Below are positions 1 to 64,000 of a stretch of DNA of 64,000 nt, piece by piece. Position numbers and translations under genes: made by a program. The stretch comes from Anaspis maculata. Its lineage: Eukaryota > Arthropoda > Insecta > Coleoptera > Scraptiidae. The notes below the pieces were generated by a model. It ran no database searches and had not been told where the DNA came from. It saw only the letters and a list, made by a program, of their open reading frames with translations. Location of the stretch: contig OX421962.1 in the NCBI GenBank assembly GCA_949128115.1, forward strand, positions 99,726,836 to 99,790,835, in the 5' to 3' direction. Within the stretch, counting starts at the first letter, position 1. Each line of letters begins with the position of its first letter.

Positions 1-1885
1 TTACTACTTCATGATCATGACTCACCCTGTAGAGTAAATGGGAATCTAGTAGTCGTAGTACACACCTAGTATATGAAAAATTTTTATAATTATTTTGTCA
101 CCAACTCTTGACCGACATTTTTTGAAATACCGAAACTAGAAGAATTCGAAAGACCACTTTACCCTCCATATCTTTGACAATTATTGGGAGGTTTTTGTGT
201 GGGCTCTATTGAAGAATCTATTGCCATAGTTCTATCCTGGTGCACCATTTTGGTATGACCCTGTATACAGGATGTTTGGAATTTTGGGTTCAAAAATTAG
301 ACGTGTTATAGAAGGTCATGAACTCGGCCATAAAGGGATAGGTATGCATTCAGTATTTCTTTGAATTGTAATTTTTAGAAACATTGTTCGGCTTTAGAGT
401 ACATACAACTATATTTTTGAACGGTCGAAGCAACAGCCTCAATTTGGCACAACCCACCTTACGAATATCATCTACGTCCATGACGAATTTCTACAAAATT
501 TAACCGGCGGCGGCAAAGTTACGGTGACCGTTACTTGGGACAAAAATTGCCGAAATCGAAAGTCGAAGTCGAAATCCATAGATCCACCTCCACTACTTGA
601 ATTTTGTTGATATGTTGATATATAAGCAGGCGCTGTCCTTGAAGTTGCTACGTGTCTGCTAAGCCAGCTTAAAGAGGGCCTCCAGAATGGGGGTAGCTAG
701 AGCCCTCCACCTGATTAACGAGTAGGAGTTCGGGAAGAAAACACAGCACAGATCGCTTAGCTTTGGTCTATAACCAAGTTCAAAAAGAAAAATTACGAAT
801 GGGGAATTACAATCTCGAAAATACAGCATGAGGCCCGTAGAGGGTGGCACCCAAATGGATACAAATACTATACGATACGTAAACAAGATACGGAACTAGC
901 TAATCAACCACTTATAACTACATAAAGTGAACTTGACTTTGTTTTCTGAAGCTACACCGGGGGCCAGTGCGATTCTCGTGGTTCTATGAGGTGACGCCTC
1001 CTAGTCGAGTGCTCCTGGTCTAATTTGGCGGCGTCTCAGCGACACTGCTCCGGACCCATACGTAGCAGGCCATTTTGGAGGTGTACCGGCTGCCTCTTGT
1101 CGGAAAGCCTGGTGTCAGGGTGGGTAACAGGGTGCCACGTTAGTTTTCCTGGGCCCCCAGAGCTTGTCAACGATTCGAGAGCGCCCGCCACATCAGGAGG
1201 GCGGCGGCGCTGAAACACAAAACCAGAGCACGTCAACGAGTCAAGAGCGTCCGCCACATCAGGAGGGAGGGTGGCGGCGCATAAACACAAAACTAGATCA
1301 GAATACACTCAAATCAGTCACATAAAGCGATATGAATACAAATACTCGGTGGATTTTATAGACTTGGTTTTTCTACGGATACTTTTTGAATGACAAGCGT
1401 TTTTCCGACCCGTTGCGCGATTGGTACTACTGCAAGTCGCTAGTCTATAACGCTGCTCGCGCCCAAAGCGTCAGTCCCAGTGGCGTCACCTGGAGGTACG
1501 TATTTCCGGAACGTTACAAAGTAACTTGTGCCAACTTATGACTGTTACTTTGACCGTTCACAAATGAAATTCAAAGACGAAAAAAGTTGAACTTCACTAT
1601 TGTGTCAAAAAATTACATTTTTTCAAGAATTTTCACTGCCAATAACAATTTATCCTTCGTGACCCTTCATAACCCGTTCAATTCTCGTTACCAATATCTC
1701 AATAGTCTATAAATATTGCTTGTCTTTTTATGTGACCTCTCTTGAGAGCAGATATGTGATTTGTTTAGTGAGGCGGCTCTTATAGTTTTTCACTCTACTA
1801 TCACAGTAGCCATGTAAAAAATGTGTTATGGTGATACTAATGGTATAATGACAGCATGGCAATAACGTTGTGCTATTATGTTATA
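1..1885. other. Non-genic AT-rich stretch
   Basis: I see no gene here. The only structure is a short GC-rich patch near 1020-1300, which contains a tandem duplication listed separately. Open frames in the patch run through repeat sequence on both strands and show no splice sites or recognisable protein motifs. Confidence 0.5.
1158..1296. repeat. Two-copy 66-bp tandem duplication, GC-rich
   Basis: Two head-to-tail copies begin at 1158 and 1224 with CAGAGC(T/A)(T/C)GTCAACGA. Both contain the core CGCCACATCAGGAGGG and end in AAACACAAAAC. They differ by several substitutions and a small insertion, so the duplication is not fresh. Frames across it on both strands are repeat-driven and unlikely to be genes. 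Confidence 0.7.
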
Positions 1886-2467
1886 CAGGGTGTTTCAGGG
1901 ATGATAGCAAAAAATTCAACTGTGGGTAGATCTTGTCAAAATATGACGAGAACCTATATACCATTTCGCAAAGTTCGGCCTAATTCCGAAAATACAGCCC
2001 TCCAAAGTTTACTTTTATCGGATTTCAAAAATTGGCAACTCAGGAACGTTTCGACACATTCAGCTTTAATTCAGCTGAAACTGGTTACTCATAATCATCT
2101 ATTAACCTGCCAAATTTGGAAAGAATCCAACCAGTGGTGTAGGAGTTATGAGGGTCAATAATTTAGAAGCATCCGAAGAAGAGTTGACTTATGGTGACCC
2201 CTCATAACTTCTACGTCACTGATTGAATTCTTTCCAAATTTGGCAGGTTGATAGATATTTATGACAAACCCGCTTATGCGAAATTAAAGCTAAATTTGTC
2301 AAAACGTTCCTGAGTTACAAATTTTTGAAATCCGAAAAAAATAAACTTTGGAGGGCTGTATCTTTGTCATTAGGCCGAACTTTACAAAATGCTATATAGG
2401 TTTTCGTCATATTTTGACGAGATCTACCCACAGTTAAATTTTTTGCTATCATTCCTGAAACACCCTG
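1886..2467. mobile_element. Foldback MITE, CAGGGTGTTTCAG ends, TA flanks
   Basis: A 582-bp element begins CAGGGTGTTTCAGGGATGAT and ends with its inverse (ATCATTCCTGAAACACCCTG). It is flanked by TA on both sides (1884-1885 and 2468-2469). The arms are about 150 bp long with moderate divergence, matching around TGTGGGTAGATCTTGTCAAAA. There is no coding capacity of its own. It belongs to the window's CAGGGTGT family (see 16621, 19740, 24139, 39529 and 46441). A TA duplication fits Tc1/mariner-type mobilisation, which is inferred from the TSD only. Confidence 0.85.
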
Positions 2468-2850
2468 TACTCGACCCAGTATGTATAATGTGGCAGTTGT
2501 CACCGTCATCGCGGCGCGGTCTTCATCGTGGTCTTCATACGACCACACCCTTAACAGAAAAATGGACCAGTCCAGACGCCGTTTCGCCTGTTACGCATTT
2601 TTATTACTATCTCGATTACCAGGCTTATCTGAAATTCTACGGTTTCGAGATTACGCAGCTAAACTAGAAAAACCCAAGTTTCCTTGCAATGATAAAGCCT
2701 GTCTGATTTCTTGATGATTCTAGTGGGCTGCGATTCAGGCCGCGTTCGACCGATGGTGACCAGAAACACAGTCCACTCGAATCATGTAGAAATCAGACAG
2801 CCTATAGTTTGCTGCGGTCGTTGAGGGACTGTACTAACTGTTGTCTGTAC

Positions 2851-3245
2851 TGGTTGGTAGCTCTTCGCTAATGCTGTTAGGTTAGTAGTAGCCACTGGAG
2901 GAAATGTTGCTCAAGGGCGATGATACTAAAATGAAGAGAAGTTGAGAATGGAATCAAAATACCCAAAGCGACGTTGAAAAAACTTCTCTAGATGGAGAAT
3001 CATCTATATAGTTGGATTGTACCAGGTAAGACACTCACGTGAGTGCACTGTGTTCAGTTAAAGATTTTTTCAACATGAAACTTGTCAATTTCTTGTATCT
3101 ATCTTCTTCTCCATACCTGCTTGCTATTCCAGTATAAGGTAAAGTAGGTAGTGGGCATTTTTATTTCATTTTCCTTGGTAGAGTTGCGGTCCGGATTTTT
3201 CAGTCGCCTCCACTAACCTAACAGCATTAGCGAAGAGCCAACCAG
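2851..3245. repeat. Inverted repeat pair, ~40-bp arms
   Basis: The segment TGGTTGG(TAG)CTCTTCGCTAATGCTGTTAGGTTAGT at 2851-2893 recurs inverted at 3211-3245. About 320 bp of unremarkable AT-rich sequence lies between. The arms are well conserved, so this may be a small non-autonomous element. I could not define a target duplication. Confidence 0.65.
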
Positions 3246-5064
3246 CAGACACGGGATCCCTAATCGACCCTAGTTTTCACTGACGCGTATATCATGTTGC
3301 GATGACAGTGACACTACTTGTCGCATTATACATTGGTCTCGACATTGGTGAATCTGGAAAACTAGCTTTCAAGACGTTAGCATCAACATAGCATCATACC
3401 ATTCGTACCAATGCAACACATAGTAGAATATGTAGATATAGGTGCTATAACCCACTGTGCAATAATCGATAGCCTAAACCGAGTCACGTGGGTCTTATTC
3501 GGTTGTTCTGATTGGCTGAATTGGGTATGTGGGCGATAATCCAAGATAATTTTAATTCTCGACAGTAATTGATATTTCTCCATGTAACTCATCCGGATTG
3601 GGCCAATATGATAGGCAACTACAGTCCTTTTTTTTTAAAGTCCATTGCGGTGCAAATGGCAAACACCTTCGTATTGGCGGTGAATGCAAAGGTGTGTGCC
3701 ATACTGTATCTTATTGTTCCTATTTCGTTCTGACTTCGACCGATAGGTAATCCATCAAACCAAGTTTAGTAACAGTTACATGAAACTAACAGTTACAGTC
3801 AGCATTGGTGAGTAAGTATATACATGTGCAAACTCTTACGTTGAGTTTTTGAAAAAGTTAGATATTATTTCATGCTACAGGGGCGTCCCCTAGGGACAGG
3901 GGCAGTCAGCTGATATTGCACCGCCATGTGACAGCTCCTGAATTCCTGATTGAGAAGAGGGAAAAATCAAAATTGAATCAAGAGCTGAAACATGAATATA
4001 CCCACGCACAAGGCATGACATGAAACGGTATGATACAGGGTGATCATGAAAGTAGAACAATTTGTTTGAAGTTTGAAATAAAATCATGTAAATAGATGCC
4101 TGCTACTGTTGGATAATCTTGTATAAGAGCCACCCAGCAGTAACAGCATCAAAAGACCATCATGAAGATCTTGACATTGTTGAACCTGGTTGGATTTTTT
4201 TTTAATCGGATGTATAGGTCAACATTTACAGGCTCTCAAAATTGGTAGGCACCTACCTACACTTTTTGGAGTTCCCACTTGTAATTGACTATAAGCGTAA
4301 TTTTTTAGCTGTGGGTACGATTGAGATTCTACTGGTTTCAAAATAAGGTCCTGTCAGTCATTGTCCGCTGGAATGATTACGGCATGGATGCTTTGCGACC
4401 TTGAGCAATTTTGCGAATTGTGTGACCTTGAACTAAAATGTGACCTATAAAATAGTCAGGTTTATCACAGGACCTGTGAATAGTAGGTAGGCGCCAAGCT
4501 TTCGCTCTAGTTCTAGTTTCAGCTGTGTCTGGTTTCGGTTGCGGCTTGCGTGGAAGGATGTGAGCTTAGAAAAGCTGCCAGCGAGGAAACGGGGATTGGC
4601 AATCTAATCTTGCCCTAAACTCTTTTCATGAGTCACTGGTCCTCATGCTCTTCTTGAAAGCACGAACCCTGGAAGTGCGCTATTGTATCTAGCCATTCTT
4701 ACGTAGGTATCAGGTTGAACAATCGATGGTAATTTTATATCCTAGCTTCAAACAATAAATCCTTGCAGTTCAATATCAAGTTCACGTCGCAGGCAAGGTT
4801 CGATTCTATCGCCGCTCTCTCCCAGCCGCCGTCTAGTGCCCGTCACTCTCTTCTTGCTTGCAGCCCTTTCGCATCACCGAATCGGGTCAACCTTCAAGAA
4901 TGCACCTCCACCTAACTACCAGGCAAAAATCACGAAATTTTTCGGCGGCCGGGCTCCGAAACTGGCCATCGACGGCGCACATGCATGCATATATGTGTGT
5001 GAAAGTGGATGGCATCCTCTTGCTGAAGACACTCATTGTTCCCACCCCCTCTGGCCATTGCAAG
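3246..5064. other. Intergenic, upstream of cuticle gene
   Basis: I see no gene in this 1.8-kb stretch. It is AT-rich until about 4780 and then becomes more GC-balanced toward the TATA box at 5065. The last 250 bp probably contain proximal promoter sequence, but I recognise no specific binding sites. Confidence 0.4.
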
Positions 5065-5071
5065 TATAAAA
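5065..5071 (+). promoter_or_regulatory. TATA box of the Gly-rich cuticle gene
   Basis: TATAAAA lies 59 bp upstream of the CDS exon-1 ATG (5130). About 30 bp downstream, at 5095-5101, is TCACAGT, an arthropod-like initiator. This predicts a 5'UTR of roughly 33 nt. Strong TATA/Inr promoters are typical of highly expressed structural genes such as cuticle genes. Confidence 0.7.
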
Positions 5072-5129
5072 CACACGGAATCATCTCCGAATCGTCACAG
5101 TCACCACACGACCAGTCAACTCAAGCATC

Positions 5130-6734
5130 ATGAACACATATACCGTGGTAAGTGTGGTTTGATGCCCTCCCAAAAAAATCGATTCTATGGATTACGCGAG
5201 TGAAACAGTGATATGAACAGTGCCTAATTTAGTCCAGCAATTTTTTTCTACGTTTTCTTCGAAATAGTACAAGATACAAAAAGTGTGACGCCGGGGATTT
5301 GCCAAAAAAAAAATCAGTAGTGCAAAAAAAAATAGTGTTTTTTTTTAGTAATAAGCAATTATTCGATGTTGCAAATCAAAATCTTGTGCTATTTTCGAAG
5401 CGACGTGAAGATGAGTTACGGTGAAAGTTATTCGCAACGGGTCATTAAGATCGCAATGAATCTTCGCCAGTAATGGTTTGCTGAATATTCATTTTTTTGT
5501 GCGTTGTTTTTCCTTAATTTGGCTGGACTAAATTATGCAATGATTACTTGGGAAAATTTTGTTAGCACACGTCGTCTGATGATGTTCGAGTAAACTGTCG
5601 GAAGCATTTCCGTTCCCGAAGAAAGTAGTCGCTTTCTCGACGGCAAGTTGCCTTGGTACTTAGCTCTAGTAGGTAGCCGTGTTGGGAGCACATCCGATTA
5701 GGTCATGATTGTTGTTACGTAGCAAACATTTTTCGCATTTTTTTAAAATATCTTGAAAAAAAGCTCGCAAGGTCAAACCTTATTACCGAAACTAACGGTG
5801 CGTCAAATTTTCAACTGTTATGAATGAATTACAATCATAACAGGAAAATAACATTCCAATAATATTGAAGTTGATCAATAATGGCAATACCGATCAGTCA
5901 AGTCCTTTTGACCCAAGGACCCCCTAGAAATGTCAACGGTCTGGCAGCAGTTGATGCAGCTGACTGACCCTTTTTCATTGCTCTACTTCGACGTTGCAGA
6001 TGCATTTTGATACAGTCTGATTGCTTACTAGTAGCTATTGGGTACCTATTTTAGAAAAAAAATCTGCTTCGACTCGCCAAATAATTTTGGCGTTCTTGAT
6101 GAAAAATTTAATGTCAGTGCCTTACTTAACTGTTGTTGGGAGTTTTTAAGCTACATTGAGCAATTTTTTGCAGGTACTCGCCTTTGCCATGGCCGTAGCC
6201 GCGGTAGCTGAGCCCCCGTCGGGCTACAGCTACAACAGGCCCAGCGGCGGCGGTGGCGGCGGCGGCGGCTACTCCTCGGGAGGCGGCGGCGGCGGCGGCT
6301 ACTCCCTGGGAGGTGGCGGCGGACTGTCCGGGGGCGGAGGCGGCTACACCGCCGTCTCATCCGGCTACCAAACCTCCGAAGGAGCGTCAGTGGATCCGGC
6401 TCTGCTCGAGCAGGTCCGTCAGATCCTGCTCAAGGAGGAGCAGAACTCCGGCGGCTCTGGCGGCCACGGAGGCGGTGGCGGCGGCGGTTTCGGCGGCGGT
6501 CTGAGCTCCTCGTACGGCGCCCCATCCTCCCAATACGGAGCCCCCAGCTCTTCGTACGGCGTGCCCAGCTACAGCTCGCGTGTCGTCGGCATCGACCTAG
6601 AAGGCATCAAACAAGCCATCCAAGTAGCACAGTACAACCAAGTCTCGCAACAGGCCGGAGGATACCCCAGCGGCCCCAGCTCGAGCTACGGCGCCCCCAG
6701 CCGCCCTTCAAGCTCATACGGAGCTCCCTTTTAA
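5130..6734 (+). CDS. Secreted Gly-rich cuticle protein with SSYGAP repeats (pro-resilin-like composition)
   Basis: Two exons, 5130-5147 and 6174-6734, are joined across a 1,026-bp phase-0 intron (donor GTAAGT at 5148, acceptor TTTTTTGCAG). This gives 192 aa. A signal peptide occupies residues 1-18 with cleavage after AVAAVA. Next come a Gly-rich region of runs of 4-8 Gly broken by GYS/GGYS, and a charged segment, VDPALLEQVRQILLKEEQ, which is probably helical. A second Gly-rich run and SSYGAPSSQYGAPSS repeats follow, then a hydrophobic patch, VVGIDLEGIKQAIQVAQY, and a final set of SSYGAP repeats ending in SSYGAPF. There is no Rebers-Riddiford chitin-binding consensus. The tiny first exon that splits the signal peptide is the usual cuticle-gene layout. 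Extracellular structural role in cuticle is inferred from composition; YGAP repeats resemble pro-resilin but identity is not claimed. The 3'UTR probably ends near 6930. Confidence 0.88.
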
Positions 6735-6956
6735 GCGACGTCGTTCCCCCAACGAGCAGCCGCAGAACTGAACAATCATCGAAAGATGTGTACATACGTA
6801 TATGAACACCCTTTTACCATCCATCACACGGGTCATGATGCATTCACAACACCATCGTGCATTTTAATCTTTATTTTTTGTATAAAGCTTTTTGTAGGTT
6901 ATGTTTTGTAAAAAATACATTTGTCACCGTACCAAGTCTTTTATTTCTTGCCGCAG

Positions 6957-7104
6957 GTGAGATCGCCATCCAAAAGCAAATCGTCTGGACAGAGGAGCTG
7001 CTCAAGAAACTATTCACAGGTAGGTAGGTAGGTGGGCTGGGCAGCTTTTTTTTTTGCGGCTCTATGACTAATTTTTTTCAGAGCAAAAAAGGCGCAGGGC
7101 ACAA
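6957..7104 (+). other. Candidate micro-exon chain (start of three exon-like segments)
   Basis: Three segments have good splice signals and keep one open frame: 6957-7019 (acceptor TTGCCGCAG, donor GTAGGT), 7082-7105 (acceptor TTTTTTTCAG, donor GTAAGT) and 7361 to a TGA at 7402-7404. Introns are 62 and 255 bp; 62 bp matches the short introns seen in this window. The joined reading is EIAIQKQIVWTEELLKKLFT, then EQKRRRAQ, then TADIPFNYAMVNNG and stop. The first segment needs one base from an upstream exon that I cannot place. It could be an alternative 3' end of the cuticle gene or an independent small gene; chance is possible because the pieces are short. Confidence 0.35.
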
Positions 7105-7404
7105 AGTAAGTAAAATTAATAAAGGATCGACTGTTATGTTTTAGGTAGATGAGTAGATACTGAATAGTCAGAAAGTGTCTGGCAATTTTATTCGTCATGA
7201 AATCATGAATTTCAACTTTCAATGACCTATTCTGAATGATGGTTTATGTCTGAATTTATTCATGTAACCAAATACTAGTAATTTCAGTTTGTATAATTGC
7301 GGAGTATTGAAATTAACAGTCGTAAGTTGCTAAGCTTTCTTCATTTTTTGCAAAGTGCAGCTGCAGATATCCCCTTCAATTACGCCATGGTAAATAATGG
7401 CTGA

Positions 7405-8329
7405 TGGCTATATAGTCATTACCCTAGAGTATCAACTTGCCGCCTTCCAAATATTATACACATTATTATGAGACACCTAACTATAGGCAGTTATTCTAAC
7501 GTGATAAAGGTTCTTTAGTTGAAAAGTACCAATACTTTAGTGACGAGCGTCGTTCCGACGAGCATTTTGTGTAAAGTAGTAAAAATCTGATATTTTTCGG
7601 CAGCTGGTGTTCGATATCACGCTTTTCTTTTATTGCACTTTTATTATTCTTATTTATCAAAGTTATTAATTATTATTATTTCATTTTAAACACAAAGATG
7701 TATATTTTGAGCTAATGAAAACGTAGGTGGAGCTTTCCCAGGATTACACATTAATCCTCTACTATAATATTTCTATGATTATAATTTTAGGTTTCATCCA
7801 GAAAAGTAAATAGAGACCGGCTGAGAAAAATTGATCTGAAATATAAAATAAGAACCCTCGTAAGAAGCAGTGAATCTCAATCTTATGTATTGCTCCTCTT
7901 GCTACATTGCTTGTTACACTCTCTTGTTCAGTTCTTATCATCCTATCGTAATTTCTAATCCAATTTTGTCGTCGGAAGACTCGAGCATACAATAGTTCAA
8001 TTATTAATTTATTGATTCTTGCTTTACACCATTCAATGGCTACCACATTGACACACTATTCTCCTATAATAATAATTTCCTCATGTACCAAAACGTTAAA
8101 CAGAAACTCTTATTCTCGCTGTACAATTAGTTCTCAATTTTCTTTTTTCTCTTTTCCTCTACTCTTGTTCAAGTCAGGTCTCCTCCGTTCTCACCCAGTA
8201 TATCCCTCTTCGTTCTTCCTCTCCCCTTGATAATTTGAAACATCTTCACAGGTTCTTTTAAGGCGATTGATTGTTTCTTTGTCGCTTTCGCAGAGCCTGC
8301 ATCTCATGTCCTTTTCTTTCCTCCAGAAG
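7405..8329. other. AT-rich stretch without a clear gene
   Basis: I see no host gene. On the minus strand, 7762-8046 is open, but the translation shows no motif I can name. It may be an eroded continuation of the LINE relic that starts at 8330. Confidence 0.35.
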
Positions 8330-9215
8330 TGGCTACCGTTTCATTTCGATATCTGTATCTTGTGGAAATGTGTATCTCCTCACAATACGTTCCAGTTTTC
8401 TTTTGTTCAAGGAATCTCTGATTAGTGTTATGGACCTACGACCTACCATCAAGCTTCCAGGCACCACTTTGCGGCTCGGTGAGTCCGGTTGGTGGGGCAC
8501 AATAAACTCAGTTTCAGTGCAGGGGCAACCGAGGGGGCCACCCAACCCACAATAATAATGAAATAATAATGAATCTCTCAATATCTCCATCATCTGCCTC
8601 ATCTCATCGTCCTCTCTGATAAGCAACATAGTATATCCCAGAAATCTTTTTTTTTTCACTAGCACCCCTCGCAAAACTTCTTTCAAATCTGCAGGGTAAA
8701 TCGAAAACAAAGTTGAGTTTGATAGGCATCCCTGTCTAAGCCGTCTCCCTGTCCAGAATTTAGTTGCTTCTTCTCCTGCAATGGTAACGGTTTCCTGCTA
8801 AATTTCTTCTCGAATTTCTTTTCATACTTTCAATCAACTTGCTTTCGATTCGAATCTTCCTCATTTGGTTTCATAGTTTTTTCTTTCCACGTTGTTAATA
8901 CCGCTTCCAGGTCTGCAAAGAATGCAATCACACTTCCTACCTGTCTCATCAGCTCCTTTCCGTTGACGTAGTTCATCACATAAAGAATATCCAAAGTACA
9001 CGTCCCCTTTCTGAACCCTGCCTGCCATCTGGTTAAAGATTTTCCTTGTCCAGTTCTTCTTTCAGTCTTTGTTCGAGTACCATAGCGTAAATATCATATG
9101 CTGTATTCAGCAGAGCTATTCCTTTGTAGTTTTTGACTTCATGTTTATCGCCTTTCTTGAAAACCAGGCATAAAACTCCTCCGCTCTAGGTTTTTGGCAT
9201 TTCTACCCCGGTCCA
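8330..9215 (-). pseudogene. Degenerate LINE reverse transcriptase fragment
   Basis: Read on the minus strand from about 9215 downward, the sequence gives CLVFKKGDKHEVKNYKGIAL followed by LNTAYDIYAMVLEQRLKEEL. This is the conserved N-terminal part of a non-LTR retrotransposon reverse transcriptase (the KKGD..NY+GI+LL motif). Further down, 8333-8710 reads GYTMLLIREDDEMRQMMEIL, corresponding to the region around the catalytic YADD, but the ADD acidic pair is not preserved. Several stops and frameshifts lie between the two parts. It is dead, with no intact 5' end, endonuclease or tail. Confidence 0.75.
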
Positions 9216-9842
9216 TAACAATTATTGTGTTTTTGAGATGAAAGAACTGTGAAAAGATTTCCACTGACGGAACGAATGACTTTTCAAATGAAAAGTACAT
9301 ACTAGAAGGTGGTAGTTTTAAGAAAAAAACATTGTTTCTAAATTAACATTGAGCTTGCCGAAAGGCGAAAAGAATCCAGCAGGGTGTGGCTATCGTTTGA
9401 TGTCTTCCGGCTGCAGAGGTAGGTATAATATGTTGTTGAAAATCTATACAACTCTCTTGGTAGTTTTACAGAAAATTCACTTCTGGTATGCTGTACTGAA
9501 GAGCTGAAATAATATAGCGGAACACTGTGTCTACAGCTTCCATTTCTGAAGAAAACTACCACCTTCTAGTATGTACTTTTCATTTGAAAAGTCATTCGTT
9601 CCGTCAGTGGAGATCTTTCCACAGTTCTTTCATCTTATGAACTAAGTCGACGGTTCTTGAGGAAAAAACATTGTTTATAAATTAATTATTGTGTTATTCC
9701 CCAGTTTTCTTTTCTTGTACCTCCTCCAAGTATTGTTCCAAATTTCGCCCACATTTCTTCATATTTGTCTTTTTATAAACTCATTATTCTAGAGATTTGC
9801 ACCTTCCATTATGGTTCTTTCTTGTATACCATCCGCATAATT
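9216..9842. repeat. Inverted repeat with AAAAGTACATACTAGAAGGTGG arms
   Basis: A block near 9225-9335 (AAGAACTGTG..AAAAG..CCACTGACGGAACGAATGACTT, then a segment ending CATACTAGAAGGTGGTAGTTT) recurs inverted at about 9540-9665. Both arms are followed by AAAAAACATTGTTT. It looks like a small foldback about 440 bp long. I could not assign a target duplication. No gene is visible. Confidence 0.5.
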
Positions 9843-10291
9843 CAGTGGCGGACAAAGGGGGGGCGGTGGGGGCGGTCCGCCCCGGACCTCGGGGCCTCAA
9901 CCATCTGATGGGGCCCCCAATTCTTCTTGTTTGTAAAAAATACTGCAAAAAATTGGGATAAAATCCAAAATTTTTAATTTTTCTCTCTCAATGGTCATTT
10001 TTTCGCATATTACTTAGGTGAGTAACGTTGTTTTTCTTTTTTTTTCCATTTCAAAGTTACTTTGGCAGGCCCCATCACAACAGGTTTGGAGGCCTACACA
10101 CAGGCAATAGAGGTGTGTTTGTATCACGGAATCTCTAAGAATTATCTTCACATCAGGCTTTAGAGGCCCCGGCCCCGGATATCATCGTGCCAGGGGCCTC
10201 AAGCCTTTGGAATTTTGTATTTTATTCTTTATTCTCAAAAGAGGGGAGAGACAAAACAACAAAATTATCTTGTCTGCGCGCTGCAGGTATA

Positions 10292-12478
10292 GTCCGGACG
10301 TTAGGGGAAACCACCCTGCATTTTAGGGTTAAAACATGCCAGTTGGTATAGTTGTTCCATGAACTATAATCTTCCGATTCAGAAGTGTAGACATCAGCAG
10401 CAGACGTGCAGGCTCTCTGTACAGGGTGAAGAAGGAAAAAGAAGAAGGAAAAATGGTAACTCATAAACCAAAAGAGGTAGAGTCGTCTAAATCGGTATTT
10501 ATATCTCGATGTTTATGGCAATGAAATTTCATCAAACCATTTTCAAATATCCCGAAGCATTTCGGAAATATTCTGGAACACTCGTTTTTTTTCATAAAAA
10601 TTTAATTTTTGGGTGGATCAGTGAATTTCAAACGTATAAGAATGAAACTTGGTAGTTCTTCATTTCGTGATGTAATCAATTGAAAATAATCGGTAACCAG
10701 TGCCTAGGCCTACTATTTCCAGAAAAAAGACGTTTAACTTTTTTCCTCTTCCCGGCAACCACCTTGCGTTAACTATTTGCAGAATAATCAAGGGAGTCAC
10801 TGGTTATTATAAAGTTGATAAGGTACAACCATTTTACCTCAAAAAAAGTAACATCGACATCAGGAACTGCCTTCTTGTAGAATAAACATTGTCATTCAAG
10901 TTGTTCATGATTTTACAGACTTTCTTCGCTCATGGTGGCTAATGTGGTTCTTTAAAGAAAAAATTACGTTAAACATTCTTATGCCTCACATTTTGTCAAG
11001 TCGGTCACAAAAATTTATCATCATCAGTGTAGACGTTTGTCTCAGACAGCTGATCAAACAAAAGATATACCATTCTTGTGCGAAAATCGCAAGAATATAT
11101 AAGGTATTGTCGTCATCGAATGCGTCTTGAGGAAAATGTATTGCCTCGTGAGGTACGAATTAGCATGCAAATAATTTAATGCAATTTGGTGTTAACAGTG
11201 ATGCCAAGAAAAATTGGTCGGATGTGTCTAGCTGTCCCATAAAAGACGAGGAAGATGTGGAAAGCGTGGAAAAATTCAATATTACCTATATCTGGACCTC
11301 GATCCGAACAGTAGGCGAAAAGCACCCTGCACTGTATGGTTAGAACATGCCACTTGGCACAGTGACTGTTTGAACCATACTCTTTCAATTTAGAAGTGTA
11401 GCCATCAGCGCCAACCCTACAGTCCCTGTATATGGGGAGAAGAAGTGGAAAAACCACGAAAAGTTGTTGCTCAAAAACCGAAAAAAAAAACGGAGTCTTA
11501 TCGTCCTTTCTGCGTCGTTTGAAATGATCTTACCAAATTTGCGTATAGCATTGCAGTTGACAATGTCAACACCAAGTCCTATAAGATTATCTCCAGGTGA
11601 AATTAAACTTTTTGCGGCAGTATACTCTCTCTAAGAAGCATTCGATCGCAGCAAAACCGTTTCAATTTTTGCAATTTTCACACAAAAATCGTACATCTTT
11701 TGTTTGATCAGCTGCCGGAGACAAACGTCTTCACTGATGATGAAAAATTTATGTGGCTGGCTTGACAAAATTTGTGGCATTAGAATGTCGAGAGTAGTTC
11801 TTCCTTCCAGTAACGACATTAGCCATCACGAGCAAAGAAAGTCTGTAAAACCAAAAACAATTCGAATGACAATGTTTATTCTACAAGAACGCAGTTACCA
11901 ATGCCGAGGTTACTTTTTTGTGGTAAAATAGTTGTACCTCACAAACTTCATAATAACCAGTCACTTCCTCAATTATTTTGCAAATAGTCAACGCAAGATG
12001 GCTGCCGGGAAGAGGAAGAAAGTTAAATGTCTTTTTTCTGGAAATAGTAGGTCTAGGCACTGGCTACCGATCATTTTCAACTGATTACATCACTGAATGA
12101 AGAACTACCGAGTTGCACTCCTATACTTTGAAAACTCACTGATTTACCTGAAAATTTAATTTTTATGAAAGAGAACGAGTTTTTCTGAATAATTCAGGAA
12201 TGCTTCACGATATTTAAAAACAGTTTGATGGAATTTCATTGGCATGGACATCGGGATATATATGCCGATTCACACGACTCTACCTCTTTTGGTTTATGAG
12301 TTACCACGTTTCCTTCTTCTTTTTCCTTCTTCACCCTGTACAGAAAGCCTGCACGTCTGCTGCTGATGTCTACACTTCTGAACCGGAAGATTATGGTTCA
12401 TGCAACAACTATACCAAGTGGCATGTTTTAACCCTGAAATGCAGAGTCCACCCATATTTTAGCGCCTAACGTCCGGAC
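10292..12478. mobile_element. Large foldback element nested in hAT
   Basis: The ends GTCCGGACGTTAGG and CCTAACGTCCGGAC are perfect inverses and are flanked by TA at 10290-10291 and 12479-12480. The arms are about 840 bp (10292-11135 and about 11630-12478). They share, for example, AGAAGTGTAGACATCAGCAG and CTCATAAACCAAAAGAGGTA in opposite orientation. Open frames in the arms are mirror images of each other, so they are structural rather than coding. Confidence 0.85.
11270..11500. repeat. Third, diverged copy of the arm sequence
   Basis: Between the two arms of the 10292-12478 foldback lies a third copy of part of the arm, in the orientation of the left arm. It matches the left-arm segment 10300-10450, for instance at GGTTAGAACATGCCACTTGG and TTTAGAAGTGTAGCCATCAG. 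Divergence is much higher than between the two main arms. This suggests an older related element or an internal duplication followed by arm homogenisation. Confidence 0.65.
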
Positions 12479-13119
12479 TAGTAGTAGAAATTAATATTGT
12501 TCCTGATTTTCTACATACGAGTTGGTTTTAACATCGAGTCAACAGTCCAAATCCAATTCAACATCCAAAGCTGGAACCGAAAACTTCTTGTAGGTACTGG
12601 TGGTCGGTGGCATAGCCAAGGGGGGCTAGAGTGGGCGAATGCCTAAGCCTCCCAAGCGCTCACGACACTTTATCCCACACTTAACCGATATGGAAAAAAT
12701 TTCTGGCGAAAATTTTCAAGAAGCGCAAAATTTTTCTGAGAAGTTTGATTATCAAGTAATATTGGTAAAAACGTCAAAAATCGAAGTCGCAGAACGCATG
12801 CATTTACCGATTATCATCAGCATTATCATTATCATGCCCATAAAACTCCGCCTGCGGCGCTGCCTCTCGCCGACTTGCACCTTTGCCGTTGCCTTTGCCC
12901 TCAAACTCTGGCTACGCCGCTGTGTTTCGTAGTCAAGTTCAAAACTCATTTTTTTGTTTCTTGGGGTTTTGCCTCGGGTTTTGCTCAATCACGGCGGGGC
13001 AGGGTGGGCCAAAAAGTCTGCCGGCCCTCCTTCATATTCTCAACTTTCACTTCTTAGGGGCCCCATCTCACAATTCCGCCCAGGGCCTCTAATTCCCTAA
13101 ATCCGCCACTGGCATAATT

Positions 13120-15971
13120 ATTGCTTTCAACGAATTCCACAAACCTTCAGGATTTTTGGCCCGCCCCGTCCGCTTCGATTCGATTGGCCAGTCTTTAGTC
13201 TCGAAATCGAACCCCGAAAGGCATTCACCACAAGAGAAGGTGGGGCGAGCTTCTGACTACGAGGGCCGCTCAATAGCCTCAGACTACAGAAGCGGACTTG
13301 GAGGTAGGTACGAAGGAAGGTAGGCAAGAACCATCCCGCAAAAAGTGAAACCGAATGACACACGACACCTACTGCTGTTTGATTGCCTTTTAGGAGGAGC
13401 ATTATAACTATCGAATTTATTAAATATGAAAGTATAGTGTGTACAATTAATTGGTGTCATACCATCTCGGCTACAATAAATCCAATAGAAAGTTTAGGAT
13501 TTTTATCTGCATTTCGCAAACAGAGATGCTCGCCCATTTCTTTTCGAATGTCAATCGCTAGATGCGTTAGCTCGGGTGTAAGCTAACTAGGTACCTCTAC
13601 GCCCTGTAAGATATAGATAGATACGCCATTTTAGAAAAGACTAGACAATCACGAAGACTTCCACTCATTTCTGAAGCAAGTATGCCATTGTGTAACGTGC
13701 ATTGAACGATAAAACCGAGAGTTGATAAAAAAAGGTAAGTGCTATGATACAATTATTCAACTTTCATCCGCGGACCAGACTAAAAGCCATAAAGATGAAG
13801 CAGAGAAATGAAAATGAGAAGATTCAGCAAAAAAACAAGTTTATGGGAAAGTTGAATTATTATATCAGATTTTTGCATACCGGAAGGGTTTGGTTACCAA
13901 TAATACCTTCAAAATTTTAATGTCACCTTGCTTGCTGGCACCTGCCGTCAGTCGTACCCACTTTTGTCCACCTTACTAAATCAACTCCCGCATATTTTTA
14001 TTGCCCTTTTTCTCGAAAGTCTGCGGACTAGCAGCTCCAGTAACAACAGGCGTTGCATCTTTTGAACCAGTTTAGCTTTCATTTCGATCACTTCTGAATA
14101 TATCACCTGCATGTGAGGTGCTTCTCGTTTTGCGTGAATAAATAATAACGCAATGGCAATTACGATGCGGAGAAATCGGCATTGCGGATGTCCAACAACA
14201 ACAACAAGCAGAATTTACAGCTTGCGAGATGGTCATACTTATAGAGTCGCACGGCCGCATCCCATCTTCACTTTCTTCTCTCGTTGCGGTTTTACACAAA
14301 TTCCCATGTTTATGTTAAATTCTTGCATTTTATAACACCACCATTTTATGCCTGCTGTCATTAGAGAGGCCCTGAGGCTCTGGAGAGATACCGTGTGGAT
14401 TGAGCAACCGCAGAATGGCATGGTCTTCCTTTCCATTTCTGCAAAGTCTGGCTGCTCTCGATATTTGAATATAGCTGGATAAAAACAAATTATTAGCCTT
14501 TACTTCAGACTGACTAAGTATAAGTACCTACTAGGTATGGACTGATACATTGCCGATAGACACTCTCAGTAGGTACCTATCGATAACATAGAAAAATAAA
14601 ATTGCTCATGTTGCGCATACAAAATCCTGGTAATGTCCGAAGCCCGGAAGAGCCTATCATCTTCATCGACCCACATCGCACGGATGCCTTTCCTTTCTCC
14701 GGCTCGTACGCGACGAGCAAGTCCTCTGACCGATAAAATAGAAATCATCTAATTGGTCGATGAGCCTCGCAGGACCTAATGACACAGTAAAAGTAATCGA
14801 AAGGAGATTCACATCGTACGTTATACCATAAACGCGTTTGTCTGGTGGTCGTTCCTCTCCTCTCTTGTAGCTTTACAAAGAGATTGCAATCACGAAAACT
14901 CATTTGTACCCTCGACTGCCCCGAGTGTAGTACTTAGTCTTCTCCTCATGGTTAATTCATAACCTCTGCGAGTGGAGATACGAGAAAAACGTTTACGGTT
15001 CACTTCGACTTGTCATTTATTACCTACTTCCCAATTGCCCTGTGCTAGTAGGTATTACGGATGGCTCAATCTAATTGTTTTTGTGTTCCTTCATTTCTGA
15101 TTGGTGGAAATATCTCGTCTTCTTCTGGAAGGCCCAAATTAAAGCCTGTCACGTCCGCATCGTGCATCGATCACGATGGAATTACAATGTGGCAGTGCGT
15201 TGACCACCGCTGTTGCAAATTTGGATGTGATTACTTTCGCTTTTAATGGCTTTAGAAAATGCCGATGCATTTTTACTTGTTAAACTTCCAATTTCAAGCG
15301 TATCCATGACCTTAGTTCTTAGTTTCTTGACGATGATTGGTTAACCTCTGTTGAACTTTCAGTGCTTGAAGCCTTACGTGTTTCTAATTAGTGCTCGTTC
15401 AACGTGCTGACAGAAAACGAATTTGTTTCTAATTTACTAAATTTTTATCTTCTTTCCCGCTTAAACTGCTCTAACTGCTTCCTGGTCTTCAGAATAGGTA
15501 CCTACCTGACAGGTCCATTCGTAAAGACTGACATGAACACGTTAGGAAAAAAGGGCAAAGTGACGAAATTACTTTTTGAAAATTTGTCATAATTTGGAGT
15601 GTGCTCGCAAAAATTCCAACTTTTAATCACTGGGCTTGTATATATCATTCAATTTTAATATGCTTAGATAGTGCAGGTCGGGGGTGAAGATATTTTTGAG
15701 CATCTAACATGAGCTGATAGAAAAATCTAACTCACATGTCATCTTCACGCTATCGTAGAATGCTGACTTGACCTACCAAACAATAGGTATACTATAAATC
15801 CCGAGTTTTTCTCTTGTGCGTCATATACTTTCTGGGTGGAGGGAAGGAAGAAGGCCAAAGTTGCCAAACTATGAAATCCTGGAACAGAACCGATAACGTG
15901 AGTTGTCTTAAATTCATCGGTTTTAAATACACTACAATTTAAGAAAGAGACACTACCTACTTATTGTCAGA
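13120..15971. other. Gene-poor stretch
   Basis: I see no recognisable gene in this 2.8-kb stretch. Short open frames on both strands lack start context, splice sites and known motifs. A minus-strand frame around 14040-14230 reads a hydrophobic run (FLRIVIAIALLFIHAKREAP) that could resemble a signal peptide, but it is too isolated to call. Confidence 0.4.
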
Positions 15972-16178
15972 CTAGATGTCTAGACTCGTGTCTAGATATA
16001 ATTTTCTTCGACGTAAGCCTGTGACAGGAGCAGTTAGGGACTGTGCACATATTTCCCCTGGTACTGACTTCAGCTGTATACATGCACCCAATGGTAAACT
16101 AAGCCCTGAAGAAAAAATCGGGCTAGTCAAGTCAGGTGACCTCGCAGGCCATGGCACCGGATCAAGTAACCAACTCAA
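15972..16178 (-). pseudogene. Mariner-type transposase relic (WPARSPDLTSP)
   Basis: The minus strand at about 16110-16165 reads VPWPARSPDLTSPIFSSG. WPARSPDL(T/N)P is the signature around the last catalytic acid in Tc1/mariner-type DDE transposases. The rest of the open frame does not continue the family pattern, so only a short scrap remains. The remaining translation may be non-transposon sequence joined to it. Confidence 0.45.
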
Positions 16179-16620
16179 AAATCAAACTAATTATACTATA
16201 CTATACTATACTGTTTATTGCTTCCGTTTTACATATACATGTTTTGGAAATGTCATTTTTACGAGCATTTTTGAGAATAATAATAATTTAACAAGTAAGC
16301 ATGAATGTAGATTGTACAACTGACTTTAGACACACACTGCCACACAAATTTCACAAACAGACAAATGATAAAGATAAAACAACAATGAAATAGGCACAGA
16401 ATCAACAAAGACCTACACAGCCGCTCTCAAACACCTGTTCTCATATTCGTCAATACTGTAGAAACAGCCTTCGATGAGAAATTTTTTAAGGGAGCTCCTG
16501 AAAAACTTTGAATCCTTTACATCCAATGGTAAAATGTTATAATTGTCTTGAATAAAGCTATAAAGATTTAGTAATAGATCCTTTATCTGAACCCGCTATA
16601 GTTTCCTGTAGAATAATATA

Positions 16621-18520
16621 CAGGGTGTTTCATGAGGAAACCGACATAGCTCAAGGGTAGGTCCAGTTTTTCTAGAGGAACTAGGATCTCGCTTTGAAAT
16701 TTTTCTATCCCTTTTCGTTTTGATGTTACAGGGTGAATCATGTATTTTGTTGAAGTTTTTGATGAGCTATATCTTCCGAATGGCTTATTGGATTGGACTG
16801 AAATTTGATAGGTATGATCTTTTAATGATAGCTAATACATTGCACCATTAAGTTGTTCAGAAGTTTCAGAGCCGGACTGATTTTTTTCATTTTCAAAGTT
16901 TTTGTTAGAAAAGTCATATCTTTCAATGTTTTTTTGGAAAACCAGTATCAGATTCAGAAACACCAGGAAAATGCTACAAGAAACATCCTCCAATTTCTTC
17001 GGCACACCCAAAGTCTTCCCAGAAAAAAATATCTTTTGAGTTTTGGATCGGCTGCGATCTAGTGAAAATCAGTCAAGCACGCATTCTTTCACGGATCTTT
17101 GAGATGTTCATCCTCTAATTTAATGCTGTCACGGTTTTTTTCACTATTCCCACATTAGTATCACTTGATACGGCAAAAAAGACAAAAGTCCAGGACCGGA
17201 ATCAAGTCTAGTATACATTATTTCTAAAAATCCGATTTTTCAGTATTTAGTTGGAAAATTACAGCACAAAGTTATGGTGAAGTGGCTAAAAAATGCTCTT
17301 TTGTCTACATTTGGAACTTTAAGTCACTTTAGAAACCAGCTGAACAAATTTCTCATTTGTTGATTTCAAGAATACAAAAAATTATTTCCGAAACTTTTCG
17401 CTAACAAAATAAAAAGGAGCAAGAATGATGATTATTCAGAAATGTAATTTCAATGTGTAGAAAACAAACAATATCAGTGTTTGTATGTTATGTTTATGTT
17501 AATGTTTATCAAATTTCGGAAATAATTTCTTTCTTGTCTGCATTTGGAACTTTAGGTCACTTTAGATACCAGCTAAACAAATTTCTCCTTTTGTTGATTT
17601 CAAGAATACAAAAAATTATTTCCGAAATTTGTTAAATATTAACATAAACATAACATACAAACATTGATATTGTTCGTTTTCTACACAATAAAATAACGTT
17701 TCTGAATAATTATCATTCTTGCTTCTTTTTATTTTGTTCGCGGAAAGTTTCGGAAATAATTATTTGTATTCTTGAAATCAACAAAAGGAGAAATTTGTTT
17801 AGCTGGTCTCTAAAGTGACCTAAAGTTCCAAATGCAAACAAAAGAGCATTTTTCAGAAACTTCACCATAGCTTTATGCTGTAAATTTCCAACTGAATACC
17901 GAAAAATCGGATCTTTAGAAATAATGTTCACTAGACTTGATTCTAGTCCTGGACTTTTGTCTTTTTTGCCGTACCAAGTGATACTAATGTGGAAAAGTGG
18001 AAAAAACCGTGACAGCATCAAATTAGAGGATGAACATTTAAAAGATCCGTGAAAGAATGAGTGCTTGACTGATTTTCACTAGATCGCAGCCGACCCAAAT
18101 CTCAAAAGATATTTTTTTCTGGGGAGACTTTGGGTGTGCCGGAAAAATTGAAGGATGTTCCTTGTAGCATTTTTTCTGTAGTTCCTGAATCTGATACTGG
18201 TTTTGTAAAAAACATTGAAAAATATGACTTCTCTAACAAAAACTTTGAAAATAAAAAAACTCAGTCCGGCCCTGAAACTTCTGAACAATTTTATGGTGCA
18301 ATGTATTAGCTATCATTAGGAGATCATACCTATCAAATTTCAGTCCAATCCAATGAGCCATTCGGAAGATATAGCTCATCAAAAACTTCGACAAAATACA
18401 TGATTCACCCTGTAACATCAAAACGAAAAGCGATAGAGAAATTTCAAAGCGAGATCCTAGTTCCCCTAGAAAAACTGGACTTACCCTTAAGCTATGTCGG
18501 TTTCCTCATGGAACACCCTG
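16621..18520. mobile_element. 1.9-kb foldback element, CAGGGTGTTTCATGAGG ends
   Basis: It begins CAGGGTGTTTCATGAGGAAA and ends TTTCCTCATGGAACACCCTG, with TA at 16619-16620 and 18521-18522. The arms run about 800 bp each and share long blocks, for example GACTGATTTTCACTAGATCG in opposite senses. The centre (about 17455-17695) is itself a smaller inverted repeat around ATATTAACATAAACATAACA. No transposase frame is present; frames in the two arms mirror one another. Confidence 0.85.
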
Positions 18521-19142
18521 TATACTATGTAGATATTCAATAATTATAGACAATCTACGCTGTCTTTAAAGTACCTTTGCTCCAATCTGTAGTTCACCTT
18601 TACCATATACCTCCTTTACGCATCTTTAAGAAACCTCTGTCCATTCTGTATCAATTCGATATTGTTAGTCTGTACAGAAGCATAGATCCTAATCAAGCGC
18701 CTGTGAAGGTTCTTTACTTTACTGGTGTGCAAAATTAATGCAGCACCAAAATTTTGCCATAACTTTGAAGTCGGTTTTTTCTCAAACCGTTATTGTGATT
18801 TGAGTAATTCTTCTTTTGAGTAAAAGGTTGATTCCTCAAGAATAACAGTGTGTAAGAAATTATCAAAAGAAATCAATAATGGCTATATACCGGGTGTGAC
18901 ATTGTTGTTGTGTTTTTCCCATATTTTTGGAGCTTTGCATGGAGAGTTCCAGCCACAGCAAAAGATCACGATCCATGGCCAACTGTATCCTGGTCTTTTC
19001 TTAACATTCCTGTTTTTGTTTCATTTCTTTATGTCCATTTTTAAGGAAGATACAATTTTTTTCTTTCCATATCATGCTTTTTCTTATTTTGAGGGTTAGT
19101 CACTATTCAAAAGGAGAAATGAGTGTCCATTGCTCTGATAAT

Positions 19143-21261
19143 AGGGTAGTGACCACCATCCAAAAATATAGAAAAAAACATACTAATCGAATGTAGAGCC
19201 TTAATAACAAGACTACGTTTCGTGAAAATTCGAAAAAAAAAGTTCCAAGTGTCTCAAAATCTGCCTTGAAAGTGGCTACTTTTGCGAACGATTTCAAATC
19301 TACCAAGCTGTAAGGCGGGCTGTGACGTTTTAATCTTTTGACATTAGTGGGGATGACTCCACCTCCGTTGCCTGTGTGTTAGTGTTGACGTTGACGTTTG
19401 CCAGCAAAACATAACCATTGAAGTCTGATGTAGTCTTGAAATATTCTAATATTCATAAATCATGATAGATTTTACCAACTTTCCATATTTTCAAGCAAAA
19501 CAACTAAACAACACGAATCACCGCACAGATACACAAAGCGTTTAACAATATAACAATCAGCTGTTACGAGCGTTGACGGGTTGACGCTAGTGCTTTTTGT
19601 AGTAAGTTCTGTAGTGTTGTCAAGCCTGCTTCTCTGCCTATGAAAGATTGTGACGTAATCGCGCCAAATTTGAAATGATCGAAAACTTTCATATTTTTTT
19701 TTACCAAGAAAACTGACGAAAAAAAATCTGTTAACTATACAGGGTGTCCCGTTTTTCAACGCTCACTATTGGTATCTCGGAAACGGTAAGAGATACAGAG
19801 TCGGTTAGATTACAAAAAAGTTGCGCGATTTTATGACTATTTCAAATATCTCAAGATATCCAAAATATCATTTGTCATTTCTGAAATATCCCAAAAAAAC
19901 TGAAAAATGCCGAATTCGAATATTTTGAATCATTTCTTTATTATGACAGCTATCAATTTGAAAATTGATATCTTGACATTTTTCAAGGTCCTTGATCGAC
20001 TGACGTTGATAATTTTTTCCTGCGCTTACTAGTTTTTGAGATATGACAGGTAACTTTATTTTTTCTTATGGACACCATATCATTTATCCACCCCATAAAA
20101 CTCATCTTTTCTTCCTCTTTACAAAGATATAAAACACTTGTGGCATTTCTGTCAAAATAACCTGTAAAAATTGGAAAAACTGTTTCTGAGGCGAAAAAAT
20201 CGAGTTACCGCTTCGGTTGCCATGCTCTTGTGGCATATAAACAATGACATTTGGTTGCTATGGTCTGTTGATTTTCAAAAAAGTTCAGTTACATTTCGTT
20301 TTTGTGTATTTGATAGAGATAATGAATAACAATAAAACAAATACAGAACTAAGTATAACACAAAATGACATAGCAATAGCAATAAACATTCATAATTTAC
20401 AATTGTCCGCATTGGAGTCCATTTTGCTCTATGCGAGTTGTGTGCCTTTTAGCCATGTTTTCAACGGCTGCGCTGATATCGTACGGGTTATTAATTGACT
20501 GAAACGCATCATCAGCTCCTTGCTTCCAGCTCTTGGTTGCTTTGTGTGATGTTCTGTCATGAACCACAAATTCGATCTTTGAGCGTTCCCCGCAAAATGG
20601 ACCCCATTTCGAGTAATTGTAAATCATAAATGTTTATTGCTATTGCGATGTTATTTTGTGTTATACTTGGTTTTGTATTTGTTTTATCATTATCTATTAT
20701 CATTATCAAATACATAAAAACGGAATGTAACTCAACTTTTTCCAAAATCAACAGACCATGGCAACCGAATGCCATTGTTATTATGCTACGAGAGCATGGC
20801 AACCGAACCGGTAACTAGATTTATTCGCCCCAGAAATGGTTTTTTCAATTTTTACAGGTTATTTTGACAAAAATTCTACGAGTGTTTTAGATCTTTGTAA
20901 AGGGAAAGAAAAGATGAGTTTTATGGGGTGGGTAAATGATATGGTGTCCATGAGAAAAAATTAAGTTAACTGTCATATCTCAAAAACTAGTAAATGTAGG
21001 AAAAAATTATTTACGTCAGTCGATCAAAGACCTTTAAAAATGTCAGAATACTAATTTTCAAATTGGATATCTTTGATATTTCGACATTTTTGAAATAGTC
21101 ATAAAATTGCGCAACTTTTTTGTAATTTAACCAACTCTGTATCTCTTACCGTTTCCGAGATACCAATAGTGAGCGTTGAAAAACGGGACACCCTGTATAG
21201 CGTCACTTATCAAGAAGTGAACTTTGGAAAAAAATAATAAAAAAAAATCGGTCACGACCCT
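19143..21261. mobile_element. 2.1-kb insertion splitting the left foldback arm
   Basis: The ends AGGGTAGTGACC and GGTCACGACCCT are inverse with one mismatch. The sister right arm (25840-25860 region, read inverted) carries the uninterrupted site CTCTGGTAATTCACGTAAC. The left arm reads CTCTGATAAT, then the element, then ATTCACATTAC. Comparison gives a 2-bp AT duplication; a TA target with small footprint changes is an alternative. A CAGGGTGT foldback is nested inside. No transposase is seen. Confidence 0.75.
19740..21195. mobile_element. 1.46-kb foldback element, CAGGGTGTCCCG ends
   Basis: It starts CAGGGTGTCCCGTTTTTCAA and ends TTGAAAAACGGGACACCCTG, flanked by TA (19738-19739 and 21196-21197). 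The arms are long and only moderately diverged; for instance GTATCTCGGAAACGGTAAGA near 19775 has its inverse near 21140-21165. The inner part includes a palindromic block around 20300-20780 with ATAACAATAAACAT-type sequence. It is non-coding. Confidence 0.85.
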
Positions 21262-21398
21262 ATTCACATTACAAAGTTGCACCGGATGGTGCGCGCTTAC
21301 AAAAATCTACATCCCCTCAATTTTAGGCTATGTACCGCTCGATGTACCGAGTGTGGCATCATTAGTGTCGATTTTTTTGATATTTTAGAATTCCCCAT

Positions 21399-22795
21399 GT
21401 GGAAAGTACCGGCAAAGGTATGAAATGGCAATGTAATGCATTGATCGTCCCGATCCATAAAGGCGGATCTAAGAAAAACATGAACAATTATAGACCAATT
21501 TCGCTAGTCAGTTGTTTTTCGAAAATTATTGAAAAAATCATCAAAAATGGACTATTGACTTTCATCACAGAAAATGTTGTGTTGGACACGGGGCAGTATG
21601 GTTTCATAAAGGGCAGTAACACTCAGAGCGCCGTGACAGATTTTGTAGATTGTGTGTGTCATAATTTGGACAATCGAAGATATGTGGCGGCGGTGTTCGT
21701 AGACCTGAGTAAGGCATTCGATGTGGTAGATCATAAAATTCTTCTCAAAAAACTTTATCAAATGGGTATAAGGGGCCTTTTGTTGACACTTATACACTCT
21801 TATCTCACTGACAGAAAACAATTTGTATACACGAATGAATGACACTAATAGCAGTTATGCAACTACAAAGTCTGAAGTTTCACAGGGCTCGGTCTTGGGT
21901 CCATTGTTGTATGTGTTATATGTCCTAAGTCTCCGAAATGTTAACCTAAGAGCTAGATATTTTACATATGCTGATGACACCGTTTTGGTATTAGCGGACG
22001 AAAATTTGAAAAATTTGCAAAAGGTCATGAATGAAGATTTGAAAAAACTATAGCAAATGGATTACAGGAAATAAGTTGAAAATAAACGAAAACAAAACAG
22101 TTTACATGATGTTTATGCAGAAAAATAAGTATTATTATGCCGAAGAATTTAATCTTAGAATCAGAACAAATGTATCAAAAGAAGTTACAACTTACAGATA
22201 CCTGGGGATGCAAATAGACAATAAGCTGATGTGGGATAAGCATTACGACATGTTGTGTGAAAAAGTAATTAAAATGTTGGGAGCTGTATATAGAACAGAA
22301 GGGGCGTTTGACACTAAAGCAAGAAAATGTATATATCACGCTTACTATGGGAGCATATTTAGGTATCTAATAAATGTCTGGGGAACTTGTTCCCTCACTT
22401 TGTTCAGAAAATTTGAAATTTTACAAAACAAAACTATAAAATGTCTCTTTGTCATACACAAATTAACAAACACAGAAGAAGTTTATGGGTTGACTGGCCT
22501 TTGTAGATTAGCTGACTTACTGAGAATTGAACAATGTAAATATGTATATAAAATCTTATGTTCCCAACAAAAAACCAATGTAGTTCTAAAAGTAAACTCT
22601 GATGTACACAACCATCTCACTAGATCGCGGAATAATATCCATCTGCCCAATGTTAGGACAAATGCAGGACTCAATAGCCCTATCGCAAAAGCTCTCCAAT
22701 GTTACAACCAATTGCCACATCGATTGCGGAACATATGTAAAATAAATGAATTTAAAACCCAAATTACTTCGTACGTGCATACTGGCCGTTAGTCT
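21399..22795 (+). pseudogene. Frameshifted non-LTR retrotransposon reverse transcriptase
   Basis: Three consecutive frames (21399-21842, 21823-22053 and 22076-22792) together show reverse-transcriptase motifs in order: IPIHKGGSKKNMNNYRPISL, QYGFIKGSNTQSAVTDFVD, VAAVFVDLSKAFDVVDHKIL, SQGSVLGPLLY, FTYADDTVLV and the thumb region YRYLGMQIDNKLMW. The C-terminal domain (HLPNVRTNAG..YNQLPHRLRN) is as in Jockey/CR1-group LINEs. Two frameshifts, near 21840 and 22055, make it non-functional. The endonuclease part is missing: the frame begins exactly where the foldback arm ends (about 21396-21440), so the LINE is truncated by that junction. LINE 3' sequence continues to about 23030. Confidence 0.9.
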
Positions 22796-23654
22796 CGAGC
22801 AAATTTTGTCTAGTCCATTGTACCTTACCGATGTATTCTATTGATCGAGTGTTTACCTATTTTTTACGCTAATTTCTGCCTTATCTTCTGTTTATTGTAT
22901 ATAATTTTATCGGCATTGTTTTTATTATTGTGATGTTCGAACTTTAAAATGTTTTTATATATACACAAATGCTGTACATACTACCTAAGTACCTACACCA
23001 GGTAAAAATAATATTAAATATTCATTTAGTTTGGTCCCAAAGGACATAAATAGAGCGGCTCTGATACCAATTTATTATTGTTTAAGAGTCGCGATTTACA
23101 TAAAATGTATTGTTGTTTACATTAAAAAAAAAATGCAAACTGTACCTACCTTCATTATTTTTTTAAATTTTGTTTTGTTTTGCAAAAATATTCATGTTTT
23201 GACATTAAGAAAAAACTTCACTTTTTCGCTAGCAATACACATGAACAAGATGGTTTCACATAACTTATTACCAAAATTGGCAGTTTTCGGTGAGCTACTT
23301 TCGCTTGAAAAGTCGATTGCTGAGAAACTCGGAGTTTTTCCGAGAACTTTGGAAAAATAATTTCAGTATATAACTGGTTGCCTAGGGGGTGACCAATCCT
23401 CTGAAATGTTAAAAAGTGTAACTCCGGTCAGTTTATTGCAGTGTAGTTCATTGTCGGAAAGAAACAACCAGGGTGTATCTCCACTGTCAACCAACTACCT
23501 CGACTATGCCAAGTGTGACACAAGAATGAAAAACACAAAAAAAAACAGAGAAAACATTGCTTTTATTGACAGGGCCGGACCGAAACCGATTTGCTTGGGG
23601 GGGGGGGGGGTGTGGAAGATCTCAAAATGCTGACTATTGTTGTGATACTGTGGA

Positions 23655-24000
23655 ATTGTGGGACAGCAAATTATTGGACCGTTCTTTATTGACGGGAATT
23701 TGAATGGGAATAGCTATTCAGAGCTTTCACAAAATTACTGCTCCGGCTATCAGTGTCATTTTTACTCCAGAAGGACGGATTCAGCCTTGGTTCCAACAAG
23801 ACGGGGCTTCACCGCACTATACGCTGGCCGTGCGGGAGTTCCTTGACATTCCAGGCATCCCCACGAAGATAGATTAGGGGAAATTGAGTGGCCTCCAGGT
23901 CACCTGACCTATTCCCATAGGACTTTTCCTTGTAGAGATACTTGAAAGAGCGAGTATACAAGGTGTAGCTCCAAAACTTACAGCGGCTGAAAGATCTTAT
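23655..24000 (+). pseudogene. Mariner-type transposase fragment
   Basis: The plus strand, with one frame change, reads IIGPFFIDGNLNGNSYSEL, then WFQQDGASPHYTLAVREFLD (the second catalytic Asp region, FQQDGA.PH), then IEWPPGHL (equivalent of WPPRSPDL, with the acidic position lost). A stop interrupts after PTKID. This is the C-terminal half of a Tc1/mariner-superfamily DDE transposase, clearly dead. It is probably a remnant carried within or inserted into the surrounding hAT element. Confidence 0.8.
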
Positions 24001-24138
24001 TTCGGAGGAATGCGGAAGAATACCTCCAGATTTTTTTCCACGTTCTGTGAGAGGCTTTTGCTTTCAAGAACGCCTTCGTCGCGATGTTGGAGGCAGTCAG
24101 TTTTAACATCTGAGATAAATTTTCTAGTTTGCATTATA

Positions 24139-24526
24139 CAGGGTGTCTCAAAAGTATCGCATTCCGAGTCCAGAGCAACATATGGAATTCACTCAAGAAC
24201 ACGAAAAAAAAACATGTATTTTAAAAAATTAGTAACGTTTATTCTTGAAGATATGGGGGGATCCAAGGGTGGGACTTCGCTCTCCTCTTTTTTCGTAAGT
24301 AAAAGTGATTCCACTGGTTGATAATTTTTTCTGTTTGATCTATCACAAACAGTTCCTCAAAATCACTTCAAATAATGAATATAGAGGGGAGAGAAGTCTC
24401 ACCCTTTGACTCTCCCATATCCTCCAAAATAAACGTCAATAATTTTTTTCAATCTTTTTCTCGTGCTTCTGAGTGGACTCCATATAGCGCGCTGGAATCG
24501 GAATGCGATACTTTTGAGACACCCTG
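24139..24526. mobile_element. 388-bp MITE, CAGGGTGTCTCAAAAG ends
   Basis: It begins CAGGGTGTCTCAAAAGTATC and ends GATACTTTTGAGACACCCTG, with TA on both sides (24137-24138 and 24527-24528). The arms are nearly palindromic over the whole length (GCATTCCGA, GTGATT.., TCACC(C)T). It is nested in the 23570-25352 hAT element, so it is younger than that insertion. Confidence 0.9.
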
Positions 24527-25424
24527 TATTTAAGAAGAAGCTTTTCCCTTTTCCTATTTCAAAATTGAATTATTCCTCATTCTAATTTAGTTGCACAATT
24601 TATCTAAGTAACGGTAGGAACGAAATAATTATGTTACCATATACGGAGAGAAACGTGTGGTTTTTATTGCTCTGAACAAAAAAAAAATCGAAAAATGTCA
24701 AAAAATTTTGTGATCCGTCCAAAAATTATATTGACAGCAAAAAAATTATGTCACAAACTGAACAGCAGTGGTCAAAATAGTTATACCTACCCCTTGAAAG
24801 ATTTTTCTGAAAAGTGCTAGGGGAAGAAATATAGAGGTTCCACTTCACTGGGACACGCTGTATATGTATGTATGGTGTTTTAGTGTTGACGCAAAACTCC
24901 AAAAAAAAACCTTCGAACTTCCAACACTAATGACAATTTGCTGATAGTGCTATGGATTATGGATTGGCTGATAGTCGTGGATTATGGTATGGATCATAGT
25001 CCACCACAAAGATTTACGAAAACAAGCATCTTAAAAACCTGCTTAGTAAGCACAATGACTATACCTATGTTTCCGCAAATCAGACTCCTAAACTTCAATT
25101 CTGGCTTCAAGTCAGAAGTTCTACCACAACTAATACAACACAATAAACACAAACTTATTTGTCACCAACAAAGTTTGTTTCGAATTATGCGTGATAGTTG
25201 AGCACCTATTTTTATTCTTTTTTTTTCAAATCGTTTTACGGGCATTATTTCAATTCATCTCGATTTTGCCGACTGAGCTCGATTTTGCCGAGTGGATGTT
25301 CGCGACTGGGGGGGTGTCACACCCCCCACACCCCCCCTTCGGACCGGCCCTGTTTATTGATGATTGTCAAATATGCAATACTCAAAAATAATTGATACCT
25401 AGTATTCCCCCCCCCCTACTTTCT

Positions 25425-25640
25425 ATGACCGCCTGGCATCGCCTGATCATACTCTCAATCAAACTCCTGATTTGTTCCTGGCCGACGCCGTTCCATATTT
25501 CAGTAACAATTTCTTAAACATCATTTCAAGATGCAGGCGGGGGCTGCCTGTTCCGTAATTGTTGGCCCAAAATGTCCCACAGGTGCTCGATTGGGTTTAA
25601 ATCGGGGCTACGAGCGGGCCATGAACGTTTGGACAAAACA
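25425..25640 (-). pseudogene. Tc1-like transposase C-terminal relic
   Basis: The minus strand reads SWPARSPDLNPIEHLWDILG, the Tc1-type motif holding the last catalytic acid, followed by QQLRNRQPPPAS and a further stretch (VTEIWNG.GQEQIRSLI) typical of Tc1 transposase C-termini. Nothing upstream of the motif survives: beyond about 25650 the frame runs into the foldback right arm. Only the third catalytic region remains. Confidence 0.8.
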
Positions 25641-25689
25641 AAACAAAATTTCAAAAAAGAATAAAGGTAGGTACAGTTTGCATTGAATT

Positions 25690-26584
25690 GCCATTTTATA
25701 CCTTTGCCGGTACTCTCCACATGGGGAATTCTAAGATATTAAAAAGATCGACACTGATGATGACACACCCGGTACATAGCCTAAAATTGAGGAGATGTAG
25801 ATGTTTGTAAGCGCGCACTATCCAGTGCAACTTTGTTACGTGAATTACCAGAGCAATGGACACATTTCTCCTCTTGAATAGTGACTAATCCTCAAAATGA
25901 GAAAAAGCATGATATGGAAAGAAAAAAAATTGTATCTTTCTCAAGAATTGACGTAATGGAATGATACAAGAACAGGAATGTTACAAAAAAACCAGGGTAC
26001 AGTTGGTCATGAATCGTGATCTATTACTGTGGATGGTACTCTCCATGTGGGGCTCCGGAGATAAGGGACACAACACAACACCAATGTCACACCCGGTATA
26101 TAACCAAAAGTGGGAAGGTACAGATTTTTGTAAGCGAGAACCATCCGGTGCAACTTTATGACGAGAATGACGAGTGCAATGGACACATTCCTCCTCTTGA
26201 ATAGTGACTGACCTTCAAAATTAGAAAAAACATGCCGTGGAAAAAAAAATTGTATCTTTCTTAAAAATGGACATAATGAAATGAAACAAAAACAGGAATA
26301 TTAAGAAAATACCAGGGTACAGTTGGCCATGGATCGTGATCTTTTGCTGTGACTGGAACTCTCCATGCAAGGCTCCAAAAATATATGAAAAAACACAGCA
26401 ACAGTGTCACACCCGGTATATAGCCATTATTGATTTCTTTTGATAATTTCTTACACAGTGTTATTCTTGATCCAGGAATCAACCTTTTACCCAAAAGAAG
26501 AATTTCTCAAATCAAAATAACGGTTTGAAAAAAAAAACGACTTCAAAGTTATGGCAAAATTTTGGTGCTGCGGTCGGTGCTGCG
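25690..26584. repeat. Right foldback arm made of ~320-bp tandem units
   Basis: The marker GG(T/A)ACTCTCCA(C/T)G occurs at about 25714, 26035 and 26355, giving a 320-321-bp period. Each unit carries ACACCCGGTA(C/T)ATA(G/A)CC, CAATGGACACATT(T/C)CTCCTC and CCAGGGTACAGTTGG. The units diverge by roughly 10-15% by eye. The same units occur inverted in the left arm (18739-19142 and 21262-21440). Confidence 0.8.
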
Positions 26585-26588
26585 TTAA

Positions 26589-27317
26589 TTAATCTATCAT
26601 CAAGACAATGTTAAAGCTGGACCGAACATCAAAGTTGAGGCCATTATTGCCTCAATTTTATGAATTTTTGTGATGGGGTGAAAACGAGGGCGAAAATCAA
26701 CTTCTTCATTTTTTGCATGATATGACGGTACTTTCAGACAATGTGAGATGTGCCAACGACAACCAGTCACCAAAACACAAGCTGCGCAAGTCTGGGTAAT
26801 TCCTAACCAAGTCCAAACCGGGTTGAGCTTGGAACACTCTGGGCAGTGGTGTAAAATGCCCGGATTTTTATATTTAAGGGTAAATAAGTAAATACCCAAA
26901 ATCAAGTTTTTAATAGGGTATCTATTTTATTTTCATTAATTGTGATGAACAATTGGAGAAACTACAACAAACAATAATGATTTTTGCTCACAGCAGCAAA
27001 ATAATAATAGGTGCTTTAAAGTTTATGTTTATGAAGCCTTAGAACTTGGAAAAAGAAATCATTCAACCTTTAACCGTCAACATTGTCAACCGAGCTATCA
27101 ACAGTCAACTTTCCTGTCAAACTTGGTAGGGTGGGTAAATATCGCTCAGGAAAATACCGGGTAAAAACCCGATTAATATTTACCTACCTACCCGGTAAAT
27201 ACCTGACTCACATCACTGACTCTGGTTGATCACTCGAATAATTTCTGAAGGCTACATATGACGTCATATACAGTCACCAAAAGTGTTTCTGAACGTTTTA
27301 GGGTAAACCCAGAGTTG
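26589..27317. other. Intergenic stretch, no gene seen
   Basis: The minus-strand open frame 26600-26905 contains Cys/His-like spacing (HHCPECSKLN) but no start context, splice sites or continuation. I see no supported feature here. Confidence 0.35.
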
Positions 27318-28239
27318 CTCTGGGACAGTGGCGTATTTAAAAATTGGGATTGGGGGGGGCAAGGTGATTTTTTAATAAATAATAATGCAAGAATCATAAG
27401 AAGGAGAGGTTCGCGGGGAGGGGGATTACAGCAGGCAGACAAAATGCCTCCATCCATCAATAAACAGCAGTAGGTTCAAATAAAAATTTAAAAAAATTAA
27501 AGATAAGGATGTGGACTAATAATGCCTACCTATTGTATAGAAAGGTAGAACGTATCATACATATACCGTCCGTTTTTATTTTAGGCCCCAGCCCGTAGCA
27601 CCTTCATTATGGGTTTCACACCCAATATATTATATACTAGCTGTCACCGGCGCCGGCAAGCCGTCGCCTGGGTGACAGCTATGGTTGAAAAGTAGCCAGG
27701 GAATTTGTTCCACTGACACCGGACAAGTGGAAAGGGAATTGTATACATGATGTTGATTTTCGGTTGTTTTAGGCAGATGTCAGGTTTCCCCTTGGCGAGT
27801 TTAGTAATTTTATGCATGTCGGTCGATAGTGTTTTGGTCAGATGAAGTTTTCCAAAAGGCGTGAGCAATTGATTGTGTAAGAGTAACATGAATCCGAGCA
27901 AATGTTTGTTTTTCGCGTGTTTTGAAATTTCTGCCTCAACTTGTAGGGTTCTATTGTGAACGGAACGCATGTCAGTGGGTAGTGTCTGGTCAGTGAAGAG
28001 TTGTCGGGAAAAATCGATACACCATTATTTTGTTCATTAATACGTATTTCTACTTTTCTTCAAGGTACCTAACTAATGAAAATACTGGAAACATGATGAA
28101 GCTTTGAAAATGAAAGCGACTATATGTGTTATGGAAACCGGAAGAAGGTACCGTCGTGGAAGACACTGTGTAGTGGAAGGAAAAACAGAACCGTGTATTT
28201 GTATTATTTAGGAGCCTTCCTAAATATTTGTAGGAGAAA

Positions 28240-29740
28240 TTTAGATGGAATAAAAATATGTGCAAAATTCAAAATTTGGCAATTACGTTTTAATTGTTCA
28301 TCTGAACCAAGTCTAGGTTTGAAAACTCATTGGATTCGGTTGAAAAAAACCAGAGTTCAATACGGCGGCTTCAAACTGCCAAAATGTCGAATTTGACGAA
28401 TGCACTTGGATTGTCCATCTTGACTTAGTATTTGTTGAATCTCAATACAATCTACTGTTGAAAAATACAATAGTTCAATATGGCAGCCTTGGAAATGTCA
28501 AAATGGCAAATTTGTTAGATGCATCTCGATTATCTACTTCAAGTAGGTAAAGGCTTGTTATATCAACCAGATATGTTGGAAGATGCACAGATTCCATATG
28601 GCGGCCTCTTGAAACGTCAAAAATCAATATTTGACAGATTCGTTTTGATCGCCAATCTCAAGTGGCTATGGGTCCGAATTCTTAATCAGATCAGTTGAGA
28701 AATGTGAAAGTTCAATATGGCGGCTTCTTGAAACGTCAAAAACCAAAATTTGACAGCTGCATATCGATCGCCAACCTCCAAGTGGGTAAAGGTAAAAATC
28801 CCAATCAGATCGCTTGAAAAATACAACAGTTCAATATGGCGGCCTCTTGAAACGTCAAAAATCAAAATTTGACAGATGCATTTTGATCACCAACCTCAAG
28901 TCGGTGTAGATTTAAGATCTCAATCAGATCGGTTGAACAATGCAAAAATTCAACATGGCGGCCTCTTGAATCGTCAAAAATTAAAATTTGACAGATACAT
29001 TTTGATCGCCAATCTCAAGTGGCTATGGGTCCAAAATCCCAATCAGATCGGTTGAAAAATGCAAAAGTTCAATATGGCGGCCTGTTGAAACGTCAAAAAC
29101 CAAAATTTGACAGCTGCATATCGATCGCCAACCTCGAAGTGGGTAAAGGTTAAAATCCCAATCAGATTGCTTGAAAAATACAACAGTTCAATATGGCGGC
29201 CTGTTGAAACGTCAAAAATCAAAATTTGACAGATGCATTTTGATCGCAATCCTCAAGTAAGTGTAGATTTAAGATGTCAATCAGATCGGTTGAATAATGC
29301 AAAAATTCAATATGGCGGCCTCTTGAAACGTCAAAAATCAAAATTTGACAGATTGGTTTTGATCGCCAATCTCAAGTGGCTATGGGTTCAAATTCCCAAT
29401 CAGATCAGTTGAGAAATGTGAAAGTTCAATATGGCGGCTTCTTGAAACGTCAAAAACCAAAATTTGACAGCTGCATATCGATCGCCAACCTCCAAGTGGG
29501 TAAAGGTAAAAATCCCAATCAGATCGCTTGAAAAATACAACAGTTCAATATGGCGGCCTGTTGAAACGTCAAAAATCAAAATTTGACAGATGCATTCCAG
29601 ATCCCAATCGGATAGGTTGAAAAATGCAAGAGTTCAATATGGCGACTTTTCGAAACGTCAACAATCGAAATTTGACAGATGCATTCAGACAATCATTTTC
29701 AAGTTGGCATAGGTTCAAAATCCCAATTGGATGTTGTGGT
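28240..29740. repeat. 119-bp minisatellite array, ~12 copies
   Basis: The marker CAATATGGCGGC recurs about every 118-120 bp from 28358 to 29546, with a final shortened unit at 29635. Each unit contains CTTGAAACGTCAAAAATCAA, TTTGACAG(A/C)TGCAT and CCCAATCAGATCGGTTGAAA. The central copies are most alike and the edge copies most diverged, the usual pattern of unequal exchange. Some units alternate in pairs (GGCTTCTTG versus GGCCTCTTG, CAACCTCCAAGTGGG versus CAATCTCAAGTGGC), suggesting a higher-order ~360-bp period. Confidence 0.9.
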
Positions 29741-29744
29741 AATG

Positions 29745-30890
29745 ATGATAGAAAAATGTCATGTAACGATTTCCGCTTTCATCATTGCATTTACTCTCGA
29801 AAACGTCCATAACTACGTCAGCATCATTCCAACGTATTTAAGAGCACTCGCGAAGAACAGGCCCAAATGGTTCGCGACAAATCGCCTTGATGGTGTGCCG
29901 TCACTGCTGTGACATTACATTGACATTTGCAAATGCCACCACACAAGTGCGACGCTCAATAATGCTGCCAATGTTTGTAGTGATATTTTGGAAAATTTGA
30001 CAAGAAAAACTCCGGAACAAGGACGCACATCTAAACACGGACTCTTTTTGGAAGTGTGGCCAAAAGGTCCGATGGAATTATCATGGATTCCGTAGAAAAC
30101 AAGTCGCGACAAGGAACCCCCGTAACCGACATGAAATTTGCTCTGGCGGACCGAAAAGGCCCCTTTTCTCGAAATGTGAAGCCGCTGGAAATTGCAAATA
30201 GATCGTGAGTACCCCCCTGATGTGTTTTGGCCCCAAATCAACATCAACTTATCTGTTTTTTTGTGAAATTACCCCGTCAATGTCAGACACGGCCCGCGAA
30301 ATCTAAGCGAATTGCCTTATTATTTGAAGGAGACCTTGTGTTTCTGGTGCCTGGCAAACGCCTACAGGTCTCCTGGGCCGCTACGGTAACATTTCGCACC
30401 CTGACAGGGTCATTTTTTCCAAAAACACTGTTGAAATGCCCCGAGGTGTTGAGTTTTCCAAAACCCAGAGCGTCAATTTGACGTTTCTGTCACTTTGGCC
30501 GTGCCGTGTTCCAATTTCAACATTTTTCGGCTAAATTTCAAGAAAAGCCCCGCCAAATGGCCCGCAACGGACGAAACCGAGCCCCCGGAAACCCCCCGCT
30601 CGGCATTTCACACCAAATTTCTCGAAATTCTCCCCGAAAAGCCGAATTTTTGCCGCTAAAACGTAACAAGATGTTTGGAATGGAATACTCGAAGCGGCGG
30701 TTTCCTGGAAAAAATTGGAATGAATTATGGATTTTCGAAAAATCCCCTCAAATTCGGCAGGAATTTTGGAAATTTTCCATCGTCAACTTGTATTGCGGTT
30801 CGTTTGCGAAAATTTAAAAAAAAATACCCCGTCAAAATCCGACGTCTGGTTTCCACAAACTCCTGCCAGACGTCGTTAAGTTCTCACACG
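29745..30890. other. GC-richer segment, no gene assigned
   Basis: This segment has higher GC than its surroundings and several open frames on both strands (for example 30227-30481 and 30506-30817 on plus). Codon use is repetitive (CCCCG, CCGAAAAGCC), no frame has splice signals or known motifs, and the segment sits inside a mobile element. I treat it as non-coding element body. Confidence 0.35.
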
Positions 30891-30919
30891 GGTTAGTTTA
30901 GGGTGATAGTTTAGGGTGA

Positions 30920-31687
30920 TTTTGAAATCACAAAAACAATATCTTTCGACTGATTATACGTCAAATTATTTTTGACAGATGTCATTTTTTGACAAATGAC
31001 CGAAAAGTACTTGTGGTACATCATTTTAAAGCCCATAAAATTTTGAGGAGAACTGTGTGTCTTTATTTAAAAAAAGGGTGCCTTCACAGCTTCTAGGGGT
31101 CTTTCAACAGGAAAAAATGTTGAATTTCAGAAATACATAATGAGTAAAAAGGTAAAACAGGTACCTATTTTTAATGTTAACTGATGATGATAATAATAAT
31201 TAATTATTCACAATTAAACAAAAAATGTCCTGAAAAAGTTGCTCGAAATGACCGCCTTCTTGTTCCTTGAATGAAAGATTCAACGATCAGTGAATTGGAA
31301 CTACCGGCCCAACGCGATGACATCCGAGTTTGCCAGATATGACCCCCCTCGATTTTTATGAGTCTACCCAAAAGATAAGGTGTTTATAGAGTTTCCCAAT
31401 AATTTGGACGATTTAAAAATCAGATCATCACCATTAGTTAATTCCAAAAATACCTATTACTTATTCAGTGGCTATTTCTGGAATTATCATTTTTTTCTAT
31501 AGAAAGACCTCTAGAAGCTGTAAAAGACACCCTATTTCAAAAATAAAAACACAGTTCTCCTCAGAATTCAATGGGCTTCAAAATGATATATCACAAGTAC
31601 TATTCTGTCATTTGTCAAAAAATGACATCTGTCAAAAATGATTTGACATATCATCACTCGAAAGATCATGTTTTTTTGATTTCAAAA
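30920..31687. mobile_element. 768-bp foldback element
   Basis: The left arm, 30920 to about 31115, starts TTTTGAAATC and runs to CTTCTAGGGGTCTTTCAACA. It is mirrored at about 31500-31687, which ends GATTTCAAAA. Shared blocks include TGACAGATGTCATTTTTTGA and GGAGAACTGTG. The loop (31120-31495) is AT-rich. The right end touches the terminal repeat of the 27561-31765 element. Confidence 0.75.
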
Positions 31688-31762
31688 ATATATAATATAT
31701 TGGGTGTGAAACCCATAATAAAGGTGCTACGGGCTGGGGTCTAAAATAAAAAATGGACGGTA

Positions 31763-31974
31763 TATCCCATACACTTCCTATTTTCAGCAGAATGACTTTT
31801 TGGAGCAAAAATAAGGTGACAAGCTGGAGCGCAGAGAAAATACGGCCGATGGCCGCTGATACTTCCGCTCCAAAACTTTCCAGGTGCCATCAGCTGTAGC
31901 CGTGGTCCCCCAGCTTGTCACTTTGTTTTTGTTCCAAAAAGTCATTCTACTGAAAATAAAAAGTGTATGGGGTA
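31763..31974. repeat. 212-bp near-palindrome
   Basis: The arms read TATCCCATACACTT.. AGCAGAATGACTTTTTGGA and the inverse TCCAAAAAGTCATTCTACTG.. GTGTATGGGGTA, with CAAGCTGG/CCAGCTTG further in. The loop is GC-rich (GGCCGATGGCCGCTGATACT). It is a compact MITE-like unit between the 4.2-kb element and the 12-kb foldback. Confidence 0.7.
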
Positions 31975-32148
31975 TGGTATGAATATGTATTATACAACGA
32001 AATTAGGTATACATTTTCAAATTTGCAACATTATCGAAGCGCGCCTGTTCTTTTGCCTATGAGGCGCCGTTTGTGTCATTATTAATGATTGATGTTATAT
32101 TTTAAAATTCCAATTATTTAAAGCTTGGAGCACATATTTATCCTAACT

Positions 32149-33565
32149 TGAAACGGTTTACAATTCACAGAATGGAGTAGGCGGAGAAAAAGGAGCGTTG
32201 CGAGGGGTGAAATTTGTTATTTTTGGGGAGTGACGTTTTCTGAGTTCGAAGGAGAATCATCATCGAAAAATGCTCGAGTAGAAGCGCCCAGAGGCGTGTC
32301 GTGATGCCGCTCCGGCCAGTCCTCGTCGTCTCCGTCTAAGATGTCTACCATCGTCGAGACCATCGTCACCTCCGGCGTCGAGCCAACAGTCCGTTTCCGG
32401 CCCGCTCGACTGCTCCGCCGCCGAGTCCATCATCGTCTCCGATAGCCAGCTCATCCTCCGTTCCTGTTTCCTCCGTTCCTGTTATCGTTGTCGCTCCTTC
32501 ACCACGTTTCCTGAGACCCGTCTTCGTCAGCGGTATCCGTTCGATAGCAGTTTTGCCGTCATCTGACGTCTGCTGTCAGTCTGTCACCACTGGCTGTCAC
32601 TGCTGCCGCTTCGCTTCTGGAGCAGTGTTCCGGCGACTCTGCAGTCTGCACTGCGTACCTGTCTCGCTCCGTCATCTGTAAGCCCTACGCCTAGGCCGTA
32701 CGACATCGCCCCTGTGCCCGACAAGAAATGCGTCGTGATTTCGTACGCCCTCAGACCGCAGACGTACGCCGCGTCACTGTGCCGGCCTGGAGTCAATCGG
32801 CCTTTGTTTGGCCTCGTCCTCCACGGCACGACGACCTAAGCTAAGTGACATTTTATAATATGTACGGTACATGCATGCTACCATCGGTCTGGTTAAATTG
32901 GTTATTGGGTTTTTATGGTTATTATTTGTTGTTATTTGGCAATTCACTTTTCGGCAATATATTCTAAATTTGGGTGGGGTATAAATTTGGGGAAATGTGA
33001 TTTTGTTTCTGATCCCTGTACTGTGTTCTAGGTGAAGCTGATTTGCTGGAGGATTGCCCGGCTGTGGATCCAGTGTGCCGTTAGGGCTCTCGCATGGCTC
33101 TGTCCTTCCAGCTTCTTCTACACTGGTGGCGTCCAAACTTCCATCCTTTTGCTGGCTGAAGGCTGAGCCGAGACCCCTAGCCGTGGCAGTCTTCCAGTAA
33201 GATCAATGTCTTCGCCGACGAACACGGAGGGATCAAGAAATGCGAGCTTCACTCGAGTGGATGAGTATTCATTGTTATTTCTTTTATTTATTTTATTGGC
33301 TTTTATTTCTGCTAGAAACGGTTACAGTTTGCGGTGTATAATTAATTTTGTTGTAACCTTTTTGTTGTTAATATACATTGTAAACTGCATGTTTCCTGAT
33401 TTTCCTTCCTCTGACCCTGTACGCAAGCATTAAATTCCGTAACCCGAACCCATGAGCTAGCCTTCGGAAATTACCATCTTGAAAGGGGTATATGCCCTAG
33501 GAGCTAGCCTCCTAGCCCCGGAGTCATGAGCGGCTCAAACTGGTCACTCAGACCAGACGGTATTA
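32149..33565. mobile_element. 1.4-kb insertion with AACT duplication, LTR-like
   Basis: The uninterrupted right arm of the 12-kb foldback reads (inverted) ATTTATCCTAACTATCAAAT. In the left arm the same site reads CCTAACT, then this insert, then AACTATCAAA, so AACT is duplicated at 32145-32148 and 33566-33569. The insert begins TGAAACGG and ends GGTATTA, with no inverted repeats. It is GC-richer than its host (32250-33130). A 4-bp duplication with a TG start and no TIR suggests a solo LTR, which is inferred. Internal frames on the minus strand and a small two-helix frame at 33206-33433 (+) show no known motif. Confidence 0.6.
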
Positions 33566-33869
33566 AACTATCAAATTTATATATTTAACATGCAATTTTT
33601 ATATGAATATTCTGTCTTTAAAAATATATATTTTTTGAAAACAACAATTATTTTTGTAATTAAAAATATATTTTTATTTTGCGAAAATATTTATTTTTCA
33701 ACACAATAATTATTTTTTCGATAAATTACAATATTTATATTAAAAAAACCATATATATATAATTGTAAAAGAATAATTATTATATTTATTTATTTTTATA
33801 AATATTTTTTCTTGAGAATATTTATTTAAAAAAAGAAACATTGTTTCCAATTCGTGAACTAAAATAATT

Positions 33870-36800
33870 GGACGGACCCCGGGTAAAAGGGAATAAGTCA
33901 GAAATAGCAAATGTTCAGGAATCACAAAAAACCGTATGCGGTTTGAAAAACGATGTTAATTTCGCGGTTTTTGCAGAATATCACTTTCAACAATGTATTT
34001 AGGCACCTGCAATATGCTTTTCCAAAATAATAATAGTAATAATAAATTTTAGTGACTAGTTTCTTTTTACACTTGACTTGTTTCCTTTTACACTGACTTG
34101 TTTCTTTTCTCACCTCATTTTGTTCTCTTCTAATTGACTAAACTCCTTCTGCACTTCATCTTTTCCTTTTTTTACATAATTTTCTCATTCAGAGAGCCTT
34201 TAATTATCTGAAAGAATCAACATGTGCAATGTCCACTTTTGAAAATTTTACATGAATATTAAGAAAGAGCTTAGATCGTTGAGAGTGTAATGAAATAAAC
34301 ATCAGATATTAAATTTAATTTTTTTTTAATGTAGTAAAGAACCAAAAACACAATAAAATTGAAAATACAGTGATAGAAATGAATAATAATTCAGAAACAA
34401 ACAAAAAATTCAATTCAATCAATTTCAATCGGAGTCAGATTCCAAGATTGGATCAGTAACTGCCGATTTTGTAGTTGTCAAATTTTTATAAAAGTCATGG
34501 AATACTGATGGTATGTACGGTAGTAATGATATCAGGTCCCGTTTCTTCTCTTCTGTGATTGGAACAGGAGATTTATAAGTAAGTGAAGGTGAAAGTTGAG
34601 GAAAGTCCCTTGAGCGGCGTGATACATCTAGAATTGAGAAATCTTCTTCTTCTTTCAGAGATTTTTTGTAAAGAATCTTCAGGGGCTGATCCTTCACATA
34701 ACGCAGCCATTTGACATCTTTCCATACAAATTTCTCTTTGTTTTCGTTGGATTTACTCATATTTAAATCTGTTTTCAAAAGATTCGCATAGTTGTAAAAA
34801 TTAGTCTGATTCATTTCCTTGACCAAAAATGGATTTGTCTTGCGGGAGTGTCTAATCAGTTGGATCCAATCATGTGGGTGACTTATGGGTGTGTCGTGAT
34901 GTTTCTTAAACTTCTCGATTTGAGCATGGTCTGAATCACACTCCATTCGCGAATGCCCAGAAACCATGAATTTATGGTCCAGAACCTCAATCCCAGTCTG
35001 GTTAATAATTCGAATGCACATGGCTAGGAATATCGAATTCTTATTCTGGCCTGGACAAGTGTCACTGTACAGAATCAAAGACTTTACGTTGTCGGGCAAC
35101 TCCTTCACCGCTTCAAAAACACAAGACGCGATTTCGTTCGCTCCACGCTTTGCAACCGATTCATACCAGATGAAACATGTAGCCTTGTCATTCTTCATTT
35201 CGTGCACAGTCAAATTAAATGTCCAGAGTTGTCTTTTATAGAAAACCACTGATGTTTCCAAACTGGGAGTAGGCAAGCACTGCTGCAAATCAAATGCCAT
35301 AACATTCAGACTTTCTTCGGTTTTTGCTCTCAACTTGTCTTTTTTCTTAGTTTCATATGCCAATTCAGCCTCCAAGTGATGGAGTTCTTGTTGCTTCAGA
35401 ATAAGCTCTTTGTCTCCATCACCAGTAACGTGCGCCAGCTGCATTTTAAACTTGTCGCATGCCTGGCAAGTATCCTTGTGAGGTGATTTTATAGCCAACT
35501 TTAAATCGTGGAACAGTGTCTCGTATTTGGTGTAGCTAACAGGATTCTGGACAGTTTCACAATACATTTTGTACGCTTTTATCAAAGTGAAATGGGGAGG
35601 TAAATACTTTTTTGCCGTTTCCTTCCTGCAGTAGTGACTCTCGTAACATGGTAATGAATTCAAGTGTTGTCTCACTTCTTGCAACTTATTCTCAGGTATT
35701 TTATTAGGTGGAGAATGACGACCTCTCTTGTCTGGAGTTGCCACATTCGCACAAGAACTTTTCTTTTGGTTGCAGATGACCCAGAGAAATTTTGGAGTTT
35801 CATCGAAAATTTTCAAAAAACATTTTTTACAAACTTTTATTTGCTTTCCATTCACTGGTACGTGGTAACTCATTGTAACTTGCCGATTTTTCTGTTTTTC
35901 AGGGGTGTCCGTTCTCTTTCTTCGCACTTTTGGCGTGGAAAAAGTTACCAGACTGGATAAAAATACCGCTCGTTTGTCGCGAGATCCAAACTTCCAGTAT
36001 TTTTCAAATAAAGCTTTTTGGGTATCTTCCGAAATTTTTATCTGGCATCTATTCCGGCATTTATTTAGCTTCGTAAAGGTTTTCCCTCTTACATTCTTTC
36101 CCGATTCTGTTATATAAGCCTTGCCAGTATTGCGGCTTTTTTTTCTTTCTTCTCTTGCACCTCTGGTTCTACCTTTTGAACCTCGCTTCACACGAGGCAT
36201 GGCAGCATTGAAAAGAATTTGATTTTTCACGATCGTTTCATTGTGAAATTCGACGGGAGTGCCGGTAGGCACGGCTCCAACAAGCGACCGATTTTTGACG
36301 TGGGTATCTTTTCGAGACAATGGTTCTTCATCACTAATGCTCCACTCACTTGAGGTGCTGGTTTCATTATAATTGGGATCAGCAATGCTATCATCACTTC
36401 CAAAGGGATCTGTTTGATCAAAGGTTTCTTCTTGGAATATTGTCGACTCTGCAAATAATGATTTGAGTTTAATAAAACGTCGCATTAGTTCAACTTAGTC
36501 AAACACAACTAAGTTTGTACGACTGTTTGGACTTTTTTGGACTGTTTTTGGTGTGATAATGAATCCATTGGTATCGCAAATTAGATACAACAGAATTGAA
36601 ACTTCGATTGAAAATAGTGTACAACTAATAATAATTTAACCAGCTACCATCAGGATTAAGACCATGATCGGTTTCATCTTCTTCTGCAAATAGTTGTCGT
36701 TTGGCGGGTAGTTCTGAAAATTAAAACTATTTTATAAACAATACCTTCAAACTAATAAAAATTATTAAATTTGACCTACCGACAGATTTGTCATGGTGAT

Positions 36801-38108
36801 TCATAGGATATGGAATTTCGCAATTTTGGGACCTACTGTTCTCATGGTAATAGTAGTTGGAGTTAGAATCAATGATATTGTTGTTACCGCCAAAAAAAGG
36901 ATCCGCTTCAGCCGCAACTGCTTTCATATGCTGGTCTGAAAAAAAACGCACAGTTTTTGAGTTTAACTAATGTATCCGTGCTGCTGAAACTATAGAATGG
37001 CCCAGAAATTTTGTCAGAAAAAAACTCCCATTTGATGTGGAGGCCTCATGTGCAATTTGTTTTCCGAAATTCGGCCTTATGACGCAGATATGACACCTCA
37101 AAATTCGACTTATTTTCATGTTTTTTTTTTGCAAATAACTTTACTCATAAGCGGTCTGGCGCACCAATTTGTGAATTGACAAAGCAAAGATATGATTTTG
37201 CTCATTGTCTGCCTTGAAGTGAACTTTCAGAGAAATCCCACCAGTGCGCAGCGGTACCAAAGTCGAGTAACAGAAGTGCCAAAATAAAGTTGAAAATGCA
37301 CAGCTGCTCTTTATAACATGTAAGGAAGCTATGTTTTTTTCCTGAAACAATTTCTGGGACTCTCTGTATAAATTATTAACTACTGGACAGCTTACGAATA
37401 CCCTACCATAATGTGGATCAGGAATATCTCCGTCAGTTTCAACCCTAACCGCTTTTCTTTTAGCAACAGGTAGCTCTGGAAATCTCGCATTATTCCATGT
37501 TTGACAAGAAGTAGGTAAGTACCTACTTGAATAAAACTTACCAACTGATTCATCACGGCCACAACTTCTTTCGTATTGTGCTTTGACTGCTCCTGTGATG
37601 AGAAATATTTATTAAATCGTGACCATAGACCGATATGAGGTTAGATTTTAGAGGTTAGTTTGGCAATAAAGTTTTCCACACAAAGCAAAAAATTAAAACG
37701 CACTTACCTTTTGTAGGCATTTCAGCGATAGCTTTAGCAGCTTCAACTAGGGCCAAAGTTCGTTTTGAATACATGATTTTCACTGAGATTTTTCTTTAAA
37801 CAGCACCAACAGCGAACAGCACTTATCACTTAACAGTGTGAAATGGAGTAAGTTCAGGTGGTTGATCTGAAGCGCCAATACATATCACTTGCGTAAAAGG
37901 GAACAAGTCAAGTTATTCCATTTTACACAACTTAACTTTACTCTACTCTGAAATATTCCATTTTTCACAACTGATTTTTTCACGATTCAAAGCTTCAAAA
38001 AATTACAAGTTTTTTTCTACTGAAAGCTGCCACAATTGTTGATAATGATATGTGAAAAAGTGAAAAATGGCAAAAAATGACTTATTCCCTTTTACCCGGG
38101 GTCCGTCC
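33870..38108 (-). mobile_element. Complete DNA transposon: 31-bp TIRs, AATT duplication, spliced transposase gene
   Basis: Perfect 31-bp inverted ends start GGACGGACCCCGGGTAAAAG at 33870, and the inverse ends at 38108. AATT lies on both sides (33866-33869 and 38109-38112). The sister arm of the enclosing foldback has the empty site AAAATAATTATTCC near 43670, so the 4-bp duplication is supported, although AATT is palindromic and an insertion without duplication would look the same if the ends were AA/TT longer. Subterminal copies of the TIR core TGACTTRTTYCCTTTTAC lie at 34053-34113 and 37892-37909. The minus strand encodes an 810-aa spliced protein. The 4-bp target, size and protein type are compatible with the Sola group, but that assignment is tentative. 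Confidence 0.88.
34425..37774 (-). CDS. Putative RNase-H/DDE-type transposase (DUF7869-like), six exons, 810 aa
   Basis: Exons on the minus strand: 37708-37774, 37542-37592, 37407-37475, 36780-36935, 36648-36713 and 34425-36448. All five introns are phase 1 with GT-AG ends, and the joined frame is 811 codons. The five short exons encode an acidic/basic N-terminal tail with repeated modules (ELPVAKRKA, ELPAKRQLF, DP(H/F/N)). The last exon carries a Lys/Arg-rich stretch, Cys pairs (CRNRC, CKKC, DTCQACD) and a PDKRGRHSPPN element. Next come FDLQQCLPTP (Asp ~523), LYSDTCPGQNKN (Asp ~599) and SGHSRMECDSDHAQIEK (acidic cluster ~639-648), spaced like a DDE/RNase-H core. I recognise the pattern as the family labelled DUF7869 in insect genomes. 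The role as transposase is inferred from the enclosing TIRs and target duplication. The start ATG is the first in the first exon. No disabling mutation is visible. Confidence 0.85.
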
Positions 38109-38579
38109 AATTATTCCATTATGCATTATGCATTATTATAAAATAGGAGCAACGAAAAAATATATTTATAAGTGAGGTGGCGCTCGCGTCGCGCTTGATG
38201 TGATCCCGCGCTGGTACCACTGGTATGCATTGACAGTTCTGTTGACGTTGACGTTGGTGTTTGTTTGTTTTATGTGAAATGTGTGGTTACTACTAGCATT
38301 GTCTACTAGTTATGTTCTTGGCTCTGGTTGTTGGCTTCTGTTTTTTTCGGATCCATGAAATGAAATGGATGTGGCGGAGTTCTTACAGGGTCTATCTAAA
38401 ACCCGGAACAGGAATGGAATGGAACACGGTACGGTACGGTGGCGCGGAATACAACGGATTTATAAACGCGGAGCTGTGCATGTGCAACAAAATCGTTGGC
38501 ATAACCGCACTCCTTGGCCTGACATGTGGAATTGTGGAAGGGGAGACCTTGTAGTTTTAGAGATGGGCTTAACACCGTG

Positions 38580-39012
38580 TTCGGGAAAACGTGGAACGGA
38601 AAACCGCTTGATATTTCTGTTCCAAATTTGGCATGGACTTGCTCTATGACGATAGAAAATAAATGGAATTAAAAAAAACCCGTTCGTAAAAAGAAAAGTC
38701 GGTGAAAATTGCCTCCAAAGTCTGTTCCGGGAAACCTGGAACGGGAAACCGCTTGATATTTCTGTTCCAAATTTGGCATAGACTTGCTCTATGACGATAG
38801 AAAATAAATGGAATTAAGAAAAAACCGTTCGTTAAAAGAAAAGTCGGTGAAAATAGCACCCAAAGTCTGTTCCGGAAAACCTGGAACGGGAAACCGCTTG
38901 ATATTTTTGTTCCAAATTTGGCATAGACTTGCTTTATGACGATAGAAAATCAATGGAATTTAAAAAAAAAACCGTTCGTAAAAAGAAAAGTGGGTGAAAA
39001 TTGCTATAAAAT
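38580..39012. repeat. 144-bp tandem array, left foldback arm (3 copies)
   Basis: Units contain GGAACGGGAAACCGCTTGAT, TTCCAAATTTGGCATAGACT and GACGATAGAAAATAAATGGA. The copies start near 38580, 38727 and 38871. They are inverse to the array at 41607-43205 in the other arm of the 32059-44080 element. Confidence 0.9.
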
Positions 39013-39195
39013 CGTCATTTTCTATCATAGAAACATTTTGAGACCACCACTGTGTCAATGAAGAAAATCTCTATCCGAATACCAAAAAATATTTATTTGA
39101 AAATCGAAAGTCGGTGTTGCTTTATAATCAACGCAAAAAATAGCAAAAGCGCTGTCAAATACCCATTAACAATTTCAAATCTATGTATCCCATAG

Positions 39196-39340
39196 GAAAA
39201 TAGTATATTATGATACGAGTTTAATAAGACGAAGTTTGTCGCACGACTGTTTTTGGGGCCCGACGAACGCAGTGAGGAGGGTCCCAAAGGAAGGAGTGCG
39301 ACGAAACGTCTTATTAAACGAGTTCAATATACTATTTTAT
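39196..39340. repeat. 145-bp palindromic repeat
   Basis: AAAATAGTATATTATGATAC-type sequence at the left is mirrored by CGAGTTCAATATACTATTTT at the right. TTTAATAAGACG/CGTCTTATTAAA and GTCGCAC/GTGCGAC lie further in. The loop contains GGGGCCCGACGAACGCAGTG. No coding potential is seen. Confidence 0.7.
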
Positions 39341-39528
39341 CTATTTTGCCTAAAATATTTGAAAAAAATTGGAAAATTCTGGGGGTAGCAACGCCGTTCA
39401 GTGTCATATTAGTCGAGCGCCAGTACGACACGCATTTGCGTGTCGAAAAGTGGCCAGTACGATACGGGAGTAGATAAAAGTTATGAGCTGGTGCGGTTTT
39501 CGAAAAACACGGTATATACATATGTATA

Positions 39529-40254
39529 CAGAGTGTCCCAGCTAAAACAATCCAGCGCGATTTTCTCAGAAAATATCAAGACAACAAAAAAATGCAATTT
39601 GAATCTGGCGAGTTACAAGAATTCAAAAATTCATGATCGACTAAACAAAATACCTACTTCAGATGAAAAAAAACCCTCTTTTCTTAGGCTTTCCATGGAT
39701 GTGTCACCGATGTCTGTACCTGGCCCAATAAGCCAGAAATTCTGCCTCGAAGTCCAGCAAACACAATAATCTGAATTCATAACGACGTCATAACGATCAC
39801 ACACTTGTTGATTTTCATATCAGCCAGTATTCATTGCTATGGAGAATCCAGGTATATTAAGTGAAAAAGTCCTAGTAACGGCTGGTCTTGAAATCAACAA
39901 GTTTGTGATCGGTGACGTCACAGATTATTCCGATTATTGTGTTCGTCGGACTTTGAGGCAGAATTCCTGGCTTATTGGGCCAAGTACAGTCATCGGCGAC
40001 ACATCAATGCAAAGCCCAGAGAAAGAGGATTTTTTTTCATCTGAAGTATTTTGTTTTGTCGGTCTTGAATTTTCGAATTCTTGTGACTCGCCCGATTCAA
40101 ATTGAATTTTCTTGGAAACTAGAGCACCTACAAGCATCGTCGCCCCCTCAAAAGAATGCTAAAAGCTCAAGCTTTCCCCCAATTAAAATTTTTCCTTGTT
40201 GCCTTGATATTTTCTGAGAAAATTGCGCTGGATTGTTTAAGCTGGGACACCCTG
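39529..40254. mobile_element. 726-bp foldback element, CAG(A/G)GTGTCCCAGC ends
   Basis: It starts CAGAGTGTCCCAGCTAAAAC and ends TTTAAGCTGGGACACCCTG, flanked by TA (39527-39528 and 40255-40256). The arms share AATCCAGCGC(G/A)ATTTTCTCAG and CAGGCCGACAAAA-type blocks in opposite senses. The centre lies near 39800. The arm frames at 39440-39769, 39839-40105 and 39934-40137 are mirror images, not genes. Confidence 0.85.
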
Positions 40255-40258
40255 TATA

Positions 40259-40275
40259 CAGGGTGGTCCATCCTA
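40259..40275. mobile_element. Orphan CAGGGTGGTCC end
   Basis: CAGGGTGGTCCATCC follows TA directly after the previous element, so the spacer between the two elements is only TATA. I find no matching inverse end downstream, so this is probably the surviving terminus of a truncated family member. Confidence 0.5.
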
Positions 40276-40646
40276 GCGTAATTATCCCATAGCGGCCTTA
40301 CCGTTCAAGATAGGAAAAAAGATATAGGAGAAAAGTCATATGGTTTGATAAGACCTATAACCTAAAATTATTTTCAATGAATCGTCAATGAAATAGAACA
40401 CCTATATCATTTTGCATTTTCCTGTTCAATGCAAATTCAGGCTGTCTTGTGTCTGTATTTTTGTTTTTCAATTGTGTGGCAGTGCTACCAACTAAAAATA
40501 AAGAACAAAAAAAAATCGCATTCTCACAGTTTCTTCAAAAAAATCGTAGCGGCCTTGCTTTTCTCATCTAAGAGATGAATCTCAACATGGTGATAGTCAA
40601 GTCAAAGACCAATATCTCAATGTCAAAAAATTGCAATTTGTTTTTA

Positions 40647-41290
40647 CAGGGCGTTCACAAAAAAAATCGAACTTTAAAATTTTCAAAGTATCATATCTAT
40701 TTTTTTTTCAAAAGGCATCCTCCTAATTTTATAACGTTATCTGATAGCTTTTTCATCTTCTTTCATTTTTACTAGGGGTACCCCACCCTTGAACTTCATT
40801 TTTTCGAGATAATCGGAAATGTTCACAAAATTTGCTATTCTTTATATTTTTTTCCAACAATTTTGACCGTGATGAATGACAGACAAGCCAAGTAGTACAC
40901 AGCTCTCAGTTAGTCAGTCTGAATATTGTCGAATAAAGAAAAATGAAAATGACTTCACGCGAGAGGAAATTATTGATATGATAATCTGGTATTAATCCAG
41001 ATATCTAGGATTCCACTTTGTTGTCTTTTTGCGTTGAAGTAATTTTTTTGTTCGACAATATTCAGACAGACTAACTGACAGCTACGTACCATTTGGCTTG
41101 TCTGTTATTCATCACGGCCAACTCAATTTTTGAAAAAAATAAAAAAAAATAGCAAATTTCGTGAAAATTGCATATTACCTTGAAAACATGGAATTTAAGA
41201 GGGGAGTACTCCTATTAAAAATGAAAGAAGATAAAACAGCTATCAGATAACGTTATAAAATTAGGGGCATGCCATTTGAAAAAAAATAGT
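40647..41290. mobile_element. Foldback element with truncated right end
   Basis: The left end reads CAGGGCGTTCAC after TA. From about 40690 the sequence (TATTTTTTTTTCAAAAGGCA.. ATAACGTTATCTGATAGCTT.. GACAGACAAGCCAA) is mirrored, ending at 41290. The first ~43 bp of the left end have no partner, so the right terminus is lost. It is non-coding. Confidence 0.7.
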
Positions 41291-41606
41291 CATGATAGTC
41301 ATGGAATGATTAGAAATCACAATCCAGATCTCGTAAACGCCGAATAAACCAGTATGTGAACAAAACACATAAAAATGATAGTATTTAGTGAGGTTAGCAG
41401 GTCAGTCCGGTTGACGTTGACTCCGACATGGATGAAACTTGACAGATGCCAATGACACTATTGACATTTTGCCATAAACTCCCTCTACATGCAATCACCC
41501 TATAACGGTCTTGTTTCGGTGATCACCTTGCAGCTCGTTGTGCAGATATTTTTTCCTTGAGCATCCGCCCGAGTTCTCCCGCCTTACCGAGTGGCGGGAG
41601 AGCGTC

Positions 41607-43205
41607 AAGACTTTGGGGGCAACTTTCACCGACTTTTCTTCTTACGAATGGGTTTTTTTTAATTCCATTGATTTTCTATCGTCATAGAGCAAGTCCATGC
41701 CAAATTTAGAACAGAAATATCAAGCGGTTTCTCGTTCCAGGTTTTCCGGAACAGACTTTGGGGGCAATTTTCACCGACTTTTCTTTTTACGAACGGTTTT
41801 TTTTTAATTCCATTGATTTTCTATCGTCATAGAGCAAGTCCATGCCAAATTTGGAACAGAAATATCAAGCGGTTTCTCGTTCCAGGTTTTCCGGAACAGA
41901 CTTTGGGGACAATTTTCACCGACTTTTCTTTTTACGAACGGTTTTTTTTTTATACCATTGATTTTCTATCGTCATAGAGCAAGTCCATGCCAAATTTGGA
42001 ACAGAAATATCAAGCGGTTTCCCGTTCCAGGTTTTCCGGAACAGACTTTGGGGGCAATTTTCACCGACTTTTCTTTTTACGAACGGGTTTTTTTTAATCC
42101 CATTTATTTTCTATCGTCATAGAGCAAGTCCATGCCAAATTTGGAACAGAAATATCAAGCGGTTTCTCGTTCCAGATTTTCCGGAACAGACTTTGGGGGC
42201 AATTTTCACCGACTTTTCTTTTTACGAACGGGTTTTTTTTTAATTCCATTGATTTTCTATCGTCATAGAGCAAGTCTCTGCCAAATTTGGAACAGAAATC
42301 TCGAGCGGTTTCCCGTTCCAGGTTTTCCGGAACAGACTTTGGGGGCAATTTTCACCGACTTTTCTTTTTACGAACGGGTTTTTTTTAATTCCATTGATTT
42401 TCTATCGTCATAGAGCAAGTCTCTGCCAAATTTGGAACAGAAATCTCGAGCGGTTTCCCGTTCCAGGTTTTCCGGAACAGACTTTGGGGGCAATTTTCAC
42501 CGACTTTTCTTTTTACGAACGGGTTTTTTTTAATTCCATTGATTTTCTATCGTCATAGAGCAACAAGTCTCTGCCAAATTTGGAACAGAAATCTCGAGCG
42601 GTTTCCCGTTCCAGGTTTTCCGGAACAGAGTTTGGGGGCAATTTTCACCGACTTTTCTTTTTACGAACGGGTTTTTTTTAATTCCATTGATTTTCTATCG
42701 TCATAGAGCAAGTCTCTGCCAAATTTGGAACAGAAATCTCGAGCGGTTTCCCGTTCCAGGTTTTCCGGAACAGACTTTGGGGGCAATTTTCACCGACTTT
42801 TCTTTTTACGAACGGGTTTTTTTTAATTCCATTGATTTTCTATCGTCATAGAGCAAGTCTCTGCCAAATTTGGAACAGAAATCTCGAGCGGTTTCCCGTT
42901 CCAGGTTTTCCGGAACAGACTTTGGGGGCAATTTTCACCGCTTTTTCTTTTTACGAACGGGTTTTTTTTAATTCTATTGATTTTCTATCGTCATAGAGCA
43001 AGTCTCTGCCAAATTTGGAACAGAAATCTCGAGCGGTTTCCCGTTCCAGGTTTTCCGGAACAGACTTTGGGGGCAATTTTCACCGACTTTTCTTTTTACG
43101 AACGGGTTTTTTTTAATTCCATTGATTTTCTATCGTCATAGAGCAAGTCTCTGCCAAATTTGGAACAGAAATATCAAGCGGTTTTCCGTTCCACGTTTTC
43201 CCGAA
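41607..43205. repeat. 144-bp tandem array, right foldback arm (~11 copies)
   Basis: The marker GACTTTGGGG(G/A)CAA(T/C)TTTCACC recurs about every 144-147 bp from 41610 to 43062. Two sub-types are visible: the first five copies have AGTCCATGCC and ATATCAAGCG, and the later ones have AGTCTCTGCC and ATCTCGAGCG. The last unit reverts to ATATCAAGCG at the border. One copy has a 3-bp CAA insertion at about 42563. The outer neighbours are the unique arm sequence. Confidence 0.92.
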
Positions 43206-44283
43206 CACGGTGTTAAGCCCATCTCTAAAACTACAAGGTCTCCCCTTCCACAATTCCACATGTCAGGCCAAGGAGTGCGGTTATGCCAACGATTTTGTTG
43301 CACATGCACAGCTCCGCGTTTATAAATCCGTTGTATTCCGCGCCACCGTACCGTACCGTGTTCCATTCCATTCCTGTTCCGGGTTTTAGATAGACCCTGT
43401 AAGAACTCCGCCACATCCATTTCATTTCATGGATCCGAAAAAAACAGAAGCCAACAACCAGAGCCAAGAACATAACTAGTAGACAATGCTAGTAGTAACC
43501 ACACATTTCACATAAAACAAACAAACACCAACGTCAACGTCAACAGAACTGTCAATGCATACCAGTGGTACCAGCGCGGGATCACATCAAGCGCGACGCG
43601 AGCGCCACCTCACTTATAAATATATTTTTTCGTTGCTCCTATTTTATAATAATGCATAATGCATAATGGAATAATTATTTTAGTTCACGAATTGGAAACA
43701 ATGTTTCTTTTTTTAAATAAATATTCTCAAGAAAAAATATTTATAAAAATAAATAAATATAATAATTATTTTTTTACAATTATATATATATGGTTTTTTT
43801 GATATAAATACTGTAATTTATCGAAAAAATAATTATTGTGTTGAAAAATAAATATTTTCGCAAAATAAAAATATATTTTTAATTACAAAAATAATTGTTG
43901 TTTTGAAAAATAAATATTTTTTCAAAAAATATATATTTTTAAAGACAGAATATTCATATAAAAATTGCATGTTAAATATATAAATTTGATAGTTAGGATA
44001 AATATGTGCTCCAAGCTTTAAATAATTGGAATTTTAAAATATAACATCAATCATTAATAATGACACAAACGGCGCCTCATATTTGCCTCCCGGTACCTTA
44101 TTAATATTATTATTACAGATCGATGAGGGGGGGGGATATGCCCCTCATGCTCCCCCCATAAATACGCCACTTCTCTGGGAAGCGGGTGACCGTTTCTGAA
44201 CGCACTCCAGCTGTCGAACGTTGACAGACTTGTAAACTGGACGTCAACTGTCAAAAAAAGAACAGCGATAATAAGTGATAGCC

Positions 44284-45883
44284 ATGGCTACGCCGACGAG
44301 TAAGAATACTACGCGAAAACCTCGGCGAAAACGGTTATGTTTAAGTGCCGAAATGGAATATTCATTGTAAGTAAATCGCATTCTTTATTTCTTTCTCACC
44401 TAGGGCGACTTAGAACAATTAATTGTAATAGTATGAGGAAAGAATGGTGGTAGTATGGTTACTGTAAAATGTGCGGCTTCCGTTGCCTTTATCGCACAAG
44501 CACCTAAAGCCGCAGTTCTCACCTCATCATTTGGGTCGCAGCCAGCGAATGTCTTGTCAAAATCATCATTAGGGTCAAAAATGTCACCGGTAGCGTCTCT
44601 TGTACTTTTTCCAAACGGCAGTGGCGTATCTACGGTGAATTGCGCCTAGGGCAAGCCATGCAAATTCCACCTACCGAAATTTAGGTAGGCCAACGACAAA
44701 TTGCCCCCCCCCCCATTAGGCCATACCTGGATCAGATGAAAAAGTGGAATGTTGATCGTCTGTTTAAATGTATTGGTTTTGTTCTTTCCCTATTTCTCTG
44801 TTTCCATTTCGCTTGTCAATTATGGCTCACACGAAACAGCCCCGTGGCGCAGGCGGTCGAGTGGCTGCCTGCGACGCGGAAGTCCCGGGTTCGATTCCCT
44901 GTGAAAATTCTGGGTGTTGTGTTGTTCGAAATTTGCACTTTTCTGAGATTGTATAATTGTTAAATAAACAGGCAAACTCCTATGGCAAGAAAAAGCCGAT
45001 ATGGAGAAAAACATTTATTTTTTTATTTTTTTATTTATTGCTCACACGAATTGCGCCCAACAGTTTAAATATCTACATTTTCTACATAACCATATAAAGT
45101 TGGAAGAACTTGGCTCATGATTGGTTTTCCCATTTTTTCAATTTTTCATTTTTTTAAAATTTTTATCTTTTTGCACGTGCCCCAAAACCAGTCGTGTGAC
45201 AATACTGTCTTTGTCTTATGAAACTCGTATAATGATATACTATTATGAAACGGGCCCCAGGTATACAAAATTAATTTTTTTTCTTCTTCAATTACAGCCT
45301 TACTGACGAATCCGGGGAAGAAATGCAGGCTAGACTCGAATTCGGCTTTATACAAGGTAAGTCGATTTGTGACCCTTAGTAGGCAAAATAATGGGCGCAT
45401 TCATAAGTCACAACAGTTGTGGAGCTGTTACCGATTTGTCTCGTGAACGGTGTGCTACTTTTCCGCTCCGCTCGGAGCGGACGCCATGTTTTGTAGCGGC
45501 TCGGAAGTTCGCTACATTTTGGTAGCATGATGAGCGATAGGAGTGGGAGGTAGAAAAATGAGAGAAACGTTAAATTTTGATGTTTGCAAGTGTCATCCTG
45601 ACATTTTATGGATTCAAGAGTGTTGTTCGGTGCTGTTTACCTTACGTGCTGTTTTGAATTTTTGAAGATTATAAGTTTTTTCCCAGCTAATGTGAATCGC
45701 TTGTTAAATATAGACCATCGAGCTATAGCACTGGGTGAAATTCTCCAAGACCAGATTATATTTTCGGCTGTTCTTGACGCGGCGCCGGATGTGTCACCGC
45801 CAGCCACCGCTACTTCCAACAATGCGTTCGTAAGACGCCAACAGTTCCGAAGGAGCGTAGCGGTAGCTGCTCCCGTCTTATGA
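44284..45883 (+). CDS. Unrecognised three-exon gene candidate, 112 aa
   Basis: Exons 44284-44366, 45298-45356 and 45687-45883 join in one frame of 113 codons including the stop. ATG context is good (GCCATGG). Donors are GTAAGT and GTAAG; acceptors have long pyrimidine tracts (TTCTTCTTCAATTACAG and TTTTTTCCCAG). The N-terminus is basic (SKNTTRKPRRKRLCL, possible nuclear signal), followed by acidic DESGEEMQARLEFGF, a helical-looking middle (NVNRLLNIDHRAIALGEILQ) and an Ala/Val-rich end. I recognise no domain. A tRNA-type SINE sits in intron 1. It lies directly beyond the TSD of the hAT nest (44173-44180). The 3' exon may be wrong or a fragment of a longer gene. Confidence 0.4.
44838..45047 (+). 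mobile_element. tRNA-derived SINE
   Basis: An A-box-like TGGCGCAGGCGG (44845-44856) and a canonical B box GGTTCGATTCC (44888-44898) are spaced as in a tRNA gene. The 5' end (GCCCCGT) cannot pair with what follows the B-box arm, so it is not a functional tRNA. An unrelated body and a T-rich tail (to about 45047) follow. This is the layout of a tRNA-headed SINE. It lies in intron 1 of the candidate gene 44284-45883. Confidence 0.75.
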
Positions 45884-46268
45884 AAGCGGCCATTGATAAT
45901 GATAGAGAAATACGAATCTGACAAGTAGTGTGAGTCGATAATTGAATGCTGTGCAGTGGCAGACAATAGAATGGATACACCTGTCAAACTTGCCAGTTGT
46001 TTTTGAATTCGAATCACGGCCATACGATTATGACTTAGGAAGACAGTTTTCTCCTAAAGCATGCGGTAGACATCCTTAAAACTGAGAGCGTGTAGTTTCC
46101 TCAGATCTCTTTCACAAATGATTCGAAAATCACACCTTCCAAAAGTGTTCTCTGAAACCCCATAGAAAAAACCCTGCTAATAACCTAGTAGTTGATGCAG
46201 AGCAAAAAAAAAGTGTTCTCGTTTTATTGTCCGCCTGTCCGCCACTATTATAGGTACGTAAATCAAAT

Positions 46269-46794
46269 AAACTACGCAACGAAATTATAGTCGTACTGCA
46301 AATTTCACCCTTTTTCAAAACAAGAGAACTCCCGACTGTTTTGAACAATTTTAATTCTGTTCAAAGCATTTGAGAGCTTGATTCTCAAGGTATAGAATCG
46401 TATCCATTCGAAGATTGATAGATGTCAAGTTGAGTTTCTACAGGGTGTTAAAGAAAGTAGTGCAACATTTATAAAGTTTGACATACTCTCATTTGAAATA
46501 AAACTGCTTCTTTTGAATTTCAACATCAATGACATGTATCCAAAGTTCATATGTCGAAACGGTTTTTGATTTATCTCTTTACCTCTTTTATTTACAGGGT
46601 AGTACTTTCTTCAACACCCTGTAGAAACTCAAGTTGACATAATAGCGATCTTCTAAATGATACAATTCCATACCCAGAGAATCAAGCTCTCAAATGCTTT
46701 AAGCAAAATTAGAATTGTTCAAACCAGTCGGGAGTTCTCTTGTTTTGAAAAAGGGTGAAATTTGGAGTACGACAATAATTTCGTTGCGTAGTTT
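46269..46794. mobile_element. Foldback element, AAACTACGCAACGAAATTAT ends
   Basis: The ends AACTACGCAACGAAATTATA and the inverse (ATAATTTCGTTGCGTAGTT) lie in TA context. The arms are about 170 bp each (for example GAGAACTCCCGACTG inverse to CAGTCGGGAGTTCTC). The centre is occupied by the smaller 46441-46621 element, which splits the arms symmetrically. Confidence 0.75.
46441..46621. mobile_element. 181-bp MITE, CAGGGTGTTAAAGAAAGTAG ends
   Basis: It starts CAGGGTGTTAAAGAAAGTAG and ends CTACTTTCTTCAACACCCTG-type sequence, with TA on both sides (46439-46440 and 46622-46623). It sits in the middle of the 46269-46794 foldback, so it either inserted at the hairpin centre or is the core from which the larger foldback formed. 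Confidence 0.8.
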
Positions 46795-47349
46795 AGACTC
46801 AGCAAGTTCGTACATCGATTATAATAATCTTGTGATCCTTGCAGTGCAATTGTTGTTTGTTGTTCTTCGAACAAATTATCCTATAAACTAATGGCGAATT
46901 CGCCGTAAGTATCTATTCGATATCTATTGTACCTATACTTACTATAAATTACTGAGATTTCTGCCTCAACAAGTCCCTTTATTATGTAAAACCCAAGGTA
47001 AAACCGGTTGCTGAAAACAAAGCCCATACGCTTAAGATATATCGGCATTGCTCAGCCTATTCTCCAGGTGAACAGGGTCTGCTTCATCAGAGCAATCTTG
47101 ACGGCAGGGTGTGCTCAATAAAGTTTGAGTAAAATCGGCCAAACGGTTTTGGAGCTGATAAAGAATCTATGCTGTTTTGACAAAATCTATTCTTTATATA
47201 CCTACAACCTACAACGCGACCTTCCGCCATGAAGTTTATCGTCGTAATTGACTCGAAAATAGAGTACAAGTTAGTCCAAGAACTACAGTATAAGTACATT
47301 ATATTATGTATGTACATTGCACATTCCGGTACATCCTTCAAATCTGCAT
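46795..47349. other. P450 3' flank, no further gene seen
   Basis: This 550-bp stretch between the foldback and the P450 stop probably includes the P450 3'UTR. I see no close AATAAA on the minus strand; the nearest clear one (TTTATT on plus) is near 46977. A short ATG-plus-donor at 46891-46910 is discussed under rejected items. Confidence 0.4.
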
Positions 47350-49174
47350 TCATTGTTTCAGTACGAATTTAACTTTCACACCATTTTTAGGCCTAAGCAC
47401 CATGTCACTGATAAATTCAATATCTTCCGGCCTGTCCACAGGTTCTAGCGTGAACTTTTTCAGTATCCCACACAACACCGCTTTGATCTCGAGTATGGCG
47501 TACCTTTGACCTGCAAATCATGTCATCACTGATTCTTTTTGGAATCCAAACACTCCGTTTTTCTCTTACCGATGCAATTCCTCGGACCAGCGCTAAAAGG
47601 TAAATAAGCAAACGGATGCCGGGTCGCACAGTTTTCTGGCAAGAATCTGTCCGGATCAAACTTTTCCGGATCCGGAAAAACGTTTGGATTGTGATGCATA
47701 TCGTAAATGTAGATTCCCAAGAAGCAGTCTTTAGGAATAGTGTACCCAGTGTGAGTTGTGATTTCTTCCCCGGTCACTCTGGATATGAACGGAACACTCG
47801 GGTACATTCTGAGCGATTCCTTGATGACCCTTTCCATAAAGTTCAGTTCTTGCAGCCGATTGTAAGATAAATCTTCGGAATCGCCCAAAACTTCTGTCAT
47901 TTCTTGCAGGACTTCCTCCTGCAATTGTTTCGATTACGAAGTTTACTTTTCAGCGGATGAACTCACTTGAATGTTTTTGTGGTTGGCCAATAACATGAGA
48001 GTGAAGCAAATGGCCATGGCAGTTGTGTCGTGACCCTGGAATTTTTAAATTAGGCTTGGTTTAGTCCAAAATAAGTGTAGCTGTAAAGATCACCTCAAAC
48101 ATGAAAGTGTCGACTTCTTCACGAATACCTTCATCATCTATGTCAGCTCCATTGGCTTTGTATGTCAACAGAAGGTCTAGCATAGCCATACGTTTTCTGG
48201 ATGAGTACGAACCAGCTTCTAAAACGTTCTGACGTTCTTGTATAATTTTCTTTGAGAACTTGTGTAATTCTTCAACTAGCAAGTTTGTTTTTCTCCCGTC
48301 ATCAGTTTGATTGTATATTATATTTGTTACCAGCCACGGTCTGGTTATCCTTTGCGACAATAAATTGCCCATTTTGTAAACAGCGTCTTTGTAAATATCT
48401 TTTTCTTGTCGACTAATCTCCGAAGCCATTCCCATTGCAGTTTCTATAATTCTCAATAATTATTGAGAAAGGAACAACAAAAGAGAAAAAATCAAAGTGG
48501 AGAATTTTAGTACCTTCAATAGAACGGAGTGTGAACTGAGTAATCGGTTCCACAACATCTACAATCTCATCGACATGGTGTTCCAAATGCTGAACTAATT
48601 TGTTGGTCTCTTCATGAAAGATCGTCAAGAAATCTTGTAGTATATTGAAATGAAACGCCGGTGTCAGGATTTTCCGTCTTTTCTGCCACTTTGCACCAGA
48701 ACTAGTCAACAGGCCTGTCCCTAGCCATCCATGTAAGAAATTGTAGATAAAGCTTTTGGTGTTGTGTTTCATGTTCGTTATCACCAGCTGGAACAAACCT
48801 GTTCATTTACATTTTTGTAATAATATTACTTTGATTGTATTGTCTTACTTCAATATCTTCTGGATTGATTATATGAACTCCGGCTTGATGGAGCGTGATC
48901 ATTCTGTAGATGGGAAAATATTTTTTATTTCTTGCTTTCATAAGCAAGAACATTCTTTCTGAAAGGAACCAGTTAGCGCTGTATGATTCGACATACAAAC
49001 CGAACCTGGAGAGGTCATGTATTCGAAAATGTTGCCAATAATTGGGTAGCCGGGTGGTCCGGGTATTGCTTCTATTAGTCTCCAAAATCTGCTGTAGTAT
49101 TTTCTTCCCCTAAAGTAAATTACCACCGGCAGGAGGATCACCATCACAGTTATTAGCCATGTTGACAAAGTCAT
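47350..49174 (-). CDS. Cytochrome P450, CYP4 family, complete (493 aa)
   Basis: Seven exons on the minus strand: 49006-49174, 48849-48958, 48514-48787, 48094-48443, 47967-48035, 47570-47918 and 47350-47510. All introns are GT-AG, 47-70 bp, and the frame closes at 494 codons. An N-terminal membrane anchor (residues ~5-21) leads to the Pro-rich hinge IPGPPGYP (~37-44). The CYP4 signature EVDTFMFEGHDTT spans the exon 4/5 junction (~294-306, oxygen-activation I helix). The K-helix ExxR is KESLR (E358, R361) and the heme loop is PFSAGPRNCIG with Cys ~439 as iron ligand. It is predicted to sit in the ER membrane with NADPH-P450 reductase as electron donor. CYP4 enzymes typically hydroxylate fatty acids, hydrocarbons or xenobiotics; the substrate here is unknown. 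No defect is visible. Confidence 0.95.
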
Positions 49175-50848
49175 GGCTTCGATTGAGGCTTCAAATCTAA
49201 CTGGCGAAAATCATACTTTGTTTTTCAAGTACTGAGATTTGAGATTATCTCAAATGTCAAGTGCAAAGATCAATAATTAATTTAATGCGATAAAGACGAT
49301 CGTACAATAAGTTCAGTGGTAAACACACTATGTATTTCCAATACTAGGTATACCTAATACTGTAGGTACCAGATGAGGCGTTATCTTGTGTTATTGTACA
49401 GGGTGTTGCGAGACTTAGCACCTAGTCTTAATAGGTACCTATTAATCACAATTTTTATCCTAGAAGATTCCAGATTTCAAAATGATCTATATCGCTTCAA
49501 AAAATACTTCCATATAATTCAACGATCAATAATTTCATCCCAATAATTTCTGCATCTGCATTAAAATATACCGTTATTTTTCTTTATTGAAAAATGCACA
49601 CTCTTCGATATTGAAAGCGGTGTCAAAAAAAAATTTGGTTGAACCGCCTTTCAACCAATAGAAACAAATTATTGCTAACAGGGAGGTAACGAGTGATAGA
49701 ATAAATTTCTCTTCAAGTCGCCTATGATTCCTGAAAATCTGGCGGAAAAACGTACCAAGGAGACCGACTTTGAGAAGAAATTTATCCGATCACTCTTCAT
49801 ACTGGGTGTTTAGAAAATGACGGAAAAGCTCTCCAGTACGTTGTAAGGGACCCTCCAGGGAATTCGGGGAAAATGATGAAACGATTCTTCGACTTCCATT
49901 TTTCGGGTTATCAATGGTCAAGGGACGGCCCCTAGAACCCTTCCAGTCTTGTTAATCCAGAAGATTTCAGTTTAGCGTTGAAGGCAGAATTATGAGAAAG
50001 AAATATCTACCACTGGATGTGTATTGAATTTTTTTCCATTCACAGGGTGAGTTAGAAACTAAAAAAAAATATTATTCGAGGAACCAGTTTTTGACCCTTG
50101 AGGGCTTCAAAAATTAAAGTCGACAATTTTTTTAATCATTTTTCCAGAGTTTCCCAAAGGGTCCTCTACAATGTGCTGCAGAGCTTTGCCGCTATTTTTT
50201 GGACACCTATACAGGCGAACGTCAGTCGCAAGGTTATGATGGCCAATAAATTGTTTGAGTTTGAGTTTAAGTCACTTGTCATACATTTTTACTAGCATTT
50301 CTAGTCTCAGCAGCTAGAATTTCCAATTGCTGCGCAATTATTGAGGTGAAGTAGATAAAATAGTATTTATTAGAACGTATTGTCACTAGGTATTATGAAA
50401 CTCGTGTGATAATGTGCTAATTTGAGCCTGTAAATATCGTCATTTTATCTAAAAGAGGCGACAAGCTTATTACCCAAATTTCTATTTTCAAGTTAATTGG
50501 AATTTTTTCTTGATGTTTTCTAAATATTCCGGCTCATATATCGTGAAACGGAAGCCTGGTTTGACTCTTTGACATCTTCAAACATCTTCATCGTCAAACA
50601 GTAGGTAAGCAATCTCAACCTACCAATCAATCAGGAAAAATAACGTCCATTATCACAAAACCATAAGTAATGTGGGGCTTAAAAGCAATCTCCAAAGCAA
50701 ATGACAATAAAATAGCTGAAATAGCACTCAAAGCTTGAATAGCGCTATAAGAAACGCCTTTACTCATTCAGAGCTGATTGTTTCATTATACCCACTCACA
50801 GCAATAAAACGCCTTCTGCAAGCTCCCCCAAGCAACAGCTTACTGAAA
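49175..50848. other. Shared upstream region of P450 and receptor
   Basis: This 1.7-kb region separates the divergently transcribed P450 and ionotropic receptor genes, so both promoters should lie here. I see no clear TATA box. A lone CAGGGTGTTGCGAGAC end after TA at about 49400 has no partner. The rest is AT-rich without a gene. Confidence 0.4.
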
Positions 50849-52687
50849 ATGTATCGACAGATTCAACTCAAAGCCCACCAGTTTTGCACCAATACAAACA
50901 TGATTTTATCAATTTTATTACAATTCCTAATGCCAATTCCGGCAAAAGTTGTTTTTGATAACGCACAACAACAACAGCCGTCGATAATAATAGAAGAATG
51001 CTTGGCACAAATTGCTGATAGTTATTTCCAATTTGGACAAATCACAGCCTATCAAACCAGTGATTATACTACTTCAAAAATCCAAAACAAGTTCCTAATA
51101 GCCACAGCTGAAGCCTCGCAAATTTTCATTGCAACCAAAACCTACAATTTCGTTTTTGAATACGACACTTTGGGCACGTTGAATCAAACCATCGGCGTAC
51201 TCTTGACCGATCCGATCACTTTCAATTCAAGAGGAAACTACGTCGTGATTGCCAAAACTCGAAGCGATCTGAAAACCGTAACCGATATTTTGTGGAATTT
51301 TCGCTTGTACAAATCAGTGATTCTTGTACCGGAGCGTAGCAAAGTCGATTTATACGAAATGAAGTTTAGAAAATGCGGCGACGAGATTGAAACCCGCAAA
51401 GTCGACAGCTTCAACGGCACTGTATTCAAGAAAAATCACAGATTGTTCCAACCGGATATGAAGAAGCAATTTTTCAATTGCACCCTGGCAGTGATCGCGG
51501 CCAGGGCTTATCCTTGGATTGAGTACGAGAACGACAGGCCAACGGGAGTTTTCATCAGGGCCATGAATTTGTTCGCCGAGAAGAACGGTTTCCTTCTCCA
51601 GTACCGTCCTGAGAATCCGGTCTACGCCGACGAACTCCAGGAGAGTTACAGTTTTGAAAGTGCTCACGACGACGTCGAAAACGGATATGCAGATTTCTTT
51701 TTGGCGCTGGGCAACAACTTACCGTACCTTTATTTCGATTCGAGCTTCACCGTGTACGATACCAAGATGATGCTGATCGTTTCCAAGCCGAAGAAAATGT
51801 CTTACTGGAAATCGGGATTGAAAATTTTCTCACTGCTCAACTGGATGATCATAGTCTTGGTATTTATTGGCACTAACATAGCATTATTGGTCATGGCCAA
51901 GAGAACGAAATCAGATCCCAAATTTAGAGATACTGGTCGAAATTTTTTATTTACATTCGCAGTTCTGATCGGAGTTCCAAGCCACGGGTCGCCTAAAGGC
52001 GACATGTTGAAAGTCACGTTCATTCATTTCATATTCTTCTGCTTTTTCGTGACCGTAGTGATCCAAGCGAAACTGTACAGCGTCTTCACTGATCCGCTCT
52101 TCGAAAACGAAATATCAAATTTGGAAATGCTGATCGAGTGTGGCATGCCGATCGTTTTCCAAGATGGCCTGGCTGTTTTGTTCCTCAACAACGGTCCAGT
52201 GTTTCGTTACGTTTTCGACCATTACACCACCACGTCCATTCCGTTTGGGCACAACGTGGCCGAGTGGATGAAGAAGAAGGACTTTGCGACGCTCTGCGAC
52301 ACGGGATCGTTCATCATGCACCCCAGTCTGAAGAAGATGGTCAACGTTATCGAAATTGTCAAGTTCCAGTCGGTCATGTACATGAAAAAGCACCACGAGC
52401 TCTTCGAGTGTTTCCACTGGGAGATGAAGAAGATTGTCGAGCACGGCTTTGTGGAGAAGATAGTGTCCGATGCCACGTGGAGCTACGATTTAAAAGACGA
52501 ATTCAGGGTTTTGCCAGAACACAACGTTCGATTTTCTCTGGAGCATTTGAGATCGGTGTTTTTCGTCTTGGCCGAAGGATATATATTGGCCATGCTTGTT
52601 TTTCTGTGCGAGGTATTGTGGAGCAAGCTCCAAGGGCTAGTCAGGAGATGTGACAGAGTTGTATCTTTTCAGCATGCAAGTGTTTAA
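50849..52687 (+). CDS. Divergent ionotropic receptor (IR), intronless
   Basis: This single-exon frame of 612 aa starts at the first in-frame ATG (50849). The ATG at 50900 (595 aa) places a signal-peptide-like MILSILLQFLMPIPA at the very N-terminus and may be the true start. The extracellular part includes an S1-like lobe (NCTLAVIAARAYPWIEYEND). TM1 follows at ~326-349 (LLNWMIIVLVFIGTNIALLV), a re-entrant pore (FTFAVLIGVPSH, ~365-377), TM2 ~388-408 (FIHFIFFCFFVTVVIQAKLY), the S2 lobe and TM3 ~568-591 (FFVLAEGYILAMLVFLCEVL). This order is that of iGluR-derived IR channels in sensory-neuron membranes, and intronless divergent IRs are often gustatory. The ligand is unknown. An AATAAA lies at 52858. 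The coding region is GC-richer than its flanks. Confidence 0.9.
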   Translation: MYRQIQLKAHQFCTNTNMILSILLQFLMPIPAKVVFDNAQQQQPSIIIEECLAQIADSYFQFGQITAYQTSDYTTSKIQNKFLIATAEASQIFIATKTYNFVFEYDTLGTLNQTIGVLLTDPITFNSRGNYVVIAKTRSDLKTVTDILWNFRLYKSVILVPERSKVDLYEMKFRKCGDEIETRKVDSFNGTVFKKNHRLFQPDMKKQFFNCTLAVIAARAYPWIEYENDRPTGVFIRAMNLFAEKNGFLLQYRPENPVYADELQESYSFESAHDDVENGYADFFLALGNNLPYLYFDSSFTVYDTKMMLIVSKPKKMSYWKSGLKIFSLLNWMIIVLVFIGTNIALLVMAKRTKSDPKFRDTGRNFLFTFAVLIGVPSHGSPKGDMLKVTFIHFIFFCFFVTVVIQAKLYSVFTDPLFENEISNLEMLIECGMPIVFQDGLAVLFLNNGPVFRYVFDHYTTTSIPFGHNVAEWMKKKDFATLCDTGSFIMHPSLKKMVNVIEIVKFQSVMYMKKHHELFECFHWEMKKIVEHGFVEKIVSDATWSYDLKDEFRVLPEHNVRFSLEHLRSVFFVLAEGYILAMLVFLCEVLWSKLQGLVRRCDRVVSFQHASV

Positions 52688-52857
52688 ATTGCAAAGTCGA
52701 AACACACTTAAATTATATACCTACACATAAACTTACCTTCACGCACTGAGCTTTCTTCCAGAATTTCATACTATTTCCTAGAAAGTAGAAAGAGGTGTTC
52801 AACATCGGCTCTATATCTGGATCAGCAGTCGATTGCTTCAGATTTCAACTTTCTATG

Positions 52858-52863
52858 AATAAA
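52858..52863 (+). terminator. Poly(A) signal of the ionotropic receptor
   Basis: A canonical AATAAA lies 171 bp past the receptor stop codon, and T-rich sequence (CTTTATTGTTCTC) follows within 25 bp. This suggests a 3'UTR of about 190 nt. Confidence 0.6.
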
Positions 52864-52889
52864 AGTCTATAAACTTTATTGTTCTCGAA

Positions 52890-55392
52890 AATAGTTTCAT
52901 ACAATGAATTCAGCCCTATTCATGGCAAAAGACTAGCCCCTGGTTGCACCAAAACAATAAATCATAAAATAGCTACTTGAGGATTTTCTTTGGTGAATTC
53001 TAGTAGACCATTTGCCTGTTGATTATTGACCCTATGAAATCCATGGAAGCTGTTGTGAACTAAACATTTTCCTATAATCTTTCGTCATATTATTCGTTGA
53101 TGTCGTTGACCTCGCTGTCCAGCAGTTTAGTTCGGACAGGTTCTCAAGGGTGCCCCAGAACAGTAGTTTCTGGAACACCCTTTAAACATACAATAAAATT
53201 AGACCACCTCAGTATCTGTTATAGTAGCTGTATAGTGTAGGTATATTACACTACACAATTTCTTGTACAATTTCTTGAACAATCTGGCAGTTGAACAATC
53301 AAGTTCATTGTTTTTTGACACTATTTTGGCAGATTGTTCAAGAAATTGTACAAGAAATTGTGGACTGTAACACAGCTATCAGCACTGAGCAGCTCAAAAA
53401 TTGGAAGTGCGCTCGCAAAGTCCGCTTTCCTCATCGTTTTCATACGTAGCTCTTGAACCCGTCTTTATCGCACTAAGCAATGATCGATTATTAAACTTTG
53501 CACTTGACATTTTGAATGACCTTAAATCTATTTAAACAATATAATATGCTAGGTAGCTCCTTGCAGGTGCAGAATCAAAGCCATGACTTTGTCGTCAACA
53601 TAATAACTATCAACTGATAATCGCTATTTATTTTTCTGGGGTTAACGGCATTCCTCCTACCTTCAGTGGGTGAGTACAGTTTACTATTGCGGGAAAAAAA
53701 ACAGTTACTGCCGAATTATTGAGAACATTTTGGTATAAGGTATGAATATGGGAAGAAGGAAGGGAGCGCTCGAGAACAAAAAATATATTCCATGGGTTGC
53801 CCTAAAAACAAAACAACGCCAAACACACCAACACCTCGACAAACTGGCCAAGACAATAAGAGTAGCGACACCTATCACAGAGAGGAGCGGGCTCAGACAG
53901 CCGCTTGGCAGGTCAACAAGAAATTAAAGTACGGAACTGGACTAACCGTGTGGCCGACTCCTGAGCCGAGGTGTTAGGCAACCAAATATACCTACTTGAA
54001 ATAAATGACGCCGAGAAAAGATGGAGAAAACTGCAGCGAAAATTAATACCCTATCACTAACACATGACGATTTCGTGACTTGGAAAAACATTAAAAAAAG
54101 GATCTGTGCTGAAGAAGATAAAAGAAACATGGAAAATATCACGAAAACTCGTGAAGTGAAATCCTGTAGTAGAGTAGGACCTACCATAGAAGAAGTAAAC
54201 AAGGAATTCAGATAAAGAGATTTCATTTAGTGCAGTAAAGATAGGTTTTGCTGGGGTTGAAAAAATTGATTGATGAAATTTCAAAGCTGTTTAGATTTAG
54301 AATTTTATTCTCTACCATGTACTCAAAATCTCTGAAAATCCCAGTAAGAGCATTTTTCTTGCAGCGCTGTCAAAGTTTATCATGTTTGCAGCAACAAGTC
54401 CGAAAATTGTATCCTTGTTTTTGGCACCTTAGAGCTAAATTGTTAGCTCAGAGCTGTTGATATATACCTACTCCAGGGCATGACCAGATCGTTGTCTGAA
54501 CCGCCGACATCCTATTTTCCGCAAAGAAACATGGAATGAATGAATGATGAAGGCATGAAATTTGGTGCGAATGGTCCTCGTGGTCCCCTTTTCAAATGTA
54601 GGCATGGCGCCTTATCGTCATGTTTTGGTCAAGAGGGCCCCAGGGACCCCATTGAGAGCTGAAGTTGCAGGACCTCCGTTGAATTCCTGAAATGAATTCC
54701 GACCTCCGCGGCGTTTCCTGAAGCTGCTGGCCCTCAGGGTCGATGGAGTTTACCCTTGTGTTGGCTTCCCGCAGCAGTCGTTGCTAGCCAGATTTGGGCA
54801 TCGGTTCTTGGAAAGCCGAAGAACGGTTGGCTACCTTCTTTTCCTGCATAGGCGTGTTTCGGGTACGGTTCTTTCCCCAAGTATTATTTTAAGGATCTCC
54901 TTAAATGTTCCGAGACAGGGCCTTTTGACACGATTATTTTGCGAGGCTTTTGCGCTTGGTTCAACGTGTAGTCATATTAAAAGAAAGAAATTTACTCAAA
55001 TAGATATAAGTACCTGGTTCTGAAATAATTTGACTTTGGACATGGGTAAAAAGATTGGTAATGCGTTAATTTTGTCCTTTAGTGTACATTAGAACTTTCT
55101 GTCAGATATTTTTTCGACAGAAACTGTTGACTTTTTTTAAGATTTTCAGGACTTCCTTCAAAACAAGCCATCATACTTGAAAACATGCGCAATAGAACCG
55201 GAGCTCCAGCGAATTGCAATAAACTCAATGGCGGAGTCAATAATCATCAGCATTGCCCATTTTTCTCCTCTACCCAGGTGAAGATATTGTTCTAAGGAGT
55301 TTTACAAGTTTACCGTATAACAGCATTGATTGCCAAGTGCATATTAAATATTGTATTCTTCGATCTTAGCCCTAATAGATCTTTATATTATT
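52890..55392. other. Convergent intergenic region
   Basis: This lies between the ionotropic receptor (+) and the M13 peptidase (-). Apart from the hairpin at 53255-53361 I find nothing I can name. Short frames at 53742-54226 (Lys/Arg-rich on plus) have no start context, splice sites or domain and may be eroded transposon. Confidence 0.4.
53255..53361. repeat. Perfect 32-bp inverted repeat hairpin
   Basis: ACAATTTCTTGTACAATTTC.. AATCTG at 53255-53286 is perfectly inverse to 53330-53361, with a 43-bp loop. Within each arm the motif (C)AATTTCTTG is itself repeated. An exact 32-bp stem over a ~107-bp span is compatible with a tiny MITE or a small-RNA precursor. The sequence gives no evidence of transcription. 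Confidence 0.75.
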
Positions 55393-55398
55393 TTTATT
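55393..55398 (-). terminator. Poly(A) signal of the M13 peptidase
   Basis: AATAAA on the minus strand (TTTATT on plus) lies 55 bp beyond the stop codon at 55454-55456. It is the nearest such hexamer and fits a short 3'UTR. Confidence 0.6.
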
Positions 55399-55453
55399 AA
55401 AAACTAGCTGGTATTACTACAGCCATCATCACAAAATGGTATCCAATCACTGT

Positions 55454-58400
55454 TTACAATACTCTACATTTTCGCGAAGGGTTCATGTACGAGCTCTGAG
55501 GACATTTGAAGTCCCTGGCAAAATATCGCGAGTTCCTCAGCGGGCCGTTGACTCTGAACTGAGGAAAAGCGTGTTCATCCAGCTTGAGTTGCCTTGCCAA
55601 ATCGGATTTGGGATCCTTTGCCGAACACCACATTGATGCAAATTGCATCCAAAAAAGCTGGCTCGGCGACTCTGACATCCCAGGTAGATGGGGATCTTCG
55701 CCTTGCTGCTGGATGACCCTCTGGTATGTCCGGTAAGCCAAATCTACGCCAACGAAATCGGCGAGGCTTTCCGAAACCGTCCCGTTTGTCGTGTCCAGCT
55801 GGAATGTTTTTTTTTTCAACTTCTGTACTGTCGCCTCACGAATTTGAGGACGCAGACGCGATTCGTTCTCAACAAACTCATGAGTGTACCTGCGTCGGTT
55901 GCTCCTGCCATACTGGCGAATTATGACAAAAACATATGAGGCACTTTGATAAGTGGTGACTTATGAGTCGTGATGAAGACGAAAGCCGTCTGTGTTCTTG
56001 ATTGGTTGACCCGAAGGAAATACGTTCTGTTCACCCACATACCATGAGATCTGGGTGCGTCTTGCTGAAAGTCTTGTATTCTTCGGCGATGCAGCTGGTC
56101 TGCACTTTATTCAGAAACTCTGCCTTGATGGTCAACCATGGGACGATCTTTCCGTTGGATATGTAGGCGCCGACTGAGGTGTCGAGGCCGTGGGCCAGTT
56201 CGTGTGACATGAACAAGCCAATGGCACCCAAGTTTAAAAAATTAGGGCGACCTATGGTGTACAAGTCGTCTTGGAGGGTGGCTGCGCTCAGTACTGAGGA
56301 AATAATTCGACAAGTGATCAAAATAAATATTTCGTGTGCAACAGTCAGGTACATTACGTAACAAGGTAGTGAGTAAGCGGGTGCTGTCCTCCCTAAGTGC
56401 GTAATGGGCGTGTACAGCTTACTTTAAATTTGCTATTTCATCATGTCATTTGATTACACAAGCCAAATATTGAATATTTGTCTAAATATATTATTTTGTT
56501 TTGCTCTACAGAATTGAAGATAAAAAAAAAGTGCTACAATCAGCAGATAAATTTGAAACGCCAAGATCGAGCGACATTTCTGACGTCACCGTCCCTCGAC
56601 CAATACCACAAGTTCGCGGCGCGTCAGCCTGATGGTTGTAGTGAGACTGTGACAGCTCGGCCAGTTTGCAGTTACCACGCATGAAACGAGCAGGAGCGGG
56701 CTGGATCAGTAGCGTACTATCATGCCAATGTTGTACAGTATCGGTGAGCAATAGGCTACTGGACATCAATCGCATTTCAGTATAAAAGTATCATCAATCT
56801 GATAAATATCTTAATGACGAATTTGTAGTTGGAAAAGTTTTTCGAAATATGATTTCATTTCGGTGAAAAATCAATTTGAAAGTGGACTTATTCAAATCAG
56901 GAACAATATGCTACGTCACAGCTTGAAAGTGGGCTAGGAGGTGGGAGGGAGGAAGGAGAGGGGAACGCAATCGACATTCGACCGTTCTGGATCCATTATT
57001 ACAAGAATCTTGTTCTTGATGCCATTGCATGGAGTTATTATGTATTATGAAGCGAAATTGTATTCAAAAAAGCAAGATTATTTGACGTGGGCTTGACATA
57101 TGGCATGCGACACTCGCAGTACTGCCACTCATATGGCACTAATAACACTATTGTGACATTAATCCGAAGCCTGCACGAGCCAAAATAAGTGAATTTGAAG
57201 GAGGAATCGAGCAAAATGTGAGGTTAAACCATAGCACTCCAGCATTATTTCATTTTATTTTTTTGTTATAAATCAGTTCAAAACGAGAAGGTGTCTTCAG
57301 TCATTGAATGGCCAACTAGAGTTTCTATTGGTCCTTTAAAATATGACGTCACGCACTTGCCGCGCCATTTAAACAGACAAATCTTTTTCATGGTTTTTTC
57401 ATATGTAGAAAAACTTTTTCAAACAAAATCATCTAGCCGATGCAACAATTTTGAGAGGATCTTTCATGAAAAGAAATAAAAAAACTCATGTCCACTAGCC
57501 TATTTAACGGCTCCCATGGATAAGTCCATTCAAACTGAAGTTCATTGCTTTGTTACGTCAACAACTACTCGTCCAAACATTTAAATTATTTCAATCTTCA
57601 GGCTTTTGCCATTTATAGGCAAGTTTCCCAATTACAAGAAAATCTCTACGCCACTGTTAATTTCTGCGCTTTAAATGCCGTTTGCCACACCTCCGCTCCA
57701 TACGATTGGATGGGGGACGATAACGAAACATACGGCGCGTAAACAATGCGTTTGAAAATGGGAGTGAAATTCTCAAAGTTTACTATTTTTTTTCTTTTAG
57801 TGGACGTGGTACAACCGAAATAGGGAATATAAGTTGCAAATGATGATAAAGGCAAACCACTTGGCAGGGTTACAACTGAGACCTAAATAAACGATTTGAC
57901 CCGCAGTGCTTTTCTTTTCGTCCCTTAGGATTTGAATAGCGCCCCTTTTTCAAAATGGTGGATATTATCTAGGGGCAGAAGGTATTGAATAGCCTGGTGA
58001 TGTCCAGCTTGGTAGAAATATAGGGGGCTATGTCTCAGTCGGTTTCTGGAACATCAAACACTGATTAAAAAAATGGTGGAACATTGACATCTGCCGCAGG
58101 CAAATTTGGTGGAGGCGCCAAAAGGAATTTAGTACTGTCATAAGAAAATTGCTGTAATATTTTTATTTTTCAACGGATTTTAACACAAGACATTTCATTT
58201 TGTGAAAAAGTAAATTCTTCATGTTACCTTATACCTTTCATTAAAAAAGACGTTGAGGAATGTTGAAAAAAAAAATCAAAATTATAAAAAAAAGGTTTTT
58301 TACATTTTTTTATTTTTATGCAAGTTACCCCATTTGTAGACTTTGATGTGCCCTTTCTAAAGGACACCGCACGATTCTTATGGAAAATGGGTCTCGGTCA

Positions 58401-61400
58401 AATTTCCTGATTTTCTTATATGTTGTAGCCCAATTTGACACGAGCCAAAAACCATCGTCCGTTACCCAAAAAAATGGACAGTTTTTTTTCTATAAGGGGT
58501 TGAAGATGGGTTATTTTAAGGTAAAAAAATATGTTCCAACGTAAGTGAGAACATTTCAACGTCCTTTCTGACACATAGCTCATGAAAATTCCCTTTTTCT
58601 TTTGTGAAATAATCAACCCCCTCCCTCACCCCCAACCCCCACTTGTAAGTATCAAATTCGAAATTACGTTTGAAAGTCATGCAGATGGTTCTATTTTGTC
58701 GAATTATCAATTTTGGCATAAATTTTTTTCCCAACCCCCAAATAGGGGGTGGGGTTGAAAAAAAAACCATAGGTCAATTCGACTGAATTTCTGATATTGT
58801 GCTTTCCCAGTTACGCTAAACAAGATTACCAAGGGAAAACTCATTCGTATGACCAGTTTCCACCCCACAGAGGGTTGAAGTTGACTATAATGACGCATAA
58901 AACATTCTTCCATGTCATAAACCAAATGAATGGAAATAGTGGACTTTCATATCATCTTGTTTCGTAAAAATGTCTATTCTCCAAAAATACTTTCAATCCC
59001 GTCCTTCATCCCCTATCCCTGTTTCTGAACATCATATTCGAAACAAATCTTGGAAATTATATCAATTTTTATTTCATCCTTCAAATAGTCGCAGTAGCTA
59101 GAATAAGAGTGTGACATAATATTTTGCTTTGATTGAGCAGCTTTCGCTCCAAACGACATAAAATTCTTCAATCTAAACTATTAGTAGAGGTGTATCCGTA
59201 CAATAGAAAAAAGTAAGGAACTATGTATGTAGGTAAACATAATTAACCTGCTGTAATAAAGTTGAGACTTGATAGGAACACCAATATTTTTAATAATAAT
59301 CCAGGCAAAAAATCATTCAATCAAATGTATGTCCCACCCTGCTGTAAAAGTGCTAACATAAGCATAATAGTGGAAGTGAATTTTGAGAGGGGATTCACAA
59401 TCAGATGCAGAGAATCCGACCGTAGACCTTCTCCTTCATTTTCAAGATTTATTTCGAATATGATGTTCAGAAACAAGGATAGGGGATAAGAGACAGGGTT
59501 GAAATTATTTTTGAATGATAGGCATTTTTACAAAACAAGATGATATGAGAGTCCACTATTTTCATTCATTTTGTTTATGACATGGAAGAATGTTTTATGA
59601 GTCATTATAGTCAACTTCAACCCTCTGTGGGGTGGAAACTGGTCATACGAATGAGTTTTCCCTTGGTAATCTTGTTTAGCGTAACTGGTAAAGCACAATA
59701 TCAGAAATTCAGCCGAATTGACCGATGGTTTTTTTTTCAACCCCACCCCCTATTTGGGGTTTGGAAAAAAAAAGTGCCAAAATTAGTAATTTGACAAAAT
59801 AAAACCATCTGCATGACTTTCAAACGTAATTTCGAATTAGATACTCGCAACTAGGGGTTGGGGGTGAGGGAAGGGGTTGATTTTTTCACAAAAAAAAGAG
59901 GGAATTGTCATGAGCCATATGTGTTGAAAAGGACGTTGAAATGTTCTCACTTACGTTGGAACATATTTTTTTACCTTGAAATAACCCATTTTCAACCCCT
60001 TATAGAAAAAAAACTGTCCATTTTTTTGGGTAACGGACGACGGTTTTTGGCTCGTGTCAAATTGGGCTACAACATATAAGAAAATCGGGGAATTTGACCG
60101 AAACCCATTTCCCATAAGAATCGTGCGGGGTCCTTTGCACTTTTCCGATTTATATCTTTGCAGTACGCGCCGCCATATTGAAAAAATGATGTCTGAAAAG
60201 AAGTTTTTGACAATATCTGAATTTTGGTCTATGTGACATGAAAATGTTTATATACATATGAAAGCACATTCAATCCTCCACAGTTTGACATCTGAACCAG
60301 CTCTGTGCGACCCACGGTTCTTGAGCTAGACCTTCTGGAAGTATCAATTTTTGGTTCCAAAAGAAATCAAAATCACCTCTTGGGGCTGTGCCAGGTCCAC
60401 CAATGTTCATGATTTGAGATGAATGACGACGCGTTATTGATGGGTGACTTGATTAAGACATGGTGGTGATCCAGTGGTAAAATCCGGTAGGCACGGTCAC
60501 TATTTAACACCGAAAATTCATACTTCCGGAAGCTCTAGCTCAAGAACCCCGAGTCGCACAGAAATGGGTCAGGTGTCAAATCGTGAAGAATTGAATGTAC
60601 TTTCATATGTATATAAACATTTCAATCTCGCATGGACTAAAATTCAGATATTGTCAAAAACTTCTCTTCAGATTTCATTTTTTCAACATGGTGGTGCGCA
60701 CTGCAAAGATATAAATCGGAAAAGTGCAAATTTAGAAAGGGCACAACAAAATTTACAAATATGGCAATTTTCATCAAAATAAGAAAATTTAAAAAATCTT
60801 TTTTTTTCAAATTATTTTTCATTTTTTTCTTCAACATTCCTCAATGTCTTTTTTTATGGAAGGTATAAGATAACAAGAAGAATTGACTTTTTCACAAAAT
60901 GAGATATCTTGTGTTAAAATCGGTTGAAAAATAAAAATGTGTCAGCAATTTTCTTATGACCGTACAAAATTCATTTTGGCGCCTCCACCAAATTTGCCTG
61001 CGACAGATGTCAATGTTCCATCATTTTTTAAAATGTGTTTGATGTCCCAAAAATCGATCAAGAATAGCTCCATATATTTTAACGAAGCTGGACATCACGG
61101 CTATTCAATACCTTCTGCCCCTGGATAAAATCCGCCATTTTGAAAAAGGGGCGCCATTCAAATCCTAAGGGACGAAAATGAAAGCACTGCGGGTCAAATC
61201 GTTTATTTAAGTCTTAGTTGCGATCCTACCAAGTGGTTTGCCTCTATCATCATTTGCAACTTGTTTTTTCCTACCACGTCCAAAACAAAAATTACGTAAA
61301 CCTTTATTTTTATTCAACTTTCTGCTCAATCAAAAAAAATTACACTGTATAGGCCCATTGCTTTACTACTTGTGTTATGTACAATAGTTACTTGACCTAT

Positions 61401-63414
61401 GACCCGAATCCAGGACCGGATCGATACTGTGCGAGGGGCCCGAATTGAATTTCATAAACCCAAGGTAACACCCAGTCACGTCAAAATCAGAAATCTAGCT
61501 CTAGATTATTACATATTTCTTGGGCAGCGGGCATTTTGAATATTTTTTCATAAATCTCGCATATTCAATGTGATCAAGTGAAAACTGAGCCCTACAAATG
61601 CAAGCTGAGAAGAGAAATTCCCAATTGTCTCACATGGAAAAAAATCGGGACGATTTAGTTATCGCTACATATCAGTTCTATGGCCTCGCCTTTATTGTTC
61701 CGAATGTACGGGTATACAAATAGCCTTGCCTATCCTTTCGGTGTGAAAATTGCACCGAGGCACGCGTCAGCTTTACTTCCCGTAAACGCACCAATAATTA
61801 TTGTTGAATCTTGTAATTTGAATAATGTGAAAACGTCTTCCGTGTTTCGTGATCACCATTCCCCCAATTAGTATCCTCAACATAAGAAAACAAATTTCGT
61901 TTCCGTGCGATTCACTCCACTATTATCGCACGCTGTGCGATTTACTTTACCAAATACGTTACGTTGTGTTTGAAGACTCACTTACTTAGGTTCCTAGTTA
62001 TGCGGTATTCATCACTTCGGTATTGGTCGTAGGTGAGTAATTGACTTACTTATTGTGTTGGAAGCCATGTGGTATTCCGCATTGATTTCTGTCCAACCAG
62101 TGAGGAACTTCTCGACATAGTAAGACAACTCGTATTTGTAGTATAGCTTGCCGAACTCCTCTTCCAGCCTCTTCAGTTGCGCCTCTCGGAACATGTCAAT
62201 GACACTGTTTGATGAGAATTGAAACTGTAACCATTATAATATAAAACAATAAACTAGTCAGTAAATCAGTATGATTGAAGCCCAACTTTAACTTAACTTG
62301 GTCAACTGACCTAATTCTAGGAAGATTTTTACGAAATGAATATACGACTTGGAAGTATTCAATTATTGGTGACAGCTTCTGGCCCATGTAATGGGGCATG
62401 AAGGCAAATTAGGGCAATACTCAAAAATAATTTTATGGCTTTTTGATCAAAGTAAGCTATGGAAATTAACACATGCGTCTAAAATAATGTCACAGGCTAT
62501 TCGTTAATTTGTGGACGTTTGATGATGAGCTGTAATGTTGAACTCGGTTTGTCTTACCAAAATCCGAGCCAAACGCATAATTATCAACACAAATGTCTAT
62601 TTTCATTACTCCATCTAATAAAGAAAGTCATAAATAATTAGTATAGACAATACAAATAGAGTAGACCATATGTTAACACCACCGTCGTCACGGATATTGG
62701 GGCATCAAAAATCAGCCAACCTTTTTTTGAATGATGGACTCGCCTGGTTTCTACGCAACCGTAAAAATCCGTGACGACATATGGTCTTTTCTATTTGTAT
62801 TGTCTATACCGTCGTACTTAGTACCGTTGTTATGTAGTTGAAAATATTGCTAGAAGAGATATGGTAGAGATAAGAGATGAGGTAGGAATATAAAGGTAGC
62901 TAGAAAGTGGAATTTTTTTCTTTCAGTCATAACATACTCACCGAGTCCAAACCCAATTGTCTGTCGTAACGTTCCTTGTCGAACATCACATCCAAACCTC
63001 CAATCACTTCAGTTATTTCTCGAGTCTTGGCAGTCAAACGTACTCTGGTGACAAAGTCTATCCAGTTACGTTCTTCATCGATCATCTCTATCAGTTCCCT
63101 TTTGGCGTGCGACAGTAAATACCTCATCTCATCTTTAGTGTTGTCGCTAACGAATCGTCTGACGTACTCGGCTTCCACGGCTTTGAAGAAACTTTGAGCA
63201 AGGATTTAATCTAGTAGATCTAAGACAATTTTGCTATATAGATACTTACTTCAAATTAGTCGATTGAAAACAAGTATCTGAACGGTCCGTTTCAGTTTCG
63301 CTGAACAAACTAGCGGTGACCAGTTTGAACACTTTGAATTTGGCTCTTAATTCTTCCGGCAGAAATGCATTTAGTGAAGTAAGAGTCTTCCATATGAAGT
63401 AGTTTTGTGCAGTT
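55454..63414 (-). CDS. Neprilysin-like M13 zinc metallopeptidase, 3' portion
   Basis: Five exons on the minus strand, all in frame: 63250-63414, 62942-63191, 62050-62224, 56043-56293 and 55454-55912, about 433 codons. The 63414 exon begins in phase 2, so the N-terminal part (cytoplasmic tail, membrane anchor and first ~300 residues) lies past the window end. Domains in order: LPEELRAKFKVFK..TDRSDTCFQST; AEYVRRFVSDNTKDEMR..IGGLD; INAEYH..NTI (substrate-binding Asn-Ala); zinc motif SHELAHGLD (56190-56204); ESLAD (third zinc ligand Glu plus Asp); and LDEHAFPQFRVNGPL with the conserved His and Arg. The protein ends CRVL, where neprilysins usually end CxxW. The insert around YGRSNRRRYTHEF between the zinc ligands is unusual. 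It is predicted to be a membrane-bound or secreted peptidase cutting small peptides; catalytic residues are intact. The intron 56294-62049 holds a foldback. Confidence 0.9.
57802..61281. mobile_element. 3.5-kb foldback element in the M13 intron
   Basis: The ends GGACGTGGTA and TACCACGTCC are inverse. The arms (57802 to about 58930, and about 59575-61281) share long blocks: AACCACTTGG, CGATTTGACCCGCAGTGCTT, GGCGCCTCCACCAAATTTGC in opposite senses, and CAACTTCAACCCTCTGTGGG. The right arm is longer because a 596-bp hairpin (60135-60730) inserted in it. No coding frame is independent of its mirror image. It lies wholly within an intron of the M13 gene. Confidence 0.8.
60135..60730. mobile_element. 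596-bp hairpin element inside a foldback arm
   Basis: The ends TTGCACTTTTCCGATTTATA and the inverse (TATAAATCGGAAAAGTGCAA) are almost perfect. Further in, TTCTTGAGCTAGA is inverse to TCTAGCTCAAGAA. The left arm of the host foldback (58340-58375) carries the site without insert: CCTTTAGAAAGGGCACATCA read inverted. The interrupted copy shows at most a 1-3-bp T duplication. Confidence 0.75.
61282..62049. other. M13 intron sequence, nothing recognised
   Basis: This is the remaining part of the 5.7-kb intron before the exon at 62050. I see no conserved element beyond the acceptor and donor sites. The open frame at 61680-61871 has no support. Confidence 0.4.
62641..62809. mobile_element. 169-bp MITE in an M13 intron
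   Basis: GTATAGACAATACAAATAGA at the left is mirrored by TCTATTTGTATTGTCTATAC at the right. GACCATATG/CATATGGTC and CGTCACGGAT/ATCCGTGACG lie further in. The outermost bases contain TA on both sides, fitting a TA-targeting element. It lies between exons 62050-62224 and 62942-63191. Confidence 0.8.
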
Positions 63415-64000
63415 CTGGAACAGTATACCGATTCGAATTATTGTCTTATTTTTATTCATCACTGGTGGCTACATAAAACCACTAAAACGAGTCTGAATGC
63501 TCCACGGAACCTTGCAATGAACACACCCACGCGACGAAAAAAGCTCTTGAATACAGCGTCGGTTGCCCTAGCGATTGTGATTGTCGAAATCACTAGATTT
63601 GACAGGGGTATCTAAGTAACTAATAAATAAGTAAGTAAGTACCAATAATAATAAAGTATAGAACTATTTCACAAGTTAACCAGTTTGAAACTGAGCGATG
63701 TTCTCGTTTATTTTTGGTATTCTCGGATTTTTTTATTTCAGCCGTAGAGCCAATGTTAGATGCCAACCATCTAATATTGGAGAGGTATGGTAACTTTTTG
63801 GTAACTTCTAACATTGTTATGAAGCAATTTGCGACGTAACAACTTTTTTTCAAGTTTGATGAAATCGGTTGAACGATTAAGGAGTTACGGTAAAAAAAAA
63901 CGATTGGAAAGAGTCAACTTCAATAGTCGACACCCTGGATCTTCAAGAAAGAATTTTAAGACATGACTTTATATGTTTTCGACTTCATTTTTAATGGTGA
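63415..64000. other. Upstream M13 intron, window edge
   Basis: On the minus strand the exon ending at 63414 has a good acceptor (TGTTCCAG), so this stretch should be intron. I find no exon with M13 similarity before the window ends; frames on both strands lack family motifs. Confidence 0.45.

Follow-up and report, generated by a model that had tools for sequence, protein, structure and literature searches.

A recently active DNA transposon of Anaspis maculata, Sola-like in its features, very probably encodes its transposase as a DUF7869 protein

The DNA analyzed here, referred to as the window, is a stretch of 64,000 nucleotides from contig OX421962.1 of the beetle Anaspis maculata. Positions 33870-38108 of it are occupied by a 4239-bp DNA transposon with perfect inverted ends of 31 bp (Table 1). 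An earlier note, made from the letters of this DNA, had described these ends and the AATT on both sides, and both were found as described. The transposon is part of a large foldback (approximately 33566-43994) and lies in one of its arms. The two arms contain 145-bp tandem repeats (three units at 38578-39012 and about a dozen at 41463-43216) and are 97% complementary over 860 bp. Within the foldback, the left flank of the element (33617-33869) pairs with 43673-43925 and the right flank (38109-38968) with 42817-43676. Because both pairings share one AATT (43673-43676), the sister arm retains the pre-insertion site, as the same note had proposed for the region near 43670.

On the minus strand the element carries a gene of six exons separated by GT..AG introns, whose open product is exactly 810 aa long with no internal stop, in agreement with the gene described earlier. 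The exon boundaries were checked against two sister elements, L026 (71% protein identity) and L027 (62%), in both of which the acceptor of exon 6 is conserved. As exons 2 and 3 and the acceptor of exon 4 found poor support in this comparison, the N-terminal 136 residues are less certain than the remainder of the protein.

Table 1. Features of the transposon and of its empty site (window coordinates).
Feature	Position	Strand	Evidence
Left target-site duplication, AATT	33866..33869	.	Exact 4-bp duplication
Left terminal inverted repeat (TIR), 31 bp	33870..33900	+	Reverse complement of 38078-38108
Subterminal TIR-motif copies gtaaaagggaataagtca, three units	34053..34111	-	Motif scan, ≤5 mismatches
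Exon 6: conserved cysteines, DUF7869/RNase-H putative transposase core, C-terminal part, stop codon	34425..36448	-	Pfam PF25273, E=3.7e-8; AlphaFold model
E648, alternative third catalytic acid (predicted)	34914..34916	-	92/93 rows A1, 31/31 rows A2
D641, most likely third catalytic acid (predicted)	34935..34937	-	93/93 rows A1, 31/31 rows A2; near N-terminal end of model helix 518-532
D599, second catalytic acid (predicted; motif LYSDTC)	35061..35063	-	93/93 rows A1, 31/31 rows A2; directly after model strand 472-477
D523, first catalytic acid (predicted; motif FDLQQ)	35289..35291	-	93/93 rows A1, 31/31 rows A2; model strand 396-403
Exon 5	36648..36713	-	Acceptor and donor kept in L026 and L027
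Exon 4	36780..36935	-	Donor kept in L026 and L027; acceptor not
Exon 3	37407..37475	-	No support from sister elements L026 and L027
Exon 2	37542..37592	-	Sole sister support: 23-bp match around donor, L026
Exon 1 and start codon	37708..37774	-	Ungapped 74% match through start and donor, L026 and L027
Right-side subterminal TIR-motif copies, four sites	37838..37966	both	Motif scan
Right terminal inverted repeat, 31 bp	38078..38108	-	Matches left end, 31/31 bp
Right target-site duplication, AATT	38109..38112	.	Exact 4-bp duplication
Empty site, single AATT, in sister arm of enclosing foldback	43673..43676	.	Junction of two inverted-repeat pairs

A search of the assembly to which the window belongs (758 Mb, 50 contigs) with the 131-bp left end as query recovered at least nine copies at 99-100% identity, counts from this query being lower bounds, and these were spread over five contigs. 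Each of the nine has both ends and is flanked by an exact 4-bp duplication, which is AATT in eight cases and AGTT in one (AACT when oriented as the window), and comparison of their 1-kb flanks revealed no mutual similarity. The earlier note had suggested aligning such copies to confirm the termini, and had held that gene copies lacking these ends would speak against its reading; none was present among the nine, and an independent search of the genome at the protein level, in which 65 of 321 candidates were scored, added no window-family copy, with or without ends. The eight near-full-length copies differ pairwise by 0.17-0.51% (leaving out a 9.23-kb insert in one of them), which supports recent activity of the family, as also claimed earlier; at an assumed insect-like substitution rate, this divergence would correspond to an age of the order of a million years or less. 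L016, a 1598-bp internal-deletion copy, differs from the others by 0.69-1.0%, a value inflated by the deletion junction.

The 810-aa frame is open in four of the nine copies (the window, L010, L012 and L013), yet in L012 the first aspartate is replaced by tyrosine. The frame is broken by an early stop in L011 and by a frameshift in L017, whereas L009 and the copy at C2:102.8 Mb have in common an 83-bp frame-breaking deletion and further substitutions. The latter two lie on separate contigs with unrelated flanks, each with its own AATT, and the presence of the same deletion in two independent insertions implies that the copy moved after breaking, so that the enzyme acts in trans. The copy at C2:102.8 Mb (L014/L015) also harbors a 9230-bp insert at element position 376/377, between AAAA and TTTT and without target duplication, with the inward ends GGGTACTATCTG and GGGTATTATCTG and an open frame that, judged by eye, resembles retrotransposon gag. 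In this it is reminiscent of Spy elements, which insert without duplication between A and T runs.

The search at the protein level produced 67 matches, many of them from divergent families. Both ends were seen in 12 of the 21 sister loci examined initially (L026, L027, L031-L035 with L048-L052, L041, L042, L044, L047 and L053), and five end types are represented among these 12: GGACGGTCTC, CTGTGG, CGCTACC, CGTCG and CGAGGG. Sister loci share 29-71% protein identity with the window family. An exact 4-bp duplication was detected in all 12 two-ended loci, several of which are near-identical copies within one family, many with stop codons; nine of the 12 boundaries (L041, L042, L047, L053 and the five CTGTGG loci) were set by analogy, the repeat finding having added 1-2 bases. 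At the other nine loci (L029, L030, L036, L039, L040, L043, L045, L046 and L054) both ends did not fall within the DNA examined, which is not evidence of missing ends, as mostly about 1.5 kb per side was covered; L043 breaks off early on one side.

When one sister end was used as a DNA query, 15 places were recovered, five of them already in the set and nine newly examined, with C6:42186470 left out of the end examination. The CGCTACC family includes two short non-autonomous copies, L058 (250 bp) and L061 (237 bp), which possess both ends with ATTT on both sides, and L059 has a poorly preserved right end (8 mismatches) and no duplication, so that the 4-bp duplication is present in two of these three further end pairs. 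Six of the nine newly examined places contain a single true end only, and a second end pair considered for L062 was rejected as an internal repeat. Three sister copies on C1, C2 and C9 (L033, L034 and L035) are 99.98-100% identical over 4.4 kb, and their protein matches contain identical in-frame stops, yet their duplications differ (ATTT, ACTT and AATT); they may also have moved in trans, and introns could account for some of the stops. At C7:28.93-29.01 Mb, three distinct DUF7869 families (L053, L009 and L043) lie within about 80 kb.

Taking the nine window-family and the 12 sister loci together, the 4-bp duplication is exact in 21 of 21, and the target is A-N-N-T in 20 of them and strictly AWWT (AATT, AAAT, ATTT or ATAT) in 13. 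In the DNA examined, two random 4-mers are identical by chance with a probability of 0.0054, and the A-N-N-T pattern occupies 9.6% of positions. A T to the left of the element and an A to its right are found in 20 of the 21 loci, which fits both a 2-bp and a 4-bp duplication, the empty site included. A 2-bp duplication with ends starting in T fits the A-N-N-T loci equally well, the window family among them, but not L044, where ATAA stands on either side, nor the single ends L055 (ATAA), L060 (AGTG) and L063 (ATAA), which lack the T; for these reasons it was not adopted. The flanks of L041 had also been considered as a direct repeat matching at 11 of 12 bases, a reading that was dropped since the duplication becomes ATGT on each side once the terminal T is counted as target.

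The inverted-end motif GTAAAAGGGAATAAGTCA recurs inside both ends of the window element, with nine sites at ≤5 mismatches when the two TIRs are counted, whereas 200 mononucleotide shuffles averaged 0.66 sites and never exceeded 4. The subterminal repeats are candidate binding sites. The box TAAGTC is located at positions 25-30 of the end in both the window and CTGTGG families and at one end of the CGCTACC family, and was not found in the L053 end examined. In the sister element L029, at approximately 1110-1290, at least six repeats similar to the end motif (aaggraataagtcaagtgtc) lie near one end, mostly 21 bp apart.

Exon 6 matches the Pfam family DUF7869 (PF25273), labeled by Pfam as a domain of 'unknown function', with 33.6 bits against a curated cut-off of 26. 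Among the four sisters scanned, the cut-off was also passed by L030, L040 and L042, whereas L053 remained below it (21.3 bits), and no Pfam family other than DUF7869 exceeded its cut-off in the window protein or in those scanned sisters that reached any cut-off. In the AlphaFold model the protein is predicted to form an RNase-H core around D523, D599 and D641, with D523 in strand 1, D599 immediately past strand 4, and both D641 and E648 on the helix after it. The earlier note had recommended such a fold prediction and held that a fold failing to bring these acids together in an RNase-H core would tell against its reading; the core predicted here is of the RNase-H type, and the predicted fold matches the integrases of HIV, SIV, PFV and FIV as well as Mos1 and SETMAR. 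In integrases the third catalytic residue sits near the start of a helix, as does D641 in the model, so D641 is more likely than E648 to be the third acid. The DDE-like layout proposed from the letters is supported by the predicted core and by D523 and D599, both invariant, with an aspartate favored over the glutamate in third place. A sequence search of solved-structure chains with the window protein returned nothing at E ≤ 1, and a search of viral predicted structures returned nothing at E ≤ 0.001, the top match there being an RNase H. Pattern-matching stretches in viral and prokaryotic contigs (10 and 47, respectively) encoded no relative by tblastn, a result of little weight given that eukaryote genomes are absent from those collections.

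We interpret the window element, with high confidence, as a recently active cut-and-paste DNA transposon of autonomous type, with DUF7869 as its transposase and Sola-like features closest to those of Sola2. DUF7869 is very probably the transposase, as the earlier note had argued, since inverted ends and 4-bp duplications accompany it across the window family and the 12 sister loci. Captured genes can ride in TIR elements, and mobility is here an inference, so DUF7869 might in principle be a passenger or host gene inside a non-autonomous element driven by another transposase. This is improbable in view of the 12 two-ended loci (of 21 examined), each of which has a relative of 29-71% identity between family-specific inverted ends with 4-bp duplications, and the predicted RNase-H core with its invariant acids also speaks against a passenger. 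Still more remote is the explanation of the nine copies as segmental or assembly duplicates: their BLAST pieces are 99.3-99.7% alike, as duplicates might be, but the nine flanks are dissimilar, the copies occupy five contigs and an empty site is present.

The DNA itself shows the ends with their duplications, the empty site, the number of copies, the open frame and the movement of a defective copy, and on these and the predicted fold the following mechanism may be proposed for the transposon. The DUF7869 transposase would recognize the 31-bp ends, the GTAAAAGGGAAYAAGTCA motif repeated inside both of them being its probable contact, and would excise the element by means of a predicted RNase-H active site formed by D523, D599 and D641 (or E648). 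Insertion at A-N-N-T targets (mostly AATT in this family) with cuts staggered by 4 bp would then generate the 4-bp duplication, and the same enzyme would mobilize defective copies in trans.

With regard to classification, the closest relatives were sought by comparison with published descriptions. Ginger transposons resemble the window element in being TIR elements with an integrase-like strand-transfer core, and they likewise produce 4-bp duplications. They differ in that their protein closely resembles Gypsy integrase in sequence (PMC10741241), whereas in the window protein DUF7869 alone exceeds its Pfam cut-off. Retroviral integrases and mariner-type DDE(D) transposases are alike in the predicted RNase-H catalytic core but unlike in sequence, with solved chains unmatched at E ≤ 1, and mariner elements have 2-bp TA duplications (PMC10741241) in contrast to the 4 bp of the window family. 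Sola elements are described in the same paper as having a DDD transposase, 4-bp target duplications, very variable termini and a size of mostly 2-9 kb, and PMC3627910 gives Sola2 targets as AWWT in Dictyostelium fasciculatum and as ATAT, AAAT and ATTT in Polysphondylium pallidum. The elements analyzed here share the 4-bp duplications and variable termini, the window element at 4239 bp is of a size usual for Sola, and a DDD is possible, as D523, D599 and D641 are invariant, with E648 nearly as conserved. Their targets, mostly AT-rich A..T, overlap those of Sola2 but also include AACT, AAGT and ATGT, with G/C, and one ATAA. Placement in the Sola superfamily, near Sola2, which the earlier note had offered as a guess, is therefore likely but unproven, kinship being inferred from published descriptions.

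DUF7869 might instead define its own DDE/D superfamily distinct from Sola1-3, a reading that we consider unlikely, if far less so than those of a passenger gene or of duplicates. It is favored by the status of the domain in Pfam, by the comparison with Sola having been made through published descriptions, and by the fact that neither DUF7869 nor PF25273 is mentioned in the open-licence literature searched; Repbase may well already contain such elements. Against it, the 4-bp duplication, possible DDD and variable termini fit Sola as described in PMC10741241, and the ANNT targets overlap the AWWT of dictyostelid Sola2 (PMC3627910). Slightly more doubtful in its full form would be a separate superfamily whose enzyme is integrase-like, whose targets are A-N-N-T and whose end motifs are repeated, present in insects and molluscs and overlooked as uncharacterized host genes.

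Named insect and mollusc relatives of the protein are mostly entered as 'uncharacterized', 'hypothetical' or 'unnamed' among the best 120 of 454, 562 and 886 matches listed; the earlier note had likewise called insect proteins of this type usually uncharacterized. As elements of this general kind are familiar already, the value of the Sola-like transposon lies in a function for a large uncharacterized protein group and in its clean copies. Reading these relatives as transposases, as the present evidence indicates, would clean up gene annotation and help to classify insertions with 4-bp duplications, and several full-length copies that have hardly diverged, their frames open and their ends defined, would make Sola-like activity directly testable.
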